From NCBI GenBank assembly GCA_947457565.1, contig CANGWH010000008.1, forward strand, positions 1 through 48,508: a DNA stretch of 48,508 nt. The letters are read 5' to 3'. Every line of letters starts with the position of its first letter. Within the stretch, counting starts at the first letter, position 1. Below the pieces are notes generated by a model. That model saw only the letters and a program-made list of their open reading frames with translations. It was not told the origin of the DNA and searched no databases. A program made the translations under genes and the position numbers. This stretch comes from Flavobacteriales bacterium. Its GTDB lineage: Bacteria; Bacteroidota; Bacteroidia; NS11-12g; UBA955. Positions 1 through 48,508 of this stretch are shown in pieces.

Positions 1-497
1 GCAAAAACAATTGCAGCCCTCTGGGTGAATTTCCGATATTCCCTCCAAGGCAAAGACTCTAAAATCGGCACTTTCGATAATTCTATCGTCTTTTGTTCAA
101 CCGAAGCTTTTATCAAGGAAATATTTACCGATGCAGATGCTGAAGACTCTGAACCTGCATTTAATTGTAGGAAATTTAACAATTTATCCCCTACCTCAGG
201 TATTTCAGCCCCTATTTTTTGAGCTGCTTCTTCCAACGTCAATGTGCCTTTACTACCATAATACCTGCGTAATGGCAGAAGGAACCAGCAATATCCCCAG
301 TATAAATAAAGTGACGATAAGCTGAGGAGTAGACTTGTTTTAGCTATTTTATTTAACCAAAGCCAGTACTCGAGATAGAAAATAATACCCGAAGTAAAAA
401 AAACAATCAACAGCCATCGCAATAATCCGCGCATCCACTGTTGCTTATGGTAGGCGCGAATGTATTGTTGTAAACTGAGATGAACTGCGGATAACAT
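1..497 (-). CDS. Partial CDS (N-terminal ~165 aa, runs off the left edge): membrane protein resembling large DUF4175-like Bacteroidota proteins
   Basis: Reverse-complement reading from the ATG at 497 is open to the window edge: MLSAVHLSLQQYIRAYHKQQWMRGLLRWLLIVFFTSGIIFYLEYWLWLNKIAKTSLLLSLSSLYLYWGYCWFLLPLRRYY... with two hydrophobic segments. Missing from the ORF track because there is no stop in the window. Family assignment is tentative. Confidence 0.6.
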   Translation of the reverse strand, partial: MLSAVHLSLQQYIRAYHKQQWMRGLLRWLLIVFFTSGIIFYLEYWLWLNKIAKTSLLLSLSSLYLYWGYCWFLLPLRRYYGSKGTLTLEEAAQKIGAEIPEVGDKLLNFLQLNAGSESSASASVNISLIKASVEQKTIELSKVPILESLPWREYRKFTQRAAIVF

Positions 498-557
498 TTA
501 ATTTGGCTTACAGTAGCTAAAACACAAATTTACGATACAACGATCGCTGTACCACCA

Positions 558-1331
558 TTATTTCGATGGAAGTATTTGCATTTTTCGCAACAAATTATCC
601 ATGACTATGGCAGCCGCAATTCCTGCATTTAAACTCTCGGCTTGGCCAACCTTTGGTATGGTAATAACTCGGTGTAATTGTGCCTTTACATCGGCCCGTA
701 AACCGTGGGATTCACTCCCAATTATTAGAGCCGTTGTTGGCGGAACCTCACAATCGTATACAGATTCTCCCGCCATATCGGCACCAACAATAGTTCCACG
801 ATACGCACTCATCCACTCTAAAAGATTCACATACCTAACCCCCACTCGCAAAAAAGACCCCATAGTGGCTGATAACACCTTGGGATTATAGCAATCAACC
901 GAATCGTTACTAGCAATAATTTCTGTTAATCCATACCAATCGGCCAACCGTATAAGCGTACCTAAATTACCCGGATCACTGATTCCGTCCAAAACTAGGG
1001 TAAATTCCCCACTCGTATCGGCACTTTTATTGCCCGATTTTTGATTGATAATTTCATCAATAGGCAACATTGCCACCCAAGCTAATACTCCCGGTGGCGT
1101 TTCCATCGCAGATAATTTCTTATTCTCGGCTATGGTCATTATTTCGTAGGGAAACACCGGTTTGTGCTTTTCCACAAATTCCACTGTGCACCAAATCCCC
1201 AACACCTTCCACCGACTGTGGAATACTTCCTCTACTGCTTTTCGCCCTTCCACCACAAATTGCGCATATTTTTGTCTGAATTTGGATAACTTGAGAGAGC
1301 TCAGGTATTTTAACTGAGATTGACTTGGCAT
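558..1331 (-). CDS. TrmH/SpoU-family RNA 2'-O-methyltransferase
   Basis: 257 aa with SpoU motifs: VLDGISDPGNLGTLIRLADWYG, LIIGSESHGLR, IPKVGQAESLNAGIAAAIVM. Confidence 0.9.
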   Translation of the reverse strand: MPSQSQLKYLSSLKLSKFRQKYAQFVVEGRKAVEEVFHSRWKVLGIWCTVEFVEKHKPVFPYEIMTIAENKKLSAMETPPGVLAWVAMLPIDEIINQKSGNKSADTSGEFTLVLDGISDPGNLGTLIRLADWYGLTEIIASNDSVDCYNPKVLSATMGSFLRVGVRYVNLLEWMSAYRGTIVGADMAGESVYDCEVPPTTALIIGSESHGLRADVKAQLHRVITIPKVGQAESLNAGIAAAIVMDNLLRKMQILPSK

Positions 1332-3715
1332 ATAATAAACACAAATATCCTATTTTTCTTTGGAGTAGCACATGTTGGCTACTTTTTTCAATAGTGGTTG
1401 TGTTTTGGGGATGTGGCGTTAAAAAAACTATCCCGGAGGATCAATTCTTATTGCGCAAAAATTCGGTGGTTATCCACGACAATAAAATCCTTAAAGAAGG
1501 CGAATTGAAAGCCCAAATTCTACATCGTCCCAACAAACGTGTTTTATTCAATCGATTACCTGTTTTTTTATGGAGCTATGCATTGGGAAGCAGCTACAAA
1601 CATCCTGAAAAAAATGATTCTGTTGCTTGGCGTTCCAAACTAAGAAATCAATGGGGAGAACCTCCCGTCTTAGTTGCTGAAGCGCTTACAAGACTGTCAT
1701 CGGATAATATTCGAGATTTTTTATTTAATGAAGGTTATTTCGATGCTCGAGTTTCACCCATGGTTTATAAAAGCAAACGAAAAGCAAAAGTAACCTATCA
1801 TATTTATCCCGAACGTCCATACAAATTAAAATCCTTTGTTACCGAATCAGCAGATTCATCGGTACATACCATGATTGATTCAATAATCGCCAAAAATCCA
1901 ATTTACCGACAATACTGGCCATTAAATCTCAATCATTTAAATGATGCCAAGTCCCTATTAACTTCGGAATTGCGAGATCGTGGATACTACGAAGCAAATC
2001 CATCCTGTTTTCGGTATGAAATTGACACCGCTTACTCCCAGAAAGAAGGAAGTGTCTATTTAATAATTAGTGCTCCCACCAATTCCAAATCGAAGCAATT
2101 AAAACGGTATACCTTTGGAAGGCTATTCCTTGATATTCAGTGCAGTGCAACGTACAAGGAATACAACACGCCAGAAACCGTAGTATTGCCAGGGAAAATT
2201 TTAAAACTCAACCATTATACAATCAATTTATCCACCTTAACTCCTTTACTACAAATAGATTCCGGTAGCTTATACTCTCAGATAAAAACCAATCAAACCT
2301 ATCAGGCTTTGGTTGAATTGGGTATTTTTTCGTTTGTAGATATTCGGCAGGAAGTGGATAGTGCCACCCAAACGATTACCACGTTTTTAACGGCTAAAGC
2401 CTACCCCAGAATGTTTTGGAACGCCGAACCCCAAGTTCTTTACTCTCCTCAAGGGAGCTCTGGTACTAATTTTCAAACGCAATCTCAACAAAGTTTTGGG
2501 TTAGCTGGCATATTGAGTTTTACCAATCGAAATGTATTTGGCAACGCCGAAAACTTAAGAATTTCAAGTATTACCTCATGGGAAGCCATTTTTAAAAGAG
2601 GTAATATTGGTGATTTGAATTTTGCTCAAGGTATTCAACAAGGGTTTAATGCACAGCTATCATTACCCAATTTTCGTTTGCTCAACGAAATAGATTCACG
2701 GAAAGTTTTCGAACGAAAAAATACCGTATTTTCCTTAAGTTATCAGTTCGAAAACAACCCTAATTTTCTTCGCAGCAGCCTACCAGCAAGTGTTTCTTTC
2801 CAATTTATTCGACCTAAATTAAGTTGGTATTACACCCCTTTGGAAGTAAGTTACAATCGAAATATTTTAAGCGCCGATTTTTTACCAAAATTGCCTCAAT
2901 TAGACCAAGACTTTGTTAAACGGGTATTCACCAATCAGTTGATATCCGCTTCCAAAGTAGGTATTATCCTAGCCAATGACCGAAATAAACCCGGAGTAAA
3001 CTATTATTTCATCCGCATGGGTTTTGAAGCTTCAGGAAATTTACACCGATTGTATAGATACTTATTCGAACCCAATTACAATCCCGATTCCAACTACCAA
3101 TTCCTCGGTGTTAACTATTTTCAGTATTCCAAAATTGAAACCGAATTCAGGTATCGCATCACCTTGGACGAGTTGAATAGCATTGCCATTAGAGCAAAAA
3201 TGGGATTGGCCATTCCGTATGGAAACAGTCAGGTAATCCCTTACGACAAACGATATTTTATCGGTGGGTCCAACTCATTAAGAGGCTGGAGACCCAGGGG
3301 CTTAGGTCCAGGGAATACGCCTAGTTCCGTTGGTTCAATTATTGACCGAAGCGGAGAGATTATTTATGAGGCCAACGTTGAGTATCGGTTTACGTTAATA
3401 AAGAACTTTATCGAAAGTGCTCTTTTCCTCGATGCCGGTAATATTTGGAATTTTTCCGATGCCGGCGGGTCTACCTCAGGCTATGGGGTAATTAATCGCA
3501 AAAATTTCATTGGAGAAGTAGCCGTAAATACCGGTATAGGAATGCGGTTTGATTTAGAATTTTTCATGTTCCGATTGGACTGGGGCTGGCCGCTGAGAGA
3601 CCCTTCCAAACCCATAGAAAACCGATGGGTTTTGGCCAATGGTATAGAAACAGGAATTGGAAAATATCTAGTAAATGAAACCAATATCGTCATTGGTTTA
3701 GATTATCCCTTTTAA
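1325..3715 (+). CDS. tamL: TamL-like outer-membrane lipoprotein, BamA/TamA (Omp85) family
   Basis: 796 aa; signal peptide with lipobox (VVVFWGCG) followed by KKTIPEDQFLLRKN; C-terminal Omp85 motifs YFIGGSNSLRGWRPRGLGPG and LFLDAGNIW. The start appears to be TTG; no in-frame ATG precedes the signal peptide. Confidence 0.88.
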   Translation: MAYNKHKYPIFLWSSTCWLLFSIVVVFWGCGVKKTIPEDQFLLRKNSVVIHDNKILKEGELKAQILHRPNKRVLFNRLPVFLWSYALGSSYKHPEKNDSVAWRSKLRNQWGEPPVLVAEALTRLSSDNIRDFLFNEGYFDARVSPMVYKSKRKAKVTYHIYPERPYKLKSFVTESADSSVHTMIDSIIAKNPIYRQYWPLNLNHLNDAKSLLTSELRDRGYYEANPSCFRYEIDTAYSQKEGSVYLIISAPTNSKSKQLKRYTFGRLFLDIQCSATYKEYNTPETVVLPGKILKLNHYTINLSTLTPLLQIDSGSLYSQIKTNQTYQALVELGIFSFVDIRQEVDSATQTITTFLTAKAYPRMFWNAEPQVLYSPQGSSGTNFQTQSQQSFGLAGILSFTNRNVFGNAENLRISSITSWEAIFKRGNIGDLNFAQGIQQGFNAQLSLPNFRLLNEIDSRKVFERKNTVFSLSYQFENNPNFLRSSLPASVSFQFIRPKLSWYYTPLEVSYNRNILSADFLPKLPQLDQDFVKRVFTNQLISASKVGIILANDRNKPGVNYYFIRMGFEASGNLHRLYRYLFEPNYNPDSNYQFLGVNYFQYSKIETEFRYRITLDELNSIAIRAKMGLAIPYGNSQVIPYDKRYFIGGSNSLRGWRPRGLGPGNTPSSVGSIIDRSGEIIYEANVEYRFTLIKNFIESALFLDAGNIWNFSDAGGSTSGYGVINRKNFIGEVAVNTGIGMRFDLEFFMFRLDWGWPLRDPSKPIENRWVLANGIETGIGKYLVNETNIVIGLDYPF

Positions 3716-3768
3716 CTCCCAAAACGTAGCTTTGGCACATTTATTGCTTATTTGCGTGCGAACTGTTT

Positions 3769-4575
3769 ATGTCGATTTTTAAACGCAACCTACTTATTTG
3801 GATTCTTATTAGTTCGGCTACATTATGGATTTCCGCCTGTTCTTCTTGGATTGGCAAAGTCAATATTTTTCCCGTGGAAAACGATGTAGCTTTAGGGAAA
3901 CAAGTAGCTGGAAGTATCGAAAATGACCCATCCATGATTATCCTTGATTCGGCTCAAAACGCTAAAATTTATGGGTATGTTTATGGTATCCGCGACAGTA
4001 TTCTTGCTACTAATTTATTGGAGCATAAAAAGGATTTCGTTTGGCGAATTCGATTAATCAAGAACGATACCGTACAAAATGCATTTTGCACACCCGGTGG
4101 CTTCATCTATGTGTATTCTGGTTTGATGAAATATCTAGAAAGCGAAGACCAATTAGCCGGAGTAATGGGGCACGAAATGGCCCATGCAGAGAAACGACAT
4201 TCCACCGATGCGCTTACCCGAGAGTTTGGTGTAACTCTTCTTTTGGAGCTGATATTTGGTGCCGATAAAGCGCAATTATTGCGTATTGCAACAAACCTTG
4301 CTCAATTAAGTTATGGAAGAGATGCTGAAACAGAAGCCGATAATTGCTCGGTAGATTGGTTATATGCAACAAGCTATAATCCAACCGGTGCTGCGGGTTT
4401 CTTTGAAAAAATGGAAAAAGAGAAAAAAGGAAATATTCCCGAATTTTTAAGCACCCATCCAAACCCAGGCAATCGTGTTCAAAACATGAAACAACGCTGG
4501 GAAACTAAAGGTAAAAAAGCAGGTTCTACTTTTGCCGAACGTTATAAAACAATGATTAAATATTTACCAAATTAA
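3769..4575 (+). CDS. M48-family zinc metallopeptidase, probable lipoprotein
   Basis: HExxH in GVMGHEMAHAEKRHS, downstream ETEADNCSVDW (third Zn ligand) and STHPNPGNRV; N-terminal lipobox ISACSS. Confidence 0.92.
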   Translation: MSIFKRNLLIWILISSATLWISACSSWIGKVNIFPVENDVALGKQVAGSIENDPSMIILDSAQNAKIYGYVYGIRDSILATNLLEHKKDFVWRIRLIKNDTVQNAFCTPGGFIYVYSGLMKYLESEDQLAGVMGHEMAHAEKRHSTDALTREFGVTLLLELIFGADKAQLLRIATNLAQLSYGRDAETEADNCSVDWLYATSYNPTGAAGFFEKMEKEKKGNIPEFLSTHPNPGNRVQNMKQRWETKGKKAGSTFAERYKTMIKYLPN

Positions 4576-4582
4576 TTAAGAA

Positions 4583-5092
4583 ATGAGGCATTTAGTTATT
4601 GTTTGCACCTTATTTTTGAGCTTTTCTTCCGCATCCATCCGCGCTCAAATTTCAAGTAAATCCATAGAAGCGGATGTACTTGTATCTGAATCCATTGGGT
4701 TGCCTGAAATCAATGCCTTATTGCAAGAAGCCTACACACACCTCGGTACCCGGTATCGCGGCGGTGGGAAATCTCCCCAAGGGTTCGATTGCAGTGGTTT
4801 TGTTGGTTATTGTTATTCTTCCGTTTTAGGCATTAAAACACCCGCTAGTTCTAGTGGCTTCCACAGCGCTGGCCTACAAATTTCTAAATCAGAAGCCAAA
4901 CCCGGTGATGTGATTTGTTTTACTGGCAGCAATGCCTCGCGCAGAATCAGTGGTCATGTAGGTATTATTACCGAAGTCACAGATTCTAATATCTACTTCA
5001 TCCACTCGGCAACCAGCAGCGGAATAAGAATCGATTCGGTAAATCAAGCGTATTATAAAAATAGGTTCCTAGAAATCCGTAGATTTTTCTAA
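4583..5092 (+). CDS. C40-family NlpC/P60 cell-wall peptidase
   Basis: GTRYRGGGKSPQGFDCSGFVGY (catalytic Cys) and SGHVGIITEV / YFIHSATSSGI (His); N-terminal signal peptide. Confidence 0.92.
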   Translation: MRHLVIVCTLFLSFSSASIRAQISSKSIEADVLVSESIGLPEINALLQEAYTHLGTRYRGGGKSPQGFDCSGFVGYCYSSVLGIKTPASSSGFHSAGLQISKSEAKPGDVICFTGSNASRRISGHVGIITEVTDSNIYFIHSATSSGIRIDSVNQAYYKNRFLEIRRFF

Positions 5093-5132
5093 GAACCCAT
5101 TTTAGTGTTTCTTCAATTATTTCTAGAGCTTA

Positions 5133-7763
5133 CTATTTTTCGTCACTATCCTTTTTGGAAGCTCTCCCACGCTTTGGTTTGGTAGTTTCCGTTTCACCCG
5201 AGCCCAACGATTTAGTTTCGGTGGATTCCCCAATTGCTAGAATTTCTGATTGTGCTGTTTCCAAATTCTTAGAAGCAACAATAATCAATAATTCATCGGC
5301 ACCTTCCGCATGATCTACCTTCAGATAAGCCCCCTCTTTGAGATTCCCTTGCAACACTTGCTCTGCCAAAGGCTCTTCCATATACTTTTGCAAGGCCCGC
5401 TGTAATGGTCTTGCCCCAAAATCAGGATCAAACCCTTTTTCTGCCAAGAAAGACTTTGCAGAATCCGTTAACTCTACGTGATATCCAATATCGGCAATGC
5501 GCTTTAATACTTTTTTCATTCGGATCTCCAAAATCTGAATAATCTCATCTTTAGCCAATGAATTAAAGACAATCACATCGTCTATTCGATTTAAAAATTC
5601 AGGGGAGAAAAATTTCCGCAATTGCGTTTCAATTACTTGTTTAGAGTCTTTCTCTCTATTTACCTCCTTGGTATTAGTGCCGAAACCAACGCCCGTTCCA
5701 AATTCTTTTAATTGCCTTGAACCAATATTCGAGGTCATGATAATCACCGTATTTCGGAAATCGATTTTCCTACCTAAAGAATCCGTCATCTGGCCTTCAT
5801 CCAATACCTGTAATAATAAATTGAATACATCGGGGTGCGCCTTTTCTACCTCATCAAATAAAATTACACTGTACGGTTTCCTGCGAACTTTTTCCGTTAA
5901 CATGCCCCCCTCTTCATAGCCAACATAGCCCGGAGGAGCCCCCACCAATCTGCTCACCGCAAACTTCTCCATAAATTCACTCATATCGATACGAATCATG
6001 GCATCGTCTGCATCAAACAAAAACTCGCTCAAAGATTTAGCTAATTCGGTTTTACCCACCCCCGTTGGCCCTAAGAAAATAAATGAACCTATGGGTCTGT
6101 TAGGATCTTTAAACCCTGCACGGGTTCGTTGGATAGTCTTGGTTAGTTTTTCGATGGCTTTATCCTGACCAATTACTCGATTCCTCAAAATATCCGCCAT
6201 TTTCAGCAATCGCTTGGATTCATCCTCGCCCATGCGCTTCAACGGTATCCCCGTAATCATGGAAATAACGGCAGCAATATCTTCATCGGTAACCAAAAAT
6301 CGTTCGTTTGCCGATTGCGACTCCCACCGAGCTTTTGCCGTTTCCAAGTCTTCGGAAACCCGTTTTTCTTTATCCCTTAATTTGGCAGCCTCTTCAAAAT
6401 TCTGACTTTTTACAACCCGATATTTCTCCTGTTTTAATACTTCTAGCTCGTTTTCTAACTGAACGATGTCTGAAGGCACATGAATATTGGAAATATGAAC
6501 GCGTGCGCCCGCCTCGTCTAAAATATCAATCGCTTTATCGGGCAGATGTCGATCGCTCATGTATCGAACACTCAAATCCACACACGATTTGATAGCATCA
6601 TCGGTGTATTGTACCCCGTGGTGATCTTCGTACCTATCCTTGATATTATGCAAAATTTCTACCGTTTCTTCGGGTGAAGCCGGCTCAATTAACACCATTT
6701 GAAATCGGCGTTCCAACGCACCATCTTTCTCAATGTATTGGCGATATTCGTCCAAGGTTGTTGCACCTATGCACTGAATTTCCCCACGAGCTAGGGCAGG
6801 TTTAAACATATTGGAAGCATCCAAAGAACCTGATGCCCCTCCTGCACCCACGATGGTATGAATCTCGTCGATAAACAAAATTACATCGTCTGCTTTTTCC
6901 AACTCCATCATCAAGGCTTTCATTCGTTCCTCGAACTGACCACGGTACTTGGTGCCCGCAACCATGGAAGCTATGTCTAAACTAACTACGCGTTTATTAA
7001 ATAGAACACGACTAACTTTTCGTTGCACTATTCGCAGGGCAAGACCTTCAGCGATGGCCGTTTTACCCACTCCGGGTTCACCAATCAGTACCGGATTATT
7101 CTTTTTACGTCTGCTTAAAATCTGGCTAACACGTTCAATTTCTTTTTCGCGCCCCACTATTGGATCCAACTTGCCTTCTTCGGCCGCTTTGGTTAAATCC
7201 CTGCCGAAATTATCCAATACCGGGGTCTTACTTTTCCCCTTCTTCTTGGCTTCTCCAGATTTTAGTTCTTCTTTATAAAAATCTTCTGGGGTATCGCTAT
7301 CATCACTCGATGCCTCATCGCGAATTGGCTCCACACCTTCTTCCAACGCACCTTTGAGCACATCGTAATTTACACCGTATTGATTCAATACCTTGGAAGC
7401 AATATTATCCTCATCACGCAGGATAGACAACAACAAATGCTCGGTACCGATTAACTCAGTCTTGAATATTTTGGCTTCTAAATAGGTGATTTTCAACGCC
7501 TTCTCTGCCTGCTTAGTGAGAGGAATATTCCCCAAATTTGCCGTTTTGATTGCCGTACTTTTAATCACATCTTCAATACTTTTTTTCAATCGAAGGGGAT
7601 CGATATCCAAAACTTTTAGAGTTTGTATTGCTTTGCCCTCTCCTTCCCGGATTATACCCAAAAGTAGATGCTCGCACCCTATATAATCATGACCCAACCG
7701 AATGGCCTCTTCTCGGCTGTATTGAATTACTTCTTTAACTCGTTGAGAAAATTTCGCTTCCAT
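5133..7763 (-). CDS. clpC: ATP-dependent Clp protease ATP-binding subunit ClpC
   Basis: 876 aa; Clp N-domain repeats (HDYIGCEHLLLGIIREGEG), two AAA modules (GEPGVGKTAIAEGLA; GPTGVGKTELAKSLSE), UVR-like linker (ENELEVLKQEKYRVVKSQNFEEAAKLRDKEK). Confidence 0.96.
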   Translation of the reverse strand: MEAKFSQRVKEVIQYSREEAIRLGHDYIGCEHLLLGIIREGEGKAIQTLKVLDIDPLRLKKSIEDVIKSTAIKTANLGNIPLTKQAEKALKITYLEAKIFKTELIGTEHLLLSILRDEDNIASKVLNQYGVNYDVLKGALEEGVEPIRDEASSDDSDTPEDFYKEELKSGEAKKKGKSKTPVLDNFGRDLTKAAEEGKLDPIVGREKEIERVSQILSRRKKNNPVLIGEPGVGKTAIAEGLALRIVQRKVSRVLFNKRVVSLDIASMVAGTKYRGQFEERMKALMMELEKADDVILFIDEIHTIVGAGGASGSLDASNMFKPALARGEIQCIGATTLDEYRQYIEKDGALERRFQMVLIEPASPEETVEILHNIKDRYEDHHGVQYTDDAIKSCVDLSVRYMSDRHLPDKAIDILDEAGARVHISNIHVPSDIVQLENELEVLKQEKYRVVKSQNFEEAAKLRDKEKRVSEDLETAKARWESQSANERFLVTDEDIAAVISMITGIPLKRMGEDESKRLLKMADILRNRVIGQDKAIEKLTKTIQRTRAGFKDPNRPIGSFIFLGPTGVGKTELAKSLSEFLFDADDAMIRIDMSEFMEKFAVSRLVGAPPGYVGYEEGGMLTEKVRRKPYSVILFDEVEKAHPDVFNLLLQVLDEGQMTDSLGRKIDFRNTVIIMTSNIGSRQLKEFGTGVGFGTNTKEVNREKDSKQVIETQLRKFFSPEFLNRIDDVIVFNSLAKDEIIQILEIRMKKVLKRIADIGYHVELTDSAKSFLAEKGFDPDFGARPLQRALQKYMEEPLAEQVLQGNLKEGAYLKVDHAEGADELLIIVASKNLETAQSEILAIGESTETKSLGSGETETTKPKRGRASKKDSDEK

Positions 7764-8011
7764 GGCTTTTACCGTTTATACAAATTTAACTTTTAAGCGC
7801 AAGCTTAGTTATTTAAATTAAACACAAATTTACGCCTGTATGTTTTGGTGGATACTTCGCAAATCATGCCAATCCTATAATTTCATTGATGGTATGACAA
7901 TTTGACTTGCAAAAAGCACTTATCCACCTTTTTCGCACCTACCCATGTGAACAAATTAAAAACAGGAAAGACTATAAAATTTGCCTTCCTTAAATTTATT
8001 TTGATGGTTCT

Positions 8012-9652
8012 ATGGCTACCAAGACAGGCAATCAATATTCTAAAATAAACAAAATAATAGAACAACAAATCGGACCAGATACCTTGGGAAGAATGCCTCC
8101 GCAAGCCAAAGAGTTGGAGGAAGCCGTATTAGGCGCCATGATGTTGGAGCGTGATCGTGTGCATGAGGTTATTGAAATTTTAACCCCGAAACACTTCTAC
8201 CAAATTGAAAATCAGGAAATTTTCCGAGCCATTCACAACCTATACATCCAAGGTACAGCCATCGATTTGCTAACCGTTGCCAACGAATTGCGAAACCAAC
8301 AAAAATTAGACTTGGTGGGGGGAGCTTATTATCTCGCACACCTTACTAATCGTGTAAGCAGCGGTGCCAATTTAGAGTACCACGCCAGAATTTTAACGCA
8401 GAAATTTGTACAGCGTGAATTGATAAGGGTTTCGGGCGAAATTGCCAAGGAAGCCTATGACGATACCCAGGATTCGTTTCTTTTGCTAGACGATTCCGAA
8501 AGAAAACTATTTGAAATTAAAAATTCGGGGTTAAAAAGAAATTTTAGGTCCATCGATGTTCTAATTAACCAAGCAACCAAAGATTTAGAAGCCCGGCAAA
8601 ATACAGAAAACAACGGCATCACCGGAGTAGCCTCAGGCTTTAGCGATTTAGACCGAGTAACCTCTGGTTGGCAGCCCTCCGATTTGGTTATTTTAGCAGC
8701 TCGTCCTGCAATGGGTAAAACAGCCTTTGCCTTGAGCTTGGTTAGAAATGCCGCCGTAGATTTTGGTAAAAAAGTAATGATTTTCTCGCTAGAAATGGCC
8801 GATGTTCAATTGGTTAACCGTTTAATTTCTGGAGAAGCCGAGATTCCTGCTGATTCAATTAAAAAAGGTGCTTTAACCGAGCAAGAATGGCAACGGTTGC
8901 ACGACAAAACAGCCAGCCTAAGCAGTGCTGGAATATTCATTGATGATACCCCGCAGTTGTCCATTTATGATTTAAATGCAAAATGCAGGCGCGTTCATTC
9001 GCAAAGCGGACTGGATATGGTAATCGTTGATTACTTGCAGTTGTTGCGCGCCGAGAGCAAAGGACAATCCAACAGGGAACAAGAAATCGCATTGATTTCG
9101 CGCTCCTTGAAAGGTTTAGCAAAAGAATTGAAAATCCCTGTTATTGCATTAGCACAGTTATCGCGGGAAGTTGAAAAACGAGGCAATAAAAGACCACAAC
9201 TTTCAGACTTACGTGAATCGGGTTCTATTGAGCAGGATGCCGATATGGTAATGTTCCTGTACCGGGATGAATATTACACCAACATGGGTATGAGTACCGA
9301 GGGTGCCGCCGAAGCCGGTGCGGATGGAATGCATAATACCGTGAAGGGATTAACCGAAGTGATAATCGGTAAAAACCGTCACGGAGAAACAGGATCTGCT
9401 TTTGCGAAATTTGTTGGTCAATTCTCCAAATTTGTAGATCTCGAACCCGAAGATAGAATGCTGATGGGCCGGGAAGGCGGCGGCGGATACGAAGGCGGAT
9501 ACCAGGGTGGAGGATATAATCCAAACAAAACCACCATACAAACCTTGCCTAGTAGAATGAACAATGAAATTAATCCGTTTGAAAATAATTCCCCCGATAT
9601 TGGTTGGGGAATGGGTGGCGGTATTACTCCAAACATTGACGAAGACTTTTAA
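8012..9652 (+). CDS. dnaB: Replicative DNA helicase DnaB
   Basis: MPPQAKELEEAVLGAMML N-domain, Walker A AARPAMGKTAFALSL, MVIVDYLQLL, LAQLSREVEKRGNKRPQLSDLRESGSIEQDADMVMFLYR; Gly-rich C-terminal tail. Confidence 0.97.
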   Translation: MATKTGNQYSKINKIIEQQIGPDTLGRMPPQAKELEEAVLGAMMLERDRVHEVIEILTPKHFYQIENQEIFRAIHNLYIQGTAIDLLTVANELRNQQKLDLVGGAYYLAHLTNRVSSGANLEYHARILTQKFVQRELIRVSGEIAKEAYDDTQDSFLLLDDSERKLFEIKNSGLKRNFRSIDVLINQATKDLEARQNTENNGITGVASGFSDLDRVTSGWQPSDLVILAARPAMGKTAFALSLVRNAAVDFGKKVMIFSLEMADVQLVNRLISGEAEIPADSIKKGALTEQEWQRLHDKTASLSSAGIFIDDTPQLSIYDLNAKCRRVHSQSGLDMVIVDYLQLLRAESKGQSNREQEIALISRSLKGLAKELKIPVIALAQLSREVEKRGNKRPQLSDLRESGSIEQDADMVMFLYRDEYYTNMGMSTEGAAEAGADGMHNTVKGLTEVIIGKNRHGETGSAFAKFVGQFSKFVDLEPEDRMLMGREGGGGYEGGYQGGGYNPNKTTIQTLPSRMNNEINPFENNSPDIGWGMGGGITPNIDEDF

Positions 9653-9789
9653 ATACCCAATAATTAAAACCAGACAATAACTATTGCTTTGGTATTAATT
9701 TGATTGTTATACGATTGATTGATACTAGCTCTTTCCAATAACACGATTCTATTAATTATCAGCGTAAATACGTTTTGAATACGTGCAAT

Positions 9790-9823
9790 AAAAAAGCCCA
9801 GAATCTTCAGATTCTGGGCTTTT
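9790..9823. terminator. Bidirectional Rho-independent terminator between convergent dnaB and htrA
   Basis: Perfect inverted repeat AAAAAGCCCAGAAT-CTTCAG-ATTCTGGGCTTTT with an A tract 5' and T tract 3'; convergent genes on both sides. Confidence 0.9.
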
Positions 9824-9840
9824 CAATTGTATAAAATTGA

Positions 9841-11358
9841 TTATTTTCTTTCTTCCGATGGTTTCGGTAGTTTCACCGCAAAAACACGCTCGATTTTCTC
9901 TTTAGTGAATCCCTCTATCGTGATAGCTCCCGATAACGACTTCAACAAGGTAACCAAGCCTTTGGGGGAATATACGGGTTCGTTATTAACATGTGTTATT
10001 ACAAAGGATTCGGGAATACCTGCGGATCTGAACACCCCTTTATCAACGCTGCTCACCTTCACCCCAGATTTTACTCCAAGAGCTAATTTTTCTTCGCGAG
10101 TGATAGTAGATAGTTTCATCCCTTCGTACGAATCTGATTCACCAACGGCCGCTGTTTCAAGTTTCGCATCCCCTTCGGCATTCAATAAGGTTGCGGCAAT
10201 TTCCATGGTTGATGATTTTCTGCGAACCGTAAAAACAACCTTATCTCCCGGACGGTACTTCCCTACTTCCTCTTGCAAGCGACTAGATGTATTCACTTCA
10301 ACTCCTGCAACTTTCAAAATCACGTCACCTTTTTTAATTCCAGCCTTTGCCGCAGCGCCACCATCGGTAATATCGGCAACAAACACTCCTTTTAAATCGG
10401 CTAATCCTTGCTCATCGGCTAAATTCTGAGTGATTTCTTGGATGCTAACGCCCAACAATGCTCGCTGAACTTTACCGTACTTCATGATATCATTCACCAC
10501 TTTCTTCATTAAGTTCACTGGAATGGCGAAGCCGTAGCCAGCATAAGAACCGGTTTCAGAAGCAATGGCGGTATTAATACCTATCAATTCTCCCGCAACA
10601 TTTACCAAAGCACCGCCAGAGTTTCCTGGATTTATTGCTGCATCGGTTTGTATAAAATTCTCAATGGCATATTTGTTTCCTTTCGATCGAATAATATCAA
10701 TATTTCTTCCCATTGCACTAACAATACCCAAGGTAACTGTACTATTTAAGTTAAATGGATTTCCTACAGCCACAACCCAATGTCCAACCTTTACGTCGTC
10801 TGAGTTCCCCAACTTTAAAAACGGCAAATCTTTCTCGGGAATTCGCAACAGCGCTAAATCCGTGTTCTTATCAGCACCCAACAACTCAGCCATGTAAGTC
10901 CGTTTATCATTCAAAACAACCTCAATCTTGGTTGCACCTTCAATTACATGATTATTGGTTACAACATATCCATCCTCACTTAAAATAACACCAGATCCAC
11001 TGGCTTGTCTAGGCCCTGGATTATCGAATCGGAACCCTGGCCCTTGGAAAAATTCAAACGGATCCATGGGCATTCCTCGCTGTGGCGATTCTGCAGAACC
11101 GGATGTAGCCGCCCCAACCGTGGTTTTAATGTGTACAACCGCTGGGTTAGCAATTTCCGATACCCCCGTAAAATCAAATGCCGGAACCGAATTCAAACTG
11201 GCATACCTGGCCAATTGGGCCGATGCATTTTGTTTTTGTTCGATACCCAACGACTGTGAAGGGAAAATTACACTGTAAGCGGTAAGACTCACAACACCGC
11301 CCAGGATGCCCGCCGCAAAAAAGGCAAAAGTTTTGTGTTTCTCTAAAAACTGTTTCAT
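9841..11358 (-). CDS. htrA: Do/DegQ (HtrA)-family periplasmic serine endoprotease
   Basis: 505 aa; catalytic triad motifs [36 protein letters not shown], followed by PDZ-like regions. Confidence 0.95.
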
Positions 11359-11421
11359 ACTTGCAAATTTTCAAAAATTGTTCTGATTTTAACGCATAAA
11401 CTCATAGTTTCATTTAATTTG

Positions 11422-11460
11422 TAATACGAATCGTTTACTTTTTTCGATTAACTCGTATTA
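11422..11460. promoter_or_regulatory. Bulged inverted repeat upstream of the sigma factor gene (putative operator or 5'UTR hairpin)
   Basis: TAATACGAATCG-TTTACTTTTTT-CGAT(TAAC)TCGTATTA: 12 bp of complementarity with one 4-nt bulge, ending 11 nt before the ATG at 11472. Confidence 0.5.
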
Positions 11461-11471
11461 AGTCGCGCTCA

Positions 11472-12047
11472 ATGAAGCAATCAAACCCAAAAGAAACCAG
11501 CGTTTTAGGTAGAATCCAATCTGGTGACCGTGAGGTTTTGATTGAACTTTACAAGGCGCACGAGAAAATGACAATACGACATGTAATCAATAACAGCGGT
11601 AAAATAGAGGATGCGCAAGACCTTTTGCAAGAAGCCTTAGTTGTACTATGGCAAAATGCGCGAAAACCTGGTTTTGACTTAACAGTTAAACCGGCAACCT
11701 ACCTGAATGCCGTAATTAAGAATTTATGGCTTAAGCAATTATCCAAACGCAAATACCTCAAAGACGAATCCTACATTTCAGGGAGAGAAGTTGCCTTAAA
11801 TGCAGATCCCGTTTCCACCATGGATTATAGTTTGGTGCACAAGGCGTTGGATGCTTTGGGCGACACCTGTAGAAATGTTTTAATGATGTTTTATTTCGAT
11901 GGTTTTGATATGAAAACCATAGCAGAAGCTAATGGTTTTGCCAACACCGACGTAGCAAAGTCTAAAAAGCATCAATGCATGAAGCAATTAGAAACTATCA
12001 TTAAAAAATCGTACAACCCTTTAGACTTTTACCGGGATGGAAATTAA
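11472..12047 (+). CDS. RNA polymerase sigma-70 family factor (ECF-like)
   Basis: 191 aa; region-2-like DAQDLLQEALVVLWQNARKP...ATYLNAVIKNLWL and region-4-like LDALGDTCRNVLMMFYFDGFDMKTIAEANGFANTDVAKSKKHQCMKQL. Confidence 0.88.
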   Translation: MKQSNPKETSVLGRIQSGDREVLIELYKAHEKMTIRHVINNSGKIEDAQDLLQEALVVLWQNARKPGFDLTVKPATYLNAVIKNLWLKQLSKRKYLKDESYISGREVALNADPVSTMDYSLVHKALDALGDTCRNVLMMFYFDGFDMKTIAEANGFANTDVAKSKKHQCMKQLETIIKKSYNPLDFYRDGN

Positions 12048-13257
12048 TGACCCTCGCATAGAAGCCTACTTTAATGATGAACTTTCCACTAAGGAAGCTG
12101 CAGCTTTTTTAGAAGAAGCCAAAAAATTTCCAGCAGTTTGGAAAGAAATTCAATTCAGACAATGGGTAATAAATGGAATTCAAGACGAAGGTAAAATTGA
12201 ACTTAAAGAATTCATAAGCAACCGATTAGCCGAAGAACGGGAAGATTCTACTGGTAAATTTTGGTACGCAGCTGCCGCTATCGCCATTACCGTAGTAGTT
12301 GGATTTGGTATCGCTTGGCCCTACATAAATTCACCCGAAACAAGGAATGAATACGCGGCTGATTCTTCCTATAATTCGCCCAATCAACCATCGGAAGAAC
12401 CTTCAACCGCATTTAAAAACAGTAATCCTGGTTTTTCGGATACCTTTAATCCAACCGTTGCGATGAATTCCAACGGAGTAATTGAAGAAATTCAGCAGGT
12501 AGATGAGAATGTGGATGATGTTGTGGCCATGGAAGGTAATTCCGAAAATTCTTCTCCTCCTGATGCCGTAGCTCAATCGTATTCTAGGGTAGACTATGAC
12601 GATAATAAACGAAATGCTCCTGTTGAAAATGACATCTCATCGCAGTCGCTGAGTCGTTCCAAGGGCAAATCCGAACTCAATACTCCTTTAACTACCGAAA
12701 ACATCGAAAAAGAAGTGGTACAAATTGCCAGTTTTCAGGTAATTCCAATTGATCCGATGCGTTCAAAGAACGCGGCAATCCCAAGCACTAAAAAGTCGGT
12801 AAATTCGATAGATGCAATTTCCATACGTTCTAAAGCTAAAGCAACTTCTAAGGTGCCTGCTGCCACATCAAATCAACAAGTTCAAAACAACAATGCCCCC
12901 AGAGGCACATCAATCATTACCGCCGATACCACGAACAACTCCGTTTTAGCTGAAACAAACAATGCCAATAATTTAAGGAAATTCGCAACCTCAAAAGATA
13001 ATTTCACGATTGTTCTAACCCGATCGGACGGCAATAAACCGATGGGTATTACCAAGAAGGAAGTAACTCCCCAAGGTACCCAATATTCTATTATTCTCAA
13101 TAATTTTGGCGATGCGAATGCCCTGTTGTATAAATTGGGGAATGCTTATTATTTAGGCATTAATGATCTTTATTACCAAATTGATATGATGCCGGGAAGG
13201 CCATGGATACCTCAAAAAGTTACTAATAAAACCATTTTGGAGCAGTTAAATCCCTAG
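12037..13257 (+). CDS. Putative membrane anti-sigma-like protein with a long Ser/Asn-rich extracytoplasmic region
   Basis: Overlaps the sigma factor 3' end by 11 nt; ~75 aa N-terminal segment, one TM (FWYAAAAIAITVVVGFGIAWPYI), then low-complexity and C-terminal domain. Role inferred from context and topology. Confidence 0.6.
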   Translation: MEINDPRIEAYFNDELSTKEAAAFLEEAKKFPAVWKEIQFRQWVINGIQDEGKIELKEFISNRLAEEREDSTGKFWYAAAAIAITVVVGFGIAWPYINSPETRNEYAADSSYNSPNQPSEEPSTAFKNSNPGFSDTFNPTVAMNSNGVIEEIQQVDENVDDVVAMEGNSENSSPPDAVAQSYSRVDYDDNKRNAPVENDISSQSLSRSKGKSELNTPLTTENIEKEVVQIASFQVIPIDPMRSKNAAIPSTKKSVNSIDAISIRSKAKATSKVPAATSNQQVQNNNAPRGTSIITADTTNNSVLAETNNANNLRKFATSKDNFTIVLTRSDGNKPMGITKKEVTPQGTQYSIILNNFGDANALLYKLGNAYYLGINDLYYQIDMMPGRPWIPQKVTNKTILEQLNP

Positions 13258-13258
13258 T

Positions 13259-14182
13259 ATGCAATTTACAAAGTACCACGGTAGCGGTAATGATTTTATA
13301 CTTATCGACAACCGCCATCAACAATGGGAAGAATTCATCAAAACGTTCATTCCGCAGCCTGTTATCTCGCGACTATTACCGAAAAACAACAAGCAATATT
13401 CCATTGAAAATAAGGCCATTTTTGAGCTATGCCACAGAAATTTTGGAATTGGTGCCGACGGACTAATGTTACTTCAAAATTGTAATTCCGCGGATTTTAA
13501 AATGATTTATTACAATTCGGATGGCCATTTAAGTACCATGTGCGGCAATGGAGGTAGATGTATTGCTCATTTTGCCGCGAAATTAACCATAGGCACCTCG
13601 GTAAATAAGGAAAAAAAGTTGACATTTACAGCACCGGATGGCCTGCATTATGCATCCATTGACGAGGAAAATAATTGGGTTGAGTTGTCCATGAATCCCG
13701 TTCATGAAATCCATCAAAGCATTCATTATCCCGAAGCTTTTGTATTAAACACAGGTTCGCCGCACTTTGTAGAATTTATTGATTATCAAGAGCATAAAGT
13801 TGCTACATCAAACCAAAATACCGATTCGTTTATTGCTTGGGCAAAAACTGTTCGGTACAATACCGAGTTCGCGGAGGCTGGAATAAATGTAAATCAGATT
13901 TACGAAATTAATCCAGGTCATATTGCGATACGCACCTATGAGCGTGGAGTAGAAAATGAAACCTTAAGTTGTGGTACTGGTGTAACTGCCGCTGCCATCG
14001 CTTATGAATATCGCAAACTTAAACAATCAAGAACTCCATCTTCTTCTAACGAACCCATTCAACCTATTACCGTTACCAGTCTGGGTGGAGATTTACAGGT
14101 GAGGTTCGAATTCTCAGATCAAGGTTTTTCAACTATTGTATTAGCGGGTCCAGCCGTCCCTGTTTTCAATGGGGATCTTTAA
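13259..14182 (+). CDS. dapF: Diaminopimelate epimerase
   Basis: FTKYHGSGNDFILIDN, MCGNGGRCIAHFA and ETLSCGTGVTAAAIAYEY (both active-site Cys motifs). Confidence 0.96.
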   Translation: MQFTKYHGSGNDFILIDNRHQQWEEFIKTFIPQPVISRLLPKNNKQYSIENKAIFELCHRNFGIGADGLMLLQNCNSADFKMIYYNSDGHLSTMCGNGGRCIAHFAAKLTIGTSVNKEKKLTFTAPDGLHYASIDEENNWVELSMNPVHEIHQSIHYPEAFVLNTGSPHFVEFIDYQEHKVATSNQNTDSFIAWAKTVRYNTEFAEAGINVNQIYEINPGHIAIRTYERGVENETLSCGTGVTAAAIAYEYRKLKQSRTPSSSNEPIQPITVTSLGGDLQVRFEFSDQGFSTIVLAGPAVPVFNGDL

Positions 14183-14197
14183 TTGGAAAAAACCATA

Positions 14198-14229
14198 CTA
14201 AAAAAGGCTACCTCATAAGAGATAGCCTT
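14198..14229 (-). terminator. Rho-independent terminator for the T9SS cargo gene
   Basis: Minus strand reads AAGGCTATCTC-TTAT-GAGGTAGCCTT-TTTTAG: hairpin with one G-U wobble on this strand, followed by a T tract. Confidence 0.8.
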
Positions 14230-14254
14230 CTGTTATTTACTTAAATAAATTAGC

Positions 14255-16855
14255 TTAATTCTTGATGATTTTGGCAACCGATTTTTTACCAGCTAGGTTT
14301 ACTTCTGCAAAATAATACCCAGCTGCTTTACCTTGTAAAGACAACTCAATAATCGTTGAGCCAACACCAACGTTCACGTTACGTTGTTCAATTATTCTAC
14401 CCTGCATATCGCGAACAATAACGCTGGCCGCGCCTGCTTTTCCTGTGTTATTGTACTCTAAATTAACTTGATTAACGGTTGGGTTAGGATATGCTCTCAA
14501 TGCTGTTGTTTCAGTTTTAGCGACCTTCTTTGTGTTGGTCATTAACGAATTTGACTTGAAATAACCACGGCCATGAGTTCCTACATACATAACCATACCT
14601 TCCCAAGGTCTCCATTCGTAGGCACGAATTTCGAAAACAGGTACTCTCGCCATTCCGTTATTGGCTTCTACCCAAGTATTTCCTCCGTCTTCACTTGCCC
14701 AGATACCAAAATCAGTTCCTAAAATAATTCTTTTATCGTCATCCACATCAATTACCGCATCGTAAACGGGCATAGACGGTAAATTTCCGGTAATATTCTT
14801 CCAAGTTGGTACTGCATCCAATGAATTCTTTGTCTCATAAACGAAAACTGAATTCCCATATCCACCCAAAGTGATAACTACATGTTCAGGATTAGATGGG
14901 TTCACATTTACCGAGGTAATGGTTCTTCCACTCATGCCTGAAGGAGTGATTGTAGTTAACGTGATTGGCGTAGGAACAGTATTAATACTTGGATTTGCAT
15001 CCAAGGTAAATGTAGCAGAATTAATGCTATCCAAACGCAATAATTTCCCAAACTTACAAATGAACAAGTGATCTCCATCTGGAGTATAATCCATTTCAAC
15101 GATTCTATCGTTACCAAGATTCTTTGCTACGATATACCATTCAACATCTTCCGTGAAGTTGGTTGGATTTTTAGCCATCCAAACCTCGCTATTCTTAGCT
15201 AAGAACAAACGCGATACTTTGGATGCAGACTCCCACAAACAATAGGTAGTATTAAAATCTGTTTGTGAAGTTCCATCTTGACGCTTATCCCAAAAAGAAG
15301 ACGAAGCTTGACCTGAGTTCCCACTGCGCACTACGGCACCGTAATAAGTACTCATAAATACGGTATTGGGATCGAATTTCGAAAATTCGACATCAAAACC
15401 GTCACCGCCATAAATAGAAATCGCGGTTTGAGAAGGCTTTCCATTGAAGGAATTCCCCGAAAAATTTATAAGTTGTGTACCATTATCCTGTGATCCTCCA
15501 ACAACATGACCTTTCTCATTGGCCGCTACGTTGTACAACTGTAATGTAGTAAATCCTCGGTTAATACTCGTCCATACAGATTCGTTTTGTGTAGAAAACA
15601 GACCACCGTCACAACCTACGATCAACGTAGGAGGATTGGTGCGGGTGTTCCATTCTACAATATGCTTATCGGCATGTACGTAGCTTACGTTCCAAGGTGC
15701 ACCGAATGTAGAGGCTATTTCACGATAACCGTTCACTTCGTCCCAACTTGCTAACTGAACACCACCCATAATTACACGATTTTTATTGCTTGGATCCACT
15801 CCAACCACGTTATCGTACCAACCTTGATTATTAGAACCGAATAAATTAGTTTGGCTATTTTGGTTAACCAATTTTGTCCAAGTTGCACCACCATCTGTGG
15901 TTCTCCATAAACCTGCAAACGAGCCATTGCCAGCAGCACCGCACGCGTAGATATAGTTTGGATCTTGTGAGGAAATACCTATCGCAACTCGACCACCAGG
16001 ACTTGTAAATCCTGCCACCGAAGTAACTGTTGATCCATCAATTTTAAATAATGCACCAGACCCAATAGTAGCCCAAGCAATACCATTATTATCCATTTTC
16101 ACTTCTTTCCAATTCCCATTTCTTAAGGATGTGATTTTAGTGCCTTTGTCTGTTAAAGCAAATAACCCCGTGCTAGTAGCAATTAGAATTTTATCTTCTG
16201 TTGGATGAGCCACCATGCCGTTACATTCGAAGAAACGACTATCCTTGGCAACGTTTACCAATGAAAAATTGGTTCCACGATTGTCGGAACTCTTGTAAAC
16301 ACCGTTTCCTAAAAATGCGGGTGATCCATTTCTAGTACCCGATAAATTAGTAAATCCTCCTTCTCCAGTTCCATAATAAATAGTACCCTCCACCGATTGG
16401 GCGATGCAGTTAACATTTAAATTCTCTTGTTGATCGTTGATTGGGCTCCAACTCTGTCCGCCTGTTGTTGAACGGAACAAGCCTCCACTCACGCCTCCAG
16501 CAAACCATAGATTACCAGAATCGCGGTGAATCATAAAGGCACGAATTCTACCACCTACATTATCTGGCCCCATGCCTTCCCAATTGATCGCTTTGTTCAA
16601 CCGTCGTTGAACTCTCAATGCATCCGCCTGACTAGTGGCTAACTGCACCCATTCAGGCTCAATTGTACCAGTTACTTCATTTAAACGCATGCTATATATG
16701 GAACGAAGCGCGCCTTCTATGGATTCGGACTCCTTATCCTTAGATTGTTCGGTACTAGATTTTACCGAAACCACGGGCTCCTGATTCACCAGGTAACCCA
16801 AACTGGCCGCCAAGACCACTGATAACGTTACTGGAATAGTATTTTTTAACTTCAT
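14255..16855 (-). CDS. Secreted Asp-box/BNR-repeat protein with type A T9SS C-terminal sorting domain
   Basis: 866 aa; Asp-box motifs (STTGGQSW, TTDGGATW, SEDGGNTW); C-terminus ALRAYPNPTVNQVNLEYNNTGKAGAASVIVRDMQGRIIEQ...GYYFAEVNLAGKKSVAKIIKN. Confidence 0.92.
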   Translation of the reverse strand: MKLKNTIPVTLSVVLAASLGYLVNQEPVVSVKSSTEQSKDKESESIEGALRSIYSMRLNEVTGTIEPEWVQLATSQADALRVQRRLNKAINWEGMGPDNVGGRIRAFMIHRDSGNLWFAGGVSGGLFRSTTGGQSWSPINDQQENLNVNCIAQSVEGTIYYGTGEGGFTNLSGTRNGSPAFLGNGVYKSSDNRGTNFSLVNVAKDSRFFECNGMVAHPTEDKILIATSTGLFALTDKGTKITSLRNGNWKEVKMDNNGIAWATIGSGALFKIDGSTVTSVAGFTSPGGRVAIGISSQDPNYIYACGAAGNGSFAGLWRTTDGGATWTKLVNQNSQTNLFGSNNQGWYDNVVGVDPSNKNRVIMGGVQLASWDEVNGYREIASTFGAPWNVSYVHADKHIVEWNTRTNPPTLIVGCDGGLFSTQNESVWTSINRGFTTLQLYNVAANEKGHVVGGSQDNGTQLINFSGNSFNGKPSQTAISIYGGDGFDVEFSKFDPNTVFMSTYYGAVVRSGNSGQASSSFWDKRQDGTSQTDFNTTYCLWESASKVSRLFLAKNSEVWMAKNPTNFTEDVEWYIVAKNLGNDRIVEMDYTPDGDHLFICKFGKLLRLDSINSATFTLDANPSINTVPTPITLTTITPSGMSGRTITSVNVNPSNPEHVVITLGGYGNSVFVYETKNSLDAVPTWKNITGNLPSMPVYDAVIDVDDDKRIILGTDFGIWASEDGGNTWVEANNGMARVPVFEIRAYEWRPWEGMVMYVGTHGRGYFKSNSLMTNTKKVAKTETTALRAYPNPTVNQVNLEYNNTGKAGAASVIVRDMQGRIIEQRNVNVGVGSTIIELSLQGKAAGYYFAEVNLAGKKSVAKIIKN

Positions 16856-16976
16856 AAATTTGCTTAAATACGGGTAACTACAAATTAATAGATATTTTAT
16901 TGTTTATCCAATTCTGTTGGATTTTTTGCAAGAGAAAATGAAACCGATGACAAAAATATGACAATTTCACCAGCCG

Positions 16977-17852
16977 TTACAATACATGTTTTTCGGCGTG
17001 GTATGAGCTTCGGACCATTGGGCCGCTTTCCACAAAGCGAAATCCCATCGCCAATCCTTTTTCTTCGTAATATTTAAACTGATCGGGATGCACAAATTCT
17101 TTCACATCCAAATGCAATTTAGTGGGCTGCAGGTATTGCCCCAATGTTAAAACGTCACAACCGTGATTATGGAGATCCGACATCAATTGCTCAACCTCTT
17201 CCGGAGATTCTCCCAATCCCAACATCGCGCCAGATTTAGTGCGTCTTCCATATTCTTTCGTGCGCTGAATTTGCTCCAAGCTACGATGATATTTCGCTTG
17301 CGGTCTTACCAATCGATACAAACGTTCTACCGTTTCCATGTTATGACTCACTACATCGGGACCCGCATCCAAAACCATATATAATAAATCCCACTGAGCT
17401 TTGAAATCCGGAATCAAGGTTTCAATTGTTGTGTCTGGATTTTGTTTTTTTACTTCCCGAATGGTATCGGCCCAAACACCGGCACCTTTGTCCTTTAACT
17501 CGTCTCTATTTACCGAGGTAATTACGCAGTGTTTCACCCCCATTAATCGAACCGCTTCAGCAACTCGAAATGGCTCATCCCTATCGTATTCGGTGGGCCT
17601 ACCCGTTGCAACCGCACAAAAGGAACAACTACGCGTACAAATATTTCCCAAAATCATAAATGTAGCCGTCCCAGCGCCCCAACACTCGCCCATGTTTGGA
17701 CACCGTCCGTCTTCGCAAATCGTATGTAGCTTATGTTCTTTAACGATGCGTTTTACATTCGTATAATTCTCGCCCGTTGGCAATTCAATTTTCAACCAAG
17801 ACGGCTTAGAAATGCCTCTTCTTTCTTTAGAAACTATTGGTAAATCAATCAC
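16977..17852 (-). CDS. lipA: Lipoyl synthase
   Basis: [13 protein letters not shown] plus radical-SAM [15 protein letters not shown]. Confidence 0.97.
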
Positions 17853-17866
17853 AGTTCAATAATTAT

Positions 17867-18742
17867 TTATGGTTTACGGTTACTTTCACTAATAAAACCC
17901 AATGCAAAAGTAGCAAATACAGACGGGAAGACCTGCCTATTCATAGAAACATCGTACCAGTTAGGGATTTTTTTTATAAAGGCCGATGCATTAAATCCTA
18001 TGGATAAAGAATTGGTGATAAATCGATAGTTGCCCCATTCAAACTCCATGGCCACCTGACTGCCGATTCCCGGAATCCATTGACCATCCTTCAACCCATT
18101 GGACCACGACGATGTCCCACCTATTTGATTGGGTTGATGATTCGCTGGATTATACGCTACATCGATATAACCGTCCGATAAAAAATTGGGCTTATAGTAC
18201 CAGACATGCACTGGCCAAGAATAAGCCATCGGCAAAGAAATCCCTGTTTTCAATCGAAACCCTAAATCTGTTCTAGATTTTCTCTCGCTTACAACAAACA
18301 AATAACCCCACTGCGGCTGCAACATCCATGTATGGGAAACCTTATTCAATTTAAACGGCTTACTACCAGGCAACCGATCGTTGATAACCAAGATTTCTCC
18401 GGGATCTCTCAAGACCCCAATAGCAAAACCGCCCCAGCGCGCAGGATTGCGCAATAACCCCGCTTGTAATTCGGGTTTTTTTCGATTTCCGTGTGCCCAA
18501 ATTCCAACATCAAACCCAAATTGCCTGCCTTGAACATTTAAACCTGCACTGTGAATCCCTTGTGCCTTTACCCACTTGCCATACCCTACTTCAATCAACA
18601 ACAAAACCGCAACTGCCCACGTTCGCATACTTCGCAGGTAACGTTGAAATAGATTCTTTGCGTTGATCCGTGGTTCCATGTACCAAGTTCTTTTGTTTAC
18701 CGATTGGCTGCCGCTGTTATCCTTCATCAAAGAACAAAGCAT
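17867..18742 (-). CDS. Hypothetical exported (outer-membrane-like) protein
   Basis: 291 aa; probable internal start at MRTWAVAVLLLIEVGYGKWVKAQG (signal peptide); alternating aromatic strands. The long N-terminal extension may not be translated. Confidence 0.6.
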   Translation of the reverse strand: MLCSLMKDNSGSQSVNKRTWYMEPRINAKNLFQRYLRSMRTWAVAVLLLIEVGYGKWVKAQGIHSAGLNVQGRQFGFDVGIWAHGNRKKPELQAGLLRNPARWGGFAIGVLRDPGEILVINDRLPGSKPFKLNKVSHTWMLQPQWGYLFVVSERKSRTDLGFRLKTGISLPMAYSWPVHVWYYKPNFLSDGYIDVAYNPANHQPNQIGGTSSWSNGLKDGQWIPGIGSQVAMEFEWGNYRFITNSLSIGFNASAFIKKIPNWYDVSMNRQVFPSVFATFALGFISESNRKP

Positions 18743-18840
18743 TTAACAATATTAGCAAAGATAGGTTTCCCCCACAACTTGAATTTTAATGTGGATAACC
18801 AAATAATTTACTCCACTTTCTCCCACAACTCAAAAAACCC

Positions 18841-18870
18841 TTGATTTTATTGAAGTTTTATTTATATTTG
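18841..18870 (+). promoter_or_regulatory. Predicted Bacteroidota-type promoter for mraZ / dcw (TTG-N19-TATATTTG)
   Basis: TTG at 18841-18843 and TATATTTG (TAnnTTTG) at 18863-18870 with a 19-nt spacer, ~150 nt upstream of mraZ. Confidence 0.6.
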
Positions 18871-18922
18871 AAGCCTGCAATGCAATCAGAAAGTTCCTAT
18901 AAAACCCACAATTAATGCCCTG

Positions 18923-18983
18923 TGTGGTATTTTGTGGAAAAGTGGTGGTTAAAAAGGGAGAAATGTGGGAAATTATGGGAAAT
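18923..18983 (+). promoter_or_regulatory. Candidate MraZ-binding box array (six ~10-bp phased GG units)
   Basis: TGTGG at 18923, TGTGG at 18933, TGGTGG at 18943, AAGGG at 18954, TGTGGG at 18964, TATGGG at 18974; located between the predicted promoter and mraZ. Confidence 0.7.
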
Positions 18984-19021
18984 TCTGAATTTATTTAGCA
19001 GACAGAAAAAACCAGCACTCT

Positions 19022-19480
19022 ATGTCAGCGTTTATTGGTGAGTTTAATTGCAAGCTGGACGAGAAAGGAAGACTTTCCATTCCGTCTAAACTTAGGGCAC
19101 AGTTCCCTGAGGCCGCTGCCAATATGCTCGTTGTTAACCGCGGATTTGAGCAATGCTTGGTTCTTTACACCAAGGAAGATTGGTTGATGGAAACCGCCAA
19201 GCTAACGGCCGTTGATGATTTTATGAGTCCCGAAATCCGGAGATTCAAACGAATCTTTACCAACGGTGCCAATTTGGTACAGATCGACAATGCCCAGCGG
19301 ATTTTGATTCCCAAAAAGTTGCTAGAATATGCTTCGCTGCAAGACGAAGTGGTGTTAGTAGCTAACGGAAACAAAATTGAGATTTGGGATCAAACATTGT
19401 ACAACTCTGAACTAAATGTGGATTCCGCAGAATTGTCGGAGCTAGCAAAACTATTCCATCAACAAAAAAACCAAGGCTAA
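19022..19480 (+). CDS. mraZ: Transcriptional regulator MraZ
   Basis: GEFNCKLDEKGRLSIPSKLRAQFPE and second AbrB-like repeat GANLVQIDNAQRILIPKKLLEYA; first gene of dcw. Confidence 0.95.
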   Translation: MSAFIGEFNCKLDEKGRLSIPSKLRAQFPEAAANMLVVNRGFEQCLVLYTKEDWLMETAKLTAVDDFMSPEIRRFKRIFTNGANLVQIDNAQRILIPKKLLEYASLQDEVVLVANGNKIEIWDQTLYNSELNVDSAELSELAKLFHQQKNQG

Positions 19481-19507
19481 AGAATCGCATGCGCTGGCAA
19501 CCTCTGT

Positions 19508-20437
19508 TTGCCTATGTACCACTACCACGAACCCGTTTTACTGCAACCTAGCGTTGATGCCCTGGTAACTAACCCGGACGGCACTTACGTAGACGTTACC
19601 TTCGGTGGTGGCGGACACAGTAGAGAAATACTGTCTCGACTATCATCCAAAGGCAGATTAATTGCCTTTGACCAGGACGAAGATGCTCTTGCCAATAGAA
19701 TTGACGATCCTCGTTTCACGTTGGTCAATCACAATTTCTCCCACTTAAAGGCCTATTTGCACTACCTAAAAGCAAACCCAGTACACGGGATTTTGGCCGA
19801 TTTAGGGATTTCTTCCCACCAAATTGATGTAGATAACCGCGGCTTCGCCCACCGGCTTAATGGCCCTTTGGATATGCGAATGTCGCAACAAAGCACTATT
19901 ACCGCCGCTTCATTACTCAACCAAAGCTCTTTGGAAGATCTGATTAAAATCTTCCGCAACTACGGAGAAATACCCAATGCCGGCAAATTAGCGCAAACCA
20001 TTGTTAATAGCAGAAAAGGCGAACCCTTCAGCACCATTGAGCATTTCAAACAACAAATACTCAATTGTACCCCCAAAGCTACCCCTGCCAAATATCTATC
20101 CCAAGTTTTCCAAGCACTACGCATCGCAGTGAATAAAGAAATGGAAGTACTGGAAACCTTCTTAACCGATGCAGAACAATGCATAGCCGCAGAAGGAAAA
20201 CTGGTAATCATTGCCTACCATTCCCTAGAAGATCGGTTGGTAAAACATCTATTTCAAACGGGAAATACGGAAGGGAAACGACATACCAACCTGTATGGAG
20301 GTATCGACAAACCCTTTGATGCTCAACCTACTAAGGCGATAATTCCCACTGAACTAGAAATTGAAAAAAACAAACGCGCCCGCAGCGCCAAAATGAGAAT
20401 TGGAGTACGCAACCCATGGAAAGCAAACAACCCATAA
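19508..20437 (+). CDS. rsmH: 16S rRNA (cytosine(1402)-N(4))-methyltransferase
   Basis: YHEPVLLQPSVDALV, YVDVTFGGGGHSREIL, GILADLGISSHQIDVDNRGFA, IIAYHSLEDRLVKH; start may be the second Met. Confidence 0.97.
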   Translation: MPMYHYHEPVLLQPSVDALVTNPDGTYVDVTFGGGGHSREILSRLSSKGRLIAFDQDEDALANRIDDPRFTLVNHNFSHLKAYLHYLKANPVHGILADLGISSHQIDVDNRGFAHRLNGPLDMRMSQQSTITAASLLNQSSLEDLIKIFRNYGEIPNAGKLAQTIVNSRKGEPFSTIEHFKQQILNCTPKATPAKYLSQVFQALRIAVNKEMEVLETFLTDAEQCIAAEGKLVIIAYHSLEDRLVKHLFQTGNTEGKRHTNLYGGIDKPFDAQPTKAIIPTELEIEKNKRARSAKMRIGVRNPWKANNP

Positions 20438-20889
20438 ATCCATTCAATCATCCCCTATCGGATACAACCCCAACCGTGCCGGCTGGAGCAAAATCCGCAC
20501 CTACAGCATCGGCTGCTATCACAGACACATCGTCTGCCGACGCACCAACCAATTCCCCCAACCACAATCAGGAAAACAACGCAGATAAATCCACCCAATC
20601 CTCCAATTTTAGCAGTCCTTCCCGCCGCAGTTGGTTGTTATTTGGGATTACCTGCTTCCTATTGATGCTGCTATATATATACAATTCTGGGCATGCCAAC
20701 AAGGGATTACGCACCAAAGAGAAGTTATCCAAAGAATTAAAAGAGCTGAATTCCGAAAGCATCTCCTTGGAAAGTCAAATCACCAACGCATCCACCCAAT
20801 CGGCATTAACCCAACGACTCCAAGGGACAGGGCTTAAAGAAATCACCACACCGCCCATTAAACTGGTTAAAAAGAAACAAGCAGAATGA
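20416..20889 (+). CDS. ftsL: FtsL-like division protein
   Basis: 157 aa between rsmH and ftsI; disordered T/A/N-rich N-terminus, single TM (WLLFGITCFLLMLLYIYNS), coiled coil (LSKELKELNSESISLESQ). Confidence 0.8.
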   Translation: MESKQPINPFNHPLSDTTPTVPAGAKSAPTASAAITDTSSADAPTNSPNHNQENNADKSTQSSNFSSPSRRSWLLFGITCFLLMLLYIYNSGHANKGLRTKEKLSKELKELNSESISLESQITNASTQSALTQRLQGTGLKEITTPPIKLVKKKQAE

Positions 20890-23024
20890 GCAGCCCCAAG
20901 ATTAATACCCGTAAATCAATATTGGTGCGCGCTTATGTCGCCGTAGCCCTAATCCTTGCTTTCGCACTTTTTCTGCTGGTAGGTATAGCGAAATTACAAT
21001 TTGGGAAATCCGGAGAATTTGCACAAGCCCGAAAAATACAAAGTACTCGGGTAAAAGAAATCCCTGCACTCCGAGGCAATATCTATGCGGCAGACGGATC
21101 CTTGCTAGCAACATCCGTTCCCCGATACGACATCAACATGGACCCCAATGCCGATGGTTTAACCAAAAAATTATTCGATGCAAAAATTGATAGTTTCTCG
21201 GCATTATTGGCTATACAATTCAACAGCAAATACAAAAATGCGGAAGAATGGCGAAGCTTTCTAATCCAGCAGCGAAAAAAGAAATCGAGGTATATCAGCC
21301 TAGCAAAAGATGTTGGATTTGAACAAGTTAAAAAAGTTAAAACATGGCCTATTGCCCGAGAAGGAAAATTCGTAGGTGGCGTTTGGTTTGAAGAAAAAGG
21401 AAAACGTATGTATTTCATGGGCGACCTTGCCAGAAGAACCATTGGCCGGTCTGAAAATGGTACCCACGTTGGACTAGAAGGTGCTTTTGACACCCTGTTG
21501 CGCGGAAAAAACGGCAAACAACTCCAACAGCGTATGCCGGGCGGAATATGGAGACCTCTACCAACCGGTAACCAATCCACCCCTGTAAACGGTGCCGATA
21601 TCGTAACCACCTTGGACGTGCGGATTCAAGACATCGCCCAATATAGTTTATTGAAAGGATTGCAAGAAGTACAAGCGCATCACGGCTGTGTTGTGGTGAT
21701 GGAAACCAAAACGGGCGCAATTAAAGCCATGGCCAACCTAAAACGAGGAACCGATGGCCAATATTATGAGTCGCAAAACTATGCCGTTGACGAATTTACC
21801 GAGCCCGGTTCAACCTTTAAAGTACTGGCAGCCATATCGCTGTTAGAGGATAAAAAAGTTACCCTTACCGATAGCATCAGCAACGAATGGGGCAAATGGA
21901 AATACTACGATTTAGACTTAGTTGATGCGGTTACACCCAAAAAGAAATTTTACACCTTGGCCGAATGTTTACAAAACTCATCCAACGTAGGCACCGCCAA
22001 ATTCGTATTGCAACATTATAAGTCGGACCCCGAAGATTTTACCGACCATGCTATCCAACTGGGTCTGCACATGAAACCCAATTTCGATATTCCTTCATCC
22101 AACTTCCCAACCATTAAAACGCCTGAAAGCAGCGACTGGTCGGCAATTTCCTTACCGTCTATGAGTATTGGATATTATGCCCGCATTTCCCCCCTACAGT
22201 TATTAATGTTATACAACACCATCGCAAACAAAGGGGTTATGATGCAACCGTATATGGTTTCCGAAATTCACGCACAGGGTAAAAAAGCGCAAAAAATTGA
22301 ACCCAAAGTACTTAACAAGCAAGCCATTTCAGTACAAACAACGCAAGTACTCACCGATATGCTTACCACCGTAATTGATAAAGGTACTGCCTCCAATATT
22401 AAATCAGAAAATTATAAAATCGCGGGTAAAACAGGCACTGCTTGGCTATCCTCCGGAAATAAAGGCTATGGTGATAAAAAGGAATTTCAAGCAGCATTTG
22501 CTGGATTTTTCCCTGCCAACGATCCTCAATTTACCATTATCGTAGTTGTAAACTCACCGAACGGCGTGAAGTACTCTGGATCACAAATTTCAGCCCCTAT
22601 TTTCAAGGCAATTTCGGATAGAATCTATGCTACACACATTAAAACTCAACCCGTAATCGCTCAGTATTCGGTGCCAGAAGCCCCCGGAGTTTTAAAAGGC
22701 GATTTTTATCAAACACGAATGATATTTAACGAGTTAGGAATCAGTTCACAACTGTTGCAAGCAGACTCAATTACCGAAACTCCAAAATTCATTGAACCCA
22801 GCAGAGAAGCTCATTCTGTTAAATTAAAACCCGTCGCCTACAATAGTTCTTTGGTACCCGATGTCCGCGGAATGGGCTTGCGCGATGCCATGAAAGTGTT
22901 AAAATCCATGGGATATCAAGTAACCTTTAACGGCTATGGAAGGGTAACAGACCAAAGTCCATCCAGCGGATCAGCCCGCAAAAATTCCGGAAATTCTATT
23001 CACTTAATCCTTAAACCGTTCTAA
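20886..23024 (+). CDS. ftsI: Penicillin-binding transpeptidase FtsI/PBP3 with C-terminal PASTA domain
   Basis: TEPGSTFKVLAA (SxxK), NSSNVG (SxN), AGKTGTAW (KTG); C-terminal LVPDVRGMGLRDAMKVLKSMGYQVTFNGYGRVTDQSPSSG. Confidence 0.95.
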   Translation: MSSPKINTRKSILVRAYVAVALILAFALFLLVGIAKLQFGKSGEFAQARKIQSTRVKEIPALRGNIYAADGSLLATSVPRYDINMDPNADGLTKKLFDAKIDSFSALLAIQFNSKYKNAEEWRSFLIQQRKKKSRYISLAKDVGFEQVKKVKTWPIAREGKFVGGVWFEEKGKRMYFMGDLARRTIGRSENGTHVGLEGAFDTLLRGKNGKQLQQRMPGGIWRPLPTGNQSTPVNGADIVTTLDVRIQDIAQYSLLKGLQEVQAHHGCVVVMETKTGAIKAMANLKRGTDGQYYESQNYAVDEFTEPGSTFKVLAAISLLEDKKVTLTDSISNEWGKWKYYDLDLVDAVTPKKKFYTLAECLQNSSNVGTAKFVLQHYKSDPEDFTDHAIQLGLHMKPNFDIPSSNFPTIKTPESSDWSAISLPSMSIGYYARISPLQLLMLYNTIANKGVMMQPYMVSEIHAQGKKAQKIEPKVLNKQAISVQTTQVLTDMLTTVIDKGTASNIKSENYKIAGKTGTAWLSSGNKGYGDKKEFQAAFAGFFPANDPQFTIIVVVNSPNGVKYSGSQISAPIFKAISDRIYATHIKTQPVIAQYSVPEAPGVLKGDFYQTRMIFNELGISSQLLQADSITETPKFIEPSREAHSVKLKPVAYNSSLVPDVRGMGLRDAMKVLKSMGYQVTFNGYGRVTDQSPSSGSARKNSGNSIHLILKPF

Positions 23025-23026
23025 CA

Positions 23027-24499
23027 ATGAGCCTTCAATTATCCACGCTGTTAGATTCCATAATAGGTATTAACCTCCAAGGAGCTGCCGATGCCACGTC
23101 GATATACATCAATGACATTACTATTGATTCCCGAAAAGCAACTTCCGGCGTACTATTTGCGGCCATCAAAGGCACACAGGTAGATGGACATAGCTTTATA
23201 AATCAAGCAATCGAACAAGGTTGTTCTTCTATACTATGTTCAGAGCTTCCCAAGGAAATCAACCCTCATTGCTGCTATATTCAATGCGATGATGTACCCC
23301 AAGTTTTGGGTGAAATCTGCAAGCATTTCCATCATAATATTATCGACAATCTAATTATTGTAGGCACCACGGGAACCAACGGAAAGACATCGGTTTCTAC
23401 CCTCTTGTTCGATTATTTTACTAAGCAGGGATTTACCTGCGGACTGGTTTCTACCGTAGAGTACCGGATTGCCAACAACATATTACCCAGTACACATACT
23501 ACCCCAGATATTGTAGGTCTGCACAAATTATTGGCCGAAATGGCTCATGCAGGCTGTACCCATTGTTTCATGGAGGTTAGTTCCCATGCAGCGCACCAAA
23601 ACCGAATAGCTTCCATTCCATTCGCATTGGCGATTTTCACCAATATTACCCGGGATCATCTAGATTATCATGGCACTTTCGACAACTATTTAAAAGCAAA
23701 AAAATCCTTTTTCGATAATCTCCCTTCATCGGCCATGGCCATCACCAACAAGGACGATAAGAACGGCATGGTAATGTTGCAAAACACCAAAGCCATTCGC
23801 TATACCTATGCCATGAAGCAAGCGGCAGATTTTACCGTTAGGGTGTTGGAACATGACTTTAATGGCATGCAATTACAACTCAACAAACAAGAGTTGTGGA
23901 CCCCATTGATTGGCGAATTCAATGCGTACAATCTCTGTGCTGTATTTGCGGCCGTTTTCTTATTAACCGAAGGCGATGAAGATGCTGCGGTAAAGATGAG
24001 CGCGCTTGGAACAGTGAATGGAAGATTCCAGGTATTGCAAGGCCCAAAACGGATTACTGCGATTATCGATTATGCCCATACCCCCGATGCCTTGGAAAAT
24101 GTAATTGGCACCATCAATCAAATTCGCAAAAACAACGCACAATTAATTACAGTAGTTGGCTGCGGCGGAAACCGCGATCAGGGAAAACGACCGCAAATGG
24201 GAAAAATTGCCGCTAACCTAAGCAATCGAGTGATTTTCACTTCAGACAACCCTCGGAATGAATCTCCTGAGACTATCATCCAACAAATGCAAGACGGAGT
24301 TGAACCGCACCACTACAAGCGTACATTAAAAATTACCGATAGAAAAGAAGCTATCCGCACGGCTTGCATGCTCGCTCAGCCTGGGGATGTTGTTCTGATT
24401 GCTGGAAAAGGCCATGAAACCTATCAAGAAATTCAAGGGATTAAACACCCCTTCGACGATAAACTAATCACCTTGGAATCCTTCAATTTAATCGCATAA
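23027..24499 (+). CDS. murE: UDP-N-acetylmuramoyl-tripeptide ligase MurE
   Basis: GTTGTNGKTSVSTLL, SSHAAHQNRI, IDYAHTPDALENV, TSDNPRNESPETI, IAGKGHETYQEI. Confidence 0.96.
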   Translation: MSLQLSTLLDSIIGINLQGAADATSIYINDITIDSRKATSGVLFAAIKGTQVDGHSFINQAIEQGCSSILCSELPKEINPHCCYIQCDDVPQVLGEICKHFHHNIIDNLIIVGTTGTNGKTSVSTLLFDYFTKQGFTCGLVSTVEYRIANNILPSTHTTPDIVGLHKLLAEMAHAGCTHCFMEVSSHAAHQNRIASIPFALAIFTNITRDHLDYHGTFDNYLKAKKSFFDNLPSSAMAITNKDDKNGMVMLQNTKAIRYTYAMKQAADFTVRVLEHDFNGMQLQLNKQELWTPLIGEFNAYNLCAVFAAVFLLTEGDEDAAVKMSALGTVNGRFQVLQGPKRITAIIDYAHTPDALENVIGTINQIRKNNAQLITVVGCGGNRDQGKRPQMGKIAANLSNRVIFTSDNPRNESPETIIQQMQDGVEPHHYKRTLKITDRKEAIRTACMLAQPGDVVLIAGKGHETYQEIQGIKHPFDDKLITLESFNLIA

Positions 24500-24503
24500 A
24501 ATC

Positions 24504-25637
24504 ATGTTATACTACCTGTTTGAATATTTAAATAATCACCAAATAACTGGAGCTGGTGTATTCAAATACATCTCCTTTCGTGCTTCGCTAGCCGGTATTC
24601 TCAGCTTACTCATCGCCTTATTTGTTGGCAAAGGAATTATTGGTTGGCTACAGAAAAAACAAATTGGTGAATCTATCCGAGACTTAGGACTAGAAGGACA
24701 ATTACAGAAAAAAGGCACACCCACCATGGGGGGAATAATCATCATTCTTTCTATTATAATCCCTACACTTCTATTTGCAAAACTGGATAACGTATATGTA
24801 ATACTCATGCTAATCAGTACGGTTTGGATGGGTATCATCGGCGGTATAGACGATTACATCAAAGTATTTCAAAAAAATAAAGAAGGCATGAAAGCCACCA
24901 CCAAATTAATTGGTCAGCTTTTCTTGGGTGCCATACTAGCCGTTGCCATTGATTATACCCACGGAGCCGCTAAAATGGATCTTACCACCAACTTACCCAT
25001 TACTAAGAACCTGTTAAATTATTCCGATTTAATTCCAGGGTCGCACAACGCTTGGTTTATTTACGTACCGTTTATCATTTTCATCGTAATGGCCGTAACC
25101 AATGCCGTTAACTTAACCGATGGGATAGACGGCTTAGCTAGCGGAACCACGGCCATTGTTGGTGTAGGCTTGGTTATACTTGCTTATGCCGCAGGAAACA
25201 GCAAGCTAGCCGAATATCTAAATATTATTTACGTTCCAAACTCTGGCGAAGTGGTTATTTTCCTTGCCGCAGTTATTGGATCCTGCTTAGGCTTTCTCTG
25301 GTATAACGGCTTCCCCGCTCAAGTTTTCATGGGCGATACAGGTTCTATGGCACTGGGCGGCGCTATCGCCTCCGTGGCTATCATCATTAAAATGGAATTA
25401 ATGATTCCCATCCTGTGCGGAGTATTCTTTGCCGAAAGCCTCAGTGTAATGCTTCAAGTAGGCTGGTTTAAATACACCAAACGTAAATACGGGGAAGGAA
25501 GACGATTGTTTTTGATGTCGCCCTTGCACCACCATTTCCAAAAAAAGAATATACCCGAAAGCAAAATAACCTTGCGCTTTTGGTTAGTAACCATTGCATT
25601 GGTTTTAGCCACTATCGCCTTATTGAAATTACGTTAA
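24504..25637 (+). CDS. mraY: Phospho-N-acetylmuramoyl-pentapeptide transferase
   Basis: KKGTPTMGGIIII, NAVNLTDGIDGLA, FMGDTGSMALGG, SPLHHHFQKKN. Confidence 0.97.
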   Translation: MLYYLFEYLNNHQITGAGVFKYISFRASLAGILSLLIALFVGKGIIGWLQKKQIGESIRDLGLEGQLQKKGTPTMGGIIIILSIIIPTLLFAKLDNVYVILMLISTVWMGIIGGIDDYIKVFQKNKEGMKATTKLIGQLFLGAILAVAIDYTHGAAKMDLTTNLPITKNLLNYSDLIPGSHNAWFIYVPFIIFIVMAVTNAVNLTDGIDGLASGTTAIVGVGLVILAYAAGNSKLAEYLNIIYVPNSGEVVIFLAAVIGSCLGFLWYNGFPAQVFMGDTGSMALGGAIASVAIIIKMELMIPILCGVFFAESLSVMLQVGWFKYTKRKYGEGRRLFLMSPLHHHFQKKNIPESKITLRFWLVTIALVLATIALLKLR

Positions 25638-25643
25638 TCACTC

Positions 25644-26999
25644 ATGACCAAAAACCTTGTAATACTTGGAGCAGGAGAAAGCGGCGCTGGCGCTGCGGTC
25701 TTGGGGAAAACCCAAGGGTGGCAGGTATTTGTCTCAGATAAAGGCAAAATCGCACCGAAATACAAGGCCGAATTGGACCAATGGGGCGTAACATGGGAAG
25801 AAGAAACGCATACAGAAAGCACCATTCTGGCAGCCGATTTAATTGTAAAAAGCCCGGGAATAACCGATACCGCTCCTATCATTAAGAAAGCCGCAGAACA
25901 AGGAATTGAAATCATCTCAGAAATTGAATTTGGCTACCGCTACTGCACGGCTACCATCATCGGGATTACCGGCACGAATGGTAAAACTACCACCACTTTG
26001 CTCACTTACCATTTATTGAAATCTGCGGGTTTAAACGTAGGACTTGGTGGCAATATTGGCGATAGTTTCGCTCGTTCCGTTGCTGTAAAAAATTACGATA
26101 TCTATGTTTTAGAAATTAGCTCGTTTCAGCTGGATGGAATTAAAGATTTCCGCTGCCACATAGCCATTCTTACCAATATTACACCCGATCATTTAGACCG
26201 ATACGACTACAAATTGGAAAATTACCAAAAGAGTAAGATGCGGATCGCGATGAACCAAACCGAAGAGGATTACTTCATCCACTCAGCCGATGACGAATTA
26301 ACTCTTTCTGCTATTCCCATGATGCCTCCCAAAAGCAAGCGACTTGGATTTAGCCTTTTTCAAACCGAACAAACATCCAATACTGGCTTCCAATTGGCAG
26401 CTTGGACATTGGGACAAATTATACACATAAATACACAAACAACCTTAGAACTCGATATGAAAACATTTACCGTTCGCGGACAACACAACGCTTACAACAG
26501 CATGGCTGCGGCCGTTGCAGCAAACCTTTTGGAAGTTCGCAAAGACAGCATTCGCGAGAGCTTCACTAATTTCCAAAACGTAGAACACCGCTTGGAATTT
26601 GTAGCTCGAATCACCGGCGTGGAATACATCAACGACTCCAAAGCTACCAATGTAAATTCTGCTTGGTATGCGCTAGAAAGCATGGAAAAACCTGTTATCT
26701 GGATTTGCGGTGGCGTAGACAAAGGCAACGACTATAGTTCCTTGAAAGCGTTGGTTAAAGACAAAGTTAAAATGATTGTCTGCCTGGGGGTGGATAATAG
26801 AAAGATACACCAAGCGTTCCAATCCGATGTTGATTTAATTATCAATACCCAATCGGCCAAAGAAGCGGTACACGTAGCCTCTAAAATGGCTATGACAGAC
26901 GATGTAGTTTTGCTTTCACCCGCCTGCGCAAGTTTCGATTTATTCGATAACTACGAAGACAGAGGTAGACAATTTAAAGAGGCCGTACGCAATTTATAA
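25644..26999 (+). CDS. murD: UDP-N-acetylmuramoylalanine--D-glutamate ligase
   Basis: GAGESGAGAAVL, GITGTNGKTTTTLLTYH, LTNITPDHLDRY, NDSKATNVNSAWYAL, LSPACASFDLFDNYEDRG. Confidence 0.96.
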   Translation: MTKNLVILGAGESGAGAAVLGKTQGWQVFVSDKGKIAPKYKAELDQWGVTWEEETHTESTILAADLIVKSPGITDTAPIIKKAAEQGIEIISEIEFGYRYCTATIIGITGTNGKTTTTLLTYHLLKSAGLNVGLGGNIGDSFARSVAVKNYDIYVLEISSFQLDGIKDFRCHIAILTNITPDHLDRYDYKLENYQKSKMRIAMNQTEEDYFIHSADDELTLSAIPMMPPKSKRLGFSLFQTEQTSNTGFQLAAWTLGQIIHINTQTTLELDMKTFTVRGQHNAYNSMAAAVAANLLEVRKDSIRESFTNFQNVEHRLEFVARITGVEYINDSKATNVNSAWYALESMEKPVIWICGGVDKGNDYSSLKALVKDKVKMIVCLGVDNRKIHQAFQSDVDLIINTQSAKEAVHVASKMAMTDDVVLLSPACASFDLFDNYEDRGRQFKEAVRNL

Positions 27000-27007
27000 G
27001 CAATTCT

Positions 27008-28231
27008 ATGGCTAGGAAATACGGTCATTTATTCAAAGGCGATCGCTGGATTTGGTACATCATCATCACCCTTTCTTTGATTGGGATGTTGGCGGTTTAC
27101 AGTGCCACCATTACCTTGGCTTTTAACAAGCAAGATGGAAACATCGAGTTCTATTTTTTCCGTCATGCTGGCTTTTTAATCATCGGCCTTATTCTTCTAT
27201 ACGCCACACATCTTATTCCATTTCAGTATTACTCCCGAATATCCCAAGTATTCCTTTGGCTCTCGATTGGCGCACTTTTCATTACCCTATTCACCGGAAG
27301 CGAAATCAACAACGCAACCAGGGTTATTCCTATTCCCTTCTTAGGTATAACCTTTCAGCCTTCTGACGCAGCTAAATTATTCCTCATTATGTACATCGCC
27401 CGCTATCTATCGAAAAAACAAGAAGAAATAGATAGTTTTAAAGTGTTCAGGCATGTTCTCTTGGTGATCGTATTGGTGGTTGGACTCATTTTCCCCGAAA
27501 ACTTAAGTACCGCATTGGTAGTGTTTCTTACCAGCGTATTGTTAATGTTTATCGGCCGAGTTAATATTCGGTACATCGGACTTCTCACCGGATCGGGAGT
27601 ACTATTAATTGCAATTCTAGGATCGGTGCTCTTAAATGTAAACACCGATGGCTTAGAACATACCCGAATTCCTACTTGGAAAAAAAGAATTGAAACGTTT
27701 ATCGGCAAGGACGATGGCAACGGCAACTACCAACAAACTCAATCGATGATTGCCGTGGCTGAAGGAGGATTGTTTGGCAAAGGCCCAGGTAATTCTACCC
27801 AACGTGCATTTTTACCTCACCCCTATTCCGACTTCATTTTTGCCATTATCGTGGAAGAATATGGCATGGTGGGTGGCATTGTGGTGATGGGCTGTTTTGT
27901 CTTGCTGATTATTCGATGCATCAAAATTGTAGTGGAAAGTTCCCGCGCTTTTGGCGCCCTGATGGCATTGGGTTTGGGATTGAGTATGTCGATCCAAGCC
28001 TTCGTAAACATGGGAGTAGCTGTGGGCATTTTACCCGTAACGGGATTAACCATTCCATTGGTGAGTATGGGTGGAACGAGTTTATTCATGAATTCCATAG
28101 GGTTTGGTGTAATACTCGGAGTAACGAAATTTATCCAAGACGAAAAAATGAAAGCTTCTACCCAAGGCCCGGGAAGTGTAAGCACTGATACCACGGGCTC
28201 GTTACCAAAATCTCAAATTTCAAACGCGTAA
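27008..28231 (+). CDS. ftsW: SEDS-family division protein FtsW
   Basis: Polytopic; FQPSDAAKLFLIMYIARYLS, AEGGLFGKGPGNSTQRAFLPHPYSDFIFAIIVEEYG, TGLTIPLVSMGGTSL. Confidence 0.96.
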   Translation: MARKYGHLFKGDRWIWYIIITLSLIGMLAVYSATITLAFNKQDGNIEFYFFRHAGFLIIGLILLYATHLIPFQYYSRISQVFLWLSIGALFITLFTGSEINNATRVIPIPFLGITFQPSDAAKLFLIMYIARYLSKKQEEIDSFKVFRHVLLVIVLVVGLIFPENLSTALVVFLTSVLLMFIGRVNIRYIGLLTGSGVLLIAILGSVLLNVNTDGLEHTRIPTWKKRIETFIGKDDGNGNYQQTQSMIAVAEGGLFGKGPGNSTQRAFLPHPYSDFIFAIIVEEYGMVGGIVVMGCFVLLIIRCIKIVVESSRAFGALMALGLGLSMSIQAFVNMGVAVGILPVTGLTIPLVSMGGTSLFMNSIGFGVILGVTKFIQDEKMKASTQGPGSVSTDTTGSLPKSQISNA

Positions 28232-28237
28232 ATACGA

Positions 28238-29422
28238 ATGGATACTACAAGAAATAAACGGTTTATTCTCAGCGGAGGTGGCACGGGAGGGCATATATTC
28301 CCCGCGGTTGCCATTGCGAAAGAATTGATTCACCGCTACGGTGATAGTACCGAAATTTTGTTTGTAGGCGCTGTAGGCAAAATGGAAATGACCAAGGTTC
28401 CTGCAGCAGGATTTCGTATTGTGGGTTTACCGGTGGAGGGATTACAACGTTCCCTTTCTCTCAAAAATATTTCAGTTCTTATTAAAGCCTTGGTAAGCGT
28501 TTTTAAAGCCAGGAGTATCATTAACAATTTTAAACCTGATGCCGTTATTGGTACCGGTGGTTACGTCAGTCTACCCGTCTGTTATATGGCCAGCAGAATG
28601 CAAATCCCTGTGATTTTACAGGAACAAAATGGATTTGCTGGACTAACCAATAAAGTGGTAGGTTCTAGAGCATCCATTGTATGCACCGGTTTTCCAGCCA
28701 TGGACAAATTCTTCCCCAAAGGCAACTGGTTGTTTACAGGTAATCCGGTAAGAGATGTAATAGTTAAAACTGGCCAAGCGGTGAAGAACCCTGAGCAAAA
28801 ACAAGAATTGGTACAAGAGGCTGCTAAAAAATGGGGACTAAACCCCAACAGCTCATCAACGCTGTTTATCACCGGTGGAAGTTTGGGTGCACGAACCATC
28901 AATGAAACCATCTTAAGGAATCTTACCCAATTACTTACTTCCAATATTCAAATTATTTGGCAAACCGGCGAGCGTTTTTGGAATAGCCACCAACTAGAGA
29001 TTGAAGCCCAAATCAAACAGGTACACCAACAAGGCATAACAACCCCTATCTATGTTTCGCCATTCATCGATTCAATGGAACTAGCCATGGCTGCTGCTGA
29101 CGTAATTGTATCTCGCGCTGGTGCTATCACCCTATCGGAAATCGCAATAATCGGCACACCCGCCATATTGGTGCCTTCCCCTAACGTAACCGATGATCAT
29201 CAAACAAAAAATGCTAGCGTCTTTAGCAATGCCCATGCGGCTTCTATGATAAAGGATACTGACTGCAAGGAAAGGCTATATACCACCATTTGTGATTTGT
29301 TTATCGCATCGGATAAACGCCTCGAATACAAACAAAATCTACAGCTATTATCCAAACCGAATGCAACGGTGAGCATTGTAGATCAAATCGACCAAATAAT
29401 AAATACTACAAGGCATGCATAA
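28238..29422 (+). CDS. murG: MurG lipid II synthase (GT28)
   Basis: LSGGGTGGHIFPAVAIAKEL, VIGTGGYVSLPVCYMA, ILQEQNGFAG, ITGGSLGARTIN, VSRAGAITLSEIA. Confidence 0.97.
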   Translation: MDTTRNKRFILSGGGTGGHIFPAVAIAKELIHRYGDSTEILFVGAVGKMEMTKVPAAGFRIVGLPVEGLQRSLSLKNISVLIKALVSVFKARSIINNFKPDAVIGTGGYVSLPVCYMASRMQIPVILQEQNGFAGLTNKVVGSRASIVCTGFPAMDKFFPKGNWLFTGNPVRDVIVKTGQAVKNPEQKQELVQEAAKKWGLNPNSSSTLFITGGSLGARTINETILRNLTQLLTSNIQIIWQTGERFWNSHQLEIEAQIKQVHQQGITTPIYVSPFIDSMELAMAAADVIVSRAGAITLSEIAIIGTPAILVPSPNVTDDHQTKNASVFSNAHAASMIKDTDCKERLYTTICDLFIASDKRLEYKQNLQLLSKPNATVSIVDQIDQIINTTRHA

Positions 29423-30872
29423 CACCATCAAACCCATAAACCAATATACCAAAGCCTATTTCTTAGGAATCGGAGGTATTGGCATGAGTGCCATTGCCCG
29501 GTATTTATTGCACATTGGCTTGGAGGTTTACGGTTATGACAAAACAAGTACACCGCTTACGGATGAGTTGATTTCCGAAGGTGCAACCGTGTTTTTTGAC
29601 GATGATAGCCGCTTACTCCCCCAAGGCTGGATACAAAATCCCGATGTACTTTGGATAATCACCCCAGCCATCCCCAAAGAGCACAGAGCGTGGAACTACT
29701 TGCAATCGCAAGAAATTAACATCGTTAAACGGTCGGAAGTTTTAGGGTCTATCGCTCGAAATGGATTTTGCATCGCCGTTGCAGGAACCCATGGAAAAAC
29801 TACAACCTCTACATTAATTGCCCATTTGTTGTATACCTGCAATGTGAATTTCACCGCATTCTTAGGAGGAATATCGGCCAATTACAATTCCAATTACATT
29901 CAAAAATCGGACGGTGAATCTCTGGTAATTGATGGTTTAAAAAAAGAAATTATTGTATTGGAAGCCGATGAATTTGACCGTTCATTTCACCGATTAACCC
30001 CCGATCTGGCCGTTATTACCGCCATGGACCCAGACCATTTGGATATTTATGGTACTGAAGAAGAATTTAGAGAGGCATTTAATGTATTTGCACAACTCAT
30101 TCATGCGGGTGATGTTCAGACATCTAAGCAATTATCCCCCCGTGGTGCTGGATTGGTATTAAACGAAAAACTATCCAAGCAAATAGTATCGCCCCAAGGA
30201 GTTGAATTAATTACTTACGGTGAACGGTTAGAATCCGATATTCACTACCAACAGGTAACGATTACTAATAGCAATTATCATTTCGATTATTGCGAATCTA
30301 GCCAAACCAGGGTAGAATTCCAGTGCGGATTGCCCGGCTTTCATAACATTGAAAATGCCTGTGCAGCATTGGCAATTACCCATTATTTCTTACAATTACC
30401 CATCGAAAAACTGCAAGAAGGTATCCAATCATTCAAAGGAGCTAAACGTAGATTTGAGTATATTGTTCGAAACGATAATTACATCGTTATTGACGATTAC
30501 GCCCACCATCCCGAAGAATTAAATGCTATTATTCGATCCGTAAAGGCATTGTACCCCCAGCGCCCACTAACCGGCATTTTTCAGCCGCATTTATTTTCTC
30601 GAACCCGAGATTTTGTAGACGGATTTGCCGATAGTTTATCCCAATTGGATGAATGTTGGTTGATGGAGATTTATCCTGCGCGCGAACAGCCAATGGAGGG
30701 AGTAAACAGCCATTGGCTGAGCGAGAAAATACATACTAAAACAACCGTCCTCAACGGCGATCAAATTTTGGAACGATTAACTCAGGAACCCAAGGAACTA
30801 CTATTAATCCTTGGCGCTGGCGACATCGACAAATTAGTTACACCTATTAAAAACATTTACTCTGTGCTATGA
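29415..30872 (+). CDS. murC: UDP-N-acetylmuramate--L-alanine ligase
   Basis: FLGIGGIGMSAIARYL, AVAGTHGKTTTSTLIAHLL, EADEFDRSFHRLTPDLAVITAMDPDHLDIY, VIDDYAHHPEELNA. Confidence 0.97.
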   Translation: MHNTIKPINQYTKAYFLGIGGIGMSAIARYLLHIGLEVYGYDKTSTPLTDELISEGATVFFDDDSRLLPQGWIQNPDVLWIITPAIPKEHRAWNYLQSQEINIVKRSEVLGSIARNGFCIAVAGTHGKTTTSTLIAHLLYTCNVNFTAFLGGISANYNSNYIQKSDGESLVIDGLKKEIIVLEADEFDRSFHRLTPDLAVITAMDPDHLDIYGTEEEFREAFNVFAQLIHAGDVQTSKQLSPRGAGLVLNEKLSKQIVSPQGVELITYGERLESDIHYQQVTITNSNYHFDYCESSQTRVEFQCGLPGFHNIENACAALAITHYFLQLPIEKLQEGIQSFKGAKRRFEYIVRNDNYIVIDDYAHHPEELNAIIRSVKALYPQRPLTGIFQPHLFSRTRDFVDGFADSLSQLDECWLMEIYPAREQPMEGVNSHWLSEKIHTKTTVLNGDQILERLTQEPKELLLILGAGDIDKLVTPIKNIYSVL

Positions 30873-31672
30873 GTTCGTTAAAATTAGCCCTCAATAAACG
30901 GCAATGGCTGGTAGCCATCGTACTATTTCTGATTATAGCGATTTCAATTCTATGGAGTAAATTCTCCAGTGCATCCAAAAATCGAATTGTAAAAGAAACC
31001 GAAATAACCATCAATAAAAAAGGAACTTCCTATTTCCTTAATACTGCAACCGTGGCAGAACTCCTCCGTAAGGCCATGGGAAATCCTTCGGGAATGGCTG
31101 CGGCAGACATCAACACCCAATCCATTGAAGCCTTGCTAATGAAAAACCCCTTTGTTCAAAAGGCGGAAGCATACATTGGCCTGGATGGAGTATTTAAATT
31201 AAAAATAGAAGAGCGTAAACCTGTAGTTTTGATTGAAAACACCAACGGTGAATCCTACTTTTTGGATACCCAAGGTGTGATGATTCCCAACCAAGGAACA
31301 AACTTCCCCGATGTCCTGATTGCCAGCGGACAAATCATTGAAAGACTTAAACCCGGCAAGCAAATTACACAGCTAATGAGCAAGGAAGTGCTACGATTAA
31401 GCGCATTTATTGCGGCTGATAGCCTGTGGAACGCACAATTTCAACAATTGTATGTAGATAATTACCAAGAGCTGATTTTGATTCCTCGCGTCGGTAAGCA
31501 TAGCATTGTTGTAGGGAACGCGGAAGAACTACCCTTAAAGTTCGAAAACCTGCGTCTTTTCTACGATGAAGGCTTCAAAACCGTAGGTTGGGAAAAGTAC
31601 AGGCAATTGGATATTTCCATTCGAAACCAAGTGATCGGACGCGGCCCTGTACAAAATACTGAACAAAAATAA
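30869..31672 (+). CDS. ftsQ: FtsQ-like division protein
   Basis: Single N-terminal TM, POTRA-like region (NPFVQKAEAYIGLDGVFKLKIEERKPVVLIENTNGESYFLDTQGVMIP), position between murC and ftsA. Confidence 0.85.
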   Translation: MSSLKLALNKRQWLVAIVLFLIIAISILWSKFSSASKNRIVKETEITINKKGTSYFLNTATVAELLRKAMGNPSGMAAADINTQSIEALLMKNPFVQKAEAYIGLDGVFKLKIEERKPVVLIENTNGESYFLDTQGVMIPNQGTNFPDVLIASGQIIERLKPGKQITQLMSKEVLRLSAFIAADSLWNAQFQQLYVDNYQELILIPRVGKHSIVVGNAEELPLKFENLRLFYDEGFKTVGWEKYRQLDISIRNQVIGRGPVQNTEQK

Positions 31673-31713
31673 TACGAGACTGGACAATAAACTAAACACA
31701 AAAACTATTAGAT

Positions 31714-33090
31714 ATGGCTATCAATAATAACAACATCATCGTGGGACTTGACATCGGCACAACCAAGGTTTGTGCCATTGTGGGTCAAATGGCCGAAAAC
31801 GGAAAAATCAACGTTTTAGGCATGGGGAAGGCTCCAAGTTTGGGCGGCGTTGCACGCGGCATGGTTGCAAACGTCAACAAAGCCGTAGTAGCAATTCAAG
31901 CAGCCGTAGAAGAAGCGGTAAGACAAAGTCAGGTAGATATTAAAACCGTGTTCGTGGGGATCGCGGGACATCATATCAAAAGCCTACAACACCGCGGAAC
32001 TTTAAGTAGAAAACAATGGGATGCCGAAATCACTGAGGATGAACTAAACAAGTTAGAATCCGAGATGGAAAATCTTGCCCTATCGCCCGGAGTTGAAATT
32101 TTACACGTATTACCCCAAGAATATAGAATAGATGGCGAAGATGGCATTAAAGACCCTATTGGCCGCGTGGGTGTTCGCGTAGAGTGTAACTATCATATTA
32201 TAACCGGTGAAACGCACGCTGCAAAAACAATCATCATGGCCGTTAGAAAAGCCGGCTTGGAAATTGCCGATTTAGTGGTAGAACCTGTAGCTTCCGCAGC
32301 GGCGGTATTATCAGAGCCCGAAATGGAAGCGGGTGTGGCCCTTGTGGATATCGGCGGTGGTACTACCGACATCTGTATCTTCGATGACGGAGCCATCAGA
32401 CATACAGCTATTATCCCCATTGGTGGAGATCGCATTACCAAAGACCTGCAAGAAGCTTTCAGTATTTTGAAAGACCAAGCCGAATTTGTTAAAGTGAATT
32501 ATGGATCTTGCTACCCTACCGAAGCTATGCGCAACGAAGTTGTTGTAATCCCAGGCTTACCCGGTAGAGCCCCTAAAGAAATTTCCTTGTACGCAATTTC
32601 CCAAGTTATCCGGGCTCGCGTGGAAGATATTATCCAAAAAGTTGATTTCGAAATGGCGGTTTCAGGGATCCGACATAAACTGGGCGGTGGTTTAGTATTA
32701 ACCGGCGGCGGTAGTGCTATGAAAGACATCACCCAATTGTTTAATTATCATATCGGCTTAGAAGTGCACATTGGAAGTCCAGGACAGCACCTGGGTAAAG
32801 GAATGATAGACGAAGTGAGAAACCCCATGTTTGCAACCGGTATTGGTTTGGTATTGAAAGGATTTGACCTCGCCGTAAAACACGGAATGGGCATTGGCAA
32901 TACGGTAATCCACAAAGAGGAAGTGAAAGAACCCATGGACCAGCCTTTCTTCGAAGATGTAGTAGCGCCGGATCAAGTAGAACAAGAACAAAAGGCAGGT
33001 AAAACACCCTTTACCGGTGGATGGGGAGGTACGTTATTCAGCGACTTGAAAAATTGGCTGAAAGACGGAGAAGATTTTCAAGGCAATTAA
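31714..33090 (+). CDS. ftsA: Cell division protein FtsA
   Basis: IIVGLDIGTTKVCAIVG, VALVDIGGGTTDICIFDDG, LVLTGGGSAMKDI. Confidence 0.97.
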   Translation: MAINNNNIIVGLDIGTTKVCAIVGQMAENGKINVLGMGKAPSLGGVARGMVANVNKAVVAIQAAVEEAVRQSQVDIKTVFVGIAGHHIKSLQHRGTLSRKQWDAEITEDELNKLESEMENLALSPGVEILHVLPQEYRIDGEDGIKDPIGRVGVRVECNYHIITGETHAAKTIIMAVRKAGLEIADLVVEPVASAAAVLSEPEMEAGVALVDIGGGTTDICIFDDGAIRHTAIIPIGGDRITKDLQEAFSILKDQAEFVKVNYGSCYPTEAMRNEVVVIPGLPGRAPKEISLYAISQVIRARVEDIIQKVDFEMAVSGIRHKLGGGLVLTGGGSAMKDITQLFNYHIGLEVHIGSPGQHLGKGMIDEVRNPMFATGIGLVLKGFDLAVKHGMGIGNTVIHKEEVKEPMDQPFFEDVVAPDQVEQEQKAGKTPFTGGWGGTLFSDLKNWLKDGEDFQGN

Positions 33091-33109
33091 GTAGCGAAAG
33101 GAAACAACT

Positions 33110-34783
33110 ATGACATATTTCCAACCCGAAATACAAGCAAATAGGAATAACTTAATCAAAGTAATTGGTGTAGGTGGTGGCGGCAGTAATGCGGTAAACT
33201 ACATGTACAAACACGGTATTGAAGGGGTTGATTTCTTCATTTGCAATACCGATGTACAAGCGCTCAATAGCAGTCCCGTTGACTACAAATTACAATTAGG
33301 GATAAACCTCACCGAAGGTTTGGGTGCAGGTTCTATGCCCGATATGGGGGAAAAGGCCGCCATGGAAAGCGTGATGGCCATTCGCCAAATTTTGGAAAAC
33401 AACACCAAAATGGTCTTCATTACAGCAGGTATGGGCGGCGGAACTGGAACCGGTGCTGCCCCTGTAATTGCAAAAATTGCCAAAGAATTAAACGTACTTA
33501 CTGTTGGTATCGTTACTTTACCGTTTGAAGACGAAGGTCCACAACGGATTAATCAAGCCCGCGAAGGTTTAGAAAAACTGAAACCTCATGTAGATGCGTT
33601 GATTTCTATCTCCAACGATAGAATCGTAGATATGTATGGCGATCTTACTATCACACAAGCATTTTCAAAAGCAGACGATATCCTTTGCACTGCCGCACGA
33701 GGCATCGCTGAGATTATTACCAAACCAGGACAAATCAATGTAGACTTCATGGATGTGCAAACCGCCGTATCCAATAGCGGAAGAGCCATTTTAGGTACCG
33801 GTATTGCCTCCGGCGCTAACCGCGCAGAAGATGCCGTAAGAACTGCGTTGGATAGTCCATTGTTGGATAATGTTAAAATCCGCGGAGCTAAACACTTACT
33901 TGTTAATTTTACCTACGGCGATAAAGAGCCTGTTATGAGTGAAATTTCTAAAGTAAAACGCTACTTACAAGAAGAAGCGGGCCATAGCGCCCACCTAAAA
34001 ATGGGGATTACCAAAGACGATTCGTTAACCGATGAAATTTCGATTACTGTAATAGCCACAGGGTTTGAAGTTAGTAACGCTATTGAAAACCCCAACCACG
34101 GTCAGCATTTCCAATCCACGCAAACCGCTACCGCCTTCCCCGGCATTCAACAGGGAATTTGGCCCAGCGAAATGAACCAATCCAATACACAAGCTTCTGT
34201 TTTAGAAAACAAAGCAGAATCTACCAATACCAATAAACCCCTTTTCCCAGCCCCTTCGGCAGGCATCCCAAAAGAATACCCAATAACCAACCATTCCCCG
34301 GTATCACCTTCCCCAATTCAACAATCACCGCCGGCAGAAAATCAAGGGTTATTTAACTCAGCATTCAGCGGAGGTATAAACGGGTATGGAATTAGTAATG
34401 GATTTAACAATACCGAATCTACTAATATTTCAACCAGCAATTCCTTATTCAACGAATCATCGGTATCCATCAATAACCAACATGCGATGAATCCTGTAAA
34501 TCAGGTACCCGTGCCATTTGAAGCATTGAATGATTTATTCAACGATAATCCTCTATCCGATATTTTCAAGGAAAATCATCTCGAAAAACAACGCGGAAAC
34601 AGAAATAACGTACTCGATGATTACGACGTACCCGCTTATTTACGCAAAGGTATCAACCTCCAATCGGCTCCTCCCAGCAATAGTCAGCTGGTATCTAAAA
34701 TAACTATCCAAGAGGAAAACGCCTCCGCAGATAGGGATCTTACAATAAGACCCAACCGACATCTGCACGACAACGTGGATTGA
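33110..34783 (+). CDS. ftsZ: Cell division protein FtsZ
   Basis: IKVIGVGGGGSNAVNYM, FITAGMGGGTGTGAAPVIAKIAKE, NFMDVQTAVSNSGRAILGTG-type region; long Q/N/S-rich linker, DYDVPAYLRKGI motif. Confidence 0.98.
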   Translation: MTYFQPEIQANRNNLIKVIGVGGGGSNAVNYMYKHGIEGVDFFICNTDVQALNSSPVDYKLQLGINLTEGLGAGSMPDMGEKAAMESVMAIRQILENNTKMVFITAGMGGGTGTGAAPVIAKIAKELNVLTVGIVTLPFEDEGPQRINQAREGLEKLKPHVDALISISNDRIVDMYGDLTITQAFSKADDILCTAARGIAEIITKPGQINVDFMDVQTAVSNSGRAILGTGIASGANRAEDAVRTALDSPLLDNVKIRGAKHLLVNFTYGDKEPVMSEISKVKRYLQEEAGHSAHLKMGITKDDSLTDEISITVIATGFEVSNAIENPNHGQHFQSTQTATAFPGIQQGIWPSEMNQSNTQASVLENKAESTNTNKPLFPAPSAGIPKEYPITNHSPVSPSPIQQSPPAENQGLFNSAFSGGINGYGISNGFNNTESTNISTSNSLFNESSVSINNQHAMNPVNQVPVPFEALNDLFNDNPLSDIFKENHLEKQRGNRNNVLDDYDVPAYLRKGINLQSAPPSNSQLVSKITIQEENASADRDLTIRPNRHLHDNVD

Positions 34784-34807
34784 TAGCCAATTAATCCCAA
34801 ATCGAAG

Positions 34808-34840
34808 AAGGTCGCTCCCCACGGGCGGCCTTTCTTTTTT
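34808..34840 (+). terminator. Rho-independent terminator after ftsZ (end of dcw)
   Basis: AAGGTCGCTC-CCCAC-GGGCGGCCTT-TCTTTTTT; stem with G-U wobbles plus T tract. Confidence 0.85.
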
Positions 34841-34958
34841 ACGCAATGACACATCCATTATGTGCAAACGCCGTTGCAACCTGCTCAAATACTACGAATA
34901 CCCCGCAAATCTAGCTCCATCAGCACGGTGATTCAACCTAGAAACTTTAGTCTACACC

Positions 34959-36236
34959 TTATTTTCGAATATTTAAAGCCCGATTATATAATTCACAATA
35001 ACTACTAGCTACCCCATCTTCACCGTATTTAACCGACGCAAAAGCACGGTTTTTACTCGATAATTCCCGCTGTTCAATCTCCCCTAATGCCGCCCACTGC
35101 TTGATCCAACCAACCATACCTTTCAAATCCATAAACTCTCCGCAATACCCTAAATCTTCGGAAATCATTTCAGGAATTCCTCCAATACCAAAGGCTGCTA
35201 CCGGTAATCCCATGCACTGCGCTTCCATTATAGTTGTTGGTAGATTCTCTTCGTGAGACGTTGTTACGTATAAATCCGATAGCCCATAGGCCCAACGAAT
35301 ATCCTCCGCCGTTGACAATAACCCCAAGGATACATACGGCATCGATAACGTTACATGCTCCGGCCAACGATCACCTACAACCAAAGAAAACCATTGCCCT
35401 GGTTGCGTTTGTTCTAGCGAATTAGCAATAATCACAAATTCGTTAAACCCTTTTTTAGGATTCGATAAATTGGCAGAAATAAACAATAATACCCTCGCCG
35501 ATAGTGGAACCCCCCATTGTTTTTTCCGTAACTCGATAGAATCCAACGATTCACGACAAAAAAAATCGATATCCATGGGATTAGGTATCACCGAAATTTG
35601 ATTCACAAGTTGAAGGTGAGATCGTTGTATTGCCTGTTTCTTTAGCCAATCCGATGGCGTAACCAACTGTAAATTTTCAGCGGATAAAAGCGTCGTTTTC
35701 TCCTGAAATACTTTATACGATAAATCCTTGGAACTGGGATTGTTTAGATATTGGCAATTCCCGCAACCCGACGTGAAATTTTCACAACCCCGAGGATGGT
35801 AGCAGCCACCCGTAAAAGGCCACATATCATGACAGGTCCAAAAGACCGGCTTACCCATCGATAATAGCTCGTTTAACCCTTGTAAAGAAATAAATCCCTT
35901 GTTTACCCAGTGCAAATGGATAATATCTGCGTCTTTTAGCACTTGCCAATTGCGAACAGCTATCCCCGTTTTACCATGGCTAAACGCAAATCGTACGCTT
36001 TTCGACTTTTCGAACCGTAAAAAGTCGAGTTTTTCTAGGGCATGTAAAAATATTGCATACCACTTTTTAACAGTAGAATCTGCCCACCGCCTTGAATGCG
36101 CAGTATTGTACTCAAATATCCAATGCTCAGCATAAAAACCCTCTACTTGGTCGATTGCCTTGGAAAGTCTTTCCGCTGCTACATAAGCACCACCGGAACT
36201 TGCAGCATTTATATGTACAACAGAAATAGATTTCAT
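34959..36236 (-). CDS. Glycosyltransferase family 4 (Cys-rich subgroup)
   Basis: CHDMWPFTGGCYHPRGCENFTSGCGNCQYL; VTTSHEENLPTTIMEAQCMGLPVAAFGIGGIPEMI. Confidence 0.92.
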   Translation of the reverse strand: MKSISVVHINAASSGGAYVAAERLSKAIDQVEGFYAEHWIFEYNTAHSRRWADSTVKKWYAIFLHALEKLDFLRFEKSKSVRFAFSHGKTGIAVRNWQVLKDADIIHLHWVNKGFISLQGLNELLSMGKPVFWTCHDMWPFTGGCYHPRGCENFTSGCGNCQYLNNPSSKDLSYKVFQEKTTLLSAENLQLVTPSDWLKKQAIQRSHLQLVNQISVIPNPMDIDFFCRESLDSIELRKKQWGVPLSARVLLFISANLSNPKKGFNEFVIIANSLEQTQPGQWFSLVVGDRWPEHVTLSMPYVSLGLLSTAEDIRWAYGLSDLYVTTSHEENLPTTIMEAQCMGLPVAAFGIGGIPEMISEDLGYCGEFMDLKGMVGWIKQWAALGEIEQRELSSKNRAFASVKYGEDGVASSYCELYNRALNIRK

Positions 36237-37489
36237 TAATTGCGAATGTCGAATTTAATACTTTTCGACAAAGCAAGGGCTAATACAAACGCAACCATCA
36301 TTAAAATTCCACCCCCAAAATAGGGTAAGGAGGAATAATAATCGTATAAGAACCCTGAAACTAAAGGACCGATAGCCCGAGCCAAAGATCCCATACTTTG
36401 CAATAAACCTAGAATTTTTCCTTGGGCATCCGGCGGAGCGTTCAACGAGACCAATGAATTGATTGAAGGCATCAGCAACCCGTTGGCAAAAGCCAAAAAC
36501 ATTACCGCAATTACTTGAACGGGATAAAACCAAGTAGCATCGGGTGGTAAGGGTATTAACGTTAACCCAATGGCGGCCATCGGACAGCCCCAAATCAGCA
36601 TTTTCTTTATGCCCAGTTTCTTTTGAAAAACCCCAATTAAGCCACCCTGTACCACTGCACTAAAAACCCCAATCATGGCAAAGACATAGCCAATTTCGTT
36701 GGGCTTTAAATGATATTTCTCGTCCCATAACACACTGGCATTGGTTTGCATCATGCTAAAAGCAGCCGTGTAAATGAAACTCACCAAAAACAATTCTCCA
36801 ATTACCTCGATGCGCCAAACGGTAACCATTCCTTTGAAGGTTTCAGAAACTTTTCGATATTCACTTACTTTATCAACCAAACTCTCGGGCAATAAAATCC
36901 AAGCTAAAACAAAATTTACCGCACATAAAATTGCCGTAAAAACGCCAATATAATAGAGCCCTTGTCCGCCCGCAAGTTCACCCATTGAATACAATTCCCC
37001 ACCTATAAACGGTCCGAATACAAACCCTAAACCAAAGGCAGCGCCAATGATTCCCATTCGCTTCGCTCTTTCTTGAGGTGGCGTGATATCGGCGATATAG
37101 GCTTGGGCAGCAGCAATGTTTGCACTGCCAAATCCAGAAACTATTCTGGCTACCATTAACATCCAAAAACTACCCGCTATTCCCAATAAGTAATAACCAA
37201 TAATATTCGCAATTATGCTACCCAAAATGATGGGTCTTCTTCCTATTCTATCGCTTAGACTTCCAAAAATTGGAGCGAAAATAAATTGAATAATGGAGAA
37301 TACGCCCGCCGCTAACCCTACGGCAACGTTGGGAGAAAAGCCAACATGACTAATTTCGGCGAACGACTTTGTGATGGGAGAAAGGTTAGGAATGACAATC
37401 CCGAAACCAAGTAAATCAATAAAAATGGTGAGAAATAATATCCCTATACGTTTGTCTTTCATGCGAATCGCAATTTGGGCGCCATCCAA
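36236..37489 (-). CDS. MFS transporter (TetA-like)
   Basis: Polytopic; FAPIFGSLSDRIGRRPIILGS (MFS A-motif); FLTIFIDLLGFGIVIPNL. Confidence 0.93.
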   Translation of the reverse strand: MDGAQIAIRMKDKRIGILFLTIFIDLLGFGIVIPNLSPITKSFAEISHVGFSPNVAVGLAAGVFSIIQFIFAPIFGSLSDRIGRRPIILGSIIANIIGYYLLGIAGSFWMLMVARIVSGFGSANIAAAQAYIADITPPQERAKRMGIIGAAFGLGFVFGPFIGGELYSMGELAGGQGLYYIGVFTAILCAVNFVLAWILLPESLVDKVSEYRKVSETFKGMVTVWRIEVIGELFLVSFIYTAAFSMMQTNASVLWDEKYHLKPNEIGYVFAMIGVFSAVVQGGLIGVFQKKLGIKKMLIWGCPMAAIGLTLIPLPPDATWFYPVQVIAVMFLAFANGLLMPSINSLVSLNAPPDAQGKILGLLQSMGSLARAIGPLVSGFLYDYYSSLPYFGGGILMMVAFVLALALSKSIKFDIRN

Positions 37490-37944
37490 GAAGTGGAAAT
37501 AGTCAAATACGTATTATCCCTTAATTCGCCCAAATTATTTGCTAGGGAGTTAAAAACTAATGAATCCGCACTCAAATCTCCATGATTCAATGATGCTTGA
37601 ATTTGCTCAAGATTCAAGATTTTTGCCGAATTACAATACGATATATTTAATATTAGTCGATTAAAAAAATCGATCCTACTAGGCTCCGAAAACAACTTTA
37701 ATAACCCAAAGGCTTTATCGATACTACAACCCGACGGAGGTTCTTTGGATTCATCCACCCCAATTACTACGATGCTGCTGTGTAAAATTTCGGCATCGGC
37801 AGTAAGACCAACACCGTGGGCCTGCCAACCGGAAACAAATTTCTTTAGTTCTTCCAATAACGCAGATTCCTCCTCATCGACAAGTAACCGATCCGACTGA
37901 AATATCCAGATTCTGGAAGAAGCAGGTAATTGTCCTAAAATCAT
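37459..37944 (-). CDS. Conserved Bacteroidota protein of the family often labelled 'ABC transporter ATPase', without a P-loop
   Basis: LPASSRIWIFQSDRLL...GVDESKEPPSGCSIDKAFGL; no Walker A or ABC signature seen; overlaps the MFS gene by 31 nt. Confidence 0.72.
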   Translation of the reverse strand: MILGQLPASSRIWIFQSDRLLVDEEESALLEELKKFVSGWQAHGVGLTADAEILHSSIVVIGVDESKEPPSGCSIDKAFGLLKLFSEPSRIDFFNRLILNISYCNSAKILNLEQIQASLNHGDLSADSLVFNSLANNLGELRDNTYLTISTSWMAPKLRFA

Positions 37945-37945
37945 A

Positions 37946-38725
37946 TTATTTTACCATAGACTGTTGAACCATCTCGGCGATATCCATTACTTCAATTTGA
38001 TCTTCTTTATTGAAATGTTTAGTGCCATCTTTAAGCATCGTACTGCAAAACGGACAATTTACAGCAACAATGTCAGCGCCCGTCTCCAATACATCTTCGG
38101 TTCGTTCTACATTCACTTCTTTATTGCCATGCTCCGCTTCTTTAAACATCTGTGCTCCACCGGCACCACAACACAAACCGTTGGTTTTGCATCGTTTCAT
38201 TTCAACTAAATCCGCATCCAATCGCTCCATTATCATTCTAGGGGCTTCGTAAATTCCATTAGCCCTGCCCAAATAACAAGAATCGTGATAGGTAATTTTT
38301 TTACCAGCAAATGCACCTCCCTCGATGGCTAATCTACCCTCTTCCAACAGTTCATTAATGAGTTGGGTATGGTGAATAACTTCATAGACACCTCCCAGAT
38401 TGGGATACTCGTTTTTTAACGTATTAAAACAATGCGGGCATGCCGTTACAATTCGCTCAACCCCATAACTGTTCAACACTTGAATATTCTGCAACGCCTG
38501 CATCTGAAACAAAAACTCATTACCCGCACGCTTAGCAGGATCTCCAGTACAGCCTTCTTCGATGCCTAAAATTGCAAAATTCACCTTGGCTTTGGATAGG
38601 ATATCGGCAAATGCCTTACTAACCCGCTGCGCACGTTCATCGTAACTTCCGGCACAACCTACCCAGAATAGAATTTCAGGAACTTCGCCAGCGTTGATAT
38701 AATCTTGAACCGTTCTAATTTTCAT
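37946..38725 (-). CDS. CCG/cysteine-rich-domain (Fe-S)-binding oxidoreductase subunit (HdrB/GlcF/LutA-like)
   Basis: ILFWVGCAGSYDERAQRV, TACPHCFNTLKNEYPNLGG, HDSCYLGRANGIYEAPR, NGLCCGAGGAQMFKE, VNCPFCSTMLKDG. Confidence 0.9.
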   Translation of the reverse strand: MKIRTVQDYINAGEVPEILFWVGCAGSYDERAQRVSKAFADILSKAKVNFAILGIEEGCTGDPAKRAGNEFLFQMQALQNIQVLNSYGVERIVTACPHCFNTLKNEYPNLGGVYEVIHHTQLINELLEEGRLAIEGGAFAGKKITYHDSCYLGRANGIYEAPRMIMERLDADLVEMKRCKTNGLCCGAGGAQMFKEAEHGNKEVNVERTEDVLETGADIVAVNCPFCSTMLKDGTKHFNKEDQIEVMDIAEMVQQSMVK

Positions 38726-38798
38726 GTCGGTAATAAGTAGGACGCAATTTCGGAATTACCGAGGGATTTTTAAATTATTTATTTCCACAGATTGCAAT

Positions 38799-38831
38799 AA
38801 AAAAAGGGTTGAATCTAACCGAATCAACCCT
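38799..38831 (-). terminator. Rho-independent terminator downstream of the USP-like gene
   Basis: Minus strand AGGGTTGATTC-GGTTA-GATTCAACCCT-TTTTTT; stem with one mismatch plus T tract. Confidence 0.82.
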
Positions 38832-38858
38832 AATTTCTTCTAATCTTTCAAGTAAATA

Positions 38859-39683
38859 CTAGTACCCCGAACCTCCTGTTCCCACGATCTCACGATGTGG
38901 AACCAATAACAGTGGGAAACCAGCGTTTTCGCAAATAGTCTGAAACGTAGATTTCTTTAAGCCCCCCTCAGAATTGCTTAGGATGGCCAACCATTTTCTG
39001 GGATACTTCATCGAAACATTAACGGCTTCTGATGCGATATCCTGAGCAATGTGAATATCCAAATCCTCAACGCGTATATTTCGATCCACCATGTAATTAT
39101 TGGCTTGCACTAAATATACACGCAAATGATGCGCATCCTCTTCCGATTGTTTTTTCATTACCCCAAAATAGGTAACCTGACTAAAACAATGGGTTGCAAT
39201 TCTTGCTACCACAGGGAGCTTCTGTCGGGTCTCCGAAGCAGAATCCAACGGCAATAAAATGCGATCGGGTGGCTGCCATGTGGCATCAGGATTAAAATAC
39301 AACACTGCGCAATTTTGCTTTGAAATCTTACCCCGCATTCCGGCATTCAACAAGCTTTCTTTCACAATTGCTGCTGAAATTACCAGTAAATAAGGTTCTT
39401 CGGATTTTGTTGCAGTTTGCATCGACTCCCAAATGGTGCTGTTTACTTCTTGAATGCTAAGGCTGGCCCCGTAGCGCATGCGAAAGTGCTGAATCGCATC
39501 GTCTACCCCCAAGTTTTCAAATTCACCGGTTTCGGCGCTACGAACCCACACCAATTCTTGGCGGGTACGCATCGCTAAATAGGTAACTGATTCAAGAACC
39601 ACAGAACTATTTGCGGATTTGTCGAAAGAAAAGAAAATTTTTGTAGGATTTCTATCCATAGGCAAATCATTAATGACTAACAA
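38859..39683 (-). CDS. Universal-stress-protein-like protein, probable tandem USP fold
   Basis: 274 aa with two USP-like beginnings: KIFFSFDKSANSSVVLESVTYLAMRTRQELVWV and RILLPLDSASETRQKLPVVARIATHCFSQVTYFGV. Confidence 0.6.
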   Translation of the reverse strand: MLVINDLPMDRNPTKIFFSFDKSANSSVVLESVTYLAMRTRQELVWVRSAETGEFENLGVDDAIQHFRMRYGASLSIQEVNSTIWESMQTATKSEEPYLLVISAAIVKESLLNAGMRGKISKQNCAVLYFNPDATWQPPDRILLPLDSASETRQKLPVVARIATHCFSQVTYFGVMKKQSEEDAHHLRVYLVQANNYMVDRNIRVEDLDIHIAQDIASEAVNVSMKYPRKWLAILSNSEGGLKKSTFQTICENAGFPLLLVPHREIVGTGGSGY

Positions 39684-39807
39684 ATGTGATAAATATACCT
39701 TAGAATATCAAGCAGTTGGGGATAATTTAACTAAAAGAAAACAATTCACTTTCCATTATTGACATGACAATGAATCATATGTTGTTGGTAAAGAGTATTT
39801 TCGAATT

Positions 39808-41448
39808 GTGCAACGCAATTTAGAAAAATGTCAAATTCACACTTATTGCCCAATAAATTACAATTCCGTGATCGTAAATTACTCTCTATCTCGAATACTT
39901 TCTGCCCTACTATTATTTATTATTTCTAGCACTTGTTCAAGCTCAAGTATTATTGCAAACCCGGTTCCCAAAAAACCAATTAGCTATAGAGGGATATCCT
40001 CCAACCAGGAGAGCCTATGGATAGCAGGCAGTTTAGGAACCGTCCTGAAACTCAACAATTCAAACATTACCAATATCCAAATTGATTCTACTATTACCAA
40101 TTGGTATGTTCCAACAAACAGAGAACACACCATTGTTGCTTATTCGCTTCCCTGGGATACAGTTTCGCCTCAAGGTTTTGAACGCTACGATTTTCGAGAT
40201 ATTGAAAGTTTGGATAATCAAACGGCTATAGTTATGAGCGTTGGAGATAGTGCCCGGATTTTAAAAACGACAGACGGGGGTAATAATTGGAAAATCGTTT
40301 ACCGAAATTTTAGTCCCAATGTTTTTTTGGACGCCATCGCCATTGATTGGAAATCAGGATTTGGATTTGCCATTGGCGACCCACAATTAGAGCACGAATT
40401 ATTGCTTGGTGATGCTACGTCCACTAACAATAGACCAGAGAAAAATACCCAAGGTCTGAATGTCCCTGGTTGGAAATTTCAAACCAATACACAAAAAAAA
40501 CACCCGGTTCAACGCAGTGAATTACACAACAACCATTCTAATGAACATCTTATCAAACAATCAAATTCTTTACAACTAAAAGATACTAGTAGCTATCAAA
40601 AGAAATATTTCCTGATGTTAATCACTGTAGATTCAGGCAATAGCTGGCATCGAATCCCTGCTTGCTCTGCCAATGTACCTCAAGATAGCATTGCGGCATT
40701 CTTCGCCGGCAGTGGATCTTCTTTGCATATCCTTAAATCTACCATTAAACGCAACAAATTGAATGCTATAACGCATTTAGACGTACTGGTAGGTATGGCT
40801 GGTGGAGGGCAAAACCCTAGCTTTAGGATACTTAAGATTAATCACCATTTTCAAAATAGTAAAGCCTTAATACTGGAGGTGAACCACCAAACATATCCCT
40901 TGGCCTTGGGAAATGGAGCAGGTTGGGGTGCCTATGGTGGATTGTATTCTGCGGGAAAATTATATTGGGTTGGTGGCAATTATTTATTCCCAAATCACGG
41001 TGATTCTACCGTAAATTTTATATCCAACACCCAAATTCAACCAGTATTAAAAGGCAAAAACCTACCCCATTCTCTCCCTTTTTCAGTGGCTAAATCATCG
41101 GGCTACAAAAGTGGAATATGCGAATGCGCTGTCAATAACAAATCCATACTTTTTGCTGCTGGAAGTAGTGGTCTTGACCTATCCTTCGATCATGGAAATC
41201 AATGGAAACCCTTGTATGCCCCCGCATATAGACCCCAAGTTGTACCTGTAAAACAGGATGCCATCTCGCCAAGCAATATCCCTTCTAATGCTCCAAACCC
41301 CGATCAGCGCAACAGTAATCCACTGGGTACAACACCCAAAATATCAGGTTCTCAAAAAATATCTGTGAACGCTGTAGGTTGTTTTAAAAACGGAATTCTT
41401 CTGATTGGAAATCGTGGGTTAGCAACCTATTTACCGCTGCACCCGTAA
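39808..41448 (+). CDS. Exported BNR/YCF48-like beta-propeller protein
   Basis: Asp-box-like motifs KTTDGGNNWKIVYRNF, TVDSGNSWHRIP, SFDHGNQWKPL; signal-like segment ILSALLLFIISSTCSSSSIIANP; true start may be downstream. Confidence 0.7.
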   Translation: MQRNLEKCQIHTYCPINYNSVIVNYSLSRILSALLLFIISSTCSSSSIIANPVPKKPISYRGISSNQESLWIAGSLGTVLKLNNSNITNIQIDSTITNWYVPTNREHTIVAYSLPWDTVSPQGFERYDFRDIESLDNQTAIVMSVGDSARILKTTDGGNNWKIVYRNFSPNVFLDAIAIDWKSGFGFAIGDPQLEHELLLGDATSTNNRPEKNTQGLNVPGWKFQTNTQKKHPVQRSELHNNHSNEHLIKQSNSLQLKDTSSYQKKYFLMLITVDSGNSWHRIPACSANVPQDSIAAFFAGSGSSLHILKSTIKRNKLNAITHLDVLVGMAGGGQNPSFRILKINHHFQNSKALILEVNHQTYPLALGNGAGWGAYGGLYSAGKLYWVGGNYLFPNHGDSTVNFISNTQIQPVLKGKNLPHSLPFSVAKSSGYKSGICECAVNNKSILFAAGSSGLDLSFDHGNQWKPLYAPAYRPQVVPVKQDAISPSNIPSNAPNPDQRNSNPLGTTPKISGSQKISVNAVGCFKNGILLIGNRGLATYLPLHP

Positions 41449-43077
41449 ATCGATGATTCGAAATTGTTGATTCTGAAATACAACGGGCATTTGTGCCAAT
41501 GCCATCAAATCCATGGATTTCGGTGCATCATCCATGGAAAAACTTACCGAGGCATCATTCAGCCGTACAGATTTCGGAATAATAAAATAATCAACGCCAG
41601 ATTCTCTTAAAACCTTCAGATTAACAGGCAAATGTAATTTGAGGGTTTCACTGGTATAATCAACAGTATTTTGCACACGAATTACCCGTTTACCCGTTAA
41701 ATATCGCAATAGTCGAGGTTTAAAAAATGAAAATACAGCATCTTTTTCTAACTTCTTTTCTACGCAATCAGACAGCTCTAACATGTTGGTTGAAAACGCG
41801 CGATTTGTATCTAATTTCTTATAATGCAACGCAGTAACGGTACCCTGAACAAATACAAAGACAACCAATACCAGGGACATCAACCTATTATCCATAAACC
41901 TATTCCTTGCAAACCATCGGGGTGTTTGTATGGTTCTGCCGATTAAAAAAACCAACAAAACCCAAAGAGGATAGAGCGGAAATAACATTCGAACGCCCTG
42001 TTGGCTAGGCCATACAGTTAGCAATATCAAATTGGCGAAAATAAATAAGGCTATGGTTAGTTTATCACCATTCCCCCCCCCTCGAAATAGGGCAATGCCC
42101 CAAAAAATTGTAACCAACGCGAAAGGAATCCAAACCCACAATTCGGGTAATCCCACTATGGAATTTACAAGTTTCAACCCGTTAACAAGATGCCAAACAG
42201 GAAGCGCCGATAACATTCCCCAATACTGTAAAAAGTTTGAAATCCAGCTGTGGGTAATTCCACCTTCCACTAACTCTTTCCAGTGGTTTGCGCCAGTTCC
42301 TCGTTCTAACCATAAAGCCAATAAACCAGCTGAAATTGTCAATCCTATACCCCACTTGGCCCAACCAACAGCGTAATTACCCGCTGCCTCTTTGTCTTGA
42401 AAAATACCGCGCAGCCAAGTGTATCGATATTTTAAATTGAGCCTGGATATCCCTCGTATACTTAGCAATAAACTCCATAATATTGGCACTAATAGCAGTA
42501 CACCATTGGTTTTGGTAAGGGTAGCCCAAAACACTAAGCCCCCCAACAATATCCATCGTATAAACGTGTTCCCGCCATCTTGCCACCAAACCCACCAAAA
42601 CAACATCACCAAGGCAGCAAAAAACAAGTCCGATTGCAGTCTATCGGCGGCCTCCCATATCTTTGGATTCCACACGATAACTATCCCCAAAAGCAATAAA
42701 GACAACGGTTTTATAGAAAATTTCTTCCCTATTCGATGTAAAAATAGACCCGAGGCGCTTAGAAAAAATAAAAAGTTAATCAACTTTATACTTTGCCAAC
42801 CGAAGTGTGCTTTTACCCCAATAAATATCGATAAGAAAAAAGGGAAACCTCTGGGATACAAGTACGGTCCAATTAACTGATCCGAATGATCCATACAAAA
42901 ACGGTTCTCCCTTTCAAGCCACTGATAGGCCGTTGGATCCCAAAATCGTTCCGCCTGATCTACATATAAAATAAAATCGTCCCCAAATTCATGCCCAGGA
43001 TCAATACAAATCCAAGCACCAACAATCGACACAAAATAAACTAGAAACCAAACGAAATATTTTCTTGTAGATTTCAT
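41431..43077 (-). CDS. Polytopic GT-C/GT39-like membrane glycosyltransferase
   Basis: 548 aa, many TM segments; acidic first loop (DPGHEFGDDFILYVDQAERFWDP); adjacent to a GT2 gene. Contains a G9 tract (42073-42081). Confidence 0.7.
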   Translation of the reverse strand: MKSTRKYFVWFLVYFVSIVGAWICIDPGHEFGDDFILYVDQAERFWDPTAYQWLERENRFCMDHSDQLIGPYLYPRGFPFFLSIFIGVKAHFGWQSIKLINFLFFLSASGLFLHRIGKKFSIKPLSLLLLGIVIVWNPKIWEAADRLQSDLFFAALVMLFWWVWWQDGGNTFIRWILLGGLVFWATLTKTNGVLLLVPILWSLLLSIRGISRLNLKYRYTWLRGIFQDKEAAGNYAVGWAKWGIGLTISAGLLALWLERGTGANHWKELVEGGITHSWISNFLQYWGMLSALPVWHLVNGLKLVNSIVGLPELWVWIPFALVTIFWGIALFRGGGNGDKLTIALFIFANLILLTVWPSQQGVRMLFPLYPLWVLLVFLIGRTIQTPRWFARNRFMDNRLMSLVLVVFVFVQGTVTALHYKKLDTNRAFSTNMLELSDCVEKKLEKDAVFSFFKPRLLRYLTGKRVIRVQNTVDYTSETLKLHLPVNLKVLRESGVDYFIIPKSVRLNDASVSFSMDDAPKSMDLMALAQMPVVFQNQQFRIIDLRVQR

Positions 43078-43100
43078 GCCGAATTTTCAATCGAAACGAA

Positions 43101-43922
43101 TTACCTAATGGACATCTTCCCTAAAGCAATCCCCAATCCCACGTACGCGAGCATTGTAGCAAAAACAATAAAAATCAAAACCATCCCATAATTGATAGCT
43201 TTGCGGAAATTGAATTTTAAAATACAATAAATAGCCCTAAACCCATCTTTCCAGCCAATTTTCTTGCCTTCCTCGTACGTTCTACCATAATAACTAATCC
43301 CCACCTCGTAAATTCTAATTTTTGGAATTTTTGCAATTTTTGCGGTTACTTCAGGTTCAAATCCAAAACGCTTTTCCTCTAATGACAATCCTTGAATTAT
43401 TTCGGTTCTAAACATCTTATAACATGTTTCCATGTCTGTAAGATTCAAATTGGTCATCATATTGCTTAAAAACGTCAAGAATTTATTTCCGATCGTGTGC
43501 CAGAAAAACAAAATTCGATGAGGTTTACCCCCCATAAAACGGGAACCGTAAACTATATCAGCAAATCCATCGGTTATGGGTTTAAGTAAAATATTAAACT
43601 CATTGGGATCATACTCTAAATCTGCATCTTGAATAATCAGCACTTCCCCTGATGCCTTGGAAATCCCAGTATGTAAGGCCGCTCCTTTCCCTTGATTCAC
43701 CTCGTGCGAATAGAATTGAATATTCAGTTCAGGATTGGATTTTCGATAATTTTCTACGGCTTCAACGGTAGAATCTTTAGAACAATCGTTAACAATAATA
43801 ATTTCTTTTTCGATGTTATTAATTAACGATACCGCCTTAACCTTATCCAAAATATAGTGTATCGTTTTACCCTCGTTGTATGCGGGAATAACAATACTCA
43901 ACTTTTTAATTTCTGTTGACAT
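43101..43922 (-). CDS. GT2 glycosyltransferase (polyprenyl-phosphate sugar synthase / DPM1-like)
   Basis: [76 protein letters not shown]. Confidence 0.94.
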
Positions 43923-44032
43923 CTAACAACAAAAATAGGCAGTATTTGCAATTATATAATTGCTCATTGCAATATTCACAAAATACAATTAGTGCGTTAG
44001 TTATTTTATTTATCGAACAATTTATTCGCAAG

Positions 44033-45238
44033 ATGAATGAGTATTTTCTGCATACGGTTTGGAATCATCAATCCTTCCTGCCCTTTAAACTAAAAACACA
44101 AGACGGTAAATCCATCATTATTCACAACAAAGGCACCTACAACCATACCAATGGCCCCGATTTCAAATCGGCTGAAATTTCCATTGATCACGAACTGATG
44201 AAGGGAGATGTAGAAATTCATATTAAATCTTCGGATTGGGTAAATCACAAACATCATACAGATAAAGCCTATGACCAAGTGGTATTGCACGTTGTTTTTG
44301 ATGACGACAAACCCATTTTTAAATCGAACGGATCTACCGTCTATACCCTCGAATTAAAAAACAGACTCAACGCCTTATTAGCCCATACCGTTCAACAAAA
44401 AAAAGAACTACTGTGCAGCGATAATGTGATAAACAAAGATATATGGAATCACCAACTAAATTTGGGCCTACAGCAACGGTACCATAGGAAACAAAGAGAA
44501 ATTGAATCGGTACTGCGCGATGAGTTTCTTGGTGATTGGTGGTTAACTGCTGTATGGATTTTATTGAAATCTTTTCTGGGTAATCATAACGGTAGTATGG
44601 CTTTGGAACTTGTAAAAAACCTGAATAAAAGAATCCTATTAACCTGCAATACGAAACAAGAATTAAGCAGCTACATCTTAGGTATGGCCAACTTGTTACC
44701 CCGAACCTCGGAAAACTATAATCAATTATTCCTTCACCTCAAGTTTAGATATCAATTACGAAATTCTCCCACCTTCTCCTGGAAATACAAACAAGTTAGA
44801 CCAACCTCCTTTCCTGAAATTAGATTAATTCAATTTGCAGAATGGTTATTCAACAATAGAAATTCAATGGATCATTGGATTGCGATGAATTCCAGCATCG
44901 ATGAATTCCGTCAGTCGTTTCTTACGGAATCGCCATGCCCAACAAACTACCCCATGGGAGAGTCTAAAATCAATGCAATCATTCTCAACGGTTTTCTGTT
45001 GCTGCAATTTTGTAAAACCAATCCAACTAACGCCGTTTCTCAATTAATAGCAAACCTAAAACGGCTTCCATCCGAGAAAAATACCATTGCGAAGAAATTC
45101 AGCGGATTACTACCCCATGGGGAAACCGCCCTAGAAAGTCAACAAATACTATCACAATACCAAGAATTTTGTAGCGTTAAAAATTGCTTAAATTGTTTAG
45201 TGGGCTGTGAAATACTAGGTAGAACTTCAATGAAATAA
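44033..45238 (+). CDS. DUF2851-family protein of unknown function
   Basis: MNEYFLHTVWNHQSFLPFKLKTQDGKSIIIHNKGTYNHTNGPDFKSAEISIDHELMKGDVEIHIKSSDWVNHKHHTDKAYDQVVLHVVF; C-terminal FCSVKNCLNCLVGC. The ORF opens at 43916, but the ATG at 44033 is the likely start. Confidence 0.85.
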   Translation: MNEYFLHTVWNHQSFLPFKLKTQDGKSIIIHNKGTYNHTNGPDFKSAEISIDHELMKGDVEIHIKSSDWVNHKHHTDKAYDQVVLHVVFDDDKPIFKSNGSTVYTLELKNRLNALLAHTVQQKKELLCSDNVINKDIWNHQLNLGLQQRYHRKQREIESVLRDEFLGDWWLTAVWILLKSFLGNHNGSMALELVKNLNKRILLTCNTKQELSSYILGMANLLPRTSENYNQLFLHLKFRYQLRNSPTFSWKYKQVRPTSFPEIRLIQFAEWLFNNRNSMDHWIAMNSSIDEFRQSFLTESPCPTNYPMGESKINAIILNGFLLLQFCKTNPTNAVSQLIANLKRLPSEKNTIAKKFSGLLPHGETALESQQILSQYQEFCSVKNCLNCLVGCEILGRTSMK

Positions 45239-45266
45239 ATGCCTTTAAATGGGTATTTTTGCTCTC

Positions 45267-46475
45267 ATGAATTCGGATGTAGTAGTAATCGGAGGTGGGA
45301 TTGTGGGATTGTCAACCGCTTGGCAATTGCTCACTATCGACCCAAACATCACCGTAACCGTTTTAGAAAAAGAAAATTCTATCGCCAGTCATCAAACGGG
45401 CAATAACAGCGGGGTTATTCATTCCGGCATTTATTATAAACCGGGCAGTTTAAAGGCAGAAAACTGCATTCGTGGCTACCATATGTTATTGGAATTCTGC
45501 AAAGCAGAGGAAATCCCCTATGATTTATGCGGTAAGATCATTGTAGCCACATCCCCAGAAGAATTTGGCGCACTAGAGAATATTTATCAGCGTGGAATTC
45601 AAAACGGTCTATCGGGATTGCGGTATTTATCCAAAGAAGAAATTCTCGCTTACGAACCCCATTGTTCAGGACTAAAAGGAATATTTGTTCCTCAAACGGG
45701 AATTGTAAATTATAAATTGGTATCCGAACACATTGCCAAACGTATTATGGATTCGGGCAGAGGCCAAATTTTAACGGGGGAAAAAGTTGTATCCGTGACA
45801 AAAACTCCTGGAAGCATAATCCTTCATACCGCAAAAAACCGATACCAAAGTAAATTAGCCATCAATTGTGCTGGATTATACTGCGATAAAATTGCAAGCA
45901 TGGCGGGCGAGCAACTCCCCGTTAAAATAATTCCGTTCCGCGGCGAATACTATAGCATAAAACCCGAAAAAGCTTACTTAGTAAAAAACTTGATTTATCC
46001 CGTTCCTGACCCTAATTTCCCTTTCTTAGGAGTGCATTTTACACGCAGAATATCTGGAGAAATTGAAGCGGGTCCAAATGCTGTTTTTGCGTTTCGAAGA
46101 GAAGGTTATACCAAAACAAGCTTCAACTGGTCTGAATTTTGGGAAAGCATATCGTTTCGAGGATTTCAAAAAGTTGCAGCCAAATATTGGCAAACAGGAT
46201 TGGGTGAGTATAAGCGGTCGTTCTTTAAACCTGCCTTCGTAAAAGCCCTGCAAAAATTAGTACCGGCAATTAAAGAAGAAGATTTACAACCCGCCGGCGC
46301 AGGTGTTAGAGCCCAAGCTTGTGATGCGGAGGGTGGATTAATCGATGACTTTTATATCCACGAAACCGAAACCTTTATACATGTCCTAAATGCACCCAGT
46401 CCCGCGGCCACCAGTTCCCTATCCATTGGACTAACAATTGCAGAAAAAGCTCTGGCAAATGTAAATAACCGATAA
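45267..46475 (+). CDS. lhgO: L-2-hydroxyglutarate oxidase
   Basis: DVVVIGGGIVGLSTAWQLL (FAD), HQTGNNSGVIHSGIYYKPGSLKAENCIRG, PAGAGVRAQACDAEGGLIDDF, NAPSPAATSSLSIG. Confidence 0.95.
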   Translation: MNSDVVVIGGGIVGLSTAWQLLTIDPNITVTVLEKENSIASHQTGNNSGVIHSGIYYKPGSLKAENCIRGYHMLLEFCKAEEIPYDLCGKIIVATSPEEFGALENIYQRGIQNGLSGLRYLSKEEILAYEPHCSGLKGIFVPQTGIVNYKLVSEHIAKRIMDSGRGQILTGEKVVSVTKTPGSIILHTAKNRYQSKLAINCAGLYCDKIASMAGEQLPVKIIPFRGEYYSIKPEKAYLVKNLIYPVPDPNFPFLGVHFTRRISGEIEAGPNAVFAFRREGYTKTSFNWSEFWESISFRGFQKVAAKYWQTGLGEYKRSFFKPAFVKALQKLVPAIKEEDLQPAGAGVRAQACDAEGGLIDDFYIHETETFIHVLNAPSPAATSSLSIGLTIAEKALANVNNR

Positions 46476-46556
46476 AGTATCGTTTAATTGATTGATTAAT
46501 CGTTTCATAGATTGATAGTTAATCTGTTACCCGAATTTACAATTGGGCAATAAGCA

Positions 46557-47177
46557 GTGATGAATAGTCAGCAGTTGCAAGTAATATTGGCAAAATACCT
46601 CCCCAAGGGCAGCGAGGAATATGCGGCTGAATTAATGCTACAATACAAAATCCAACTAAAAATTAAAAAGCCGCGATTGTCTAAACTCGGCGACTATCGA
46701 CCCCCAAAACCGGGCGAAGCACATAGAATTTCGCTAAACAAGGATTTAAATCCCTATGCTTTTTTGGTGACTTTCCTGCATGAAGTAGCGCATTTAGTGA
46801 ATTTCGAAGAGTTCAAAGGAAGAGTTGCTCCACACGGTGCTGAATGGAAATCCCATTTCCAACAGGTAAGCGTCCCTATTTTCAATCAAGAAATACTGCC
46901 TACCGATATTTATTTAGCGCTGTTGAATTACTTGAAGAATCCAAAAGCAAGTAGTTGTACCGATGCAAATTTAGTAAGAACCTTACGTCGATACGATTTG
47001 GATAATCCTTGGATTTTGGTGGAGGAAATTGGTGTTGGACTGTTATTCGAGACGCAAGATGGTCGTCAATTTCGTAAATTAGAACGTATGCGCACTCGGT
47101 TTCGATGCAAAGAAGAAGCTACTGGAAGAATTTATCTTGTTCCAGGCTTGATGAATTGTAAACCGGTTGTGAATTAA
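46557..47177 (+). CDS. SprT-like zinc metalloprotease-domain protein
   Basis: FLVTFLHEVAHLVNFEEFKGRVAPHGAEWKSHF (HExxH...H); C-terminal RTRFRCKEEATGRIYLVPG. Confidence 0.88.
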   Translation: MMNSQQLQVILAKYLPKGSEEYAAELMLQYKIQLKIKKPRLSKLGDYRPPKPGEAHRISLNKDLNPYAFLVTFLHEVAHLVNFEEFKGRVAPHGAEWKSHFQQVSVPIFNQEILPTDIYLALLNYLKNPKASSCTDANLVRTLRRYDLDNPWILVEEIGVGLLFETQDGRQFRKLERMRTRFRCKEEATGRIYLVPGLMNCKPVVN

Positions 47178-47332
47178 TTGCCAATCAAAGCACACCTATT
47201 CTTGTAGCCAACGCTAAAAGTACGTTGAATCCAACGTTGTAAGGTAATTATTCGGAATGTAGAAGATGTTTCAACGGTGTATCCCTGTACGTTTCGATGG
47301 GATCCCAAAGGAAATTAACTATTTTTCTGTAC

Positions 47333-48508
47333 TTAGAATCCCAATACTGTTTCTTCAGGACGTTTGCCGTCAAATAGCATTTCTGGATTCTCTAATAACT
47401 GCTTTACGCGCACTAAGAAACTAACAGATTCTCTGCCGTCTATGATTCGGTGATCATAACTTAACGCTAGATACATCATCGGTCTGATTACAATCTGTCC
47501 ATTCTCTACCACTGGGCGTTCCACAATATTATGCATTCCTAATATACCGCTTTGGGGTGGATTGATAATGGGTGTGCTCATCATGGATCCAAACACTCCA
47601 CCATTGGTAATTGTAAATGTACCGCCCGTCATTTCCTCTAAACTCAACTTATTATCCCTTGCTTTACCCGCCAATCGTTTTACCTCTTTTTCAATTTCCG
47701 ACAAGCTCAAAGTTTCGGCACTTCGGATTACAGGAACAACCAACCCCTTGGGCGCGCTCACCGCAATTGAGATATCGCAATAATCGTGATAAATAATTTC
47801 TTCCCCCTCGATACTTGCATTAACTGCTGGCCAATCCTTCAAAGCAATACAAACAGCGCGCGTAAAGAAACTCATAAATCCAAGGCCTACACCGTGCGTT
47901 TCTTCAAATTTCTTTTTGTATTGACCCCTCAAATCCATTACTGGCTTCATGTTTACCTCATTAAAGGTAGTTAACATAGCCGTTTCATTCTTGGCAGCAA
48001 CCAATCGTCTACTTACGGTTTTACGTAAGTTCGACATTTTTTCGCGTTTAGGTTCACGATTTGAGGTGTGGTACTTAGAATTGGATGAATTAGCGTTTGT
48101 GCTGCCCCCGGTATTTAATCCTTTACCGTTGGTTACTATTGCTTCTAACACATCCACTTTTGTGATTTTACCATTAGCCCCAGTACCTTTGATTGCCTTG
48201 GGATCTAACTGATATTGCTGGATCAGTTGCAAAGCGATAGGCGATGCATTCAAATCTGCCGTATTAATAGAGGAATTAGTTGCAGTAGATGTGGCCGATG
48301 CCGCAGTAGATGCCGCAACAGCACTACCCGCTGTGGTGGATTCTTTGGTTTCTTTTTTAGTCGATTCAGCAGTATTGGTTTCAGTAGCGCTTGCAACTGC
48401 CGGATTGGCGGAACCTGCTGGCTTAGCCGCATCCGTATTTATCACAGCAATTACGGTGTTAATTGCAATCGTGTCCCCAATGTTTCCAATTAATTTCTCA
48501 ATGACTCC
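47333..48508 (-). CDS. odhB: Dihydrolipoyllysine succinyltransferase (2-oxoglutarate dehydrogenase E2), 5' end truncated by the right edge
   Basis: Catalytic [72 protein letters not shown]. The frame stays open to 48508 and encodes a lipoyl-domain end ([27 protein letters not shown]), so the track's GTG start at 48445 is artificial. Confidence 0.93.

Follow-up and report, generated by a model that had tools for sequence, protein, structure and literature searches.

A nine-guanine run in a predicted GT-C-fold glycosyltransferase gene of an uncultured Bacteroidota bacterium is probably a chance homopolymer

Phase variation often affects glycosyltransferases, and a run of nine guanines inside a gene for such an enzyme raises the question of whether the run is an evolved switch or a coincidence. 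The run considered here lies in a window of 48,508 nucleotides (the whole stretch of DNA that was analysed) from a member of the Flavobacteriales. Positions 42073-42081 read CCCCCCCCC on the plus strand, a C9 run, and hence G9 on the minus strand, within the ORF at 41431-43077 (minus strand). The run occupies nucleotides 997-1005 of this gene in phase 0 and encodes Gly333, Gly334 and Gly335 (GGG GGG GGG) of a 548-residue protein, in exact agreement with the position, frame and ORF given in an earlier sequence-only reading. That reading also held that either single-base slip truncates the protein, and slip arithmetic bears this out: loss of one base leaves 339 residues and gain of one leaves 337, with two-base slips giving 336 (-2) or 340 (+2), whilst changes of three bases keep the frame open (547 or 549 residues). 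A homopolymer within an ORF whose length changes of one base break the frame is one mark of a phase-variable locus, and the G9 run bears it. Programmed frameshifting at the run can be ruled out, as both alternative frames meet stops within a few codons.

The further proposal, that the run is a slipped-strand phase switch, fared less well. On this proposal, slipped-strand mispairing during replication would move the gene between G9, which encodes the complete enzyme, and G8 or G10, which encode shortened forms, so that one modification of the surface glycan is gained or lost. The length and frame of the run fit, with single slips truncating the protein at 337-339 of 548 residues. We found no positive support for it beyond the length of the tract and consider it unlikely, given chance-like run lengths, similar runs in housekeeping genes, homologues free of the tract and the presence of MutS and MutL. 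We instead favour the reading, to which we assign a probability of about 0.87, that the run is a chance homopolymer with no evolved switching role.

A predicted GT-C transferase beside a GT2 gene

None of the Pfam or NCBIfam models assigns the 548-residue protein, and a sequence search of the PDB with it matched no solved structure. We therefore turned to an AlphaFold2 model built from 19 sequences (pLDDT 73, pTM 0.78), for which the best Foldseek matches in the PDB were STT3 of oligosaccharyltransferases, DPY19, ArnT, ALG9/ALG12, PglB and AftD. All 26 PDB structures matched at E <= 0.001 are GT-C proteins, as would be expected of a GT-C transmembrane fold, and the TM scores against ArnT (5ezm) were 0.54/0.55. 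The acidic motif of GT-C enzymes is located near the start of the protein, and a GHE(F/W)GDDF motif is found here at residues 28-35, in which E30, D33 and D34 are invariant across the 19 sequences, consistent at the level of sequence with the acidic motif of the first loop. The earlier description of the gene as GT-C-like thus agrees with the predicted structure, which makes its product a polytopic GT-C-fold transferase. It resembles known GT-C enzymes (ArnT, PMT/ALG9/ALG12 and STT3/PglB) in predicted fold, in its first-loop acidic residues and in having a GT2 partner, but is only about 9-15% identical to the solved members and falls outside the Pfam and NCBIfam families. With its relatives it forms a GT-C family of uncultured Bacteroidota that has invariant GxExGDDF residues and lacks a Pfam or NCBIfam model of its own.

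The GT2 partner (43101-43922, minus strand) lies upstream of the GT-C gene, with 23 bp between them, and the two likely share an operon. It is of the polyprenyl/dolichyl-phosphate sugar synthase kind (Pfam Glycos_transf_2, E 6e-34), with a domain resembling those of DPMS, GtrB and ArnC; its best PDB match is dolichol monophosphate mannose synthase (5mlz, E 2e-16), and the matches to DPMS 5mlz, GtrB sll0501 and ArnC run from E 2e-16 to 4e-10. Against the NCBIfam equivalog models, however, every score was far below the cut-off, which sets it apart from these enzymes, and so the sugar cannot be assigned. The pair is kept in relatives, sometimes with a methyltransferase in between, together with a convergent YCF48/BNR-like gene that in the window lies downstream of the GT-C gene (39808-41448, plus strand; Pfam PSII_BNR, E 1.5e-5, below the cut-off). 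The suggestion that the adjacent GT2 could supply a polyprenyl-linked donor is therefore a reasonable one, judged from its DPM1/GtrB/ArnC-like sequence, its place directly upstream and the conservation of the pair, and a unit of donor synthase and transferase is well supported. From fold and family, the GT2 enzyme probably attaches a sugar to polyprenyl phosphate. The GT-C enzyme would then probably pass the polyprenyl-bound sugar to an acceptor on the periplasmic side. That the run sits in a GT-C gene beside a probable donor synthase is a point in favour of a switch, and the remaining question is whether the run itself behaves like one.

Long G/C runs in the window and the genome

Within the window the G9 run is the only G/C run longer than six, followed by nine runs of length six, so the earlier remark that no comparable run occurs elsewhere in it stands. 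The same remark called the window AT-rich; with 41.5% G+C it is only moderately so. A run of this length is not a rare outcome in such DNA. The longest G/C run reached at least nine in 14 of 100 third-order Markov simulations of the window, and when synonymous codons were shuffled among the 38 genes of the window, 15.8% of 400 shuffles contained a run of at least nine, at a mean of 0.17 such runs per 46 kb of coding sequence. Dinucleotide shuffles contained more G7 matches than the window itself (mean 7.3, against three observed). GGG accounts for 14.9% of glycine codons in the window's genes, which together offer about 18 overlapping Gly-Gly-Gly positions.

The genome is a 2.4 Mb draft of 144 contigs with about 41% G+C, for which we derived run lengths from counts of G7, G8, G9 and G12 pattern matches and from the extracted runs. 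On both strands there were 59 matches for G7, 17 for G8 and three for G9, and hence no run of ten or more. This corresponds to approximately 28 runs of length seven, 11 of length eight and three listed (two distinct) of length nine, or 14 listed and 13 distinct runs of at least eight, the difference arising from two G9 copies at contig ends (C25:260 and C79:79) that have the same flanks and were counted as one. The lengths decay as chance predicts. When the synonymous null is scaled to the genome, with pooled codon usage, it would give roughly eight runs of at least nine, against the two distinct ones observed, and about 45 of at least eight, which suggests that long G/C runs are several-fold rarer here than that null allows. 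A general shortage of poly-C and poly-G has been reported for prokaryotic genes (PMC2831843), and the depletion seen here agrees with it. Tracts at phase-variable loci should be longer or commoner than composition predicts, and those here are neither; this lack of enrichment counts against a switch, although the run is one of the genome's two longest. The comparison also has some value for calibration, in that chance alone is expected to produce a single G9 in a genome of this size and composition (2.4 Mb, about 41% G+C), and at least one G9 occurs in 38 of the 57 genomes searched.

The genes that hold the other long runs point in the same direction. All runs of at least eight in the genome sit inside long open frames, and ten of the genes concerned could be identified with Pfam: dnaX, a DPP-IV-like peptidase, comEC, a RecQ-type helicase, a ThiL-like AIR-synthase protein, a His_kinase-family sensor (which holds the second G9), a LysE transporter, purD, pnuC and a TonB-dependent receptor. 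Two more resemble, on reading, secreted proteins with type IX-type tails. Many of the carriers are thus housekeeping genes (dnaX, recQ, purD, thiL, comEC and pnuC), and slippage in dnaX or purD could scarcely serve as an adaptive switch. Such runs therefore have the look of noise that the genome tolerates, which again weighs against reading the G9 as a contingency tract.

The second distinct G9 (C9 on the coding strand; L021:260-268 and L027:79-87, on contigs C25 and C79) lies ten codons before the end of the histidine-kinase gene, and its two copies may be a single stretch shared by overlapping contigs. In another genome (G079, L052) a similar-looking kinase has G12 on the coding strand, likewise near the gene end.

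Published thresholds do admit the run as a candidate. It passes the cut-off used in Neisseria (G >=9) by length, and that used in Campylobacter (G/C >=7; PMC6321876), whose authors add that such cut-offs also take in tracts perhaps too stable for switching (PMC6321876). G/C runs of at least eight do vary in the organisms where they have been followed (PMC6321876), and this lends something to a reading in which the run arose by chance and is a passive hypermutable spot, slipping measurably more than the rest of the gene and giving occasional null mutants, but unselected for switching. Its position in a turn where changes of three bases are probably tolerated would also suit this. Against both this reading and a switch stands the presence of the mismatch repair genes: MutS and MutL were found at 902 and 470 bits, each above the curated cut-off, which rules out a loss of mismatch repair favouring slippage, and there is no sign that the repair system is missing. 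We regard the passive hypermutable spot as improbable, slightly more so than the switch. Under the chance reading, slips in the run would amount to rare loss-of-function mutations whose frequency mismatch repair keeps down. Some sequencing methods make errors in homopolymers, and the genome is a draft of many contigs, but an assembly or base-calling artefact concealing a true length other than nine is very improbable, given that nine is the in-frame length, that the protein can be aligned with its homologues both before and after the tract, and that the other runs of at least eight are likewise in open frames.

The tract site among homologues, and tracts in relatives

A scan of genome contigs with the single protein, looking for close GT-C relatives, found none. 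The protein has a match in 19 of the 70 genomes of the family (the window's own included), and its 18 aligned homologues are 25-36% identical to it. None of the 18 has Gly-Gly-Gly at the site of the run, where the alignment columns are variable, and none has a G/C run longer than six anywhere in the gene, which is open in relatives. An alignment-based scan gave 19 GT-C loci in named genomes, many of them from genomes already in the family set, and these agree in having neither the tract nor Gly-Gly-Gly at the site. One of the 19 (L081) has a single stop inside the matched stretch.

The AlphaFold2 model places the run where one helix (residues 313-335) closes, beside the next (337-355), and the site would seem to be a freely varying turn between two helices, a place where glycines can drift. 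The chance reading would then require only that three adjacent glycines in an unconstrained turn joining two membrane helices all happen to use GGG. The neutral drift of three consecutive glycines into nine Gs is one of the tract origins named by the PhasomeIt authors (PMC6321876). Since long runs are no commoner than chance, lie mostly in housekeeping genes and are absent at this site in relatives, the G9 is most likely an ordinary coincidence.

The absence of the tract from all 18 homologues tells against a switch, but with identities of just 25-36% to even the closest of them, a tract gained recently within the species would be invisible in this comparison. A poly-G contingency switch of recent origin, confined to this species and acting on the GT-C/GT2 pair of an uncultured Bacteroidota, deserves mention, though we think it unlikely. 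In Bacteroidota the better-known means of switching is DNA inversion, and our search of the literature on poly-G phase variation in this phylum found nothing directly on point. If the switch were real, slipped-strand variation of glycans would have to be counted among the traits of a Bacteroidota lineage that has been little studied.

Comparison with established contingency loci is instructive here. The poly-G/C loci of Campylobacter, Neisseria and Helicobacter share with the present case a G run, of a length known to vary, in a glycosyltransferase ORF that single slips truncate. The differences are that this genome has no excess of runs, that its similar runs are mostly in housekeeping genes, that homologues lack the tract and that MutS and MutL are present. 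Tract lengths in Campylobacter phasomes peak at nine (53%) and ten (26%) (PMC6321876), unlike the decaying lengths seen here.

Tracts of a different character are found closer at hand, in relatives of genus g9 within the same family. Two of these genomes (G009 and G019) carry small lipoprotein paralogues with poly-C near the 3' end (L098:1998-2158, L099:2100-3275, L100:2026-5927 and L104:1979-2163). At one homologous position the G009 copies have C13, C14, an interrupted C6-T-C6 and C5-T-C8, and their 3' ends differ accordingly between in-frame PPPDTAYYLIEF and shifted PPPRHCLSSNRVL; a copy with matching flanks has C8 in G009 and C9 in G019. That relatives of the same family hold long poly-G/C tracts of differing length may be taken to favour a switch in the window too. 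However, these lipoprotein tracts (C8-C14) look like genuine contingency tracts and are much better slipped-strand candidates than the G9, which shows none of such variation. It is the genome-wide length distribution together with the check on homologues that tells the G9 apart from these real-looking tracts.

The lipoprotein paralogues of G009 and G019 also have a second, poly-G tract upstream (G8-G12). Elsewhere in G009, a tandem array of related lipoproteins (CPPCGSDYLEIPQEMKDW...; L101:1556-2457, contig C3) has G9 and C12 tracts, of which the G9 copy appears frameshifted at the tract and the C12 copy is full length. The longest run found in the family is an intergenic G23 in the same genome (L058:1501-1523; C2:126057-126079). 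In a further genome (G018, contig C62), a C16 run at L050:1501-1516 encodes the prolines that close a small ORF, and this ORF overlaps a second small ORF, for a membrane protein, in another frame, an arrangement that is possibly a fusion or a switch.
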